The notes beneath the pieces were generated by a model, which saw only the letters and a program-made list of their open reading frames with translations, was not told the origin of the DNA and searched no databases. The position numbers and the translations under genes were made by a program. Positions 1 through 64,000 of a stretch of 64,000 nucleotides of DNA are shown piece after piece. The stretch lies in contig JAGXHJ010000034.1 in the NCBI GenBank assembly GCA_024636315.1, positions 27,016 to 91,015 on the forward strand. The letters are read 5' to 3'. The first letter of the stretch is position 1. Each line of letters starts with the position of its first letter. Source of the stretch: Methylophaga sp. GTDB lineage: Bacteria > Pseudomonadota > Gammaproteobacteria > Nitrosococcales > Methylophagaceae.

Positions 1-476
1 TCACATCCTAAGGTTCGACGTATTTGAGCGGTAAATTCAGCCACCGATTTGGGTTCGGCTAAGCAACCACATAACGCGATGGCAGGATCGCCTGTTCCTG
101 AAATGCGCCCATCCGTTTCTAAATCAAGTAATTGAGCTAATTGCGCATTGTTACCCAAGGTAGGATGAGCATCGAGCGGCAGATGGTAGGCAATTAAATT
201 CACATTATTGACTAATAATTGTTTCAATCGGCGTTGCTTAATACCTATAACCCGCTGGTCTTCACCTCGCCAAAAGTAACCATGATGAACCAAAATAGTA
301 TCCGCGTTCAAATCCAGCGCAGCATCAAGCAGGTCTTGGCTTGCAGTGACACCTGTGACCACATTATTAATGTATTCAGAACCTTCAACTTGCAAACCAT
401 TAGGGCAATAATCTTGGAACCTATTTGGCTCTAATAAAGTCTCAAGGTAGGATAGAATTTCAGATCGGGTTATCAT
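1..476 (-). CDS. Nif3/YbgI-like dinuclear metal center protein (partial, runs off left edge)
   Basis: Minus-strand frame open from ATG at 476 to the window edge ([32 protein letters not shown]...[11 protein letters not shown]...[13 protein letters not shown]); NGLQVEG, HHG and HxPLDxH motifs of the Nif3 family. Missing from ORF track because no stop lies in the window. Confidence 0.9.
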
Positions 477-534
477 CTCGCTACATTCCGACAACAATAA
501 ATTTGTCACTATAGCAAACTGGGGACTAAATAAT

Positions 535-1200
535 ATGGAAGCAGTGAATATCATCGCACTCAGCATGGGTGCAGCATGGGCGAGTGGCATTAATCTTTAT
601 GCCACTATCGTTATGCTTGGCTATATGGGAATGACCGGTAATATAGACCTTCCGCCTGGCTTAGAAATCCTTTCTGACCCAATGGTAATGGGTGCTGCAG
701 GCCTTATGTATTGCGTCGAGTTTTTTGCTGACAAAGTACCTGGCGTAGATTCTGGCTGGGATACCATTCACACCTTTATCCGTATTCCTGCTGGCGCTAT
801 GTTGGCCGCTAGTGCAGTAGGTGATGTCACGCCAGTCATAGCGCTCACTGCGGCGCTACTAGGCGGCACGTTAGCGGCCGGTAGCCATGCCACCAAGGCA
901 GGAACGCGCTTATTAATAAATACCTCACCGGAACCCTTCAGCAATTGGACGGCATCAGTAGGTGAAGATTTATTGGTCATTGGTGGCTTGTGGGCAGCGT
1001 TACATCATCCGGCATTATTCATTATCGGTCTTATCGCTTTTATTATGCTGATGATTTGGCTATTACCACGCTTATGGCGTTTGATTAAACAAGTATTTCG
1101 ACGTATTGGTAGCTGGCTGGGCTTATGTGAACCACCACAGCCACTTTCACCACCAACTATCGACAAAACGATTGAGCAATCAAGTAAATCTAAGGTTTAG
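535..1200 (+). CDS. DUF4126 domain-containing membrane protein
   Basis: ORF; hydrophobic, [12 protein letters not shown]...[24 protein letters not shown] motif typical of DUF4126. Confidence 0.85.
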
Positions 1201-2032
1201 ATTTTAGTCGGTAAAATACGCCGTGAGGGCTACGAATCATTTCGAAAGCATCGGTATAACCATTAATGGTTTCCGATGCACCGAGGAATAAATAACCGTC
1301 AGGATTCAGTGCCAATGCCATACGGTTTAAAATGTCTGCTTTGCGTTCAGCAGAAAAATAGATCAACACATTACGGCAGAAAATAATATCGAACTTACCC
1401 AGTGCACCATACGTTGACAATAAATTCTGTTCATTAAAACTCACTCGCCGAACAATATCATCCGCCACCCGCCAGCGATCACCGATAGGTTTAAAAAATT
1501 GCTGTTTGCGCTCAGCAGTTAAACCTCGACCTAGAACCCCTTCATCATATTCAGCTTGTTTAGCCGTTGCCAACATACTCATTGAAATGTCGGTCGCCAC
1601 TATTTGAGCATTGACTAGACCGCTCGCTGATACCTTGGCCATATATTCGCTGAGGGCGATGCTAATCGTATAAGGCTCTTGACCGGACGAACAAGCAGAG
1701 GACCAAATCCGACATTGTCGTTTACCTATACTGTCCATTTCAGGGAAAACTTCTTTAGCCAGTATTTCAAATGGACTTTGATCACGAAACCACGATGTTT
1801 CATTCGTTGTCATCGCATCAATAACGGCATCACGAAGATGTCGTGGCTGTCTCATTTCAATGGCTTGCAATAACGCCGACACCGAAGGGATATTTTCATC
1901 GCGTAATAACTTGGTCAGCCGGCTAGTAATTAAATATTGCTTGCCTTCACCCAATAAAATGCCACAGGCCTGCTCAAGGAACAGTTTAAACCGGTCATAA
2001 TCTTGGGGAGAAATGTTGCCTACCGTATCCAT
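1190..2032 (-). CDS. cheR: CheR-type chemotaxis protein-glutamate O-methyltransferase
   Basis: ORF; CheR motifs (TTNETSWFRD, WSSACSSGQEPYTISI, DIIFCRNVLIYF, LFLGASE). Confidence 0.92.
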   Translation of the reverse strand: MDTVGNISPQDYDRFKLFLEQACGILLGEGKQYLITSRLTKLLRDENIPSVSALLQAIEMRQPRHLRDAVIDAMTTNETSWFRDQSPFEILAKEVFPEMDSIGKRQCRIWSSACSSGQEPYTISIALSEYMAKVSASGLVNAQIVATDISMSMLATAKQAEYDEGVLGRGLTAERKQQFFKPIGDRWRVADDIVRRVSFNEQNLLSTYGALGKFDIIFCRNVLIYFSAERKADILNRMALALNPDGYLFLGASETINGYTDAFEMIRSPHGVFYRLKSKP

Positions 2033-2219
2033 ATCTTTAAATCGTAGTTCCTGTTTGCATACTTAGTCACATTAATGTGTCAATTTGATAGATACAATAC
2101 TAAGTCATGAGATTTGGCCAAACTAATCTAAATCAAAGCTTGTATTGCTTATTCTCTAAGTCACTTTTATGTGGCTGGGCAAATAAATCATTTAATTATG
2201 CTTTTAAGAGATAATAACT

Positions 2220-4337
2220 ATGTTGGCAAATAATAACATTGTTTCATTCGGGACACATCACGCCAAAGGTGTGGAGGAACTCTCGCCTCAGAACAAAAAA
2301 GTCATTGCATCATGTCGAGTAATTTTGACTAATTCCCTCCCTAAATGTTTTGTCTTTTTAGGTGATTTAGACGATACCCTGTTCAAATTGGCAGAGCAAG
2401 ACAAAAAAAATCTAGAACAGTCGGAGCACTTTAATATCATGCGCCAGTTGCGCAGACAACAAAGTAACCTAGAAGATAAGTTTATCCAGTTAGTGCTTAG
2501 CGATTTTGATGATTTTTTCTCGATCTCAATAAACGCCGGCTCATCAAACACATCATCCAAGCGTGGTTGGAAACTATCTATTTTAAATAATGATGATCTT
2601 GATGAAGAAATAGCGATCACTAGAATAGCGATCAAAAGTAAAGATGTATTTGGTAATGAATTCGCTCAGCTCAGCCGTCGTTTTGCACACTTAATTAATG
2701 CCAAAACAATATCCAACAATCCATTAGAAGCCGCTAGCATTGCCGCCCATTTTAAAGATGTTACCTCGCCAATAACCTCAAATCTTGCCGTAAAACTACA
2801 GGCTTATAAACAGTTCGAACAACACGCCATTAATGAGCTCAAAATTTTATGTCTACAACTTAATGACGAGCTGATTAAACACCAGATACTTCCTAATTTA
2901 GCTCGGCCTAATCGCTCACAACAAAATTCAGCTACACCGTCAACGCAGTCTTTCGTAGAATCAACCGCTAGCACATCAAATCTGATGACTAACAAAAGTG
3001 AATATGGACAGCGTGCTTCAACCATATTTGAGCAACTACCTCGCTCCCTGAACAGTGACGAGAGGGTGCAAACTAAAAATGGTAGCGATGCTCCCCCTGA
3101 ATGGCCTCAATTATTAGAAGAGAATTTGACAGCCGATGCTCAATCCGTCAGTGACGTCGATCAAGAAACAAGCAATGTTATTGCATTGTTATTTGAATTT
3201 ATTTTAGAAGATATAGTCATCCCAGCGCCTATTCGTAAGATAATGGCTCGACTTCAAATTCCAATTCTAAAAGTTGCTGTCAAGGATAGGAAATTTTTCA
3301 CTACAAAAAATCATCCCGCAAAACGTTTATTAAATAATTTGGCTAAAATCTCGACCGGATGGCATCAACAGAGAAGTGGTCAACAAGATCTGATACACAA
3401 CAAAATAGAAATGGTCGTCACCACCATTCTGAGTGAATTCGATACTGACATGAGTGAATTCGATACTGACATGAGTGTTTTCGAAAAGCTAAATATTCAA
3501 CTAAAACAATTTATTGAACAGCAAGCTCAGAGCAGTATTGTCGCCGAACAACGAACGGTAAAAGCAAATGAGGGTCAAGAAAAGCTGATTGCTGCTCAAC
3601 AAGAAGTCAATAGAGTGATTAATGAGCGACTGTCACCGTATTCACATTTGCCAAAAGTAGTTATCTCACTGATTGATGACGGCTGGAAACATATACTTAG
3701 GCTGCGACTACTTCAAAAAGGATTAGATAGTCCCGAATGGAAAAATTCCGTCAAACTATTGGAGCAATTGATTTGGAGTGTGTTGCCTAAACCAGATCCT
3801 AACGACCGCAAAGAATTATTACAAACCATTCCGCATTTAGTTAAAGAACTAAAATCAAGTTTGGCTGGCGCATCATTTAATCAAGCTAAAATCAGGTCTC
3901 ATTTCGAAGATCTGCGGACGTGTCATATTCAATGCGTTAATGGTGACAATCTGCAGCAAGAGCTTTTACAAGCGTTCGAGAGACGACCAGAGATAAATAA
4001 TATTATTAAACAAGAAGTATTGTCCCTAATACCTGCTGAGAAAAAAATAATCTCAGATCAAAATGCCTTAGAAAAAGCGACTACTCTCAAGATAGGCACT
4101 TGGTTAGAGGTATCTGGCGACGGTTTCCCCCGTCAAATGAAGCTTTCGTGGCGCAGTAAGTTAACAGGACACTGTCTATTCGTAAGCTATCATGGCCTAA
4201 AAGAAGCGGAGCTTTCTATTGCGGAGCTAGCGGGTTTATTTCAAAAAGGACAGGCACAAATTATTGACCAGTTTGAATCCTTAATGGACCGCGCGCATGT
4301 TTCAATGATGTCAGCTATAAATAATCAACCAGACTAA
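2220..4337 (+). CDS. DUF1631 domain-containing protein
   Basis: Long ORF; overall pattern and C-terminal LSWRSKLTGHCLFVSYHGLKEAELSIAELAG resemble DUF1631 proteins. Confidence 0.75.
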   Translation: MLANNNIVSFGTHHAKGVEELSPQNKKVIASCRVILTNSLPKCFVFLGDLDDTLFKLAEQDKKNLEQSEHFNIMRQLRRQQSNLEDKFIQLVLSDFDDFFSISINAGSSNTSSKRGWKLSILNNDDLDEEIAITRIAIKSKDVFGNEFAQLSRRFAHLINAKTISNNPLEAASIAAHFKDVTSPITSNLAVKLQAYKQFEQHAINELKILCLQLNDELIKHQILPNLARPNRSQQNSATPSTQSFVESTASTSNLMTNKSEYGQRASTIFEQLPRSLNSDERVQTKNGSDAPPEWPQLLEENLTADAQSVSDVDQETSNVIALLFEFILEDIVIPAPIRKIMARLQIPILKVAVKDRKFFTTKNHPAKRLLNNLAKISTGWHQQRSGQQDLIHNKIEMVVTTILSEFDTDMSEFDTDMSVFEKLNIQLKQFIEQQAQSSIVAEQRTVKANEGQEKLIAAQQEVNRVINERLSPYSHLPKVVISLIDDGWKHILRLRLLQKGLDSPEWKNSVKLLEQLIWSVLPKPDPNDRKELLQTIPHLVKELKSSLAGASFNQAKIRSHFEDLRTCHIQCVNGDNLQQELLQAFERRPEINNIIKQEVLSLIPAEKKIISDQNALEKATTLKIGTWLEVSGDGFPRQMKLSWRSKLTGHCLFVSYHGLKEAELSIAELAGLFQKGQAQIIDQFESLMDRAHVSMMSAINNQPD

Positions 4338-4353
4338 TCAGAAAACTAGTATA

Positions 4354-5232
4354 TTGCACTCCATGTGTAAATCCCCCATAGCCCCTGGCTATCACCCAAA
4401 CATCCTAATTACTGGTTGCTCTAGTGGAATTGGTTTTAGTGCCGCCAAGCTATTACATCAGCGCGGCTATAATGTGGTTGCTACAGTAAGAAAACCCCAA
4501 GATACGCTCACCTTACAACAGCTCGGCATCACCACCACGGAGCTTGATCTTACTGATAGCAAGTCGATCACCGCCGCAGTTGAATTTACGCTCGAACACT
4601 TTAACGGCCAACTAGATGCATTATTTAATAACGCCTCTTATGGACAACCTGGTGCCGTTGAAGACTTAAGTCGTGATGTTTTACAGCAGCAATTTGAAAC
4701 CAATGTATTTGGCACGCAAGAACTCACTAACTTAGTGATCGCTCAAATGCGAAAACAAGGTCATGGACGCATAATCTACAACAGCTCTGTTCTTGGACTC
4801 GTCTCCATGGCTTATCGTGGCGCTTACAATGCAAGTAAATACGCCATAGAAGGCTTAGCGGATACCTTACGGTTAGAACTTTATGATACCGACATCCATA
4901 TTAGCTTAATTGAACCAGGTCCCATTACCAGCAAGTTCAGAGCCAATGCTTTTATCAAATATCAACAGAATATTGAGAAAGAAAAAAGTGCTCACAAAGC
5001 AACCTATAATGCGATGGAACAGCGCTTAACCAAGCAAGGGCCTGCAGCGCCATTCACCCTGCCACCCGAAGCCGTGGTAACTAAACTGATTCACGCTATT
5101 GAGAGTAAGCGACCAAAGATCCGATATTACGTGACATTTCCTACCTATCTTTTTGCCACGCTGAAACGACTATTACCGCATCGCTGTTTAGATTGGGTAC
5201 TGATTCAAATATCAGCGGCTGAAAATAAGTAA
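4354..5232 (+). CDS. SDR family oxidoreductase
   Basis: ORF; TGCSSGIG nucleotide-binding motif, NNASYG, YNASKYAIEG active-site YxxxK. Confidence 0.93.
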   Translation: MHSMCKSPIAPGYHPNILITGCSSGIGFSAAKLLHQRGYNVVATVRKPQDTLTLQQLGITTTELDLTDSKSITAAVEFTLEHFNGQLDALFNNASYGQPGAVEDLSRDVLQQQFETNVFGTQELTNLVIAQMRKQGHGRIIYNSSVLGLVSMAYRGAYNASKYAIEGLADTLRLELYDTDIHISLIEPGPITSKFRANAFIKYQQNIEKEKSAHKATYNAMEQRLTKQGPAAPFTLPPEAVVTKLIHAIESKRPKIRYYVTFPTYLFATLKRLLPHRCLDWVLIQISAAENK

Positions 5233-5244
5233 AACCTTAAAGTT

Positions 5245-6096
5245 TTAATCTTCGTCTTCGCGACCATAAAGGTAGATCACATAAAGTGACATACCTACCA
5301 TCACACTACCACCAAAAATATTACCTAAAGTCACCGGAATAATATTGGCGATAAAACCCGACATGGTGAGGTTTTGCATGGCATCAGCACTAATACCACT
5401 TACCGCGACAATTTCAGGGTTAAGTGAAGCTACCATTGCCATTGGAATCATGAACATATTGGCAATGCAATGTTCAAATCCCATTGCCACGAAGGCTGAA
5501 ACAGGAAAAATAACGGCAAATACTTTATCTACGACAGTTCGTGATGCATAGACCATCCAACTTGCTAGACATACCAAGGCATTGCAGAAGATACCGCGAA
5601 CAAAAGCTTCTGTGGTTGTTAAGTCAACTTTAGCCAGACCCGCCTTAAGTGCGGCAACACCTACGCCATGATGTCCACCATCTAAGAAGCCAGATGCAAA
5701 AACTAGATACACGGTTATAAAAGCACCCAGCGCATTGCCAAAGTATACCAAGCTCCAATTTTTCAATAATCGCGCCAAGGTAATGCGTTTTTTTGCCCAT
5801 GCCATGACGATTAAATTATTACCGGTAAAGAGTTCGCCACCAGCAATTGCAACGAGAATGAACCCCAATGAAAATGCAAGTCCACCTAAAAGTTTAGCGG
5901 CACCATAGGCCTCAGCAGGATGCGTCATCGCCACCGTATAATACATCGCACCAAAGGAAATAAATGCGCCTGCCATCATTGATAAAACGAGTAATGGCAA
6001 AAATGGCATATTCGCCTTACTGACACCTAATGTTTTAACCTTGTTAGCTACTTCAGCAGGGGTGAATGCGTCGACAAATTTAGCAAATTCAGACAT
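5245..6096 (-). CDS. Formate/nitrite transporter (FNT) family channel
   Basis: ORF; multi-pass membrane protein with GGELFTGNNLIVMAW and FCNALVCLASW, typical of FocA/NirC/FdhC. Confidence 0.92.
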   Translation of the reverse strand: MSEFAKFVDAFTPAEVANKVKTLGVSKANMPFLPLLVLSMMAGAFISFGAMYYTVAMTHPAEAYGAAKLLGGLAFSLGFILVAIAGGELFTGNNLIVMAWAKKRITLARLLKNWSLVYFGNALGAFITVYLVFASGFLDGGHHGVGVAALKAGLAKVDLTTTEAFVRGIFCNALVCLASWMVYASRTVVDKVFAVIFPVSAFVAMGFEHCIANMFMIPMAMVASLNPEIVAVSGISADAMQNLTMSGFIANIIPVTLGNIFGGSVMVGMSLYVIYLYGREDED

Positions 6097-6168
6097 TTTG
6101 AATTATTCTCGAATAAAATACTGGCATTATACTAAGTATATTTACTGGTATCAGTAAATTAAGTTTCA

Positions 6169-7539
6169 TTATAGTAATAAAGGCATAAACAATGTGGCTA
6201 AGCTGAGTACCAAGAAGAATCCGGCCATATCAGTAATAGTCGTCAACAAAGGCCCTGAAGCCACAGCAGGATCAATACCAAAACCTTTCAATAGTAATGG
6301 CACCGTACCACCTATAGCGACCGCCAATACAGTATTAACCGACAACGCTAAACCAATGACTAAACCTAGCACGGCATTATCTTTCCATAGCCAGGCAACA
6401 ATACCGATCATAATGCCAAGAATAACGCCGTTGATAATACCGACACTAAATTCTTTTTTAAGCACGTGAAAAAGATCCGTTGGCTTGGTCAAACCCAATG
6501 CCAACTCCCGCATACTAACGCCTACCGCTTGATTACCAGAACAGCCGCTCATGTCAGATACCATAGGTAAAAATACAGCTATAGCAATAACCGCAGTTAA
6601 GGTATCTTCATAGGCCGAAATGACACTGGCAGCGATAATATTAAGCACAATATTAGAGCTTAACCATGCCAACCGTCGACGCGAACGGTACCATATGGGC
6701 ATAGACCTCAACTCATCACTCACCTGTTGACGAGCCAAACTACGGTGTTCTTGTTGATCGCGCAAAGCATCTGCTACTGCTGATCGCGATAGCACACCTA
6801 ATGGCATGCCCTCTTTATCGACAACAGGCAAACCTAAGAAAGGGTGTTCTTCAAATATGTCTTCTAATTCTTCTAAGGTCTGATAAGGCTTTACCGCTAG
6901 TGGTTTTATCATAATATCTGATAATGCAGCAGTACGTTTACTGGTCAATAAACCTCTCAGCGATACCACGCCTACCAACTTGCCTTGTTCGTCGACAATA
7001 TAAGGGTGTTGGCCTCGATAACGTTCAAAATCTTCGTCACCTGATGCAATGCGTTTTAGCACAGCGCTTACTTTTTCGGTCATTTTAAAAGAGAACACTT
7101 CCCATTCCATTAGACCACCAGCAGTATCATGCTCATATTGAACTAATTTACGAACACCATCGGCTTCCCCTTCATCCATTTCGGCCAAAATAGCCTCAGC
7201 ACCTTGGCTATCTAACTTATGAACAATGTCAGCCTGCATATCACTTTGCAGTTCTTCCATGATCTTTGCTGCGACAGGTGTTTCAACGCCTTCAAGTAGG
7301 CTAGCGGCAAGTTCAGCAGGTGCCTCTTCAATCAGTACAGCGGCCAATTCTGGGGTCAACATGGCAATTAATTGATGTTGTGACGCGACATCTAACCGAA
7401 TAACAAGACGCAACACATCCTGAGGCGCTGTTTGCTCAACAATAGTAATAAAGCGATCAGCGTCAGTATCAGCAATAATTTGTTGAAGTAACTGTTCTGT
7501 AAACTCTTCGGTGTGATTATTTTCGTCAGTAATGGCCAT
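6169..7539 (-). CDS. mgtE: Magnesium transporter MgtE
   Basis: ORF; MgtE N domain, CBS pair, C-terminal membrane domain with GCSGNQAVGVSMRELALG and ASGPLLTTITDMAGFF. Confidence 0.95.
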   Translation of the reverse strand: MAITDENNHTEEFTEQLLQQIIADTDADRFITIVEQTAPQDVLRLVIRLDVASQHQLIAMLTPELAAVLIEEAPAELAASLLEGVETPVAAKIMEELQSDMQADIVHKLDSQGAEAILAEMDEGEADGVRKLVQYEHDTAGGLMEWEVFSFKMTEKVSAVLKRIASGDEDFERYRGQHPYIVDEQGKLVGVVSLRGLLTSKRTAALSDIMIKPLAVKPYQTLEELEDIFEEHPFLGLPVVDKEGMPLGVLSRSAVADALRDQQEHRSLARQQVSDELRSMPIWYRSRRRLAWLSSNIVLNIIAASVISAYEDTLTAVIAIAVFLPMVSDMSGCSGNQAVGVSMRELALGLTKPTDLFHVLKKEFSVGIINGVILGIMIGIVAWLWKDNAVLGLVIGLALSVNTVLAVAIGGTVPLLLKGFGIDPAVASGPLLTTITDMAGFFLVLSLATLFMPLLL

Positions 7540-7598
7540 GCTTAAATCCTTATCCCAAGGTATTTCTTTTTTACTGCTAATAATGCCACATCATAGGC

Positions 7599-7633
7599 AA
7601 AAAAAAGCCCCACTCATTGAGCAGGGCTTTTTT
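7599..7633 (-). terminator. Rho-independent terminator downstream of clpB
   Basis: AAAAAAGCCC-CACTCATTGAGCA-GGGCTTTTTT hairpin just 3' of the clpB stop. Confidence 0.85.
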
Positions 7634-7648
7634 GATTTTCTAAATAGC

Positions 7649-10222
7649 TTAATTACTAAAAGATAAGACACCATCAGACACATCAACTTTGATGGTATCT
7701 CCACCTTTGAATCGACCTGATAATAAATCATGCGCTAAGCTATTTTCCAGTTGTTGTTGAATCACTCGTTTGAGTGGTCGCGCACCATAAACTGGGTCAA
7801 AACCGGCTTCTGCAATCAAGTCTAGAGCTTCCTCACTGACCTGTAATGCCATATCCCTATCCGCTAAACGCTGACGTAAATGCCTTAATTGTATATCGGC
7901 AATAGCATGAATTTGATCACGTTGTAATGGATGGAATACCACTACATCATCAACCCGGTTGATGAACTCAGGACGGAAATGCTGACCAACAATGTCCATC
8001 ACTGCGGATTTCATCTTCTCGTAGTTATCTTCACTTGCCATTTCTTGAATCACATTGGAACCCAAGTTAGATGTCATCACGATAACCGTATTACGAAAAT
8101 CGACGGTACGACCCTGACCATCAGTCAAACGACCATCATCCAATACTTGCAACAAAATATTAAATACATCTGGATGTGCTTTTTCTACTTCATCAAGCAA
8201 AATGACCGAATAAGGCTTACGACGAACAGCCTCCGTCAGATAACCACCTTCTTCATAACCCACATAACCTGGCGGTGCTCCGACTAATCGTGCCACCGAA
8301 TGTTTTTCCATAAACTCGGACATATCGATCCGTACCATGGCGTCTTCTGTATCAAATAAGAAAGTGGCTAATGATTTGCACAGCTCGGTTTTACCGACAC
8401 CTGTTGGGCCTAAAAAGAGGAATGAACCATTAGGCCGATCAGGATCTGATAAACCAGCACGGCTACGTCGAATAGCATTAGCCACCGCGGTCACCGCTTC
8501 ATCTTGACCAATAACACGTTCATGTAAAGCATCATCCATTTTCAACAGTTTATCGCGCTCTTCTTCCAGCATTTTTGATACTGGAATACCGGTCCATTTA
8601 GAGACTACTTCAGCAATTTCTTCTTCGCCCACTTCATTTCGTAATAATTGAAACTCTTGCGTCTCTGCTTGTGCAGCCAGAACAAGCTGCTTTTCTAGCT
8701 CAGGAATTTTACCGTATTGCAGTTCTGACATTTTTGCATAATCACTACTACGAGTAGCCATTTCGAGTTCCATTCGTGCCTTTTCAAGGCCTTCTTTGAT
8801 GTGCTGACTACCGTGCAATGAGGCTTTTTCTGATTTCCATATCTCTTCTAAATCAGCGTATTCACGTTCAAGATTGTTCATCTCTGATTGAAGTATTTCT
8901 AAACGTTTTTTAGAGGCATCATCTGATTCTTTTTTCAGTGCTACCCGTTCAATTTTCAATTGAATTAAACGGCGCTCCATGCGATCTAATGATTCAGGTT
9001 TAGAATCAATTTCCATCCGTATACGACTACCAGCCTCATCAATCAAATCAATCGCTTTATCCGGTAACATGCGATCGGTAATGTAGCGGTGCGATAAGGT
9101 AGCGGCCGCAACAATGGCGGGATCAGTAATATTAACCCCATGATGAACTTCATAACGCTCACTTAAACCACGTAAAATCGCAATGGTATCTTCTACCGAA
9201 GGTTCACCGACTTGTACTTTTTGGAAACGACGCTCTAAAGCGGCATCTTTTTCAACATATTTACGATATTCATCTAAAGTCGTAGCGCCAATACAATGCA
9301 GTTCACCGCGCGCTAGTGCTGGCTTGAGCATATTACCTGCATCCATAGCACCTTCTGCTTTGCCGGCACCGACCATGGTATGGATCTCATCTATAAAGAG
9401 AATAATCTGGCCTTCTTGTTTCGATAGATCTTTTAATACTGCTTTCAGGCGTTCTTCAAATTCACCGCGAAATTTAGCGCCAGCAATCAAGGCGCCCATA
9501 TCTAACGACAATACACGTTTATGTCTCATGCCTTCTGGCACTTCACCATTGATAATACGTTGTGCCAAACCTTCAACAATGGCCGTTTTACCAACCCCCG
9601 GCTCACCAATCAACACCGGATTATTTTTGGTACGACGTTGCAAGACTTGAATCGTCCGTCGAATTTCGTCATCTCGACCAATGACGGGATCAAGCTTGCC
9701 ATTTTCGGCTAGCTCCGTCAGATCGATAGTATATTTTTGCAATGCTTGACGTTGTTCTTCGGCATTTTGATCGGTCACTTTTTCGCCTCCACGTATTTTT
9801 TCTATCGCCGCTTCTAGTGATGATTTGTTGCCACCATGTTGACGCAATAGATCACCCGCTTTATTTCTATCTTCCACCATAGCCAAAACAAATAATTCAC
9901 TCGAGACATACTGGTCTTGTCTTTTTTGTGCCAATTTATCGGTCTGGTTTAAAAGGCGGTTTAAATCTTGTGAAATATGAATGTCGCCACTGCCATCTTC
10001 AACTTGAGCCATGCGACTCAACTGATTTTCCAACTCTGCTTGATAGGCCGTAATATTGACACCACTTTGAGCCAATAGTGGTTTTACTGTTCCCGATTGT
10101 TGTTGTAGCAAGGCCAACATAAGGTGCGCGGGCTCAATAAATTGGTGATCCTTGCCCACCGCCATGCTCTGAGCTGCGGCTAAAGCTTCTTGAAATTTGC
10201 TAGTTAATTTATCGATTTGCAT
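7649..10222 (-). CDS. clpB: ATP-dependent chaperone ClpB
   Basis: 857-aa ORF; two AAA+ modules ([27 protein letters not shown]), middle coiled-coil domain. Confidence 0.99.
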
Positions 10223-10255
10223 AATGCCATCCTAGGTTTGTATTTTGTTGCTAAC

Positions 10256-10285
10256 TAGATGGGGGAAGTCGATTAGTAAATCAAG
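10256..10285 (-). promoter_or_regulatory. Sigma-32-like heat-shock promoter of clpB
   Basis: Minus strand reads CTTGATT-N14-CCCCATCTA, about 35-65 bp upstream of the clpB ATG; E. coli sigma32 consensus is CTTGAAA-N(11-16)-CCCCATNT. Confidence 0.8.
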
Positions 10286-10516
10286 TAGTCCTACAAAAAC
10301 TAAGTTAATTAGAAAATAACGTGCATATCTCAATTCAGTCGTTAGCAAGTGCTTAATTACATAAAATGTGGCTATGCATCTTTATGATTATTGCTTGAAC
10401 GAAGGTCAACGCCATTGAGTGACAAGTCGAAACAGCGATGATTGAGAGGGCTTTTAGTTTAATGATTAAAAATATTTTCCAGAAAACCGACGTTATGTAA
10501 CATCAGCGGAATAATG

Positions 10517-11032
10517 CTACCAATAGCGACGAGCACCCAAATAGCGTTTTTGATAATATGGATTAGCTAAGGTTTCTGTTTCAACATTTTTGCGGCTATT
10601 TGGCGCGTGGATAAATAGTTCGCTTCCTATATAGATACCGACATGAGAAACACTCTGGCCCATCGTTCTGAAAAAAAGTAAATCACCACTATTTAACTCA
10701 GTTCTGTTGATATGCTTGCCCTGTTTAAATTGCTCTCTCGTTCTTCTAGGGATAGAAATACCATTGATGAGGTGGCTATATCTAGCTAATCCTGAGCAAT
10801 CAAACCCTTCACTAGGTGAATTACCGCCAAACTTATAAGGAATACCCATCTGTGATTTGGCAGCTTGCACAATAAGGCCGCCTAATGTTTCGTTAGGGTT
10901 ATTCACTTGCGGGCTAGCAACCATCGTCTCAGGACGATTATTAGGCACTGTCGAGCAGGCAGTTACCATGAATAAGGCGAGACAACTCAGCACTATTCTT
11001 TTTGCTATTTGAACATTGCGATAGTTCAACAT
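10517..11032 (-). CDS. C40 family (NlpC/P60) peptidase, lipoprotein
   Basis: ORF; lipobox-like MVTACS, GFDCSGLARY, SHVGIYIG, FIHAPNS. Confidence 0.92.
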   Translation of the reverse strand: MLNYRNVQIAKRIVLSCLALFMVTACSTVPNNRPETMVASPQVNNPNETLGGLIVQAAKSQMGIPYKFGGNSPSEGFDCSGLARYSHLINGISIPRRTREQFKQGKHINRTELNSGDLLFFRTMGQSVSHVGIYIGSELFIHAPNSRKNVETETLANPYYQKRYLGARRYW

Positions 11033-11083
11033 CGGTATGTCATTCCTATCCCTATCTATTTAACTACTTTAAGGTTGCTTTTT

Positions 11084-11707
11084 TTAGTCTTCAAATGGTG
11101 ATGGATCGCCCAAGCCAACTCGCACAATCTCAGGCATATCATCAATAAACTCAATCACCGTTGTAGGTACTGCACCTCCAGCCCCACCATCAATGACCAA
11201 GTCAACCTGTTGACCAATACGATCAACAATATCTTCTGGGTCAGTCATCGGCATATCTTCGCCCGGCAAAATCATTGTTGAGCTCATTAAAGGTTCATCG
11301 AGTTCTTCTAACAGTGCTAAGGCAATGAGGTTATTTGGAATGCGTAGGCCAATTGTTTTACGTTTAGGGTGTTGAAGACGACGCGGTACTTCTTTAGTCG
11401 CGGGTAGAACAAAGGTATAAGCACCAGGCGTATGGGCTTTTATAGCACGGTATACGCTGTTATTCACCTTGGCATATGTCGAAATTTCTGACAAATCACG
11501 GCACACTAAGGTGAAATTATGGTCTGCATCTAACTGACGAATTCGGCGGATTTTATCCATTGCCCCTTTGTCACCAATACGGCAACCTAGTGCATAACCC
11601 GAATCCGTGGGATACACCACTAGGCCACCTTTACGAATAATGTCACATGCTTGGACGATTAAACGTTTTTGTGGATTTTCAGGGTGTATCTGAAAAAACT
11701 GACTCAT
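11084..11707 (-). CDS. L-threonylcarbamoyladenylate synthase-like protein (YciO/YrdC family)
   Basis: ORF (MSQFFQIHPENPQK... start chosen); GLVVYPTDSGYALGCRIGDKGA, TIGLRIPN, LMSSTM. Confidence 0.9.
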   Translation of the reverse strand: MSQFFQIHPENPQKRLIVQACDIIRKGGLVVYPTDSGYALGCRIGDKGAMDKIRRIRQLDADHNFTLVCRDLSEISTYAKVNNSVYRAIKAHTPGAYTFVLPATKEVPRRLQHPKRKTIGLRIPNNLIALALLEELDEPLMSSTMILPGEDMPMTDPEDIVDRIGQQVDLVIDGGAGGAVPTTVIEFIDDMPEIVRVGLGDPSPFED

Positions 11708-11894
11708 GAAAAACCTTTTAAATAATTTCAACGACGTGTTGAGTGATGGTGCGTTTATACAATAAAAATGTTGTTTAAACTATTAATATATTCTTTATAT
11801 TGCCAGCTCAGTTATGTGAGTTAGAGATTTTGTTTGTCAAAAGGTATGACAACTAAAGACCTGTTGCTCAGGCTAATGCTCAAAATATCTTTGA

Positions 11895-12731
11895 TTACCA
11901 CACCGACCAAATAGGCACACAACTTTTGGGCAATGCTGCCAGATGGCCAAGTTCCACCCATGTATTATCCGGCGTGTGAAAATCAGAACCGCAAGAAGCC
12001 AATAATTCAAACTGTTCGGCCAATCGCGCCAAATTCTTAACTTCTTCTGGATGTTGCCGACCTGATACCACCTCAATTCCAACGCCACCAGCGAATTTAA
12101 AGTCAGTGATTAGCCTACGCAGTTTAGTGGCGGTCATTTTATAGCGTGCAGGATGCGCAATAACCGCTTGGCCACCAGCGGCTGTGATCCATGTCAGCGC
12201 ATTAGTCAAACTAGCCCACTCACCCACCACATAACCCGGTTTATTCCTCACCAGAAAACGTTTAAAAACATCGTTAATATTTTTGGCATGCCCCTGTTCG
12301 ACCAGAAATTGAGCAAAGTGCAATCGACCCAACATAACGTCGGAGGCATATTTTCGAGCGCCATCAAGCGCGCCAGTAATGCCCGCTTTTTCTAATCTTT
12401 CAGCCATTTTTGCCGCACGGCCAATACGAAAAGTGCGCATTTCCATCAAGCCTTGCTGCAAGGTGGCATTGTCGACATCCACATTCAAACCAATGATATG
12501 AACGGTGCCACCTCCCCAGGTTACCGAAATTTCCACCCCGGCAATGAGGGTCAAATCAGTATTTTGTGAGGCCAGTTGCGCCTTCGCAATGCCCTCAGTA
12601 CCATCGTGATCGGTTAATGCCAAGACATTAACGCCCTGCGCTATCGCGCGGGCAATAAGATCTTCTGGCGACAAGGCACCATCAGATGCAGTCGAGTGTG
12701 AATGTAAGTCATAACAAGTCATTTTTACCAT
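11895..12731 (-). CDS. PHP domain phosphoesterase (YciV/RNase AM-like)
   Basis: ORF; DLHSHSTASDGALSPEDLI, ALTDHDGTEG, GVEIS, IAHPARY, GSDFHTPD. Confidence 0.92.
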   Translation of the reverse strand: MVKMTCYDLHSHSTASDGALSPEDLIARAIAQGVNVLALTDHDGTEGIAKAQLASQNTDLTLIAGVEISVTWGGGTVHIIGLNVDVDNATLQQGLMEMRTFRIGRAAKMAERLEKAGITGALDGARKYASDVMLGRLHFAQFLVEQGHAKNINDVFKRFLVRNKPGYVVGEWASLTNALTWITAAGGQAVIAHPARYKMTATKLRRLITDFKFAGGVGIEVVSGRQHPEEVKNLARLAEQFELLASCGSDFHTPDNTWVELGHLAALPKSCVPIWSVW

Positions 12732-12777
12732 TTTACGTTAAAATGATGGTCGTTACTTTTTAAAGCAAAAAAACACC

Positions 12778-13380
12778 ATGAAACTATTTTTTGATTTCCT
12801 ACCGATTGCACTATTTTTTGTCGCCTATAAACTTGGTGGTGGCATCTATCATTGGGGTGGGCAGGAATACGATATCAAGGGCATATATGTCGCCACAACA
12901 GTGATGATTATCGCTTCAGTATTACAAGTGGCTATCACTTGGTTACTAACAAGAAAAGTCGAAAAATCACATATAATAACCCTGGCTCTTGTGCTGGTAT
13001 TAGGTGGTGCAACACTTTGGTTACAAAACCCAGACTTCATCAAATGGAAACCCACTGCGGTCAATTGGCTATTTGCACTGGCCTTTATCGGCTCCCAGGT
13101 GTTTACTGACAAATCATTACTTGAACGCATGATGGCAGAGCATATTCAATTACCCACTGCGATATGGTTCAAACTTAATATTGCTTGGGTATTATTTTTT
13201 ATCGGCTCAGGTTTAGCCAATCTCTATGTTGCGTTTAACTTTGATGAAGCGACTTGGGTCAACTTCAAACTATTTGGCTTATTAGGTTTAACGATCGTGT
13301 TTATCATCGGCCAATCAGTATATCTCACTAAACATGCGAGTGAATCTCCCAAATCTGAGTCTTCTGAGGATAGTAAATAA
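12778..13380 (+). CDS. yciB: Septation protein A / intracellular septation membrane protein YciB
   Basis: [24 protein letters not shown] and W-rich membrane segments. Confidence 0.95.
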
Positions 13381-13679
13381 TGCTTTATGCCATCATGAGC
13401 GAGGATGTTGCTGACAGTTTAAGTCGTCGACTAGTGGCCAGACCTGCGCACCTTGCTCGACTAAACGAATTGCAACAACAAGGCCGCTTGATATTAGCCG
13501 GTCCTCATCCTGCAATTGATAGTGAAGATCCGGGTCAAGAAGGCTTCAGCGGCAGTCTGGTAGTCGCGGAATTTAGCGATTTGTTACAAGCACAAGCTTG
13601 GGCTGATGCCGATCCTTATATTGAAGCAGGCGTATATGCTAAAGTTGTCGTTAAACCCTTCAAAAAAGTATTACCATGA
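13380..13679 (+). CDS. yciI: YciI family protein
   Basis: [14 protein letters not shown]...[10 protein letters not shown]...[22 protein letters not shown]; start overlaps the yciB stop. Confidence 0.92.
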
Positions 13680-13951
13680 CCGATACCACAAGCAAACTAC
13701 AGACAGCGCTCAACAGCCTTAATCCAAACTATTTAGAACTGCAAGACGATAGCGCATTGCATGCAGGTCATGCTGGCAACACCGGTGGCAGTCATTACAC
13801 AGTGACCATCGTAAGTGAGGCTTTCGATGGTTTATCACTCATTAAACGACACCGCTTGGTCTATGAAGCAGTGGGCGACTTAATGATCAACGACATTCAC
13901 GCACTGAGTATTCAAGCTAAAACGCCTGCTGAATATGGTCTAAGCTTATAA
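13676..13951 (+). CDS. BolA family protein
   Basis: [46 protein letters not shown] overlap with yciI. Confidence 0.93.
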
Positions 13952-13958
13952 CCATCTG

Positions 13959-16214
13959 ATGGCTAAAGACAACGAGACTTCCGCCAGAAATGAAGCCTTT
14001 TTACGCCAGTTAGAAATCCAAAGATTAAATAAACCCTGCAACCGTATTATCGACTTACGCGGTAAGGTAGCAGGTGAGTGTCAGGCTTATACCTTTGGTG
14101 ATCGCATTCATTATCTCGATGACCGGGCTTATTTACTTGCAAAGCAATTATTAGATCGCTTTAATGGTCGTTACACCATGGGGGTTTATGACTCCTTGCT
14201 CAAGGCATTGAAGATGCTTGAGCAACAACAGCAAAATGTCACTTTTGACACTAAAAAAGAAATATTGCACCAAGATCCTGTTCAACCCCAACATATCCCT
14301 TTTGATCAAATTTTACAGCGTAAAGAACGGCGTATTGTTTATGCTAGCCCGATTGATATCGCCATTGCCGATGTGCTTTATCATGGCTCGACTATCGACA
14401 TCACCAGTAGCGCGATCAAAATAACCCTGCGTCGCGCTCACACCATAGAGCAGGGCGACTATGTCAACGTCACTTTTTCAGGCTTGAAGGGCTTAGCTCA
14501 CGCAGAAACTACAGATTTACTGACCAAAATAAGCTATAAAGTTGTTCAAATTGAACATGATGAAAAATATACTTACGCGATATTGGTCCGTAATCGAGAT
14601 GACAATAGCTCCGTAACAAACTGGTTTGATGATTGGACGCAAAAACACGATAATCCTGCCCATATTGATCTCGATGATTCGATTTTTAATCTAGCCAGTC
14701 TTTATTATCTAAGGTTATTCACTCGATCGTTAAATATACCGCTACTTTGGTTAAGTGATTCAAATGATCCAGAACCGATAAAAGCTTTTCACTTAATGCG
14801 CGGTGGAGAGAAGATACTTGAATGCTTAAATAATACTAATAAAACAGATTTATCGCTACTTCCTATAAAGCAAGTCATGCTGAGTGGTGAAGATTATCTG
14901 CTGGTTATTTTCAAGATTAATAACACCCTAAAAAGTATTGCCGTTCCTCGCAGTGACCCTACTTTAACAGTCAAAGCATTGAACTTACATCATCAGCAAC
15001 AACAAAGTCATCTATTACTATTACAGCCCGCCAAGCAACAGTTTAACCCTGCTATTTTTGATGATGAACTCGCCTTTATAAGCAATCTAGACCCAAACTA
15101 TGGCAAGGTATTATCAAGCCGCCTAAGCTCGATTACTCAAACTATTTTCATTATCGATCTGTCGAGTGTTTGTTTAAATATCAATCCAGAAGTTGTATTT
15201 AGTGAAAATGAATTGCGCCAGTTTAGTATCGTCAATACCGTTCAAGAGCAATTACCCATTGCTACTTCGTTTAAACATTACATCCAACGTTCTCGCCAAA
15301 GGTTCTTTGTGAACACGCCAGTTGTTGCTCATCTGGGTGAGCAATTTTTCAATGTTTCTACTATAGATTTCTCGCGAGACGGCTTGTCACTTCACATTCC
15401 CAATGACATCAAAATCCCCCAAGATGCTCGAATTACCGTCGACTTTACTCGCTGGCAGAATCAAACCAATAAACATGATTTATTCGGTATTTCATTTTTA
15501 GTGAAAAATAAGATGGCATTGGCGGAAGGACGCACAAGATTAGGTTTACAGCGCTTATCACACTTAAGCCCTGTCAGCATAAATCAATTTTTCGAGTCAG
15601 TAATTGAACGTAATAAAGACAAGCTTGTAATCAACAATCGTGATCTTATAGCCGGCAAAGAAACCTCGATCTATCGACAATTACTGCCGGCAACCATCTC
15701 TTCTATCCCACTCTACTTTGGGCTTAATTCGAATCAAAAAAGAATATTACAGGCCATTGCAACAACCCAATTTAACCATGCGGATCAACATGATTCACTT
15801 TGGCGGGCATTAGCAAAAATGGTCGTGCCTTTATCTGAAATAATTAAAAATAAATCTAGTGGAGACAATAGTAGCGTCAATTTTGGTCTATATTGCTACC
15901 AAAACAAAGCCAAAAATAATGACTGGATAATTACTACTGATTTTGACTTTTCATATTCTGCCGGAAAAGAATTATTTATTAGTAGAGCCCTGGCAAATGA
16001 GCACTACGTCTTCTTCCAATGCTCTTTAATGCCCATTCCATTAAATGCATTAGATGATGAAGACGACCTCAAAACACAATTGCGTAGCCTACGGAATCAA
16101 ACACCGCATAAAGTGAAACAAATTCGAGACATCTTATATGGCTTATTTGGCATCGGCAATCTGATTGATGTTACCGATATTATTGAAGCCGCTTATAAAA
16201 AAACTAACGGGTAA
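13959..16214 (+). CDS. Large PilZ-like domain protein
   Basis: 751-aa ORF; RIVYASPIDI and RQRFFVNTPVVAHLGEQFFNVSTIDFSRDGLSLHIP segments resemble PilZ-fold sequences. Confidence 0.7.
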   Translation: MAKDNETSARNEAFLRQLEIQRLNKPCNRIIDLRGKVAGECQAYTFGDRIHYLDDRAYLLAKQLLDRFNGRYTMGVYDSLLKALKMLEQQQQNVTFDTKKEILHQDPVQPQHIPFDQILQRKERRIVYASPIDIAIADVLYHGSTIDITSSAIKITLRRAHTIEQGDYVNVTFSGLKGLAHAETTDLLTKISYKVVQIEHDEKYTYAILVRNRDDNSSVTNWFDDWTQKHDNPAHIDLDDSIFNLASLYYLRLFTRSLNIPLLWLSDSNDPEPIKAFHLMRGGEKILECLNNTNKTDLSLLPIKQVMLSGEDYLLVIFKINNTLKSIAVPRSDPTLTVKALNLHHQQQQSHLLLLQPAKQQFNPAIFDDELAFISNLDPNYGKVLSSRLSSITQTIFIIDLSSVCLNINPEVVFSENELRQFSIVNTVQEQLPIATSFKHYIQRSRQRFFVNTPVVAHLGEQFFNVSTIDFSRDGLSLHIPNDIKIPQDARITVDFTRWQNQTNKHDLFGISFLVKNKMALAEGRTRLGLQRLSHLSPVSINQFFESVIERNKDKLVINNRDLIAGKETSIYRQLLPATISSIPLYFGLNSNQKRILQAIATTQFNHADQHDSLWRALAKMVVPLSEIIKNKSSGDNSSVNFGLYCYQNKAKNNDWIITTDFDFSYSAGKELFISRALANEHYVFFQCSLMPIPLNALDDEDDLKTQLRSLRNQTPHKVKQIRDILYGLFGIGNLIDVTDIIEAAYKKTNG

Positions 16215-16223
16215 AACCAAAAA

Positions 16224-17552
16224 CTAGCCGGCAATTTTCATCTTATCGATCCAAACTGAACCGGTACGAGTATTACCCCGCATATTGACATCATTACCCA
16301 CTGCCTGAATACCCATAAACATATCGCGTAAATTGCTGGCAATAGTAAACTCATCTATCGGATATTGAATCACGCCATTTTCTACCCAAAAACCTGCCGC
16401 ACCCTGCGAATAATCGCCAGTAACAATATTCACCCCCATGCCCATCGTTTCCGTTACCACAATGCCAGTGCCCATTTCTTTGAGTAAGCCCGCAAAATTC
16501 AGATTGCCACTATCAATTGTCAAATTATGTACACCACCCGCATTTGCTGTGGTTGTCATTTTTAATTTACGTGCAGAATAACTATCTAAAACATAACCTT
16601 GCAATACGCCATCGGTAATAATGTCACGTGCTTGTGTTGCTACGCCATCGCCATCAAAGCTTGCACTACCCAATGCTTTTACTAAGCGTGGTTGTTCATG
16701 AATATGCATAAACTCAGGAAAAACCTGTTTATCTAGATGATCCAATAAAAACGTTGATTTGCGATATAAAGCACCGCCACGAATTGCTGAAATAAATTGA
16801 CCAAACAAAGATGGCGCAACTTCTGCGGCAAAAATAACCGGATAAGAACCCGTGGTCATTGTCCTGGCATTTAAGCGTTGTAAGGTGTTTTTGGCCGCAC
16901 GTTGACCAATATTTCTGGCCGAGTCTAAATCTGCGGCATCACGGGCAATGTCGTACCAATAATCACGTTGCATGCCACGATCGTCATTGGCGATTAAAGT
17001 ACATGCCAGGCTATGGCGACTACTAATCGTACTACCCATAAAACCATGACTATTGGCATATACTCGACCGCCTTCATGGCTTGATACACTGGCACCTTCT
17101 GAATTGTTAATGCGTGGGTCAACGTCATAACCTGCTTGTTCACACTCGGTGGCAATTATGATCGCGCGTTCCGCATCGATATCCCAAGGATGATACAAAG
17201 ACAGATCAGGAAACTCGGTTGCCATCAAATCTGCATCCGCTAAACCCGCACAATCATCTGCTTGGGTATGTTTAGCTATGCGACTGGCAGCTTTTACGGC
17301 ATCAGCAATTGCGGCCGGTTTTAAATCTGAGGTGCTAGCAGAGGCTTTGCTTTGACCAAAATAAACAGTAACGCCTAAACCTGTGTCACTATTATATTCA
17401 AGCGTTTCAACATCGCCTTGTCGTACACTAACGGACAGGCCTTTGCTATGACTGACGCCAACTTCGGCTGCCGTAGCACCTTGTGATTTTGCTTGTTGTA
17501 ATGCAATTTCTGCAGCTTGTTCAAGCGCTACGTTATTCATACGGTTACTCAT
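16224..17552 (-). CDS. pmbA: Metalloprotease PmbA (TldE)
   Basis: ORF; TldD/PmbA family pattern (VRQGDVETLEYNSDTGLGVTVYFG, DGDGVATQARDIITDGVLQGYVLDSYSARKL). Confidence 0.95.
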   Translation of the reverse strand: MSNRMNNVALEQAAEIALQQAKSQGATAAEVGVSHSKGLSVSVRQGDVETLEYNSDTGLGVTVYFGQSKASASTSDLKPAAIADAVKAASRIAKHTQADDCAGLADADLMATEFPDLSLYHPWDIDAERAIIIATECEQAGYDVDPRINNSEGASVSSHEGGRVYANSHGFMGSTISSRHSLACTLIANDDRGMQRDYWYDIARDAADLDSARNIGQRAAKNTLQRLNARTMTTGSYPVIFAAEVAPSLFGQFISAIRGGALYRKSTFLLDHLDKQVFPEFMHIHEQPRLVKALGSASFDGDGVATQARDIITDGVLQGYVLDSYSARKLKMTTTANAGGVHNLTIDSGNLNFAGLLKEMGTGIVVTETMGMGVNIVTGDYSQGAAGFWVENGVIQYPIDEFTIASNLRDMFMGIQAVGNDVNMRGNTRTGSVWIDKMKIAG

Positions 17553-17700
17553 CTTGATAGTTCAACCTCATCAATTTTTGTCACGAAGATAAAACCCTCG
17601 CAGATCTAATGCACCACACGTATTTAATGAAATAATCAAATACAAGGCATCAGGGGTAATCAGCATTCTTCAGATCGTGTACTGAAGGCAGTGCAACTGA

Positions 17701-18462
17701 TTAAGACACTTTTTTACATATTGGACAATCGGGATCTTGTCGTAATTTAAGTTCACGCCAAGTCATGGCTAGGGCATCGAGGATCATTAATCGGCCTGCT
17801 AATGATTCACCAATATCAGTTAATAACTTCACGGTTTCCACTGCCTGCATACTACCGATGATTCCTAATAAAGGCGATAATACGCCGCTTTCCGAACAGG
17901 TTTGTTGTAACTCGCCATTATCTTCATAGATACAACGATAACACGCACTACCGATTTGTCGTGGGTCGTAGACCGTTACCTGTGCCTCCATACGAATTGC
18001 TGCACCTGAGACTAACGGCGTATTGAGTTGCTGAGTGACTTTATTTAATAAAAATCGCGTAGCAAAGTTATCGCTACAATCTACCACCACATCGGCCGCG
18101 GTGACTGCCTTATTTAAGTTTTGTTCACTGAGCCTAGTTGAGTGAGTGTCAATCTGCACGCTACTATTTAGGGCTCGTAAGCTGTCTGCAGCAGACTCCA
18201 CTTTAAGGCGACCAATATCCTGTTCGCCATGAATGATCTGCCGTTGCAGATTTGATAATTCGACAACATCATCATCGACCAAGGTCAAATGACCAACACC
18301 TGCGGCAGCCAAATACAGGGCAACAGGTGAACCAAGCCCACCCAGACCCACAACCAGCACGTGGCTATTAAGTAGTTTTTGCTGACCCGTTATATCTATC
18401 TGCGGTAATAGAATTTGGCGACTATAACGTAAAAGTTGATCATCATTCATTGATTGTTGCAC
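17701..18462 (-). CDS. moeB: HesA/MoeB/ThiF family adenylyltransferase
   Basis: ORF; LVVGLGGLGSPVALYLAAAGVGHLTLVDDDVVELSNLQRQ, Zn-binding CYRCIY...CPIC. Confidence 0.88.
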   Translation of the reverse strand: MQQSMNDDQLLRYSRQILLPQIDITGQQKLLNSHVLVVGLGGLGSPVALYLAAAGVGHLTLVDDDVVELSNLQRQIIHGEQDIGRLKVESAADSLRALNSSVQIDTHSTRLSEQNLNKAVTAADVVVDCSDNFATRFLLNKVTQQLNTPLVSGAAIRMEAQVTVYDPRQIGSACYRCIYEDNGELQQTCSESGVLSPLLGIIGSMQAVETVKLLTDIGESLAGRLMILDALAMTWRELKLRQDPDCPICKKVS

Positions 18463-18485
18463 CTATAAAGCAGTTAGGTTCAGAA

Positions 18486-19316
18486 TTATACAGCGACTAT
18501 TCCTATTGTAACGCGGTCATTGCCGCCATAATCTTGCCGTGATGAGACCTCGCTAAAGCCCGCATCGCTGAATAACTGCTGTACTTTAAGCGCCTGATCA
18601 TAACTATGTTCCACCATTAACCAGCCACCAGTCTTTAAACATCGTTGCGCTTGTTTCACTATCAGGCGGATATCGTCTAAACCATCGATTCCTGAAGCTA
18701 ATGCTGACAGAGGTTCAAAGCGCACATCACCTTGCGACAAATGAACGTCACTGGCCTCAATATAAGGAGGATTACTAACCACCATATGAAATGACTTATC
18801 AGCGATAGCGGCTAACCAACTACCCTGCCAAAATGACACATTGCTTAACTGATGATTGAGTGCATTTTCTTTTGCTACCAGTAATGCCGCCATCGAAAAA
18901 TCCATAGCAATTATATGGGCCGCTGGCTGCTCACTAGCTAATGATAATGCGATAGCCCCCGAGCCTGTACCCAAATCCGCCACACACATTGCAGGTTTGA
19001 GCTTTTCCAATGCTAGAGACACTAACAATTCGGTATCAGGTCGCGGTATCAAAGTATCGGCCGTCACCTTCAAATCCAAGGTCCAAAAACCTCGTTTGGC
19101 CATCAAATATGCGACGGGATATCCTTGTTGCCGCTGTTGAATAAGTGCAAGCCACCGCGCTTGTTGCTCGTCAGTTAATAATTTATCTGACCAAGCATGT
19201 AAATAAGATGTTGGGCAATCGAGCAGATAACATAGCAGTACTCGGCTATCTATATCAGGACTATCACCATCACTAAGTTCCACATGCCCATAACGCAGGG
19301 CTTCAGCTATATTCAT
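18486..19316 (-). CDS. prmC: Peptide chain release factor N(5)-glutamine methyltransferase PrmC
   Basis: ORF; LIPRPDTELLV, DLGTGSGAIALSLA, VVSNPPYI. Confidence 0.95.
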   Translation of the reverse strand: MNIAEALRYGHVELSDGDSPDIDSRVLLCYLLDCPTSYLHAWSDKLLTDEQQARWLALIQQRQQGYPVAYLMAKRGFWTLDLKVTADTLIPRPDTELLVSLALEKLKPAMCVADLGTGSGAIALSLASEQPAAHIIAMDFSMAALLVAKENALNHQLSNVSFWQGSWLAAIADKSFHMVVSNPPYIEASDVHLSQGDVRFEPLSALASGIDGLDDIRLIVKQAQRCLKTGGWLMVEHSYDQALKVQQLFSDAGFSEVSSRQDYGGNDRVTIGIVAV

Positions 19317-20567
19317 TTATAAGATCATGACCACCACTAAGGCCAACACCATGCCACCCAATCCTATTACCACCATTTTCAACATCGATACTTGTTGGCT
19401 CAACTCTTCCAGCCCCAAATTGTCGTTGCTTATATTGGTCACGGCATCGGTGTCAGATTTCGTTCCAGCTAGAGATTCTTCTACAACGGTACGTGCTATC
19501 GGCGCAATCATTTGTGTTAAATGATCATTCAAATACGTCATGACCATGGGTGCAAATTTAGCTTCAACTTGTTGCATTAACGGCTCAAACATTTGCTGCT
19601 CATGTCGTTGCAACCAGGCTTTTCCTTCGGTATTTAACATGACCATTATTTGTCTAGGCAAATCAGATTCTTGAGTTGCATTTTGCACCGCTTTTTCTGC
19701 CGAATTGGCAACGGCATCATGCGCGGCATGTTTGGCAACGGAGTTAGCTAGATCTTCTGTCACTCGTTGTGCTTGTGCTAACAATTGCTCTTTTAATGCT
19801 GGCAACATGGCGTCAACGGATAATTTAACCTGCTCAGCCACCATTTGCTCTGCGGTATCAGCCGCGATTTGGCGACTAATATCCTCAGCCATTTCACGTA
19901 CGTCTTTATGCATTTTAGGTAATAGATCTTGCTCAATCGTCTTTATGACATTTGCAAGTAAGCTCTTTTCATCCAGCTGAGGTTGTTGTTGATTACTTAA
20001 TAAACCTAGCTGTTCAGATATCCGGTGTTCCGCAGTATCGTTAGCTACTTGGCGACTTACCGTTTCCGCAAGTCCACGAAGTTCTTGTTGCATCCTAGGT
20101 TGTAAATCTTGCTTAACCAAAGCCTTCAGTTCAGTCAATAATTCAGTGGAATCTATAGGCGATGAAGTAGTGCCTGCTTGAGGAGCTATTGCGATATGCT
20201 GAGCTAATTCGACAATAATGGCATCCAATGCCTCGGCCTTAGGTGGTTTCGTTAAGGTTGCCACCGCGCCCGCTTCCTGAGATTTTGCACGATCGGCATC
20301 AGTATCATGACCAGTACACACCACAACGGGTATATGTTTTAAATTGTCGTCAGCCTTAATTTGTTGCGTTGCCGTCAGACCATCCATCCCACCCATCATC
20401 ACATCCATGAAGATAATGTCTGGCTTAACATTGTCGCCTTTCAGATACACCAAGGCATCTTCACCACTCCCCAACTCAACAACCTGCAAGTCGTGCGCAA
20501 CTAGTAACTTGCTCAATGTCATCCGCGCCACACGAGAATCATCTACTACCAAAGCTATCTGCTGCAT
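19317..20567 (-). CDS. Receiver-domain protein with long internally repeated helical region and C-terminal TM helix
   Basis: ORF; receiver features (VVDDSRVAR, DIIFMDVMMGGMDGL, VVVCTGHDTD, TLTKPP) and terminal hydrophobic MVVIGLGGMVLALVVVMIL. Confidence 0.85.
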   Translation of the reverse strand: MQQIALVVDDSRVARMTLSKLLVAHDLQVVELGSGEDALVYLKGDNVKPDIIFMDVMMGGMDGLTATQQIKADDNLKHIPVVVCTGHDTDADRAKSQEAGAVATLTKPPKAEALDAIIVELAQHIAIAPQAGTTSSPIDSTELLTELKALVKQDLQPRMQQELRGLAETVSRQVANDTAEHRISEQLGLLSNQQQPQLDEKSLLANVIKTIEQDLLPKMHKDVREMAEDISRQIAADTAEQMVAEQVKLSVDAMLPALKEQLLAQAQRVTEDLANSVAKHAAHDAVANSAEKAVQNATQESDLPRQIMVMLNTEGKAWLQRHEQQMFEPLMQQVEAKFAPMVMTYLNDHLTQMIAPIARTVVEESLAGTKSDTDAVTNISNDNLGLEELSQQVSMLKMVVIGLGGMVLALVVVMIL

Positions 20568-20591
20568 TATTTTTCCTAGATTTCCGCCATA

Positions 20592-20903
20592 TCACCCAAT
20601 GCGATAGACATCTAAATTCACTTTATTGACCTGATGACCCAACATAATAACTTCACCGCTATATTGCTGTTGCATATCACTGGCAAACTCAAAAAAATAG
20701 AAACGCTGAATTTGAACACGGCCATGGCGATTACGCTTTAATCGTATTTTTTTCCAACCCACCGTATCATTCAAAAAGGTTACACCATGTTGATTACAAC
20801 TCCGCTGTGCCGCCTCAATCGCCAGCTCAGCTACACCACGGCTATCCCACCAAAACCACAGCAAGCCCAACAATAACAAAATAGTTAAACCATTATCAAT
20901 CAC
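20592..20903 (-). CDS. DUF3301 domain-containing protein
   Basis: In-frame GTG at 20903 overlapping the rsmE TGA (GTGA); N-terminal TM, WFWWDSRGVAELA...VTFLNDTVGWKKIRLKRN...RRFYFFEF-like pattern. The listed ORF start at 20987 lies inside rsmE. Confidence 0.8.
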   Translation of the reverse strand: MIDNGLTILLLLGLLWFWWDSRGVAELAIEAAQRSCNQHGVTFLNDTVGWKKIRLKRNRHGRVQIQRFYFFEFASDMQQQYSGEVIMLGHQVNKVNLDVYRIG

Positions 20904-21652
20904 CCTAAGTCTCCCCACAGGGTTTGCACAACAGCCAGAGCGGCCACCGTCGCCGTTTCTGTTCGTAAAATGCGAGGCCCAAAACAAACGGATTGAAAGC
21001 CAGCGGCGTTTGCTTGCCCTATTTCAGTCTCACTCAAACCGCCTTCAGGACCAATCAACAAGGTGATGTCTGCTTGCTGTTCTAATGCTGTAAAGCCCTT
21101 TTCTGCCAGTGGGTCTAACACCAAGCGGCATCCTAGCTTATTTACTATCAGCGAGTCTTCCAACTGCATCACAGTTGATAAATCAGGTAATACGCTACGG
21201 CCACTTTGCTCACAGGCGCTGACGACTATCCCCTGCCAATGTGCCCAGCGTTTTTCATCTCGCCCGCCTGAAAGTTGGACATTACAGCGTTCAGTAGCTA
21301 CAGGAATAATTCGTGTGACACCTAACTCCACGGCCTTTTGCAAAGCGTAATCCATACGCTCGCCGCGTGAAATACCTTGTAATAAGGTAATCGTTAAGGG
21401 GGATTCATTTTCCACCGTCACTTTAGACAGCAATCGCACTGATGATTCACGTTTAGATACGACTTCTAACGCCGCATCAACCTCCAAGCCTCGACCATCA
21501 AATAAACGCAAAGCATCACCTTGTTTTAAGCGCAGCACCTGTACGGCATGACGATGTGCAGCATCAGGCAAGATGAACAGGTCAGTATTTTGGTTAAGTT
21601 CAGGGCAATAAAATCGTGTAATTCGCATTAATTTTTCATCATCGCTAATCAA
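20900..21652 (-). CDS. rsmE: 16S rRNA (uracil(1498)-N(3))-methyltransferase RsmE
   Basis: ORF; LLIGPEGGLSETEI, LGPRILRTETA-like FGPRILRTETATVAALAV. Confidence 0.95.
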   Translation of the reverse strand: MISDDEKLMRITRFYCPELNQNTDLFILPDAAHRHAVQVLRLKQGDALRLFDGRGLEVDAALEVVSKRESSVRLLSKVTVENESPLTITLLQGISRGERMDYALQKAVELGVTRIIPVATERCNVQLSGGRDEKRWAHWQGIVVSACEQSGRSVLPDLSTVMQLEDSLIVNKLGCRLVLDPLAEKGFTALEQQADITLLIGPEGGLSETEIGQANAAGFQSVCFGPRILRTETATVAALAVVQTLWGDLG

Positions 21653-21726
21653 AAGGGTTGGGCTTAGTTTACATGGAGTTGTCTAGTGTTTGAATGTTAG
21701 CTAAAAGGTATTGCTATACTCTAACA

Positions 21727-22518
21727 ATGAATATTGACTTAGAACAGCTGAAAAACATCGTCATTACCGCCAGTAAGGAGGAGCTACTGCCTCGTTTTAA
21801 TTCGGTAAAACGCAACTATAAACATGATGGCAGTGTAGTGACAGAAGCCGATTTAGTCATGCAGGCTAGGTTGACTTCTCGTTTAAATGAGGCTTATCCC
21901 GATATCGCCTTATTAGGCGAAGAAATGTCAGCCGAGCAACAACACGCATTATTAGCATCAGATATCCCATTGTGGTGCCTCGATCCTGTAGATGGCACCA
22001 GTAATTTTGCGGCAGGTGTGCCTTATTTTTGTGTGTCGCTGGCATTAATTGAAAACGGTATCGTTACCTTGGGCTTGGTTTATGACCCCATTCGTGAGGA
22101 ATGTTTTGCAGCGCAACGTGGCAAAGGTGCCTATTTAAATAATGAGCAACTTAGTAGCCAATACATTGGTTTGCAGTTAATAGACGCCATTGCAATGATT
22201 GACTTCAAGCGCTTAACGCCGGAGTTGGCTACCGAATTGGTCACACATCGTCCTTATGGTTCTCAACGTAGTTTGGGTTCCATTGCCTTAGAATTATGCT
22301 GGATCGCCGCAGGGCGAGGTCATATTTATCTGCATGGCAAACAACAGTTATGGGACTATGCCGCAGCACAATTAATTTTATCAGAAGCTGGCGCGCTGGC
22401 CATGACGCTTGAAGGCGAAGCACTGCGTAGTGATAGCCTAAAACCAGTTTCCACTATCGCCGCCTCAGATGAATCATTATTTAATCAGTGGGCTACTTAC
22501 TTAAATATTCCACGATGA
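21727..22518 (+). CDS. Inositol monophosphatase family protein
   Basis: ORF, internal start MNIDLEQL preferred; GEEMSAEQ, WCLDPVDGTSNFAAGVPYF, WDYAAAQLILSEAGA. Confidence 0.93.
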   Translation: MNIDLEQLKNIVITASKEELLPRFNSVKRNYKHDGSVVTEADLVMQARLTSRLNEAYPDIALLGEEMSAEQQHALLASDIPLWCLDPVDGTSNFAAGVPYFCVSLALIENGIVTLGLVYDPIREECFAAQRGKGAYLNNEQLSSQYIGLQLIDAIAMIDFKRLTPELATELVTHRPYGSQRSLGSIALELCWIAAGRGHIYLHGKQQLWDYAAAQLILSEAGALAMTLEGEALRSDSLKPVSTIAASDESLFNQWATYLNIPR

Positions 22519-23258
22519 CTACTGACAGCCTTATTTTCCCTGACTGGCCGGCACCGGACACCATTAAAGCGCTTAGTACTACACGCCAAGGCGGCTTTAG
22601 TTTACCGCCTTATGATGGCTGTAACCTTGGCACTCATGTTGGTGATGAGCCTAATACCGTCATTAAAAATCGTGAGTATTTAGTCGATGTCGCCCAACTA
22701 CCAGAATCACCACGTTGGTTAAATCAAATACATGGCATCCGCGTTATCAATAGTACTGACTGGCAACTAAACATCGATGCCGATGCCATTGTAAGCCAGC
22801 AAAATAATCACATATGTACCATTATGACTGCCGATTGCTTGCCGCTGTTATTGTGTAACAAACAAGGCGATACCGTTGCTGCAATTCATGCTGGTTGGCG
22901 TGGTTTAGCCGCCGGCATTATCGAAAAAACGATTACTGAGTTTCGCTGTGCTCCCCAAGATATTCTGGTGTGGCTTGGTCCCGCAATTGGCCCAAATCAA
23001 TTTGAAGTGAGCACCGATGTTTATCAAACATTTACCCAACATTCAGCAAAAGCTATTCAGGCATTTCAACAAACTGACGCCACACACTATTTAGCTGATA
23101 TTTATTTACTTGCTAGACAACGCTTAACTGCTCTCGGGGTCAACGCCATCTTCGGTGGCGATTTATGTACCGCCAGCAATAAGCAACGTTTTTTTTCCTA
23201 TCGCCGTGATGACATCACCGGCAGAATGGCATCGATGATCTGGATCAGCCATAAATAA
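22515..23258 (+). CDS. pgeF: Peptidoglycan editing factor PgeF / YfiH-type laccase-domain protein
   Basis: ORF from MTTDSLIFPDWP (ATGA overlap); TADCLPLLLCN, AIHAGWRGLAAGI, WLGPAIGPNQFEV. Confidence 0.94.
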   Translation: MTTDSLIFPDWPAPDTIKALSTTRQGGFSLPPYDGCNLGTHVGDEPNTVIKNREYLVDVAQLPESPRWLNQIHGIRVINSTDWQLNIDADAIVSQQNNHICTIMTADCLPLLLCNKQGDTVAAIHAGWRGLAAGIIEKTITEFRCAPQDILVWLGPAIGPNQFEVSTDVYQTFTQHSAKAIQAFQQTDATHYLADIYLLARQRLTALGVNAIFGGDLCTASNKQRFFSYRRDDITGRMASMIWISHK

Positions 23259-23298
23259 GGTATGATCTCTCAAATTAGATTTATCCCCTTGGATTGTT

Positions 23299-24123
23299 AT
23301 GGAATTATTGCTCTGGATCATTGGCTTCAGTTTGATTGGCGGTTTATTAAGTGTCATGGTCGCATCATCATTTTTACTTTTATCAAATGATGCGCGTAAC
23401 GTGGCGGTGCCGCACCTAGTCAGTTTTGCCATCGGTGCCTTATTAGGCGCCTCTTTTCTAGGTCTGATTCCTCATGCGATGGAGCATGAATATGCCATTG
23501 ATCCTCATAATATTGGACTCACCTTACTATTAGGTTTGCTCACTTTTTTCTTGCTAGAAAAAATGGTGTTATGGCGTCATTGTCATAGTGATCATTGCGA
23601 AGGACATCTGCCAGAGCTAGATCAAGATGAATCCAGTCATAACCATGCTCAACATAATCATCAAGACAATAAAAACAAAGCCGCTGGCACCTTAATTTTA
23701 ATCGGCGATACTATTCATAACTTTGTCGATGGTATTTTAATTGGCGCCGCCTTTATGACCGATACACACCTTGGTATCGTCACGGCATTGGCTATTGCCG
23801 CCCATGAAATCCCACAAGAACTCGGTGATTTTGTCATTTTATTACACAGCGGTTTTTCACGAAGAAAAGCACTGTACTACAATATGTTATCTAGCCTTGG
23901 TACGGTTGTTGGTGCACTACTTGCCTATTTCACCTTATCAGATATGCAACAATTATTGCCTTATATTTTAATAGTGGCCGCCTCTAGCTTCATCTACGTC
24001 GCGGTGGCGGATCTTATTCCGGGCTTACATCACAAAGTAAAATTATCTGAAACATTGCAACAAATATCGCTGATAGCCGCAGGCACGCTATTTATTTATG
24101 TTGCTCATAGCACCTTGCACTAA
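23299..24123 (+). CDS. ZIP family metal transporter
   Basis: ORF; His-rich loop, GDTIHNFVDGILIGAAF, AIAAHEIPQELGDFVIL. Confidence 0.95.
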   Translation: MELLLWIIGFSLIGGLLSVMVASSFLLLSNDARNVAVPHLVSFAIGALLGASFLGLIPHAMEHEYAIDPHNIGLTLLLGLLTFFLLEKMVLWRHCHSDHCEGHLPELDQDESSHNHAQHNHQDNKNKAAGTLILIGDTIHNFVDGILIGAAFMTDTHLGIVTALAIAAHEIPQELGDFVILLHSGFSRRKALYYNMLSSLGTVVGALLAYFTLSDMQQLLPYILIVAASSFIYVAVADLIPGLHHKVKLSETLQQISLIAAGTLFIYVAHSTLH

Positions 24124-24128
24124 ATCTT

Positions 24129-25037
24129 ATGCCTGTTCAGGTTGTAAGTTGGCAATTTACTGATGGCAAACCAGGTCATGAAAACCAAACGCGTGGCTTA
24201 ATTCACGCGCTAGCGACACGTACACCCGTCGAGAATCACATCATCGAGATTCCCTCAAATACCCTGCATTTTTTATATACTTTACTCATTGGTCGACTCT
24301 ACCGAAAGCTGGCGCGATTACCCAAGCCTAATTACCTTATTGCAGCAGGACGCCGTACACAGTTACCCATGTTACTAGCCCACTTATGGTTTGGCGGTAA
24401 ACGAATCCTTTTAATGCGTCCTTACTGGCCGATGTCATGGTTTGATCTAATGATCATCCCGCAACATGATTCCCCGCCCACTTCACCTAAGAACCTTATC
24501 ACCCAAGGTGTCATCAACACGGTCATCCCTTCTACCAATCATGATAAAAATAAAGGCATGATACTGATCGGCGGGCCAAGTAAACATTACGCGTGGGATA
24601 CGTCGAGCATTGTTCAGCAAATAACAACGTTGCTTAACGATATGCCAGATATATCATGGTCGATAGCTAACTCACGTCGCACACCAGAAGGTTTTTCAGT
24701 TCAAATCAACGAAATTCCAGGTCCATTTAATTTTATCGATCATCGTCAAACAAGCAACGACTGGCTATCACAGCAAGTCGCCACCGCAGGACAAATATGG
24801 GTTTCCCCTGATAGTGTGTCCATGCTGTACGAAGCCGTAACCTCTGGTGCGGCAGTAGGTTGCTTAAAACTGCAAGCAAAACAAACAAATAACCGTATCG
24901 TCTCAGGCATTAATGAACTTATTAATAAAGGCATGATTACGACTTTTAGCCAATGGCAAAAAACACGGCATTTATCGCGACCATCACAGCAACTTAACGA
25001 AGCCCAACGAGCGGCAGATTGGATATTGAATCAATGA
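24129..25037 (+). CDS. Mitochondrial fission ELM1 family-like protein
   Basis: ORF; DGKPGHENQTRGLIHAL start, LIAAGRRTQLP, WVSPDSVSMLYEAVTSG. Confidence 0.85.
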   Translation: MPVQVVSWQFTDGKPGHENQTRGLIHALATRTPVENHIIEIPSNTLHFLYTLLIGRLYRKLARLPKPNYLIAAGRRTQLPMLLAHLWFGGKRILLMRPYWPMSWFDLMIIPQHDSPPTSPKNLITQGVINTVIPSTNHDKNKGMILIGGPSKHYAWDTSSIVQQITTLLNDMPDISWSIANSRRTPEGFSVQINEIPGPFNFIDHRQTSNDWLSQQVATAGQIWVSPDSVSMLYEAVTSGAAVGCLKLQAKQTNNRIVSGINELINKGMITTFSQWQKTRHLSRPSQQLNEAQRAADWILNQ

Positions 25038-26155
25038 CCAAACCTCTTACTGTAATTCAAATACTGCCTGCGCTTAACAGCGGTGGCGTAGAACGCGGCA
25101 CAACAGAAATTGCTAATGCGCTAGTAAAAGCAGGTCATCGTTCATTAGTGATTTCTGCAGGAGGACGATTAGTTAATCAATTAGAGCAGGAAGGCACTAC
25201 ACATATTACTTTGCCCATCGGTGAAAAACGCTTAAGTACCTTGCGTTATATCTGGCAGCTTAGAGAAATATTGCGTGAGATAGCGCCCGATGTAATCCAT
25301 TTACGTTCACGACTACCGGCATGGATTACTTATCTCGCGTGGCGAAAACTACCTGTCGAACAGCAACCTCATATTGTGACAACAGTACATGGTCCCTACT
25401 CAGTCAATAAATATAGTGCCATCATGACCATTGGCGAAAGAGTGATTGCTGTCTCTAATATGATCAAGGCCTACATCACGGAAAACTACCCAAACGTAGT
25501 AGAAGATAACATTACAGTGATTCATCGAGGCATTGATCCCAAGCGCTATGCCCCGACTTACCAACCCACCACCGAATGGTTATCTCAGTGGCATAAAGAC
25601 TATCCTCAACTTAAAAATAAACTGGTTATAACGCTACCCGCTCGTATCACGGCCTGGAAGGGTCAAGAAGACCTCATTACCTGCATTCACATACTGAAAT
25701 CGAAAGGCATTAACGTTCACGGTCTTATCGTCGGCGAGACTCATCCTCGTAAACAGGCTTTTTTAACATTACTTAAAACAAAAATTGCAGAACTTCATCT
25801 GGAAAAAGATATTACATTCACTGGTCACCGCAGTGATTTACAAGACATTCTAGCCAGTTCTAATATCGTGTTGTCACTAGCCAAAGAACCTGAAGCATTT
25901 GGTCGCACGACGATTGAAGCCTTAAGCATGGGTGTGCCCGTTATTGGTTATAATCATGGTGGCATAGCTGAACAGCTGGCCATTTGTTTTCCAGAGGGTC
26001 AAGTGGCTGTTGGTGATATCCAAGCTGTGGCTAATAAAATTAGTTCGTGGCAACATGTTATGCCACAAGTCAACACTCAACATCCCTTTACACTACAAAA
26101 TATGTGTCAGCAAACATTAAACATTTATCAAAAACTATGTAAGGAACAAGTATGA
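25034..26155 (+). CDS. Glycosyltransferase family 4-type protein
   Basis: ORF from MTKPLTVIQ (ATGA overlap); [58 protein letters not shown]. Confidence 0.93.
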
Positions 26156-27315
26156 AAATAGCTGTCGTTGGAACAGGATACGTTGGACTTTCTATCGCCA
26201 TGCTTATCTCGCAAAATCATGAAGTCATTGCTATTGATATCGTTCCAGAAAAAGTCGCACTTTTAAATGATAAAAAAGCGCCTATCGAAGATATTGAAAT
26301 TGAAGATTTCTTACTCAATAAATCGCTCAACTTCAAAGCAACATTAGATAAACAAGAGGCATATCAACATGCTGACTTTGTCGTCATTGCCACCCCCACC
26401 GATTATGATGCTGAAACAAATTACTTTAATACTCAATCTATTGAGTCGGTCATTAAAGACGTGATGGCAATAAACCCAAATGCCGTTATGGTCATAAAGT
26501 CAACGATTCCCGTAGGTTATACCGATCGTATTAAAGCAGAATTAGGCTGTGAAAAACTTATTTTCTCACCCGAGTTTTTAAGAGAAGGTAAAGCACTACA
26601 CGACAACCTTTTTCCATCACGTATTATCGTCGGCGAAGACTCCGAGCGCGCACGCGCCTTTGCCAATTTATTGATTGAAGGTGCGTATAAACAAGATATT
26701 CCAGTGTTATTTACCAACGCCACGGAAGCTGAAGCGGTTAAGTTATTTTCCAATACCTATCTCGCAATGCGTGTGGCCTATTTCAATGAATTAGATAGCT
26801 ACTGCGAAGCCCATGACCTTAATTCACGCCATGTCATCGACGGTGTGGGACTAGATCCAAGAATAGGTAATCACTACAACAACCCATCGTTCGGCTATGG
26901 CGGTTATTGCCTACCAAAAGACACTAAACAACTGCTGGCAAACTATCAAAACGTCCCCAACAACTTGATTCGTGCCATTGTTGATGCCAACACTACCCGT
27001 AAAGACTTTATTGCCAATGCCATTGTCAAACGCAATCCGAAAACAGTGGGTATATATCGACTAGTAATGAAACAAGGCTCTGATAACTTCCGCGCCTCCG
27101 CTATTCAAGGCATTATGAAGCGTATCAAAGCCAAAGGTATTGAGGTTATTATTTATGAACCGGTATTAGAAGATACCTTTTTTAACTCTAAAGTGATTAC
27201 TGACTTAAATGAATTTAAAGCATTAAGCGACGTTATTGTTGCGAACCGTATGACTGATGATATCAGTGACGTTCAAGACAAAGTCTATACTCGTGACTTG
27301 TTTGGTAAAGACTAA
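26152..27315 (+). CDS. ugd: Nucleotide sugar dehydrogenase (UDP-glucose 6-dehydrogenase type)
   Basis: [63 protein letters not shown] catalytic Cys. Confidence 0.93.
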
Positions 27316-27346
27316 TAAAGCCTTGTTGAAATTAAGCTACTAAATC

Positions 27347-28366
27347 ATGAAAATATGTGAACTGATTGCTAGTGATGGAAACGGAGGCCTAGAGAGTCAT
27401 TTCGTTGATTTATGTAATGGCCTCGCGGCTAAAGGTCATCAAGTAAATGTGATTGTTCCACAGAATTTTTCAGGGCTTTTTTCAAACGAAATCATCATTC
27501 ACCATCTACATTTGAACAAGAGCAGACGAAATCCTCTTCTACTTTGGTCCTTATATAAAACTATTCGCAACATAGCTCCAGATATTGTGCATGGACATGC
27601 AAGTAAAGGCGCTAACTTATTAGCCATAATAAAGCGTTTTATACCCTATCTATGTGTCGCTACAATTCACAATCTAAAATCAAACTTGAATGGCTACAAA
27701 AAAATGGATGCGGTTATTGGCGTCAGTAAAGGGGTTCTAGCACAATTCACTCATCCAAGAAAACAGCTCATCTATAACGGTCTCGACGTAAAACCTATAC
27801 AACATTCTCAATCAACACTTGTAGATTTATGCAAGCAAAGCATCCCTCGTCCTATTATCTTATCGATAGGAAGACTCGTTGAAGCAAAAGATTTCGCGAT
27901 GCTTATTAATGCTTGGCAAGGCATTGATGCTGATCTTGCAATTGTAGGTGATGGTCCACTTAAAAAATTACTGGAAAACCAAATTGAATCTTTAGACCTT
28001 TCATCATCAGTACACCTACTCGGATATGTCAATAATGCCAGTAGTTTGATTAAGTCTGCTGATTTAATCGTAATTTCATCTAAGCGTGAAGGCTTTAACT
28101 ATGTAATGGCTGAAGCATTACTACAGCAAAAACCAGTTTTATCTACTGATGTACCTGCCCCCAATGAAATATTACCGAAGCAGTTTCTCACTCCTCCATC
28201 AGATAGTAATGCGATGCATGACAAGATTGAAGCGTGCTTGGCAGATCTTGATAGTGTCAATGCCGAGTTTGAAACATTGTATAATTGGTCCCAGAAAACA
28301 TTCTCATTAGAGAGCATGGTTAACTCAACGGAAATTTTCTTTCTAAATATTTCCAAAGCTAAGTAG
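27347..28366 (+). CDS. Glycosyltransferase (GT4-like)
   Basis: ORF; GGLESHFVDLCNGL, LSIGRLVEAKDFAMLINAW, ISSKREGFNYVMAEALLQQKPVLSTD. Confidence 0.93.
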   Translation: MKICELIASDGNGGLESHFVDLCNGLAAKGHQVNVIVPQNFSGLFSNEIIIHHLHLNKSRRNPLLLWSLYKTIRNIAPDIVHGHASKGANLLAIIKRFIPYLCVATIHNLKSNLNGYKKMDAVIGVSKGVLAQFTHPRKQLIYNGLDVKPIQHSQSTLVDLCKQSIPRPIILSIGRLVEAKDFAMLINAWQGIDADLAIVGDGPLKKLLENQIESLDLSSSVHLLGYVNNASSLIKSADLIVISSKREGFNYVMAEALLQQKPVLSTDVPAPNEILPKQFLTPPSDSNAMHDKIEACLADLDSVNAEFETLYNWSQKTFSLESMVNSTEIFFLNISKAK

Positions 28367-28381
28367 CACTAGGACTAATTT

Positions 28382-29668
28382 ATGTTCAACATTATAAGAA
28401 GAATAAAACCCGAAAATCCATTTGTTTGGTTACCTCTTCTAGCGGTGATTGCTTTACCATTCGGTCGTTCTGTAGAAGTATTTGTTCTAATCATGGCAAT
28501 AATTGGTGGCTATGATTTATTAAAAAATACTAACGAACTACGTCAGTCTCATGGATTTAAACTTTTCAGTTATTTCTTCCTATGCTTCTGGATACCGGCA
28601 TTAATATCACTCGTTGATGCTGTTAATTTTTCACATTCATTAGAGAATGTTCTGGGAATGCTCAGATTTTACTTCGCAGCTATATTCATCATCAACCGAT
28701 TAACAGATTATAAATCTCACCTGTGGCTAGCCACTGGAATCGGAAGTGTCATACTATTCTGGTGTGTTGATGCTTGGCTCCAATTAGCTACGGGCTTTAA
28801 CGTGTTCGGTTTTCCTCCATTTTCACCAAGCCGTATAAGTGGAGTTTTTGGAGACTCAGCCCGACTTGGGTTGACGATCATTCCATTCATTGCGATTGCT
28901 ATTACAGCCTACTATGAAAGGATAAATGCTACCGCCGCTATTTTTATTACATGCTTGGCCACAACCACTATCCTTATTAGTGGTGATCGGTCAGCATGGA
29001 TTTCATTATTAGCCTTAAGCTTGTTACTCATAACCTTATTCCGCCCGCAAGCATTTTCTTTTTCTAGGAAATCCATTCTTACTGGGTTAACTAGTATTAT
29101 TTTTGGAACCGTATTGGTGTTTAATACACCGCAATTTCAAACTCGACTCAACGATTCGTTAACGGGCTTAACCGCTGATTATGAGAGCATTAATACTGCG
29201 TCATCATCTCGCCTTCCTATATGGGAAACCGCTCTTAAGATGTTTGCAGACAACCCTATCAATGGTGTTGGTGTCCGAAGCTTCCGCTATGCATATCCGA
29301 GCTATGCTACTCCTGATGACCCATTCATAGATTTCAGCCTGCCTAAAGAAAAGCAACAAGGGCAAACTCACGCTCATCAACTGCTTTTAGAGTTTTTATC
29401 TGACACGGGTTTGATAGGACTCATAGGCTATTTTGTAGCGGTATGGCTTATTATTGCTATATGGCGACCTTTGTCTTATAGAATTCCCAATCAAAACCTC
29501 AGTAAAGGTTATATTCTTTCACTATTAGCTATTTTATTTCCAATCAACTCACACTTATCCTTTTTTTCTTCAAGTTGGGGGCAAGTCATATGGTTTATTG
29601 CGGCCTTATCAATTTCATCGATGACATTAAAAGATAAGAATCAGCTCAAGGATAAGGAGTTACTTTGA
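28382..29668 (+). CDS. O-antigen ligase (Wzy_C/WaaL) family protein
   Basis: ORF; multi-TM, GDRSAWISLLALSLL, NPINGVGVRSFRYAYP...QTHAHQLLLEFLSDTGLIGLIGY. Confidence 0.92.
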   Translation: MFNIIRRIKPENPFVWLPLLAVIALPFGRSVEVFVLIMAIIGGYDLLKNTNELRQSHGFKLFSYFFLCFWIPALISLVDAVNFSHSLENVLGMLRFYFAAIFIINRLTDYKSHLWLATGIGSVILFWCVDAWLQLATGFNVFGFPPFSPSRISGVFGDSARLGLTIIPFIAIAITAYYERINATAAIFITCLATTTILISGDRSAWISLLALSLLLITLFRPQAFSFSRKSILTGLTSIIFGTVLVFNTPQFQTRLNDSLTGLTADYESINTASSSRLPIWETALKMFADNPINGVGVRSFRYAYPSYATPDDPFIDFSLPKEKQQGQTHAHQLLLEFLSDTGLIGLIGYFVAVWLIIAIWRPLSYRIPNQNLSKGYILSLLAILFPINSHLSFFSSSWGQVIWFIAALSISSMTLKDKNQLKDKELL

Positions 29669-29712
29669 AGAAATAGTTTCAACGAATCAAGAGGAGGACT
29701 GTAAGTTATTCA

Positions 29713-30390
29713 TCATAAATCGACACCAAACTTCAGCAATGTCCTACCTGCGGCTTTATCGTCTAATAATTTTTGAATTACAGATGGAAGTCGAGCTACT
29801 TTACGCTTAGCTTTCTTTCTCGCGATATATTTACAGAAATAACCCAACGGTATGAGGTCTGGCCAACCAAGTCCATCAATAACGATTAGTCGAGAAACTC
29901 TCAACTCCGTTCGTTGTACAACTATATTATGTAATAAAATGTTCCTTGAAGGCATTCCCAGTCGCGCCCATTCGAACATAAAGTGGTCCAAAGCCACTTG
30001 CAAATCATCGGTTGCACCATACTGCCAAACGTAGTGCAATAAGGTCATTGATATATCTCCATCACTGTCTCTTATCATTTCATATGATAAGCCTCGGCCT
30101 AAGTTAGTTTCCACAAATCCATTGCATCGAGCGATTAATGTATATGCTTCATCACCTATTGTTGAGGATATACGTTGATATACCTTTTCATCTGAAATAT
30201 TTTCATCAAAATAAGCTAGTGATCGCAAGTTGTTTGGAAATGACTTTTCTGCCCGTTTAATTTCAGCTGAGCGATGCTCAAGGGCAAGTTTAATGCATCT
30301 AGCCTGATTAGAGGAATCAACAAAGCATAGACGATTACCACCAGATGAAAAAGCATCATCTATTGTTCCAATATCGATTATTTTATTCAT
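29713..30390 (-). CDS. YrbL family protein
   Basis: ORF; SSGGNRLCFVDSSNQARCIKLAL...FDENISDEKVYQRI, kinase-like YrbL pattern. Confidence 0.75.
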   Translation of the reverse strand: MNKIIDIGTIDDAFSSGGNRLCFVDSSNQARCIKLALEHRSAEIKRAEKSFPNNLRSLAYFDENISDEKVYQRISSTIGDEAYTLIARCNGFVETNLGRGLSYEMIRDSDGDISMTLLHYVWQYGATDDLQVALDHFMFEWARLGMPSRNILLHNIVVQRTELRVSRLIVIDGLGWPDLIPLGYFCKYIARKKAKRKVARLPSVIQKLLDDKAAGRTLLKFGVDL

Positions 30391-30616
30391 TTAATTTGCT
30401 ATCTATCATTTAAACCTTTTGTAATTATTTAACATACATACGATGTATCGATTAAACACTAATCGACCATACTATGAAAACTACACGTCCAAGCTACATC
30501 TCAAAGGAAGAAATACTGCATAAATTATGCGCCTATTCTCTCTAATTTAACGTCATAACTGTTACTCAATGAGTTGTTATGAGATATATCTCGTAGGGAT
30601 TGTTAAATAATATCGT

Positions 30617-31561
30617 TTATAACGTTGTGTAATGGAGTGGTTGACGATACTGTTGGAGAATGTTGAGAAATGCATCCGGATCTTTAATCTGCGTCAATTC
30701 ACCCTCGCGAGGAAATAATTTATCTTGTAATCGAGACAGCCAAAAACGCAATGCGGCGGCTCGTAAAACTAGATTAAAATTTTCGAGTTCATTTTCAGAT
30801 AATTCTCGTTGTTGCGAATAAGCGTTAATCAAAGCCTCATAGCGTTGCGTGTCCATCAAACCACGTTCATCAACACACCAATCATTAACCGCAACCGCCA
30901 GGTCATAAAGTAAATATTCATCACAGGCGTAATAGAAATCGATGATGCCTTTCAATTCATCGCCGTCAAACAATGCATTGTCACGAAATAGATCTGAATG
31001 GGTTACCCCTGAAGGCAAATCGAGTTCTATATATCTAGCTTGAAAGGCAAGTTCGTTGCGTAATAACTCAGCGGATTCATCATCAAGGTGTGGCAACAAC
31101 ATCTCTGCCATTTGCTGGCGCCAATCAGGGCCGCGTTCAGTAACTCGGTGTGATTTGAACTGCTGTCCAACTGAGTGCATTTTTCCTAACACATCACCAA
31201 TCGCCCGACACTGTGCAATATTAGCAACAGAATTAACACCTCGACCAGATAATCGCATCACTAAAGCCGCAGGTTTGCCACATAGTTTTTTTAGATAATA
31301 CCCCTGTTTATCGGCGGCAGGATGAGCTGAAGGAATGCCTTGCTGATAGAAAAATGTCATCACATCAAGAAAGTAGGTTAATTCACCAAAATCATGTTGT
31401 TCAAACAGTGTTAAAACAAACTGACCTTGTTCGGTAGTGACAAAATAATTGGTATTTTCGATGCCGTCGCTAATGCCTTCATACGACACTAAGGCTCCGA
31501 CAGAATAATCATTTAAAAACGCAACAAGCTGGTCACGCGAAACTTCAGTATAAACAGACAT
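30617..31561 (-). CDS. thrB: Homoserine kinase (ThrB, aminoglycoside phosphotransferase-like type)
   Basis: ORF; GISDGIENTNYFVTT, LPSGVTHSDLFRDNALF, GIIDFYYACDEYLLYDLAVAVNDWC. Confidence 0.95.
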   Translation of the reverse strand: MSVYTEVSRDQLVAFLNDYSVGALVSYEGISDGIENTNYFVTTEQGQFVLTLFEQHDFGELTYFLDVMTFFYQQGIPSAHPAADKQGYYLKKLCGKPAALVMRLSGRGVNSVANIAQCRAIGDVLGKMHSVGQQFKSHRVTERGPDWRQQMAEMLLPHLDDESAELLRNELAFQARYIELDLPSGVTHSDLFRDNALFDGDELKGIIDFYYACDEYLLYDLAVAVNDWCVDERGLMDTQRYEALINAYSQQRELSENELENFNLVLRAAALRFWLSRLQDKLFPREGELTQIKDPDAFLNILQQYRQPLHYTTL

Positions 31562-31587
31562 TAATAAAACTCAGTAGGTAAAATGGC

Positions 31588-31926
31588 TTACCATTTAAAC
31601 AAGACCCAGTTTGGCACCAGGTCAGACTGCAACTCAAATTGTTTGGAATCTAATGAGCCATCACCATCAGTATCAATGAAGTAATAAGGTTTACCCACAG
31701 TAGGCGTCACTTTAATCATATATAACTGACCATTCGCCCGATATTCTTCAATCGTGCGATCTTCTTTTTGAATAATATTTATTTCAGGTTCAATGCTTTG
31801 ACCATCAGCCAGTGGCTGAGGAATAACGGGAGGCTGAGGCACTTCTGAATCAGCCGACCAAACATTGCCTGACATGAACAAGCTAACAACGCATACAATA
31901 GGCATAACAGCAGATTTGTTAAACAT
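31588..31926 (-). CDS. DUF2782 domain-containing protein, secreted
   Basis: ORF (MFNKSAVMPIV start chosen: signal peptide); IIQKEDRTIEEYRANGQLYMIKVTPTVGKPYYFID; position between thrB and polA. Confidence 0.85.
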   Translation of the reverse strand: MFNKSAVMPIVCVVSLFMSGNVWSADSEVPQPPVIPQPLADGQSIEPEINIIQKEDRTIEEYRANGQLYMIKVTPTVGKPYYFIDTDGDGSLDSKQFELQSDLVPNWVLFKW

Positions 31927-32022
31927 GATTTGTGCTCCGTATAATTTCGAATTAAAGATAGCATTTCCAATATACAATTATAGCAATCTATCACTCAATA
32001 CCTAAATATAAAGTAAATAGCC

Positions 32023-34767
32023 ATGGAACAAACGCCCCCTTTCATCCTTGTTGACGGTTCGTCTTATCTCTATCGCGCCTATCATGCCATGCCGCCACTC
32101 ACCAATGCTGATGGTCAGGCTACGGGAGCCGTCTATGGTGTCGTGAACATGTTGCGTAAGTTATTACGTGATTACAATCCCGAACATATTGCCGTGGTAT
32201 TTGATGCCAAAGGCAAAACCTTTCGTAATGACATGTACCCAGAATATAAAGTGCATCGCCCGCCGATGCCGGATGATCTGCGCGAGCAAATCGAACCTAT
32301 ACATGCCATTGTTAGGGCGATGGGACTACCATTATTAATGGTTGATGGCGTAGAAGCTGACGATGTAATTGGCACCCTAGCGCAACAAGCTACTGAGCAA
32401 GGCATCAATACCATCATATCTACGGGTGATAAGGATATGGCACAACTGGTCAATGAACATATTACCCTGATCAACACCATGAACAACTCCACCACCGACA
32501 TTCAAGCCATTATGGATAAGTACGGCATTGCTCCGAACCGGATCATTGATTATCTAGCGTTAATGGGTGACAAAGTGGATAACATTCCCGGCGTACCGAG
32601 TGTTGGCCCCAAAACCGCCACTAAATTATTGCAACAATATGATTCATTAGAAGGTGTCATTGCTCATGCTGACGAAGTTAAAGGCAAGTTAGGCGAAAAA
32701 TTACGTGAGACAGCGCCTATTTTACCCTTGTCATACCAACTCGCTACAATCAAACTTGATGTGCCATTGGACTTCTCACCGACAACATTGAATATTCAAC
32801 CGCAAGACCAAGACGCCCTACTTTCATTATTCAAAAAGCTCGAATTTAAAACGTGGACCACAGAATTAGTGCGTGCCGGCAATGCAACACCACCAGCAAC
32901 TCGCACAACTGCTACCCAAAAAAATACCTCCGCCACCCCACCAGCGGCACCACGCGAAAACCATTACGAAACCATTTTGACCGAAGAGCGTTTGCAACAT
33001 TGGCTGACTAAATTAAAGAATGCTGAGTTATTCGCCTTTGATACCGAAACCACCAGCTTAAATTATCTCGATGCGCGTATTGTCGGTTTATCTTTTGCCG
33101 TAACAGCGGGCGAAGCGGCTTATCTTCCACTCACTCATGACTATCTGGGCGCACCTAAGCAATTGAATATTGATCATGTTTTAGCCTTATTCAAACCCTT
33201 ACTAGAAGACCCAATACATAACAAAGTCGGCCAAAATCTAAAATATGACCGCCACATATTGCTCAATCACAACATCGATCTACAAGGTATTCAACATGAC
33301 ACTATGTTGCAGTCTTACGTCTTAGATAGCACCGCAACCCGTCATGATATGGATTCACTGGCTGACAAATATCTTGGTCGCCAGACCATCCACTTTGAGG
33401 ATGTTGCAGGCAAAGGCAAAAAACAACTGACGTTCAATCAAATCGATCTTGAACAAGCCGCACCTTATGCCGCGGAAGATGCTGATATAACCTTACAATT
33501 GCACCAAACCTTATGGCCACAAGTTCAGGCAATTCCTTCACTAGCCGAAGTTTATACCACGCTTGAAATGCCTTTATTACCGGTACTCAATACCCTAGAA
33601 CGCAATGGCGTCAATATTGATATTTGGATGTTGCAACAACAAAGTGATGAATTGGGTCATAAACTCGATAAGCTTGAGCAACAAGCTTGGGACTTGGCGG
33701 GTGAAGAATTTAATCTCGGCTCTCCCAAACAGCTTGGCGTCATTTTATATGAAAAACTTGAAATTCCTATTTTGAAAAAGACGCCGAAAGGTCAGCCTTC
33801 AACTGCAGAAGGCGTACTACAAGAGTTAGCAGACGAAGGCTATGAATTACCGCAAGTGCTTATGCAATATCGTAGCTTAAGTAAACTAAAATCAACCTAT
33901 ACCGATCGCTTACCTGAGCAGGTCAATAAAACTACAGGGCGAGTGCATACTTCTTATCATCAAGCAGTGACCGCGACTGGCCGCTTATCTTCTTCAGATC
34001 CAAACTTACAGAACATTCCTATTCGTAGTGAAGAAGGTCGTCGCATCCGCGAAGCCTTTGTCGCTCCTAATGGCTACACCCTACTCGCGGCCGATTATTC
34101 ACAAATTGAATTACGGATCATGGCCCATTTATCGCAGGATAAGGGTTTACTCAAAGCCTTCGCTGCGGGAGAAGATATTCATCGCCACACCGCCGCTGAG
34201 ATTTTTGGTGTGAGTTTAGATAAAGTCAGTAATGATCAACGGCGTAGTGCTAAAGCCATCAACTTTGGTTTAATCTACGGCATGTCGGCTCATGGTCTAT
34301 CCAAACAACTCGGCATTGAGCGCCATCAAGCAGCGGATTATATGACGACTTATTTTGAGCGCTATCCTGGCGTCAAACGTTATATGGAAAGCACTCGCGA
34401 GCAAGCAAAATTAGATGGTTATGTCGAAACATTATTTGGTCGCCGCTTGTTTTTACCTGAGATCAACTCGAGTAATGGTATGCGTCGACAATATGCTGAG
34501 CGAACGGCGATTAATGCGCCTATGCAAGGCACCGCCGCCGACATCATCAAACGCGCGATGATTGATATTCATCAGTGGCTTATCACAGAAAAATCTTCGA
34601 TTCGCATGATTATGCAGGTACATGATGAATTAGTGTTTGAAGTGCCTGTTGAGCAAATTGATATGGCGAAGGCTAAGATCGAACAATTTATGAGTAATGC
34701 AGCCAAACTGGATGTGCCATTAGAAGTCGGCATCGGCACTGGCGATAATTGGGAGCAAGCCCACTAA
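32023..34767 (+). CDS. polA: DNA polymerase I
   Basis: 914-aa ORF; 5' nuclease, 3'-5' exonuclease (FDTETTSL) and polymerase motifs ([40 protein letters not shown]). Confidence 0.99.
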
Positions 34768-34900
34768 CTCTTAATATTTCATCGTGACTAGAATAGTATC
34801 CGTCATTAATATCCATATAAAAATCAATGGCTAATAGATAATGCGATCAATTATTAATTCAGTATAATTATTGATTTTATCCAAGCAGGTCATCTCTGCC

Positions 34901-36202
34901 ATGCCATTTTTTCGCCAATTATCATTAATAGGCTTGCTTGCCCTATTCATTTCGCCTGCTTTCGCCACTAATGGCTACTTAGCTCATGGTTATGGCATCA
35001 AGTCTCGCGGTATGGCTGGCGCGGGCGTGGCGTTACCTCAAGAAGCCCTGATTGCGGCAATCAATCCTGCTGGCATCGTATTTGTCGGTGACCGCCTAGA
35101 AATAAATGCCGCACTATTTAGTCCGCGTCGTAGTTATGAAGTAACAGGTAATCCTTCTGCTTCGCCACAATCGGCTTTAGCACCAGGAAAAGTCGATAGC
35201 GGTCGTGAATATTTTGTGCTTCCTGAAGCGGGCGCGACATGGCAGCTAAACGACCATTCTGCTTTTGGTTTAACGCTTTATGGTAATGGCGGTATGAATA
35301 CCAGCTATTCTGCAAAAGATACTGCTGGAGGTGCAGGTACATTTGGCTCAGGAACGGCTGGCGTCGATCTAGCGCAGTTATTTTTATCACCCACTTTTGC
35401 TTACAAGTTTAATAATGGTGTAGCAGTTGGCGTATCAGCCGTTCTCGCCTATCAGTATTTTGAAGCTAAAGGATTAACTAATTTTGGCGGACTCTCAAAT
35501 TCAGCTCAAAATTTAACTAATAATGGTCATGACAACTCTTTCGGCGCTGGCATTAACTTAGGTTTTATTTTACCAGTGAGCGATGTAGTTACGTTTGGTG
35601 GTGGTTATCGTTCTCGTGTTTATATGTCTGAGCTTGATGATTACCAAGGTCTCTTTGCGCAGCAGGGTGATATGGATATTCCTGCTTCAGCGACACTTGG
35701 TCTAGCATGGAAAACAACAGCGAATTTAACCCTTGCTTTAGATGTGCAAAAAACCTGGTATAGCTCAATCGACGCCGTTGGCAATAGCATGCAACCAGCG
35801 ATGAATTTATGTGGCGGCGCTAAATTTGGTGGTGCTCAAACCGGTCCCTCATGCCTTGGCGGCAATAATGGCATTGGTTTTGGCTGGAAAGATATGACTA
35901 CCGTGAAACTGGGTATGCAATATGAAGCTGGTAATGACTGGACATGGCGAGCGGGTTATAGCCACGGCAACCAACCTATTCCAGAATCAGAAGTCTTTTT
36001 CAATATTTTGGCTCCCGGTGTAATGGAACAGCATTTCACTGCGGGTTTCACTAAGAAATTTGATCATGGCAGTCAAGAAATCAACTTTGTAGCGATGTAT
36101 GCACCGGCAAAGAGTATATCTGGCCCCATCAGCAACACTCAAACCGTTGAACTAGAAATGAAGCAATATCAACTAGAACTCGGTTGGTCGTTGCTATTTT
36201 AG
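34901..36202 (+). CDS. OmpP1/FadL family outer membrane transporter
   Basis: ORF from MPFFRQ with signal peptide; NGYLAHGYGIKSRGMAGAGVALPQEALIAAINPAGI; C-terminal aromatic (WSLLF). Confidence 0.92.
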   Translation: MPFFRQLSLIGLLALFISPAFATNGYLAHGYGIKSRGMAGAGVALPQEALIAAINPAGIVFVGDRLEINAALFSPRRSYEVTGNPSASPQSALAPGKVDSGREYFVLPEAGATWQLNDHSAFGLTLYGNGGMNTSYSAKDTAGGAGTFGSGTAGVDLAQLFLSPTFAYKFNNGVAVGVSAVLAYQYFEAKGLTNFGGLSNSAQNLTNNGHDNSFGAGINLGFILPVSDVVTFGGGYRSRVYMSELDDYQGLFAQQGDMDIPASATLGLAWKTTANLTLALDVQKTWYSSIDAVGNSMQPAMNLCGGAKFGGAQTGPSCLGGNNGIGFGWKDMTTVKLGMQYEAGNDWTWRAGYSHGNQPIPESEVFFNILAPGVMEQHFTAGFTKKFDHGSQEINFVAMYAPAKSISGPISNTQTVELEMKQYQLELGWSLLF

Positions 36203-36314
36203 ACGGATAACGTCGCAATAAGCACCAATCACTATTGAGTTAGAGCAAGAACCTTGAGCCGGTAATACTTTCATTAATAACGTCCTAATATATAAATTAT
36301 ATTGGCGTAATGAC

Positions 36315-37214
36315 TTATTTTTTCTTCGCTCGTGGATGAGCATCATCATAAACTTTTGCTAAATGTTGGAAATCCACATGGGTATAAATTTGGGTAGTAG
36401 AAATATCTGCATGGCCTAATAATTCTTGGACAGCCCTCAGATCCCCACTGGCTTCTAGCATATGTGAAGCAAAGGCATGACGTAGCCGATGCGGATGTAC
36501 CTTATCGGAAATGCCTTGTTTTTTCCCCCAATAACTAAGGCGCTTTTGAATGGATCGTACGCCTAATCGGTTTCCTTGCTTAGTTATAAATAAAGCAGAT
36601 TGTTCAAAAAACCCCAGTTCATTACGCGTACTTAACCAATGTTGCAAAGCCTTTATCGCTTGTGTGCCAATGGGCACGATCCGCTGTTTATTTCCCTTGC
36701 CCAATACATGAACAAGCTCGGCGCCAAAATCGACATCCCGTAAATCAAGGCCCTGTAACTCTGCCAAACGTAAACCAGAGGAATAAAACAGTTCCATCAT
36801 TGCGCGATCACGACTGCCAATCATCGTATCTTGCTGTGTACCATCTAATAACCCCGTCATTTGATCGACATCTAATGTCGATGGCAGACGTTTTTCACCT
36901 TTAGGTGCTTGTACTGCTTGCGCGGGATTATTGTCAGCTAAACCTTCACGGATCAAATAGCGATAGAAACTACGCGTCGCCGATAAAGATCGTTGTATCG
37001 AACGACTTGCTAAACCTTGGCGATGAAGTTGACTAATAAATTGTCGAATATGACTGCTTTTAATCGATTGCCAAACGACGAGTTCTAATGACTCACAAAA
37101 AGTAGTTAGCTGTTTGAGGTCACGTTGATAATTACTCACCGTATGTGGTGACATCCGTTTTTCTTGCGCTAAATACTGCAAAAAAGCATCAATAGTTTGT
37201 TGTTGCTTATTCAC
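36315..37214 (-). CDS. xerC: Tyrosine recombinase XerC
   Basis: ORF; FYSSGLRLAEL, HPHRLRHAFASHML, LGHADISTTQIYTHVD; dapF-DUF484-xerC synteny. Confidence 0.96.
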   Translation of the reverse strand: MNKQQQTIDAFLQYLAQEKRMSPHTVSNYQRDLKQLTTFCESLELVVWQSIKSSHIRQFISQLHRQGLASRSIQRSLSATRSFYRYLIREGLADNNPAQAVQAPKGEKRLPSTLDVDQMTGLLDGTQQDTMIGSRDRAMMELFYSSGLRLAELQGLDLRDVDFGAELVHVLGKGNKQRIVPIGTQAIKALQHWLSTRNELGFFEQSALFITKQGNRLGVRSIQKRLSYWGKKQGISDKVHPHRLRHAFASHMLEASGDLRAVQELLGHADISTTQIYTHVDFQHLAKVYDDAHPRAKKK

Positions 37215-37917
37215 CGTGTTCAGCGTGATGATAGGGACGTAATAAGCGCATAGTAATGTCGCCCAAGAAACTCAAATAGTCAGTCCCCATATCGGCATGA
37301 AAGCGATTGACATTAAAACTGGCTATCGCTAATAAACCAGCACATGGCTGATGACCCAGAGGCAAACAGGCGACTGATTGGACTTGCTCGGCTTGTTCGC
37401 CAAATAATACTGTTTTTTGAGCCAGTGTTAATCGACCACATACGGGTTGTTGTTTGGCCAATAAACTATCAAAAATTTTAAAACCTTCATCATCAATATG
37501 ATGCTGAACGATATTATCAGTAAGCACTGGTAAATCGATTTTAGCATCGCCGGTATAAAACAAACGCAACGTCACTTCATCTGCTTCAAATTCTTGTTTA
37601 AGCTCATGCATCAGTAGTGGTAACAATTCATCTAAACCTTTTGCATCCATCAGTCGCAAACAAAGTTGATGCACGCGCGATTGCAATTCAGTATTTTTTC
37701 GGGCATTGAATAATAATGAATTGAGCTGGGCATGTAATTTTTCATTTTTTTGCAGACAGCGTTCTAACTGGCGTTGCGCAAGTGAAATAGTGCCTTCAGG
37801 AGAGGTTGATAGCTGTAGTGAATCTAACACCGCTGGCTGATAAGCAAAAAAATCAGGATGCTTTTTCAGATATGCAGCTACCTGTGCTGCGGTTAATTCG
37901 AGTTTATCGTCGCCCAT
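37207..37917 (-). CDS. DUF484 family protein
   Basis: ORF; VAAYLKKHPDFFAYQPAVLDSLQL, ISLAQRQLERCLQKNEKLHAQL; between dapF and xerC. Confidence 0.95.
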   Translation of the reverse strand: MGDDKLELTAAQVAAYLKKHPDFFAYQPAVLDSLQLSTSPEGTISLAQRQLERCLQKNEKLHAQLNSLLFNARKNTELQSRVHQLCLRLMDAKGLDELLPLLMHELKQEFEADEVTLRLFYTGDAKIDLPVLTDNIVQHHIDDEGFKIFDSLLAKQQPVCGRLTLAQKTVLFGEQAEQVQSVACLPLGHQPCAGLLAIASFNVNRFHADMGTDYLSFLGDITMRLLRPYHHAEHGE

Positions 37918-38741
37918 GCTATTTCCCCATCAAATACGTGTGTAGTTGGCCCTGTCATCCAGACAGATGCGTTGTCATTAGACCATTCAATTACTAATTC
38001 ACCACCAGGCAATTTAACCTTTACTTCTCGCGCTAATAAGCCACGCTGAATGCCACTTACTACCGCAGCACATGCTCCGGTACCGCAGGCCAGTGTTTCG
38101 CCGGCACCGCGCTCAAATACTCGCAAATTAATTTGACTGGGATTCACCACCTCCATAAAACCAACATTCACTCGCTCAGGGAATTGACCATGTCGTTCAA
38201 TAATCGCCCCTAAGGTATTCACTTCGGCGGTGTTAACATCATCCACCAACAATACCGCATGTGGATTACCCATCGAAACCGCGCCTATTTCTACGTCCTG
38301 TCTATTCGCTATCGGCAAGCGATAAGTAATAGATTGTTGCTCTGTCACAAAAGGAATATTCGATGGTGTAAATTGTGGCAAGCCCATATCTACAGTCACT
38401 TCGCCACCACTTTTCATACTGGGATAAATAACCCCAGAAGCGGTTTCTACTGCAATAGTGGTTTTAGCAGTCAAGCCTTTATCGTAGACATATCGAGCAA
38501 AACAGCGTGCGCCATTACCACATTGAGCCACTTCGCCACCATCGGCATTAAAAATCCGATATTTAAAATCGACCGCGGGGTTTGAAGATTTTTCGACCAG
38601 CAATAACTGATCACAGCCCACACCATAACGCCTGTCGGCTAACAATCTAATTTGACTGGTAGTTAACTCGACCTGCTGATTAATAGCATCAATGACAACA
38701 AAGTCATTGCCGATGCCATGCATTTTGCTAAATTTCAACAT
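37893..38741 (-). CDS. dapF: Diaminopimelate epimerase
   Basis: ORF; KMHGIGNDFVVID, GGEVAQCGNGARCFARY, ERGAGETLACGTGACA. Confidence 0.98.
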   Translation of the reverse strand: MLKFSKMHGIGNDFVVIDAINQQVELTTSQIRLLADRRYGVGCDQLLLVEKSSNPAVDFKYRIFNADGGEVAQCGNGARCFARYVYDKGLTAKTTIAVETASGVIYPSMKSGGEVTVDMGLPQFTPSNIPFVTEQQSITYRLPIANRQDVEIGAVSMGNPHAVLLVDDVNTAEVNTLGAIIERHGQFPERVNVGFMEVVNPSQINLRVFERGAGETLACGTGACAAVVSGIQRGLLAREVKVKLPGGELVIEWSNDNASVWMTGPTTHVFDGEIAWATINSN

Positions 38742-38747
38742 CTTACA

Positions 38748-39998
38748 TTACGCCGGTAACAGCTGTTCGCCAGCATATAAGGATTCGATCGTTTCGCGGT
38801 CACGTACAACATACACTTTATCACCATCAACCATCACTTCGGCCGCTCGGGGACGTGAATTGTAATTCGAACTCATCGTAAAGCCGTAAGCCCCTGCCGA
38901 ACGAATTGCTAACAAATCATTGGGTTTAATCGCTAACAGACGATCTTTACCTAGAAAATCACCTGTTTCACAGATAGGTCCGACGATATCAAAATTTTGT
39001 GGCACTAGAGATTCATCAGGTATCACTGCTTGAATAGCCATCCATGATTGGTACAAAGCTGGGCGCAACAAATCATTCATCGCCGCATCGACAATCGCAA
39101 ATTGTTTGTCTTCTGTCGGTTTTATATATTCCACCTTGGTCACCAAAATACCAGCATTGCCGGCAATAGCACGACCCGGCTCTAACAATATTTCTAAGTC
39201 ACGACCCACTAATAAAGTGCGCAAAGCAACAGCATATTCAGCGGGACTAGGTGGCGTTTCACTTTGATAGGTAATACCTAGTCCACCGCCGATATCTAAA
39301 TGAGTAAGCTTGATACCCAATTCAGCAAGTTTATCGATTAAGGTTAAAACACGCTTTAAAGCATCGACAAATGGCGCGACCGAGGTAAGTTGTGAACCGA
39401 TATGGCAGTCAATACCCACGACATCTAAATGAGATAAGGCTTGCGCTTGTTGATAGACGGTTTCCGCCTGCTCAATGGCAATACCAAATTTATTTTCTTT
39501 TAAGCCTGTGGATATATAAGGATGCGTTTGCGCATCGACATCTGGATTAACCCGAATCGAAATCGCGGCACGGCAATCTGATTCGCTCGCCACATCATTA
39601 ATCCGAATTAATTCTGGTATTGATTCCACATTAAAACAGCGGATGCCTACTTGCAAAGCATATCTAATTTCCGCAACAGTCTTACCTACACCGGAAAAAA
39701 CGATCCGATTAGCCTGTCCGCCCGCGGCTAATACTCGAGCTAACTCACCAGCAGAAACAATATCAAAACCGGAGCCTAATCTAGCTAGTATATTTAATAC
39801 AGCTAAATTAGAATTTGCTTTTACCGCATAACAAACACAATGTGCTTGACCTGAAAATGCATTATCAAATGCCTGCCAGTGCCGTTCTAATGTCGCCCGA
39901 GAATATACGTAGGTAGGAGTGCCAAATTGCTCAGCGATGTTCGCTACGGCGACGTCTTCAGCAAATAACTCACCTGATTTGTAATCAAAATAATCCAT
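38748..39998 (-). CDS. lysA: Diaminopimelate decarboxylase
   Basis: ORF; CYAVKANSNLAVLNILARLGSGFDIVSAGEL, GGGLGI, EPGRAIAGNAG, CETGDFL. Confidence 0.98.
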   Translation of the reverse strand: MDYFDYKSGELFAEDVAVANIAEQFGTPTYVYSRATLERHWQAFDNAFSGQAHCVCYAVKANSNLAVLNILARLGSGFDIVSAGELARVLAAGGQANRIVFSGVGKTVAEIRYALQVGIRCFNVESIPELIRINDVASESDCRAAISIRVNPDVDAQTHPYISTGLKENKFGIAIEQAETVYQQAQALSHLDVVGIDCHIGSQLTSVAPFVDALKRVLTLIDKLAELGIKLTHLDIGGGLGITYQSETPPSPAEYAVALRTLLVGRDLEILLEPGRAIAGNAGILVTKVEYIKPTEDKQFAIVDAAMNDLLRPALYQSWMAIQAVIPDESLVPQNFDIVGPICETGDFLGKDRLLAIKPNDLLAIRSAGAYGFTMSSNYNSRPRAAEVMVDGDKVYVVRDRETIESLYAGEQLLPA

Positions 39999-40004
39999 TT
40001 TTTG

Positions 40005-40133
40005 TTATTTCTCCGAGCTCATCAAGGCATTATCTTCCGGCAAATATAAATCTCCTTTTTGTCCACAAGCAGTTAATACGGTCAAAATACTTATGACTAA
40101 TATTAGCCGTTTCCAACTCATCATCTTTTGCAT
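40005..40133 (-). CDS. lptM: LptM/YifL-like small lipoprotein
   Basis: Translated by hand: MQKMMSWKRLILVISILTVLTACGQKGDLYLPEDNALMSSEK*; LTAC lipobox then GQKGDLYLP; immediately upstream of lysA. 42 aa, absent from ORF track. Confidence 0.92.
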   Translation of the reverse strand: MQKMMSWKRLILVISILTVLTACGQKGDLYLPEDNALMSSEK

Positions 40134-40279
40134 TATTATTTCCAATATCGATCAATTGTGAGCAGTATATACGGGAAGCAAGTGGCTCGTCTCGACTTGC
40201 AAACTAGAAATTATCGAATAACTTACATAATATAAGTGCTAATTAACACAATCTTTAGCTTTTAGGTCATCGCGCATAT

Positions 40280-41992
40280 ATGGAAAATCCGGAATCAATC
40301 AGACTTAGCGGTTTAGCAAGGCGCCTCATTACCGATGGCTTGTTAAGTGAGGAAGAAGCCCTATCCGCCCAAAAACATGCCAAGAAGGCTAACCAGCCTT
40401 TTGTTAGCTATTTAGTGCGCAATAAAATTCTCAATAGCCATGACATCGCCTTAGTCGCATCGCAAGAATTCGGCGTACCCCTATTTGATATTGATGCTAT
40501 GAGCATGGATGTCGCCGCGACGTTGCTAATTAAAGAAAGTCTTATTCGTAAACATCATGCCTTACCGCTATATCAACGCGGTAACCGGCTCCATGTCGCC
40601 ATGTCAGATCCAACTAATCTCCAAGCATTAGATGAGTATCAATTTAGCACCGGCATGAATACTTTTGCTGTTTTGGTTGAAGAGCAAAAATTAACGGCCG
40701 CAATTGAACACGCCTTAGATAAAAGTAACGAAAAATTTGATGACTTTGGCGGCGCTGATTTAGATGATATTGATCTCGGCCCAGATAACACAACAGAGCG
40801 AAAAGAACCTAGTACTGCAGATGTTGATGAAACCCCTATTGTTAGGTTTATCAATGGTATTTTAACCCATGCCATTAAGTCAGGTGCATCTGATATTCAC
40901 TTTGAGCCTTATGAAAAAAAATACCGTGTACGGATTCGAATCGATGGCATTTTACAAGAAGCCCAATCAGCTCCCGTTAATCTCGGCGGTCGAATTGCAG
41001 CACGTCTCAAAGTACTATCTCGGTTAAATATCGCCGAACGTCGTGTGCCTCAAGATGGTCGGATGCGACTCAAATTATCAGCCACTAAAACGATTGATTT
41101 TCGTGTTAATACTTGCCCAACGTTATTTGGTGAAAAAATCGTATTGCGTATTCTTGATCCGACTAGCGCACAATTAGGGATCGATGTTCTAGGTTATGAG
41201 CCGGATCAAAAGAAAATATTCATGGACGCCATGCATCAACCTTATGGCATGGTGCTAGTAACGGGTCCTACTGGTAGCGGTAAAACCGTATCACTTTATA
41301 CGGCGCTTAGTATTCTTAATACTGACGATAGAAATATCTCTACCGCAGAAGATCCAGCGGAAATTAGTTTGGCTGGCATCAATCAAGTCAATATAAATCC
41401 TGCGGTAGGCCTGACCTTCTCTTCAGCGTTAAAAGCATTTCTTCGTCAAGATCCAGATGTCATCATGGTCGGTGAGATACGGGATTTGGAAACCGCTGAA
41501 ATATCGATTAAAGCCGCACAAACAGGTCATATGGTATTTTCAACTTTACATACCAATGATGCGCCACAAACCCTTACTCGTTTAGCAAATATGGGCGTTC
41601 CCGCGTTTAATATCGCCTCAGCAGTATCACTGATTATTGCCCAGCGTCTAGGTCGTCGCTTATGCAGTAAATGTAAGCAGAGCGAAAATATCCCTGTCGA
41701 AGTTCTATTAGAAGAAGGTTTCACGCAAACGCAAGTAGATAAGGGTATGACAATTTTCAAAGCAGTGGGTTGTGAAAGTTGTACTTTAGGTTATAAAGGC
41801 CGTGTTGGTATTTATCAGGTGATGCCTATTTCTGAGGAAATGGGTCGTATAATTATGGAAGGTGGAAACGCGATGACCTTGGCCGATCAAGCCGAAAAAG
41901 AAGGTATCGACGACTTAAGAAAATCCGGTCTTAAAAAAGTCGCAGCAGGCATGACGAGCCTTGAAGAATTAAACCGAGTAATTAAGGAGTAA
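40280..41992 (+). CDS. pilB: Type IV pilus assembly ATPase PilB
   Basis: ORF; GPTGSGKTVSLYTAL, Asp box, VGEIRDLETAEISIKAAQTGH, CxxC pair KCKQ...CESCTLGYKGRVGIYQV. Confidence 0.97.
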   Translation: MENPESIRLSGLARRLITDGLLSEEEALSAQKHAKKANQPFVSYLVRNKILNSHDIALVASQEFGVPLFDIDAMSMDVAATLLIKESLIRKHHALPLYQRGNRLHVAMSDPTNLQALDEYQFSTGMNTFAVLVEEQKLTAAIEHALDKSNEKFDDFGGADLDDIDLGPDNTTERKEPSTADVDETPIVRFINGILTHAIKSGASDIHFEPYEKKYRVRIRIDGILQEAQSAPVNLGGRIAARLKVLSRLNIAERRVPQDGRMRLKLSATKTIDFRVNTCPTLFGEKIVLRILDPTSAQLGIDVLGYEPDQKKIFMDAMHQPYGMVLVTGPTGSGKTVSLYTALSILNTDDRNISTAEDPAEISLAGINQVNINPAVGLTFSSALKAFLRQDPDVIMVGEIRDLETAEISIKAAQTGHMVFSTLHTNDAPQTLTRLANMGVPAFNIASAVSLIIAQRLGRRLCSKCKQSENIPVEVLLEEGFTQTQVDKGMTIFKAVGCESCTLGYKGRVGIYQVMPISEEMGRIIMEGGNAMTLADQAEKEGIDDLRKSGLKKVAAGMTSLEELNRVIKE

Positions 41993-41995
41993 TCC

Positions 41996-43237
41996 GTGGC
42001 GCAAGCAACTAAAGCAGTCAAGAAAAAGGTTAAGGTTAATCCTGTCTTTATTTGGCAGGGTACCAATAAAGAAGGCCGGCGTCTCAAGGGCGAAGAATCG
42101 GCAGCGAGTATTAATGAAGTCAAAGCCATACTCCGTCGCCGAAGTATCAACCCTATCAAGGTCAAAAAGAAACCTAAAGATCTGTTTGCAGCTAGAAAGC
42201 CGGCCATTAAACCTTCTGACATCGCGGTATTCAGCCGCATGCTAGCCACAATGATGTCTGCCGGTGTTCCATTGATGCAATCAATGCAGATTATTGGTGA
42301 AGGCCATGAAAATGCCAGTATGCAGGACATGATTTTAGCTATTAAAGGCGATGTAGAATCAGGCACAAGTTTGGCCGAGTCGCTGGGTAAATTCCCTTTA
42401 TATTTTGATGATCTTTTTATCAGTTTAGTTCATGCCGGTGAGCAATCAGGTACATTAGAAACCCTATTACATGAAATCGCGGCCTATAAAGAAAAAACCG
42501 AAGCTTTAAAAGCCAAAATTAAAAAAGCATTAGTCTACCCTACCGCTATTATAGTCGTTGCCTTTGTCGTGACTGCAATCTTAATGATCTTCGTAATTCC
42601 TCAGTTCGAAGCATTATTTACTGGCTTTGGTGCCGATTTACCTGGACTGACCAAAGCAGTTATCAGCCTATCTCAAGTATTTCAAGAGTATTGGTGGATT
42701 ATTTTCGGCTCAATCATTGGTGCCGTATACGCCATCATGGAAGGTAAGCGCCGTTCACGAAAAGTACAGCATTTCTTTGACCGTATGTTACTTAAAATTC
42801 CCGTCATCGGCATCATTCAAAAAAAAGGCGCTATCGCACGTTTTGCACGCACTTTTTCTACAATGTTTAAGGCTGGTGTACCAATGGTTGAAGCGATGGT
42901 ATCGGTTGCAGGAGCAACCGGCAATATCGTATTCAGTGATGCTACAATGGTTATGCGTGATGATGTATCTACGGGTACCCAATTAAATGTCGCCATGAAA
43001 GAAACTCACATATTCCCTAATATGGTCGTGCAAATGGTCGCTATTGGAGAAGAATCAGGCTCACTTGATGCCATGTTAGCCAAAGTCGCTGATTTTTTTG
43101 AACAAGAAGTTGATGATGCCGTTGATAATATGACGGCGCTAATGGAACCCATGATCATGGTCGTTTTAGGTGGTTTAATTGGTACTTTGGTTATCGCTAT
43201 GTACTTACCGATATTCAAACTGGGTGCTGTCGTCTGA
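41996..43237 (+). CDS. pilC: Type IV pilus inner membrane platform protein PilC
   Basis: ORF (GTG start); GspF/PilC family: FSRMLATMMSAGVPLMQSMQII, FARTFSTMFKAGVPMVEAM. Confidence 0.97.
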   Translation: MAQATKAVKKKVKVNPVFIWQGTNKEGRRLKGEESAASINEVKAILRRRSINPIKVKKKPKDLFAARKPAIKPSDIAVFSRMLATMMSAGVPLMQSMQIIGEGHENASMQDMILAIKGDVESGTSLAESLGKFPLYFDDLFISLVHAGEQSGTLETLLHEIAAYKEKTEALKAKIKKALVYPTAIIVVAFVVTAILMIFVIPQFEALFTGFGADLPGLTKAVISLSQVFQEYWWIIFGSIIGAVYAIMEGKRRSRKVQHFFDRMLLKIPVIGIIQKKGAIARFARTFSTMFKAGVPMVEAMVSVAGATGNIVFSDATMVMRDDVSTGTQLNVAMKETHIFPNMVVQMVAIGEESGSLDAMLAKVADFFEQEVDDAVDNMTALMEPMIMVVLGGLIGTLVIAMYLPIFKLGAVV

Positions 43238-43299
43238 TGTTAATTAAATGTAGACACTGAGGTAATGTTATTAATCGTGTTTGTTAGCGAAATCGTGTA

Positions 43300-44169
43300 A
43301 TGGATTTAATTGCACTATTACAAGCATCACCCTTTTGGTTGGTCTTAGTAGTTAGCGTACTTGGCCTATTAGTTGGCAGTTTCCTCAACGTCGTCATTTA
43401 TCGGCTACCGATCATGATGGAACAGGAGTGGAAGGCACAATGTGATGAGCTTAACAATCAAACGTCCGAAGTAGTAGCACCTTTTACATTAAGCACACCG
43501 CGTTCGCGTTGCCCTCATTGTAATCACGCTATTACCGCGTTCGAAAATATTCCCGTTATTAGCTATCTGTTTTTAATGGGAAAATGCAGACAGTGTAAAG
43601 CGCCCATTTCAAAACGATATCCATTGATCGAAGCTTTAACGGGACTGCTTTCAGGCATTGTCGCTTGGCATTTTGGTTTTGATTGGACTTGTCTAGGCGC
43701 CCTTTTATTAACCTGGTCGCTCATCACTCTGACTTTTATTGACATTGACCACCAACTTTTACCAGACAGCATTACATTACCGTTGTTATGGTTAGGCATC
43801 GTCTTTAACCTATTTACTGTTTACACCGACTTATCTTCCAGTGTGATTGGTGCTATGGCCGGTTACCTATCACTATGGCTAGTGTTTCATGGCTTTAAAC
43901 TAGTCACAGGCAAGGAAGGTATGGGCTATGGTGATTTCAAGCTATTAGCGGCCTTAGGCGCATGGTTTGGCTGGTTGATTTTGCCATCGATCATCTTATT
44001 ATCATCATTAGTGGGTGCCATTGTCGGTATCTCACTGATTGTTTTTGGCCAGCATCAACGTAATGTCCCTATTCCCTTTGGCCCTTACCTCGCAGCAGCG
44101 GGTTGGATCGCATTAGTTTGGGGTGATGCCATTACCTATGCCTATCTTAGCTGGACGGGTGCAGGCTAA
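43300..44169 (+). CDS. pilD: Prepilin peptidase PilD
   Basis: ORF; GSFLNVVIYRLP, CPHCNHAITAFENIPVISYLFLMGKCRQCK, FIDIDHQLLPD, GYGDFKLLAALGAW. Confidence 0.97.
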   Translation: MDLIALLQASPFWLVLVVSVLGLLVGSFLNVVIYRLPIMMEQEWKAQCDELNNQTSEVVAPFTLSTPRSRCPHCNHAITAFENIPVISYLFLMGKCRQCKAPISKRYPLIEALTGLLSGIVAWHFGFDWTCLGALLLTWSLITLTFIDIDHQLLPDSITLPLLWLGIVFNLFTVYTDLSSSVIGAMAGYLSLWLVFHGFKLVTGKEGMGYGDFKLLAALGAWFGWLILPSIILLSSLVGAIVGISLIVFGQHQRNVPIPFGPYLAAAGWIALVWGDAITYAYLSWTGAG

Positions 44170-44175
44170 CATCCT

Positions 44176-44811
44176 ATGTTAAAAATAGGGCTCACAGGAG
44201 GTATTGCCAGTGGAAAATCGACGGTTTGTCGTTTATTTGCTCAATATGGAGTCCCCATTATTGATGCAGATATCATTGCTAGACAATTAGTTGAGCCCAA
44301 GCAAGAAGCCTATAATGAAATTGTCCGTACCTTTGGTGACACTACATGCCTGCCAAATGGCGAACTCAATCGTCAGTATCTTCGACAACTCATTTTCTCT
44401 GATGATAAAGCAAAACAACGCTTAGAAATGATTCTTCACCCGCGCATTCGCATGCAGTTAATTCAGCAAAGTACTGCCTTGAATGCGCCATATTGTATAT
44501 TAGCAATTCCCTTGCTAGTGGAAGCCAACATGGCTGGACTTGTTGATCGTGTTTTAGTTATTGATATTGATTTATCGCTACAGCTTAGTCGCTTATGTGA
44601 GCGCGATAACATGCCTGTTCATGATGCTCAGTTGATAATCAGTAGCCAAGTAAATCGTCAGCAACGCTTAGCCTGTGCAGATGATGTTATCGCTAATAAT
44701 AATGGCCCTGAAAACCTCAAGAAACAAGTCGATAAATTACATAAAAAGTACCTTGCTCTGGTAAATAAATCACCATCAAGTTGCCAGCATAACGATAGTC
44801 ATGGACAATAA
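44176..44811 (+). CDS. coaE: Dephospho-CoA kinase
   Basis: ORF; IGLTGGIASGKSTVCRLF, DADIIARQLVEP, LHPRIR. Confidence 0.97.
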   Translation: MLKIGLTGGIASGKSTVCRLFAQYGVPIIDADIIARQLVEPKQEAYNEIVRTFGDTTCLPNGELNRQYLRQLIFSDDKAKQRLEMILHPRIRMQLIQQSTALNAPYCILAIPLLVEANMAGLVDRVLVIDIDLSLQLSRLCERDNMPVHDAQLIISSQVNRQQRLACADDVIANNNGPENLKKQVDKLHKKYLALVNKSPSSCQHNDSHGQ

Positions 44812-44847
44812 GCATTTTTACGATCCTTAAATTAATTTGAATCGCCT

Positions 44848-45618
44848 GTGCCTGAAAAAATTATCTATGAACAACCGCTCAATGAGCGCATACGCACATT
44901 TCTTCGGCTTGAATTTTTATTCGCGAGAGTTGATCACGCCTTGAAACATAATGACGAATTAAATAATCGTAACGCAATTGATGGATTACTCAGTCTCTTG
45001 TCTGTTTTTGAACGTAGCGATCTAAAACAAGAAATCGTTAAAGAATTAGAACGTCTGGTCAGTACCTTGTCCGCACTCGAAAATACACCAGGTGTCGATA
45101 AACGCGCCCTCGATGATTTACTTGATGAATTAGACCAAATTTTAGATTCATTACATCTTAGTAAATCAGCCATCGGTCAAACTTTGCGTGAAAATGATTT
45201 TCTATATAGCATTCGACAGCGTGCAAGTATCCCAGGCGGAAGTTGTGACTTTGATTTACCCGCCTATCATTTCTGGTTACGACATACACCTTATGAGACC
45301 CGCAAACATCAGTTACTCAATTGGCTAAACCAATTTGCTAGTATGCGTGCCGCCATTGAAATATCACTGAGATTAATCCGTGGCAGTACCGGATTCAAAC
45401 CTGCTACAGCTTCAGCCGGATTTTTCCAACAAAATTTAGATAGTAGCCAATCAAATCAACTTATTCGTGTACAAGTGATGAATGACACGTCGTATTATCC
45501 AGAAATAAGTGGTGGTAAACATCGTTTTACAGTACGTCTAATGCACTTTGATATTAATCAGCGTGCTAAGCAAGCTACTGAAGATATTGAGTTTTCACTT
45601 AGCATTTGTGCAATGTAA
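44848..45618 (+). CDS. zapD: Cell division protein ZapD
   Basis: ORF (GTG start); IYEQPLNERIRTFLRLEFLF, IRQRASIPGGSCDFDLPAYHFWL. Confidence 0.96.
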   Translation: MPEKIIYEQPLNERIRTFLRLEFLFARVDHALKHNDELNNRNAIDGLLSLLSVFERSDLKQEIVKELERLVSTLSALENTPGVDKRALDDLLDELDQILDSLHLSKSAIGQTLRENDFLYSIRQRASIPGGSCDFDLPAYHFWLRHTPYETRKHQLLNWLNQFASMRAAIEISLRLIRGSTGFKPATASAGFFQQNLDSSQSNQLIRVQVMNDTSYYPEISGGKHRFTVRLMHFDINQRAKQATEDIEFSLSICAM

Positions 45619-45630
45619 GGTGATTATCTG

Positions 45631-45834
45631 ATGTCAAAAACTATCGTGCAGTGTCCGCAGTGTGGCCAGTCCGTCCCTTGGCAAGAAGATCAAGTCTGGA
45701 AACCATTTTGTAGCGAGCGCTGTAAATTAATCGACTTGGGGGACTGGGCATCCGAAAATCATCGTATTCCTGATAAGTCATCCCAAATTGAACAGTTCGA
45801 CATAGACGAATACAACCCTTCTGACTATCACTAG
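45631..45834 (+). CDS. yacG: DNA gyrase inhibitor YacG
   Basis: [15 protein letters not shown]...[18 protein letters not shown]. Confidence 0.96.
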
Positions 45835-45874
45835 TTTATTTGGCCGAGATACTACAGCCAGATAACAATGGTGA

Positions 45875-46951
45875 TTAGGCATCACCAGCAGTCAAAATAC
45901 CTTGTTGGTATGAAAACTCTAACATTCGATTTAGTGGTATCAATGCTTTTAGACGTGTTTGTTCGTCAACCTCGACCATATTGGTGGTATCACGCAATGT
46001 TTCGTACAAGTTAACCAGCGTGTTCATTCCCATCCACGGGCAATGGGCGCAACTCTTACATGTCGCACTTTTGCCGCCAGTAGGTGCCGGAATGAGTCGT
46101 TTATTGGGTACCACTTGGCTCATTTTATAAAATAAACCATAATCAGTAGCGATAATTAAGGTATCTGCTTTTGACGCTTTACCCGCCGCTATAATTTGCT
46201 TAGTTGAACCGACAAAATCTGCTTTAGCAATAATAGATTCAGGCGCTTCTGGATGGACTAATACTTCGGCATCTGGGTATTTTTGCATCAAGGCTTCAAG
46301 TTCATATAGTTTGAACTCATCATGCACAACACAATGTCCTTGCCAAAGGATCATATCAGCGCCGGTTTTATTATTAATATATTGGCCTAAATGGCGATCT
46401 GGTCCCCAAATTATTTTCTTACCTTGGGCCATCAAATGTTGGATGATCTGAATCGCATTACTTGAGGTTACAATCCAGTCTGCTCGTGCTTTGACTTCAA
46501 CACTGGTATTGGCATAAACCACGACTACATGCTCGGGATATTGGTCACAAAATTGACTAAATTCTTCTATCGGGCAACCTAGATCTAAAGAACACTCCGC
46601 TTCCAATGTTGGCATGATGACGGTTTTTTCTGGGCTCAAAATTTTTGCTGTTTCACCCATGAAACGTACGCCGCATACAACTAAAGTACTCGCTTGGTGT
46701 TGAGCACCAAAATTAGCCATATCTAATGAGTCAGAGACATAACCTCCTGTTTGCTCAGCCAACGCCTGCAATTCATCATCTACATAATAATGAGCAATTA
46801 ATACGGCATTTTTTTGTTCAAGCAGTACTTTAATCTTTGATACATAATCTTGTTTTTGAACTTCTGTCAGCCACGGATTGGGTGGGACATTATCAATAAT
46901 GTGATCAATTCTTGATTGCAATTTTTTAGGAATTGTTTCTGCAAGACTCAT
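45875..46951 (-). CDS. nadA: Quinolinate synthase NadA
   Basis: [67 protein letters not shown]. Confidence 0.98.
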
Positions 46952-46988
46952 TTTATATTACCCTTAATACTCAAATACTTAGCTTAAA

Positions 46989-47384
46989 TTATAACAATGC
47001 TTGGAGAGCTGAAATAATAGGTAGGTTAGCTGATGGGAACTCAATATCAACTAAATTAGATATAGCACACCACTGTAACCTTTGACCTTCTTGACCGTGC
47101 GGTGTTCCATCAAATTTATCGACATGCCAAACATCCAACAAAACCGACCTATCGTCATAGTCATGAGCAACAGTCAGTAATGGCTTGGCAGCAATGACCG
47201 TAATCGCCAATTCTTCCAAAATTTCACGCTTCAAGGCATCATAAGCCGTTTCATCAACTTCTACTTTACCGCCAGGAAATTCCCATAAATTGCCCAGATG
47301 TTGATGTGCTTGCCGAAGTGCTAATAACACCTCGTTGTCAGCATTAACTATGGTAGCAACAGCGACGTGTATAACATTTTTCAC
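46989..47384 (-). CDS. Nudix hydrolase, MutT-like (8-oxo-dGTP diphosphatase type)
   Basis: ORF; Nudix box GGKVEVDETAYDALKREILEELAI. Confidence 0.93.
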   Translation of the reverse strand: MKNVIHVAVATIVNADNEVLLALRQAHQHLGNLWEFPGGKVEVDETAYDALKREILEELAITVIAAKPLLTVAHDYDDRSVLLDVWHVDKFDGTPHGQEGQRLQWCAISNLVDIEFPSANLPIISALQALL

Positions 47385-47572
47385 TCAACCAATACGTATA
47401 GTGCACCACAATAGGGACACGATACTTCACCGTTACTTTGTATATCTAAATAGACTTTGGGGTGGCCATCCCAAAGCGTCATTTTTGGCATAGGACAACT
47501 CAAGGGCAGATCAGTTGAACGAACCTCATATCGCTGTTGGCTACAAGAGGTTACTGGCGTAATGTCATTCAT
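47381..47572 (-). CDS. Zinc-finger (CHCC-type) domain protein
   Basis: ORF; LPLSCPMPKMTLWDGHPKVYLDI...GEVSCPYCGALYVL. Confidence 0.9.
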   Translation of the reverse strand: MNDITPVTSCSQQRYEVRSTDLPLSCPMPKMTLWDGHPKVYLDIQSNGEVSCPYCGALYVLVE

Positions 47573-47600
47573 CTGAACTGCCCTCGTGGTTATATTAGAC

Positions 47601-49400
47601 TTAAGACTTCTCTGCGGTCTCTACCAAAGTTGCTGGCTTACGCACACGAATGTTCAACTCTTTTAGTTGTGCTTCGCTCACCGCGCTTGGTGCGCTGGTC
47701 AATAAACAACTTGCTGATTGTGTTTTAGGGAATGCCATCACATCACGAATAGATGACGATCCCGTCATCAACATGGCAAGTCGATCTAAACCAAATGCTA
47801 AACCACCATGTGGTGGGCAACCAAATTTCAAAGCATCTAATAAGAAGCCAAATTTATCATCGGCTTCTTCTTTCGAAATACCCAGTAATTCAAATACTTG
47901 GCTTTGCACGTCAGATTTATGAATACGCATCGAACCGCCGCCTAATTCGGTACCATTCAACACCATATCATAGGCACGTGATAAGCATTTACCTGGATCT
48001 GTTTCCAATAAGCCAAGATCAGATTCACGTGGTGCTGTAAACGGGTGATGTAATGCTGTCCAACGATTAGATTTTGCATCCCATTCAAACATCGGGAATG
48101 CCACTACCCACAACGGTTGCCAACCATGTTTTACTAAACCTAAATCATGGCCAATTTTAACGCGTAGAGCGCCTAATGCTTCGTTAACAATATTAATGCT
48201 ATCTGCACCAAAGAATACCAAGTCACCCGTTTGTGCTTCAGTGCGCTGCATAATTGAGGCAACGACTTCGTCTGGCAAAAACTTCAAGATAGGTGATTGC
48301 AAACCTTCGCGGCCCTCATCAAGATCGTTGACTTTAATGTAAGCAAGACCTTTCGCGCCATAGATGCCGACAAATTTAGTGTAATCATCAATCGATTTAC
48401 GACTCAACTCAGCACCCGCTGGCACACGCAAAGCAGCAACACGGCCTTGTTCATCGTTCGCTGGACCAGAGAATACTTTGAAATCAACGTCTTTCATTAA
48501 GTCGCTAATTTCAACTAGCTCTAAATCAATGCGTAAGTCAGGTTTATCACTGCCGTAACGAGTCATGGCATCAGCATAGGTCATACGTGGGAAAGGATTA
48601 GGTAAAGCTTGTTCTAAAACATTGGCAAACAGGCTGCGAATCATTTCCTCCATCATCGTCATCAAATCTTCTTCTTCAACAAATGAAGTTTCGATATCGA
48701 CTTGGGTAAATTCAGGCTGGCGATCAGCACGTAGATCTTCATCGCGGAAACAACGCACGATCTGATAATAACGATCCATTCCTGCCACCATCAACAATTG
48801 TTTAAATAATTGTGGTGATTGTGGCAAGGCAAAGAAGTCCCCTGGATGAGTACGGCTTGGCACTAAATAGTCACGCGCACCTTCTGGCGTTGCCTTGGTT
48901 AGAATCGGTGTTTCGATATCTAAGAAGCCATTATCATCAAGGAAACGACGCAATAGACTGGTTATTTTTGAACGGAAACGTAGCTTTTGCAACATTTCAG
49001 GACGACGTAAATCAATATAACGATGACGTAAACGTACATCTTCACTGACTTCTGCTTGTTCTGTTAGTGGGAATGGTGGTGTTTCAGAACTATTCAAAAT
49101 ATCCATGCGCTTAGCAACAATTTCAATTTTCCCACTACTCATGTTTGGGTTATCGCTACCTTCAGGACGTAATCGAACAGTTCCTTCAATTTGTAATACA
49201 TATTCACTACGCACACCTTCGGCTATAGCAAAACTGGCTGCATCTTCAGGATTACAGACCACTTGAACCAAACCTTCACGATCACGCAAGTCAATAAAAA
49301 TAACGCCACCGTGATCACGACGACGGTGCATCCATCCCGCAATTGTTACAGTTTGACCTTCCAATGTTTCGTTCACATCGCCGCAATAATGGCTACGCAT
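47601..49400 (-). CDS. aspS: Aspartate--tRNA ligase
   Basis: 599-aa [46 protein letters not shown], class II motifs, [16 protein letters not shown]. Confidence 0.99.
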
Positions 49401-49478
49401 AGTTCAATTCCAATAGTTCAATTTATTAGGGTCACACCACAATCAATGTGTGGCACTTCGTTTTTACAATTTATGTTT

Positions 49479-50111
49479 TTACGGCTTATCAATCTTCACG
49501 CCATTGATAAGCTTATCTTTATTAAATTTTGGCACAGCAACGCCCATTGAGATAATCATCTTAAGACCCTCTTCAACGGTCATGTCCATTTCAATCACTT
49601 CAGATTTCTGCACCATCAACACAAAACCAGATGTCGGATTAGGTGTCGTCGGAATAAATACACTGACAACATCTCCGGCTGTTTTTTCCTGAACTTCCCC
49701 CAAATCAGATGAGGTCATAAATGCTAGACTCCAAACGCCTTTACGAGGGTATTCAACTAATAATACTTTACGAAATGACTTGCCATCAGCAGCCAGCACC
49801 GCTTCTAAAACTTGTTTAATGCCTGCATATAAGTTGCGCACAACAGGAATTCTTGCCAATAATGATTCCCAGGCAACAACAATACGCCGCCCCAAGAAGT
49901 TAGCGACAATCATGCCCGTCGCCAACACCATTGTTACGGCTAAAACAACACCAAAACCTGGAATATGGAAACCTAGTAAATTATCTGGTTGATATGCGTA
50001 GGGTAACAATAGTAGCGTACGGTCTAAAAAATCCACTATCGCACGTACCACTAGAAAAGTAATTCCTAACGGCATCCACACCAACAACCCAGCGATCAGA
50101 TATTTTTTCAT
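49479..50111 (-). CDS. DUF502 domain-containing membrane protein
   Basis: ORF; GLLVWMPLGITFLVVRAIVDFLD, FIPTTPNPTSGFVLMV. Confidence 0.93.
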   Translation of the reverse strand: MKKYLIAGLLVWMPLGITFLVVRAIVDFLDRTLLLLPYAYQPDNLLGFHIPGFGVVLAVTMVLATGMIVANFLGRRIVVAWESLLARIPVVRNLYAGIKQVLEAVLAADGKSFRKVLLVEYPRKGVWSLAFMTSSDLGEVQEKTAGDVVSVFIPTTPNPTSGFVLMVQKSEVIEMDMTVEEGLKMIISMGVAVPKFNKDKLINGVKIDKP

Positions 50112-50144
50112 TTCAGGTTAATTCTTTAAATGAGAGATAGGGTT

Positions 50145-50393
50145 TTATTGTGTTTTTTCAGGCTTTTTTGTTGACGAATCAGATCCACTGTCCGCTAGAT
50201 TACGTTTTTTACCACTTTTAAAGTCCGTTTCGTACCAACCATCGCCCTTCAAACGAAAGCCTGCAGCTGAAACCAACTTGCGTAATGACGCTTCATCACA
50301 AGCAGGACAATGAACTAACGGCTCATCACTCATTTTTTGTAATGCTTCAAATTCATGCTCACAAGCATCACAATGATATTCATACAATGGCAT
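50145..50393 (-). CDS. FmdB family zinc ribbon protein
   Basis: ORF; MPLYEYHCDACEHEFEALQKMSDEPLVHCPAC...GWYETDFKS. Confidence 0.95.
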   Translation of the reverse strand: MPLYEYHCDACEHEFEALQKMSDEPLVHCPACDEASLRKLVSAAGFRLKGDGWYETDFKSGKKRNLADSGSDSSTKKPEKTQ

Positions 50394-50563
50394 TAACTTT
50401 CACCCTCAAAACCTACACAATAAATTAGGACAAACTTTTTAATTTCAATTCAGAAAACAGCTAATTATACCCAAAAACTAAGACTAGGGCTTTTATGCTT
50501 CAATTTCAGGCTAACGAAATGTCATCACTATCAATTAATTAATAATCCGCTACACTTCTTTTT

Positions 50564-52321
50564 ATGAAAGAAAATCAAGATTGGAAAGCTATCCGTAGCC
50601 TTTTGCCCTACATCTGGGAATTTAAAGGCCGCGTGGCTATTGCTTTAACGCTATTAACCTTTGCTAAACTGGCAAATGTTGGTATTCCTCTCGCGCTAAA
50701 AGGCGCGGTAGATGCACTTGATCCACAACAACAAGACATAATCTATTTACCAATTGTCATGCTAGTTACTTATGGTTGTTTGCGCTTAGCAAGTAGCCTA
50801 TTCAGTGAATTACGTGACGCACTATTTGCCAAAGTCATTTATCGTTCAGTTCGCCGTATTGCCGGCAATATTTTTGAACATCTACATAAACTATCACTAC
50901 GTTTTCATTTACAGCGTCAAACCGGCGGTATTTCACGGGATATCGAACGCGGCACCCGTGGCATAAGCTTTTTAATGAATTTCATGATTTTCAATATCTT
51001 GCCAACCTTAGTTGAAATAGCGCTCGTCACCATCATTCTTCTTACAAAGTACGACAGTATTTTCGCGATTATTACTACGACTACTATTCTGTTTTATATC
51101 TTTTACACATTAATTATCACCGAATGGCGCATGCGTTTTCGTCGCGCGATGAATGATATGGATTCCAAAGCAAATAATCAGGCTGTTGATAGCTTACTTA
51201 ATTATGAAACGGTCAAATACTTCAACAATGAACACTATGAATTGCGACGTTACGATGAAAAACTAAGGTCTTGGGAAGGCTCTGCGATTAAAAATCAAAC
51301 ATCATTATCGCTACTCAATGTGGGCCAAGGTGCCATTATTGCGGTAGGCCTAACCATACTCATGTTACTAGCGGGTCAAGGGGTTGTTGATGGTAAATTG
51401 TCCTTAGGTGATCTGGTTTTAATCAATGCCTTTTTATTGCAACTTTATTTACCGCTAGGCTTTCTTGGCTTTGTCTATCGTGAAATCCGTCATTCCTTAG
51501 CCGATATGGAACGAATGTTTACTTTGCTCGATGAGCAACAAGAAACCGTCGATAACATTGATGCCTCAACGCTCACTGTGCAGCACGGTACCATTCAATT
51601 TAATCATGTTGATTTTTATTACGATTCAAATCGCCCCATCCTGCATGACATTAACTTTACTATTGAAGCTGGTAAAAAGTTGGCCATTGTTGGTGCTAGC
51701 GGATCCGGGAAATCAACACTGATCAGATTGTTATTTCGTTTTTATGATCCCCAAGCTGGCAGTATCACCATTGATGGCCAGGATATTCGAAATGTCGACC
51801 AACACAGTCTCCGCCAAGCCATTGGCGTAGTACCCCAAGACACCGTCTTATTTAACGATACTATTTATCAAAATATTTTATATGGTAATCCACGGGTCGA
51901 TAAGCAAGCAGTTATCGATGCCGCTAAACAGGCTCATATTCATGACTTTATCGAAAAACTGCCCGATGGTTATGAAAGCTTAGTTGGTGAACGCGGTCTA
52001 AAATTATCTGGCGGTGAAAAGCAACGTGTTGCTATAGCGCGCACATTACTTAAAAACCCGAGAATTCTTATTTTTGATGAGGCCACATCAGCTTTAGATA
52101 GCCATTCCGAACAAATGATAAATCAAGAACTTCAATCACTCAGCACCAATAAAACAACCTTAGCCATAGCGCACCGTCTGTCAACGATCACTGATGCAGA
52201 TACCATTTTAGTATTAGATCACGGTAGAATTATTGAACAAGGCAATCATAGAGAACTGCTCGCAGCTCAAGGACGTTATGCGGCAATGTGGTCACTGCAA
52301 CAAACTGAAGGTAACAACTAA
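50564..52321 (+). CDS. ABC transporter, Atm1-type (heavy metal/glutathione-conjugate exporter) ATPase/permease
   Basis: ORF; NYETVKYFNNEHYELRRYDEKL, GASGSGKSTLIRLLFRFYDPQAG, LSGGEKQRVAIARTLLKNPRILIFDEATSALD. Confidence 0.95.
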   Translation: MKENQDWKAIRSLLPYIWEFKGRVAIALTLLTFAKLANVGIPLALKGAVDALDPQQQDIIYLPIVMLVTYGCLRLASSLFSELRDALFAKVIYRSVRRIAGNIFEHLHKLSLRFHLQRQTGGISRDIERGTRGISFLMNFMIFNILPTLVEIALVTIILLTKYDSIFAIITTTTILFYIFYTLIITEWRMRFRRAMNDMDSKANNQAVDSLLNYETVKYFNNEHYELRRYDEKLRSWEGSAIKNQTSLSLLNVGQGAIIAVGLTILMLLAGQGVVDGKLSLGDLVLINAFLLQLYLPLGFLGFVYREIRHSLADMERMFTLLDEQQETVDNIDASTLTVQHGTIQFNHVDFYYDSNRPILHDINFTIEAGKKLAIVGASGSGKSTLIRLLFRFYDPQAGSITIDGQDIRNVDQHSLRQAIGVVPQDTVLFNDTIYQNILYGNPRVDKQAVIDAAKQAHIHDFIEKLPDGYESLVGERGLKLSGGEKQRVAIARTLLKNPRILIFDEATSALDSHSEQMINQELQSLSTNKTTLAIAHRLSTITDADTILVLDHGRIIEQGNHRELLAAQGRYAAMWSLQQTEGNN

Positions 52322-52899
52322 TGAACAATATAATAGCTTTTTTTATGATCGCTTTATTTTCATCTTCTGTATCCGCGCAATGGAAAATTGAAACCTTTTC
52401 ACAAGACGCCAATCAAAACGAAGTAAAATCCGCCACGGTCAGAAATGAAGAAGGTTTTGAACTAGCTATTTTTAAAACGGCGGAAGGTATTGTTTGGTTA
52501 GATTTCAGTCTGTCAGACAATAATTTTGATGAACTATCACAAAATGAACTGCCCATATTTCAAATAGATGACAAGAAGCCTGTAAAAATGATTCGAGGTT
52601 TCACGGCGACTATCGTTCCGGCTGATGAGGGTATTGAAGCAATAGTCGTTAATGACAACCAATCTATCTCAACTCATAAGGACTTCAGCTTCAATCATAT
52701 TATTGCCGAACGCCTACCTGAACGTGTGATATGCCCTATATGGCAAGGTGAGTCTCGTCCTCATTTAGGGACTATCGATGCCCTACTTAATGGTAAAGAG
52801 GTAGAGTTCAAATACACCTTACTTAACGATACAAAAGGACAAACATCTTTCAATCTAGAAGGCGCAAAAGAGGCCATCAGCGACGCCATCTTTAACTGA
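52321..52899 (+). CDS. Hypothetical secreted protein downstream of the Atm1-type exporter
   Basis: ORF with N-terminal signal peptide (IIAFFMIALFSSSVSAQ); 1-nt overlap with the exporter gene (TAATG); no family recognised. Confidence 0.75.
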   Translation: MNNIIAFFMIALFSSSVSAQWKIETFSQDANQNEVKSATVRNEEGFELAIFKTAEGIVWLDFSLSDNNFDELSQNELPIFQIDDKKPVKMIRGFTATIVPADEGIEAIVVNDNQSISTHKDFSFNHIIAERLPERVICPIWQGESRPHLGTIDALLNGKEVEFKYTLLNDTKGQTSFNLEGAKEAISDAIFN

Positions 52900-53098
52900 G
52901 TAAATAGTTAATTACGCTTAAGTTTTGGACATGGCTAGTTGATTCAGGTTAATATTTCCGCCTGAAAACGGGCAACCCCTGTGATTCTAAATGCACTAAG
53001 ATGCATATATCTTGTTCAGCTTCGGTTCAGCTTCAGTGTGAGATAGTGACCCTGAACCAGCAGTAAGGCAAATAACCTAAAAATATCCGAGGAATACT

Positions 53099-53542
53099 AT
53101 GAAATACGGCAAAACACTTATCAGCACATTGTTGGGCGCATCAGTCCTACTTTCTTCAGCTGTTATGGCTGAAAACCATGTAATTACAGCGGCAGTCACA
53201 GCATTTAAACCTATGGTGTTAAAAATTGCTCCTGGTGATACTGTTTCTTGGGAAAACATGAATGGTCACATCACCAATACTACATTTACAGATAATGGTG
53301 GTGAACATCATTACCTGCCTGAAGGCGCAGTAGGCTGGTCTTCTCAAATGGGTGAGAATTTCCAAACACCGCCATTGACAGTGGAAGGCATCTACCTATA
53401 CAAATGCGACCCACATTGGGGAGCGGGTATGGGCGGCGTCATCATCGTAGGTACACCAACAAACCTAGATGATATCGAAGCAACAGATCCAAAGGGCGCT
53501 TTAAAACGCCTTGTCAAAAAAGCGGCAAAAGCGTTAAAATAA
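53099..53542 (+). CDS. Pseudoazurin (periplasmic cupredoxin)
   Basis: ORF with signal peptide; FKPMVLKIAPGDTVSW, His in NGHITN, C-x2-H-x4-M type-1 Cu motif YKCDPHWGAGM. Confidence 0.93.
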   Translation: MKYGKTLISTLLGASVLLSSAVMAENHVITAAVTAFKPMVLKIAPGDTVSWENMNGHITNTTFTDNGGEHHYLPEGAVGWSSQMGENFQTPPLTVEGIYLYKCDPHWGAGMGGVIIVGTPTNLDDIEATDPKGALKRLVKKAAKALK

Positions 53543-53570
53543 AATTTAACGATTATTGCACAATGATAAA

Positions 53571-53595
53571 GCCCGCATTAATTGCGGGCTTTTTT
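53571..53595 (+). terminator. Rho-independent terminator downstream of pseudoazurin
   Basis: GCCCGCA-TTAAT-TGCGGGC-TTTTTT. Confidence 0.92.
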
Positions 53596-53709
53596 GATCC
53601 AAAGCTCAGCGTATATGATAAAATCTCCTAGTTTTTATTCGGACCAGATGCTTCTGGCCTGCAATTAATTTATTAGAATTTTATAATTTACCGCTGGGAG
53701 AACCCCCTA

Positions 53710-54309
53710 ATGTCTCACACTGTTGATAACAGTAAGCGACGATTTCTGACTACTGCAGCTAGTGTCGTCGTTGGTGGTGCAGGCGCTGCTGCAGTTGCCG
53801 TACCCTTTGTCTTGTCTATGTTACCGAGTGCTAAAGCACGCGCTGCAGGAGCTCCTGTTGAAGTCGACATCAGTAAGCTTGAAATTGGTCAATTGATAAC
53901 AGTTGAATGGCGAGGAAAACCAGTTTGGGTATTAAACCGCTCTTCTGAATCACTACTAACGCTACCCGCGCTTAATGACCAATTAGCAGATCCTGAAAGC
54001 GACGTTAGTTCACAACAACCTACCTATGCTAAAAATGAGCATCGTTCTATTCGCGATAACATTATTGTACTAGTTGGTATTTGTACACATCTTGGTTGTT
54101 CACCAACTTACCGACCTGATTTAGCACCCGCAGATCTAGGCCCAGAGTGGAAAGGTGGTTTTTTCTGCCCATGCCACGGTTCTCGCTACGATCTTTCAGG
54201 ACGTGTATTTAAAAACATGCCTGCCCCAAAAAATCTAGTCGTCCCTCCCTATCATTTCTTAGGTGACAACAATGTTGTTATCGGTGAAGACGCACAAGGA
54301 ACTGCATAA
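53710..54309 (+). CDS. petA: Ubiquinol-cytochrome c reductase Rieske iron-sulfur subunit
   Basis: ORF; Tat-like [16 protein letters not shown] and CPCHGSRYD cluster motifs. Confidence 0.98.
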
Positions 54310-55538
54310 TGTTTTCTAGTTTAATGGGCTGGGTAGATGCCCGCTTTCCTGCCACCAAAATGTGGGAAGAACACCTCTCTAAATATTACGCGCCAAAAAA
54401 CTTCAACTTTTGGTATTTCTTCGGTTCATTAGCATTACTTGTTTTGGTGCTACAGATTGTCACAGGTATTTTCCTGACAATGCACTACAAACCTGACGCC
54501 GCACTAGCGTTTGCATCAGTCGAATATATCATGCGTGATGTTGAATGGGGCTGGCTAATACGCTATTTACATTCTACGGGGGCATCGGCCTTCTTCATTG
54601 TTATCTATTTGCACATGTTTCGCGGACTTATCTACGGCTCATACAAACAACCTAGAGAACTCGTTTGGCTATTTGGTATGTTCCTTTATATGGCGCTAAT
54701 GGCCGAGGCATTTATGGGCTACTTATTGCCATGGGGTCAAATGTCATTCTGGGGCGCACAAGTTATTATTTCACTGTTTGGTGCTATTCCATTTATTGGT
54801 GACCAATTAGCATTGTGGATCCGTGGTGATTTTGTGGTTGCTGATGCAACATTAAACCGCTTCTTTGCTTTCCATGTTATAGCTGTACCTTTAGTTATTC
54901 TTGGTTTGGTTGTTGCTCACATCATTGCTTTACATGAAGTGGGATCAAATAACCCTGATGGCGTTGAAATCAAAAAACTTAAAGATAAAAATGGTATTCC
55001 ATTAGACGGCATTCCTTTCCACCCCTATTATTCTGTAAAAGATATTGTCGGTGTAACGGTCTTCCTATTTATCTTCTCTTTGGTCTTATTTTATGCTCCA
55101 GAGATGGATGGTTGGTTCTTAGAACACGCTAACTTCGTCCCTGCAAACCCGCTAAAAACACCGCTACATATTGCACCAGTCTGGTACTTTACTCCTTTCT
55201 ATGCGATTTTAAGAGCAGTACCAAGTATTGCCGGCTCGTCATTTCCTGGTGTGGTAGCAATGGGATTATCTATCGTATTCTTATTCCTATTGCCTTGGTT
55301 AGATCGTAGCCCAGTAAAATCAATTCGCTATCGTGGTAACTACTTCCGCATCGCACTTGTGTTATTTGTAATTAGCTTCGTGGGGCTGGGTTTCCTTGGT
55401 ACGCAACCCGTTACTGACTTATATACGATTCTAGCTAGAGTTTTTTCAATAATCTATTTTGCATTCTTTGTACTAATGCCTATTTACACCAAACTTGATA
55501 AAGACAAGCCAGTACCAGAAAGGGTGACATTCAAATGA
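54309..55538 (+). CDS. petB: Cytochrome b of the bc1 complex
   Basis: [43 protein letters not shown], haem-ligand histidines. Confidence 0.98.
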
Positions 55539-56248
55539 GAACTTTAATCTTCGCATTATTCTTCGGCTATTTGTCGGTGATTTCTGGTCAAGCCATAGCA
55601 AGTGCTGAGGGTATTCATCTTGATGATGTTGAGGTGGATTTAGCTGACAAAGCATCATTACAGCGTGGTGCTAAAACATTTGTTAACTATTGTTTAAGTT
55701 GTCACGCAGCTTCTTTCATGCGTTATAACCGTATGGCTAAAGATCTCGATCTAAGCGATGATCAAGTCAAAGAAAACTTAATGTTTGCCTCAGAAAAAAT
55801 AGGCGACACTATGACTATTGCCATGCGTGCTGAAGATGCAAAAAAATGGTTTGGTGTTACTCCCCCTGATCTTTCAGTTATTTCTCGTTCTCGAGGCACT
55901 GCCTGGTTAAACACCTATTTACAGACATTCTTTATCGATGATGCTAAAGCAGTAGGTACAAATAATGCCGTATTCAAAGATGTCGGTATGCCGCATATAT
56001 TATGGGAACAACAAGGTTATTTACACCATGATGAAGAAACGGGGCATCTTACTCAAGTTAAGGAAGGCACCTTATCTACCTACGACTACAATGTCATGGT
56101 GGCAGATTTAGTGAACTTCCTTGCCTATGTCGGAGAGCCATCAAAAATTCAGCGCTTGGAACTCGGTAAATGGGTATTATTGTATCTATTCTTATTTTTC
56201 CTTGTTGCTTATCCAATGAAGAAAGCATTTTGGCGAGATATACACTAA
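55535..56248 (+). CDS. petC: Cytochrome c1 of the bc1 complex
   Basis: [23 protein letters not shown]-terminal TM anchor. Confidence 0.97.
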
Positions 56249-56276
56249 CACCCCCGCTTTATCACTCGTATTGTTT

Positions 56277-56310
56277 AGAGAAAGGGAGCCTGCTCCCTTT
56301 CTCTATTTTT
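56277..56310 (+). terminator. Rho-independent terminator downstream of petABC
   Basis: AGAGAAAGGGAGC-CT-GCTCCCTTTCTCT-ATTTTT, 13-bp perfect stem. Confidence 0.93.
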
Positions 56311-56374
56311 AGTATGTACAATAACCCATAGATACTTCACTGCTAAAATGAATATCTTTAGGAGCATTACCAAA

Positions 56375-56995
56375 ATGGCTAATAGTAATCGCCGCGCGCT
56401 GATGACCGTGTATTCAGACCCATCATGTCCGTTTAGCCACCGCACACGCATTGTCATGCAAGAAAAGAACATTACAGCTAATCTTGAAGATATCGTCGAT
56501 GGTCACTGGCCTGAAGATGTTGCGGCAGCCAATCCTTACGGAACCAGCCCAACCCTTATTGATCGTGACCTCGTTTTGTATGATGCTAATATCATTATTA
56601 ATTACTTTGATGAACGCTTTTTACATCCGCCATTAATGCCTGTTGATCCTGCATCTCGTGCTAAAGCAAGATTGATGTTGCATCGTATTGATAAAGATTG
56701 GTATTCTTTGTGGCAAGCACTCACAGGCACTGAAAAGAGCAAAATAAGTAAGGCGCGTAAAACTATTCAAGAAGATCTGACCGTATTATCGCCACTATTT
56801 GCAGAATCAGCTTTTTTTATGAGTGATGAATTTTCTTTGTTAGATTGCAGTTTAGCGCCATTGTTGTGGCGATTACCTATGCTAGGAATCAAACTATCTG
56901 CCAAAGCCAAAGCAGTAGAAGATTATGCTGAACGAATTTTTGCCCGGGATAGCTTTCAAGCAAGTTTGAGCGATGTTGAACGAGAAATGAGATAA
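56375..56995 (+). CDS. sspA: Stringent starvation protein A (GST-like)
   Basis: ORF from MANSNRRALMTVYSDPSCPFSHRTRIVMQEKNI; petABC-sspA-sspB synteny. Confidence 0.95.
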   Translation: MANSNRRALMTVYSDPSCPFSHRTRIVMQEKNITANLEDIVDGHWPEDVAAANPYGTSPTLIDRDLVLYDANIIINYFDERFLHPPLMPVDPASRAKARLMLHRIDKDWYSLWQALTGTEKSKISKARKTIQEDLTVLSPLFAESAFFMSDEFSLLDCSLAPLLWRLPMLGIKLSAKAKAVEDYAERIFARDSFQASLSDVEREMR

Positions 56996-57000
56996 CCCAC

Positions 57001-57378
57001 ATGACGTCACAAAAACCTTACCTTATTAGAGCAATCTATGAGTGGTTACTTGATAATAATATGACACCTCATTTATTGGTTAACACCTCGTATGATGGCG
57101 TCCAAGTCCCTCGAGAATATATCAATGATAATAAAATCGTATTGAATATTTCAGACGGTGCCGTACAAAATTTCCATACTGATAATGATTGGATAAGCTT
57201 TTCTGCACGCTTCTCAGGAAAACCAATGGAATTATTCATTCCTATTATCGCTGTACAATCAATTTACGGTAAAGAAAATAATGAGGGTATGTTCTTCCCT
57301 AGTGACGACACTCCGCCACCTAAGCGACCACTACAATCAGTGAAAAAAGAACGGCCTGGACTGAAGATTGTTAAATAA
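57001..57378 (+). CDS. sspB: ClpXP protease specificity-enhancing factor SspB
   Basis: ORF; KPYLIRAIYEWLLDNNMTPHLLVNT, ending in a basic C-terminal tail. Confidence 0.95.
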   Translation: MTSQKPYLIRAIYEWLLDNNMTPHLLVNTSYDGVQVPREYINDNKIVLNISDGAVQNFHTDNDWISFSARFSGKPMELFIPIIAVQSIYGKENNEGMFFPSDDTPPPKRPLQSVKKERPGLKIVK

Positions 57379-57404
57379 GAAACAGTGTAATAGTCATCAG
57401 CTAT

Positions 57405-58793
57405 TTACAGTTTATATTTATCCATTCGGTATCGCATTGCCATACGAGTGAGCCCCAACTCCCTAGCAGCTTGTGACACATTATTAGTTGTCCGCTGCAA
57501 GGCGCGTTCGATCAGATGTTTTTCAACCTCATCTAAAGTCATTTTTTCTAATTCATTCAGCATTGGCAAAGCGATTGTATCTGCTCTAGATGATGTGCCC
57601 ATTTTTAAAATTAAATCGTCAGCATGAATTTGTTCATCTCGACATAACATTACAGCACGCTCTAACACATGCTGTAACTCCCTTATATTTCCCGGCCATG
57701 AATAGAGTAGCAAAGACTGTAAAGCATCTTGGAACAACTCTGGTGGTTTTAATCCATAACGTCGAGCAATCTTTTCTATAAAATGCTGAGCCAAAAGTGG
57801 GATATCTTCACTTCGCTCAGATAATCGAGGAAGCTCGAGCTCCAATACATTTAAACGAAAATAGAGATCTGAACGAAATAGGCCTTCAGCAACCATGTCG
57901 TCTAAATTACGATTTGTTGCCGCTACAAAATGTGCTAATACAGGATATTCTTTAGTGGAACCTAAACGCCTAGCGACGCGGCGCTCTATCACATTTAATA
58001 ATTTTGCTTGCAAGGCTAATGTTAACTCTCCAACCTCATCTAAAAATAAGGTACCGCCTTCAGCTACTTCGATAAGCCCTACTTTAGTCTGATGCGCATT
58101 AGTAAAAGCACCTCGCTCATAACCAAAAAGCTCAGCTTCAATTAACTCACTGGGCAGTGAGGCACAATCAACATGGACAAATGGCCGCATATGCCAATCA
58201 CCTAGTTGGTGATATAAGCGAGCGGCAACATCCTTTCCCGTACCCGTTTCACCACGAATCAACACTACAGGATGGCTACCGCTACTATTTGTCACTAATT
58301 GTGCAATTCGGCTAAGATGGTGACGGACATTAAGTGATGCCTTACTGCTTCCAATCATCTCTATAGCATCTAATGCTTGCTGATCACGGACATGCGAATA
58401 TGTTAACTGCTGTTTGATTTGTTGAGTTGCTAAAACTTTCGATATAGTTAATACCAAGTCATCAAGATCAACTGGTTTTTTTAAATAATCTGTCGCTCCT
58501 AATTTCATGGCCGCAATAGCATCATCTAATTCGCCATAGGCGGTCATCACAATCACCGGCAAAGATTTCCAGCTCACATCATCTCGTGAGCGAATCTCAG
58601 CTAATAAATCTAGGCCATTGCCATCAGGCAATCGAATATCTAGTAGCAAAAGATCGGGCAGTGCTGATGTAATAGCGTTACGTGCATCAGCTATCGTTGA
58701 AACGATACTTCCTTCATACCCTTCTTTTTGCAAACGTCTCAATACAGATTTGGCAAATAATGTCTCATCTTCAACTAACAACACATTTATCAT
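57405..58793 (-). CDS. Sigma-54-type (NtrC-like) response regulator with GAFTNA loop
   Basis: ORF; receiver domain (LLVEDETLF, DLLLLDIRLPDGNG, YLKKPVD), AAA+ (GETGTGKD, GYERGAFTNAHQ, GGTLFLDEVGEL), Fis-type HTH. Confidence 0.95.
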   Translation of the reverse strand: MINVLLVEDETLFAKSVLRRLQKEGYEGSIVSTIADARNAITSALPDLLLLDIRLPDGNGLDLLAEIRSRDDVSWKSLPVIVMTAYGELDDAIAAMKLGATDYLKKPVDLDDLVLTISKVLATQQIKQQLTYSHVRDQQALDAIEMIGSSKASLNVRHHLSRIAQLVTNSSGSHPVVLIRGETGTGKDVAARLYHQLGDWHMRPFVHVDCASLPSELIEAELFGYERGAFTNAHQTKVGLIEVAEGGTLFLDEVGELTLALQAKLLNVIERRVARRLGSTKEYPVLAHFVAATNRNLDDMVAEGLFRSDLYFRLNVLELELPRLSERSEDIPLLAQHFIEKIARRYGLKPPELFQDALQSLLLYSWPGNIRELQHVLERAVMLCRDEQIHADDLILKMGTSSRADTIALPMLNELEKMTLDEVEKHLIERALQRTTNNVSQAARELGLTRMAMRYRMDKYKL

Positions 58794-58820
58794 AAAGTCA
58801 TTTTTACCTTATCTGTTATT

Positions 58821-60269
58821 CTAAGAGCTTAGGGTATTGAGAGTAATCGTGACAGCGGTGCCATCAGTATCTGAGCTGTCGTATGCTAAGCTTCCGCCAT
58901 GTTGCTTAATTATTTTCAATGAAAAAGGAATCCCTAGACCACAACTTAAACGTTTAACGTCACCATCTGTCACTTGTTCCGCCACAGGATCAAATGTCAT
59001 GCCACGGCCATGATCGTGAATCGTCAGTGATACCTTATTGCCATATTGACGATAAACAAGTTGAATGACATTGCCCGCGGATGATGCTTCTAGGGCATTC
59101 TGGACTAAATTGAAAATGGCTTGTTCAAACAAATGAATATCTAGTAATAAAGTGACAGCTGGTTTCTGCCATCCTAAACGTTGTAAAGAAATATTTTTAT
59201 CTGCTAACTGTAGCTCGATCAGTGATAAGGCATTATCCGTTACCGCGATCAAAGTTGTATTACTTAAATGTGGTTTTATTGGATGTAAATAACGTAATAA
59301 CGCTGTCACCCATCGTTCTAGTCGATCAACAGCTACTATAATATCGGTCAAGGTATCGCGAGTAGAGTCAGCAATATCTTCGTCCCGAGCCACTTGAGAA
59401 GCCGCCCGAATCCCTGCTAGAGGATTTCGAATATTATGAGCTACTAATGGCACTAACTCACCTAGTGCAGCTTGTTTCTTAGTTTCAAATAAACGGTCGC
59501 GACTATTGGCCAACTCTAAGGCCATACTATTAATTGCTTGTGACAATTGCACTAAGTTTGAGACACCAATCACAGGAACTTTGTGATTCAAATCACCCTT
59601 GCTTATTAACCTAGCGCCTTCTACAAGCTCGCTCAGTGGATACACTACATTTTTGCGTACAAATCGACGTGCAAGTATCAGTAAGCCAATAGCAAGTAAC
59701 ACTGGAATAGGTGCAAGCCAAGTTAAACGTTGCGTCCATTGTTGTTTCGATAGCGATAATGCCATTTTCTTGTTATGAAGCAACTGATCTAAGTTACTAA
59801 AAGCTTGTTCTAATTGGGCAAATGTATATTTTTCTAATTCTTTATCAAGTAACTTCTGACGGTCAATGATCGCGTTTCCATGATCAAGCAACTGTTCTGT
59901 TTTAGTATGAAAGGCATCATAAGCATTATCAACAAGCTGAACGGCTTCTAGCTCTTGTTGGTCGTTGGCTAATAACGTCATGTCTCGCAAATAGTCTTGA
60001 ATTGAATTAGTGTAAGCCAGATATTCCTTAGAAGCGTCATTGTCATGCAAAAACGTCGCGTCAAATACCTCTTTTAACTGCCGATAAACATCGCCACGAA
60101 TATTCTGCATCGTCGCATTCATTGACCCTATGCGTAAGGACTCTTCGGAGCTACTCTGCCATGAGGCCGACCATATAATCCCCACCATTCCTGTTATTAG
60201 CACAAGTAAAATAAAACTTAACTCATGTAATAATAGAGTAGTTTGAAGTGAGTTAAATCGCTTAACCAT
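58821..60269 (-). CDS. Membrane sensor histidine kinase
   Basis: ORF; two TM segments flanking a helical periplasmic region, HAMP-like segment, H-box PLVAHNIRNPLAGIRAASQ, N-box FNLVQNALEAS, G-box HDHGRGM. Confidence 0.95.
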   Translation of the reverse strand: MVKRFNSLQTTLLLHELSFILLVLITGMVGIIWSASWQSSSEESLRIGSMNATMQNIRGDVYRQLKEVFDATFLHDNDASKEYLAYTNSIQDYLRDMTLLANDQQELEAVQLVDNAYDAFHTKTEQLLDHGNAIIDRQKLLDKELEKYTFAQLEQAFSNLDQLLHNKKMALSLSKQQWTQRLTWLAPIPVLLAIGLLILARRFVRKNVVYPLSELVEGARLISKGDLNHKVPVIGVSNLVQLSQAINSMALELANSRDRLFETKKQAALGELVPLVAHNIRNPLAGIRAASQVARDEDIADSTRDTLTDIIVAVDRLERWVTALLRYLHPIKPHLSNTTLIAVTDNALSLIELQLADKNISLQRLGWQKPAVTLLLDIHLFEQAIFNLVQNALEASSAGNVIQLVYRQYGNKVSLTIHDHGRGMTFDPVAEQVTDGDVKRLSCGLGIPFSLKIIKQHGGSLAYDSSDTDGTAVTITLNTLSS

Positions 60270-60282
60270 AGAAACAAATATT

Positions 60283-60309
60283 AAAAAACGGGCTGTTATG
60301 CCCGTTTTT
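60283..60309 (-). terminator. Rho-independent terminator 3' of the secreted unknown gene (60332-61018)
   Basis: AAAAAACGGGC-TGTTAT-GCCCGTTTTT; T-tract on both strands, positioned 3' of the minus-strand gene and upstream of the kinase gene. Confidence 0.85.
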
Positions 60310-60331
60310 AATTACCATTAATAATAATATT

Positions 60332-61018
60332 TTATAGATTGTCAAAGCCACTAAATGTTAACGTCTCTTCAGTAAGGATGGCATCACCTTCCTGCCAAGT
60401 TTTACCATCAGGTACTATTGTTCTCACCTGATAAATTTCGCCAGGAATAGCTTCAGACATCGTGAAGATATAATATTTACTCGCATATAAGGGATAGCGT
60501 GAGTTCTTAGGATCATTTATAAATGGTTGAATTATATGTTGTACCGCTTTTACTTTTTTACCTTGATAATCAATCTCAACTTCTTTTTTATCGGCGCCTT
60601 TTGATAAAGCCCAGCGAATTTTACGCTGGAAATATCGCCAGTCACCGCCTGTTAAGCGATTGAGTTCATGTACATCAAATTCAAGAAAAAAAACAAAAAT
60701 ACTATTTCCTTGCTGATTGTCTCGGTCTTGATATGGCCGTTTATTCTCACCAGTGAAGAACTCAAAATGAGTATCTCTACGACCTGTATTACGAATATTA
60801 CTGACGACAACATCGATAGTGTCTTCACGTGGACCATCTACAAAACTTGTTCGATTGTATTTGTAGTGCAAAATTGTCGGTTCAGTAATATTTTTTAAAT
60901 GTGCTTTGTCAAAAAGTTCATTATTAACTTCAGAAAATCCTGCAACGGCGAATGCATTCACCGTAAAGCCCATTAATAGACCTATTGAAATTAACGAAAA
61001 CCATATTTTTTGTACCAT
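60332..61018 (-). CDS. Secreted protein of unknown function in the xox neighbourhood
   Basis: ORF with N-terminal signal peptide (LISIGLLMGFTVNAFAVAG); no family recognised. Confidence 0.8.
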   Translation of the reverse strand: MVQKIWFSLISIGLLMGFTVNAFAVAGFSEVNNELFDKAHLKNITEPTILHYKYNRTSFVDGPREDTIDVVVSNIRNTGRRDTHFEFFTGENKRPYQDRDNQQGNSIFVFFLEFDVHELNRLTGGDWRYFQRKIRWALSKGADKKEVEIDYQGKKVKAVQHIIQPFINDPKNSRYPLYASKYYIFTMSEAIPGEIYQVRTIVPDGKTWQEGDAILTEETLTFSGFDNL

Positions 61019-61083
61019 GACATTCCTCTTTGATTTTAATGTTATTCTTAATGAATATATTTATTTTACAGTAAAGACTAACT

Positions 61084-61548
61084 ATGACTAACAAACGATT
61101 CGTAAAAATTGCCATTGTACTGGCATTGTTTATTACCGCTATAACAGGGTGCTCAAAAAGTGAGCCCATCAAAATATACCAATTGAAGAGTGATTATAGC
61201 TTTGAAGAAACCTTGTTAAACCTTGATCTTGCAATTTCAGAGCATAACTATCGCATTATTCACCGCAGTCAAATTGGTCAAGCCATACGAGATCGTGGTG
61301 ATAAAGACTTTCCACTGTCGACTATCACTAATTTCTGCAATATTACTTACGCTAAAGAAATGATGGAAATCAATCCCGATCTAATTAACGAAATGCCATG
61401 TACTATCGCCATTCGAGAACAAGTGGGACAAGGCATTATTGTAAGCAGTAGACTCATGGATGAACACACTCCAAATGAGAAACAGAATGAATTTGCATTA
61501 AAAATTAATAATAACCTGAAATCAATAATTGCGGCTACTGTTGAATAG
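61084..61548 (+). CDS. DUF302-like lipoprotein
   Basis: ORF; lipobox ITGC; DYSFEETLLNLDLAISEHNYRII...FCNITYAKEMMEINPDLINEMPCTIAIRE resembles DUF302. Confidence 0.75.
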   Translation: MTNKRFVKIAIVLALFITAITGCSKSEPIKIYQLKSDYSFEETLLNLDLAISEHNYRIIHRSQIGQAIRDRGDKDFPLSTITNFCNITYAKEMMEINPDLINEMPCTIAIREQVGQGIIVSSRLMDEHTPNEKQNEFALKINNNLKSIIAATVE

Positions 61549-61560
61549 CCGCAATTATTG
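61523..61560. terminator. 15-bp perfect inverted repeat spanning the lipoprotein stop codon, between convergent genes
   Basis: CAATAATTGCGGCTA-CTGTTGAA-TAGCCGCAATTATTG; T-rich on + side; TAG stop is the first 3 nt of the right arm. Confidence 0.75.
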
Positions 61561-61567
61561 CAGTGTT

Positions 61568-62836
61568 TTATTTTTCTATTTGTTCTGGTCGACCTTCACC
61601 TAAAGCACCATCTGAACGCGCTTTTAAGTATGCATAAAGGTCACTAATATGCGGACGAATATTTGGATCGTCAGACCACGTTGGCATTTTAAATTTAGTT
61701 ACACCTTGTTCACCAGCAACTTGGCTCAAAAATGCTAGGCGACGATCTGGGTCATCCAAATTTACCTTGGCAAAATAACGATGCAATACTTTCTTCCTAA
61801 ACTTAAACTCACTCATACCTTCAAGACTTGTCAGTAAATTGGGTGCTATATCAGTTCCAGTTGCGTTTTGACCATGACAGACAAAGCAAGTTGAGTTAAA
61901 TAAACGCCAACCTACGAATGTTTTATTATCAACCTTGCCATTTTCAATGGTATATACCGCTCGTTTTGTCTTCTCAGTGTGTTTCACGTTGGCTAGCGAA
62001 GGCATATTGTATTGTGCAATAATTGTTGCGATATCGTCTTTACGTTTTTCTAAAATCTGATTTAGAAGGCTTTGCCACTCCGCATCTTGAGGACGAACCC
62101 CCATACCAAAGCTAAACACGTAATCTGAGCCAATTTCATTAAGTGGCACCACAGTCATCGCAACATCTGATTGAGAGGCATAAAAACCAGCAACAGGTCC
62201 CCATGCAAAGGCAACATCAATGCGGCCAGAGGCTAATTCTTCAGTGATTATTCGACCACTATTAATACGAGCATCACCCGGCATCATTTGAAAATATTGA
62301 ATGTGATCTTCAAGACCATCTTTTATCAACGTTTCTGTTGCTATGGCGCGATCAAACAAGCCAATTTTCAGTTTTTTGCCTTGTGCGTGTAATTTAGCAA
62401 TATCTGATATTTCAGTTAACTCATAGCCCTCGCCTTTACGGTAGACCATCGAATCGATCGAGCTAAAGTAGGGTGTCGTGGGTAAATACATTCCTCGTTC
62501 TGCAGGAATACTCATCGCGACATCACACAAAAATTTTCCGGTTTGAGGATCAACTTTTTTAATCGTATTGCGACTAAAGCCAATTCGCTGTGGGAACCAA
62601 TAATATTCAACTGGTAGCCCTAATTCTTCACCAACAATAGTGGCGATCTTATTATCAAAGCCTTCTAACGCTTTATTGGAATATGGTAAATTAAAGGCAT
62701 CGGCACAAACTTTTACTGAAGTTTGCCCTGGCAAAGGTTTAAAGTCTGCAGCATCAGCCATAGTAGTAATGCAGATCAAACCTACAAAAAGGTATGAGAA
62801 TACCCTAGTTATTGTCATCATTAATTCCTTATTCAA
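61568..62836 (-). CDS. XoxJ/MxaJ-like periplasmic binding domain fused to XoxG-like cytochrome c
   Basis: ORF; signal peptide, VKVCADAFNLPYSNKALEGFDNKIATIVGEELGLPVEYYWFPQRIGF...CDVAMSIPAE (MoxJ-like), then YTIENGKVDNKTFVGWRLFNSTCFVCHGQNATGTDIAPNL (CxxCH cytochrome c). Confidence 0.88.
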   Translation of the reverse strand: MNKELMMTITRVFSYLFVGLICITTMADAADFKPLPGQTSVKVCADAFNLPYSNKALEGFDNKIATIVGEELGLPVEYYWFPQRIGFSRNTIKKVDPQTGKFLCDVAMSIPAERGMYLPTTPYFSSIDSMVYRKGEGYELTEISDIAKLHAQGKKLKIGLFDRAIATETLIKDGLEDHIQYFQMMPGDARINSGRIITEELASGRIDVAFAWGPVAGFYASQSDVAMTVVPLNEIGSDYVFSFGMGVRPQDAEWQSLLNQILEKRKDDIATIIAQYNMPSLANVKHTEKTKRAVYTIENGKVDNKTFVGWRLFNSTCFVCHGQNATGTDIAPNLLTSLEGMSEFKFRKKVLHRYFAKVNLDDPDRRLAFLSQVAGEQGVTKFKMPTWSDDPNIRPHISDLYAYLKARSDGALGEGRPEQIEK

Positions 62837-62867
62837 TTAAAAGTGCAATGTACACTAACATGTACTC

Positions 62868-62926
62868 TGACCATAGCCATCAATTAAATATCCCTAATTG
62901 GATCTTTTAATTGATGGCTATGGTCA
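62868..62926. repeat. 21-bp perfect inverted repeat in the xoxF / xoxJG intergenic region
   Basis: TGACCATAGCCATCAATTAAA (62868-62888) / 17-nt spacer / TTTAATTGATGGCTATGGTCA (62906-62926); spacer contains ATCC-CTAATT-GGAT. Confidence 0.95.
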
Positions 62927-62934
62927 TAAAATCA

Positions 62935-62966
62935 TAAAAAAAAAGCCCGACACAAGTGCCGAGCTT
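62935..62966 (-). terminator. Terminator downstream of xoxF
   Basis: Minus strand: AAGCTCGGCAC-TT-GTGTCGGGCTT followed by a T run; two G:U wobbles on the minus strand become A/C mismatches on the plus strand, so it is directional. Confidence 0.8.
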
Positions 62967-63012
62967 CTTTATTAAGGTTTTATCTATTAAAAAAGATTAA
63001 TAAATAAAGGTC

Positions 63013-64000
63013 TTATAGGCTAAATACGCTTAAGATACCACCCAAGTTAGTCCAGCTAGATAGCGCTTTGTAAGCACCTACCGCACCAAGACCATCTGTG
63101 TCGTTTTCTAAGCTAGGGATAGCCATACCGATACCAGCCCAACCACCAACACCAGACAAGACTGAGACGAACTGTTTGCCATCATGCTTGTAAGTGTTCA
63201 CGTTGCCGATGATACCTGACGCAGTTTTGAATCTATAAAGCTCACGACCTGATTGAGCATCGACTGCTTTAAGATAACCTTCTAATGTACCGTAGAACAC
63301 AAGATCAGATGCAGTAGCTAACGCACCACCCCATGCTGAGAAACGTTCTGGGTTAGACCATACGATCTTACCTACACGTGCATCCCAAGCAATGAAGTTA
63401 CCTAAGTGTGTGCCACCTGGTGCTGGGTACATGTTTAATGTCGCACCAACATACGGTTGACCCGCAGTGTATTCAACTTCAAACGGTTCATAATCCATAC
63501 ATACGTGGTTTGTTGGAACATAGTACAAACCAGTACGTGGAGAGTATGCAGCCGGTTGTTGATCTTTAGAACCTAATGCAGCAGGACAAATACCTGTTGT
63601 ATTTACATCAGCGCCGTTACGAGCCGTTGAGTATTTAGCAACACGATCATGAAGACCTGTTTTAAGATCAACACCGTTAGACCAGTTCACTGCTGGATCG
63701 TATTTTTGAGCGACTAACAATTCACCCGTTACGCGATCCATGGTGTAACCAAAACCGTTACGATCGAAATGCACTAACGTTTTACGCATTTTACCGTTGA
63801 TTTTTTGATCTGCTAAAGGTACTTCATTGATACCGTCATAATCCCATTCATCGTATGGCGTCATTTGGTATACCCATTTCGCCATACCTGTATCTAAATC
63901 ACGACCAAATAAAGACATGGACCATTTGTTGTCACCAGGCCGTTGTGCAGGGTTCCATGTAGATGGGTTACCTGAACCGTAGTAGAACATGTTCAAATCA
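63013..64000 (-). CDS. xoxF: XoxF-type PQQ methanol dehydrogenase (partial, N-terminal part beyond window)
   Basis: [100 protein letters not shown]; frame remains open to 64000 (track start at 63996 is a TTG inside the gene). Confidence 0.96.

Follow-up and report, generated by a model that had tools for sequence, protein, structure and literature searches.

The window analysed here, a stretch of 64,000 nucleotides from a genome of an uncultured methylotroph of the Methylophagaceae, carries on its minus strand, in the order of transcription, xoxF (to 63013), an intrinsic terminator, a long hairpin, and xoxJG. Both genes serve methanol oxidation of the lanthanide-dependent type. The features of this locus are as follows.

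63013-63999, minus strand: 3′ part of xoxF (PQQ methanol dehydrogenase; PF01011), continuing beyond the window.
62939-62970, minus strand: xoxF intrinsic terminator, AAAGAAGCTCGGCACTTGTGTCGGGCTTTTTT, then more T; found by a terminator scan and near-invariant in the genus.
62922-62956, minus strand: candidate xoxJG promoter overlapping the terminator, with −35-like TTGTGT and weak −10 candidates TATGAT or TTTTAT.
62868-62926, minus strand: long hairpin in the putative xoxJG leader, supported by repeat search, folding, and both-sided pair changes in relatives.
62906-62926, minus strand: 5′ arm of the hairpin in the sense of xoxF/xoxJG transcription, TGACCATAGCCATCAATTAAA.
62868-62888, minus strand: 3′ arm of the hairpin, TTTAATTGATGGCTATGGTCA.
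62826-62830, minus strand: xoxJG Shine-Dalgarno sequence AAGGA, as read from the sequence.
61568-62821, minus strand: xoxJG, a fusion of an XoxJ-type periplasmic binding domain and a C-terminal c-type cytochrome (XoxG-like) domain (TIGR03871, TIGR03874).

The two profiles match xoxJG with E-values of 1.3e-62 (TIGR03871, just under the cut-off) and 8e-19 (TIGR03874, below the cut-off). The gene most likely starts at the ATG at 62818 (or 62821) rather than at the TTG at 62836; the nearest relative (G006) retains only the ATG equivalent to 62818. The AAGGA site lies outside the stem of the hairpin, about 38 nt downstream of it, and is not occluded. Matching loci were found in Methylophaga sp. and in metagenome assemblies labelled Piscirickettsiaceae or gammaproteobacterial, two of the loci being on scaffolds that carry the label Methylophagaceae, and a search of viral contigs returned no XoxJG relative. 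The fusion of XoxJ with the cytochrome is present in only part of the genus, the remaining members matching the XoxJ part alone (approximately residues 1-295). Several further features surround the locus. Before the terminator, the xoxF 3′ UTR contains an imperfect, A+T-rich hairpin (62976-63011), which many relatives also have in varying sequence. Where the DUF302 gene (plus strand) and xoxJG (minus strand) converge, a 15-bp perfect inverted repeat (61523-61560) is likely to be their shared bidirectional terminator. Genes for a histidine kinase and an NtrC-type response regulator follow downstream of xoxJG on the same strand (57405-60269).

The earlier note on this DNA described a 21-bp perfect inverted repeat between xoxF and xoxJG, and its description of the repeat is borne out exactly. 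The arms, of 21 nt each (62868-62888 and 62906-62926), are 100% complementary and are separated by a 17-nt spacer, TATCCCTAATTGGATCT, which contains ATCC-CTAATT-GGAT. The predicted architecture is a 21-bp perfect stem followed by a 2x1 internal loop, a 4-bp inner stem, and a 6-nt loop. The folding energy of the region is −51.4 kcal/mol, compared with a mean of −20.3 for shuffled sequences (z = −9.6; 0/200 shuffles as good). Within the 64-kb window, no other perfect inverted repeat with a loop of up to 40 nt is as long, the runner-up having 15 bp, and the chance expectation for arms of at least 21 nt in 64 kb is approximately 1e-6. A background sample of 380 kb, made up of stretches from the genome of the window and two congeners and including the 23-bp copy of the nearest relative, held one further 21-bp perfect repeat besides that orthologous copy, so long palindromes do turn up now and then in this lineage. 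The additional repeat, CATAATAAAAGGGGGAAGTTG-ATA-CAACTTCCCCCTTTTATTATG, lies in the nearest relative (L089:17271-17315) and is likewise without a T-tract. Comparison with Rfam 15 gave 27 weak matches, 0 of them at gathering score, so the hairpin belongs to none of its families, and a plasmid collection gave no match.

As the earlier note had stated, no T-tract flanks the repeat on either strand, and a separate T-tailed xoxF hairpin is present, namely the terminator at 62939-62970. An intrinsic terminator was considered for the long hairpin itself and rejected: no U-tract follows the stem, and the terminator scan gives only 62939-62970. The hairpin resembles intrinsic terminators in being a stem-loop between genes; it differs from them in lacking a T-tract, in its A+T-rich stem, and in the true terminator lying just upstream.

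The distribution of the hairpin is narrow. The assembly that contains the window comprises 2.36 Mb in 113 contigs and is 88% complete; in it, a pattern search allowing 3 mismatches found the repeat arm at the xox locus only, apart from a third match with 3 mismatches inside a GGDEF/EAL reading frame, which is a chance match. BLASTN comparison with this and related genomes, proposed in the earlier note, placed the repeat in the xoxF-xoxJG spacer and nowhere else: among 57 family genomes, convincing matches were confined to that spacer in the genome of the window (G000), in G006 (91%), and in a third genome, G005 (72%). A covariance model made from five hairpins and run on 29 genus genomes gave strong scores at the places of those five only, with a single significant match in each genome and in every case between xoxF and xoxJG; such a model is circular for its own members and informative on the absence of a second locus. 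The structure given to covariance model R1 is two outer pairs short (insertion columns), which leaves the conclusion unaffected, since R1 serves here solely to show that no other locus exists in the genomes scanned. The best of the weak covariance-model matches, L107 in G025, proved to be a terminator-like hairpin.

When 30 relatives were compared, five genomes (G000, G006, G005, G028, and G008) had a spacer of 115-119 nt after the terminator, each with a hairpin in the corresponding position. They form a single clade in a tree of XoxJ (support 0.90). Most other members of the genus have 47-76 nt of unrelated sequence after the terminator; in a few, the unrelated spacer is longer, and there are sister species without any hairpin in this spacer. 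The stems of G028 and G008 differ in sequence from the other three. A model built from the first three genomes found G008 only, on the opposite strand and with an E-value of 0.02, and did not find G028; the homology of these two stems is therefore positional, resting on location, spacer length, and a shared CTATTAA and not on score. Other blocks are shared between the xoxF terminator and xoxJ elsewhere in the genus. In a different sub-clade, L059 and L065 have in common a block of about 30 nt, TTCGGGATTATTTCCTAGG..., and in Methylophaga proper (L066-L069) there is another conserved block, GAAACAAATATGTTAG or close variants, which is perhaps the own xoxJ promoter of that group.

Pairing is kept in these relatives while the stem sequence changes. 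Comparison of G000 with G006 shows one stem pair altered on both sides (G-C to A-T), and comparison of these two with G005 shows two more (C-G to T-A and T-A to C-G). The outer stem of G005 has decayed, with four to five pairs broken. The continuous stem measures 21 bp in G000 and 23 bp in G006, compared with about 9-14 bp in G005, G028, and G008. In the three unambiguous homologues, with three both-sided pair changes, 90.7% of the cells are paired, compared with 27-48% in slid controls. For a 12-bp core in all five genomes, the values are 91.7% and 21-44%, again with three both-sided changes, and the covariation score was reached by 1/500 shuffles; the alignment of this core was hand-cut along the stem and hence leans towards it, and the five genomes provide four distinct sequences. 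RNAalifold, applied to a plain MAFFT alignment of the five spacers, also predicts the hairpin, with 6 pairs altered on both sides and pairing kept, its covariation term being slightly unfavourable because of the broken pairs in G005 and the register differences in G028 and G008. Conservation of stem versus flank in the two closest genomes (2/50 vs about 8/55, p = 0.10) shows a trend only.

Across the genus, the xoxF terminator, GCCCGGCACTTGTGTCGGGC with its T-tract (62939-62970 in the window; also the spacers in L049-L070), hardly varies, and TATATT or TATAGT stands behind it at a constant distance. When 20 spacers are anchored on the CGGGC of the terminator, the information content drops to 0.07 bits at offset 11, reaches 1.5 bits at offsets 12 and 14, and fades past 18. 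TATA occurs at offset 12 in 12 of the 20 genomes, and no other offset is represented by more than two. At the matching place, these 12 relatives have TATATT, TATAGT, or TATATC, and the −35-like hexamer TTGTGT lies 17 bp away. In the window, this hexamer sits in the loop and 3′ stem of the terminator, with the −10 candidates just behind the T-tract; it is a poor match (3/6), and its conservation is confounded with that of the terminator stem. Taken together, the TATA box and TTGTGT look like a sigma-70 promoter of xoxJG that overlaps the xoxF terminator. A general sigma-70 scan reported no site in the window itself. In G000, G006, and G005, the TATA box is moved or weakened (TATGAT, TATAAT, and TATGAT, respectively, at offset 7-8), and TTTTAT or TATTAT at offset 12-13 are alternative −10 candidates.

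From the fixed offset of the TATA box, we infer that the 5′ end of the xoxJG transcript would lie at the hairpin base or within several nucleotides of it. A start placed 7 nt after any of the −10 candidates falls at the base or some nucleotides inside the 5′ arm. G000, G006, and G005 have lost the TATA at the fixed position and their −10 candidates are uncertain, so the 5′ end may in these genomes lie inside the 5′ arm. Leaders folded from the putative starts keep a stem that is 5′-terminal or nearly so.

Our favoured reading is that the hairpin is a 5′-proximal stem-loop of the xoxJG mRNA leader which stabilises or insulates that mRNA, and we tentatively assign it a probability of about 45%. 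According to this proposal, xoxF transcripts would end at the strong intrinsic terminator, and a weak promoter embedded in it, together with some readthrough, would provide a separate xoxJG transcript. The first nucleotides of this RNA would fold into the long stem-loop ahead of the ribosome-binding site. Placed at the 5′ end or directly beside it, the stem may slow the attack of RppH and RNase E and insulate the leader, which would give xoxJG mRNA a longer half-life. The earlier note had listed an RNA role among its options, including stabilisation of the xoxF 3′ end, by which the xoxF:xoxJG stoichiometry might be set. The both-sided pair changes speak for a role of the RNA, while its assignment to the xoxF 3′ end is not favoured: xoxF already ends at a conserved terminator, and this, with the position of the hairpin, argues for the xoxJG 5′ leader instead.

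There is precedent for such a leader. Emory in 1992 and Bricker and Belasco in 1999 reportedly described 5′-terminal stem-loops that stabilise the ompA and papA mRNAs of E. coli. The xoxJG leader would share with them a stable stem-loop at or near the 5′ end and a ribosome-binding site left free, here about 38 nt downstream. It differs in that the xox stem is long and perfectly paired, the gene and the lineage are unrelated, and the 5′ end is placed from sequence alone. Judging by the works listed in PMC3997798, stabilisation of mRNA by 5′ stem-loops is an established phenomenon.

The main rival to the leader reading is upkeep of the palindrome without any function. In this process, template switching would copy one arm onto the other; complementarity would thereby be preserved, and the arms would give the appearance of co-evolution although the RNA does nothing. 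It is known that perfect stems can be created and restored in this way (PMC8794818). The two closest genomes have a perfect stem of 21-23 bp with zero G-U pairs, which is more perfect than an RNA function needs. Against G005, the 3′ arm of G000 aligns clearly and its outer 5′ arm does not, a pattern that would fit the rewriting of a single arm. Arms that are perfect and change together are also what is seen in hairpins attributed to quasipalindrome correction (PMC8794818, PMC7202029). Unlike those, the xox structure is retained at one locus across a whole clade, that is, through five species in which the surrounding spacer diverges. On the mRNA strand, the diverged stems have some G-U pairs and, less often, A-C mismatches (two versus one per genome), which hints at constraint on the RNA, in numbers too small to count. 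We regard this explanation as unlikely, though a serious contender.

RNA processing, another role considered in the earlier note, would take the form of RNase III cutting readthrough RNA from xoxF into xoxJG at its 21-bp (plus 4) duplex and so parting the two messages. In G000 and G006, the duplex is long and perfectly paired, as would suit a double-strand-specific nuclease, and a readthrough transcript would carry it. It shares with known intergenic RNase III stems a long unbroken duplex, here placed between genes of a single pathway. However, about two turns of uninterrupted duplex, as the enzyme is expected to require, are found in G000 and G006 only; the other three relatives keep a continuous stem that is short for RNase III. 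The terminator upstream, a further difference from such stems, already separates the messages. This makes RNase III processing improbable.

The option of a DNA operator, with the inverted repeat as the binding site of an xoxJG regulator, draws on the dyad symmetry of the repeat and on its overlap with the presumed promoter start region. It is disfavoured because the stem sequence varies among relatives while pairing is kept, so that no half-site sequence is conserved, and because there is no second site in the own genome or the genus; moreover, with arms of 21 nt and a spacer of 17 nt the repeat does not resemble usual operators. We therefore hold it to be quite improbable. A dispersed palindromic element (REP/MITE-like) that landed in the xox spacer, also raised in the earlier note, would fit spacers that are about one hairpin longer in this clade than in many sisters, but it is contradicted, and left scarcely credible, by the single locus in the assembly (the only other weak match being that inside the GGDEF/EAL gene), the absence of copies elsewhere in the 57 family genomes or by structure model, and the lack of any visible target-site duplication.

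In methanol dehydrogenase systems, many more copies of XoxF are expected to be needed than of XoxJG, which is its electron acceptor and partner protein. To our knowledge, little is known at the RNA level about how methylotrophs set the XoxF:XoxJG ratio. An open-access paper on Methylosinus sporium mentions xoxF, a transcription start site, and a terminator together, and the literature as searched held no paper on a hairpin in the xoxF-xoxJG spacer. A bolder form of the leader reading, in which terminator, embedded promoter, and 5′ hairpin would make up a compact module for the XoxF:XoxJG ratio and the hairpin would be a lineage-specific regulatory leader, for example one responsive to lanthanides, seems very improbable. 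Leader and intergenic hairpins are commonplace, and the xox hairpin is a modest, locally conserved example limited to one clade. It provides a small natural case for telling selection on RNA pairing from palindrome repair by template switching. Together, the TATA box seen genus-wide behind the xoxF terminator and the hairpin that this clade has where xoxJG mRNA probably begins offer a concrete and easily testable layout for this gene pair.
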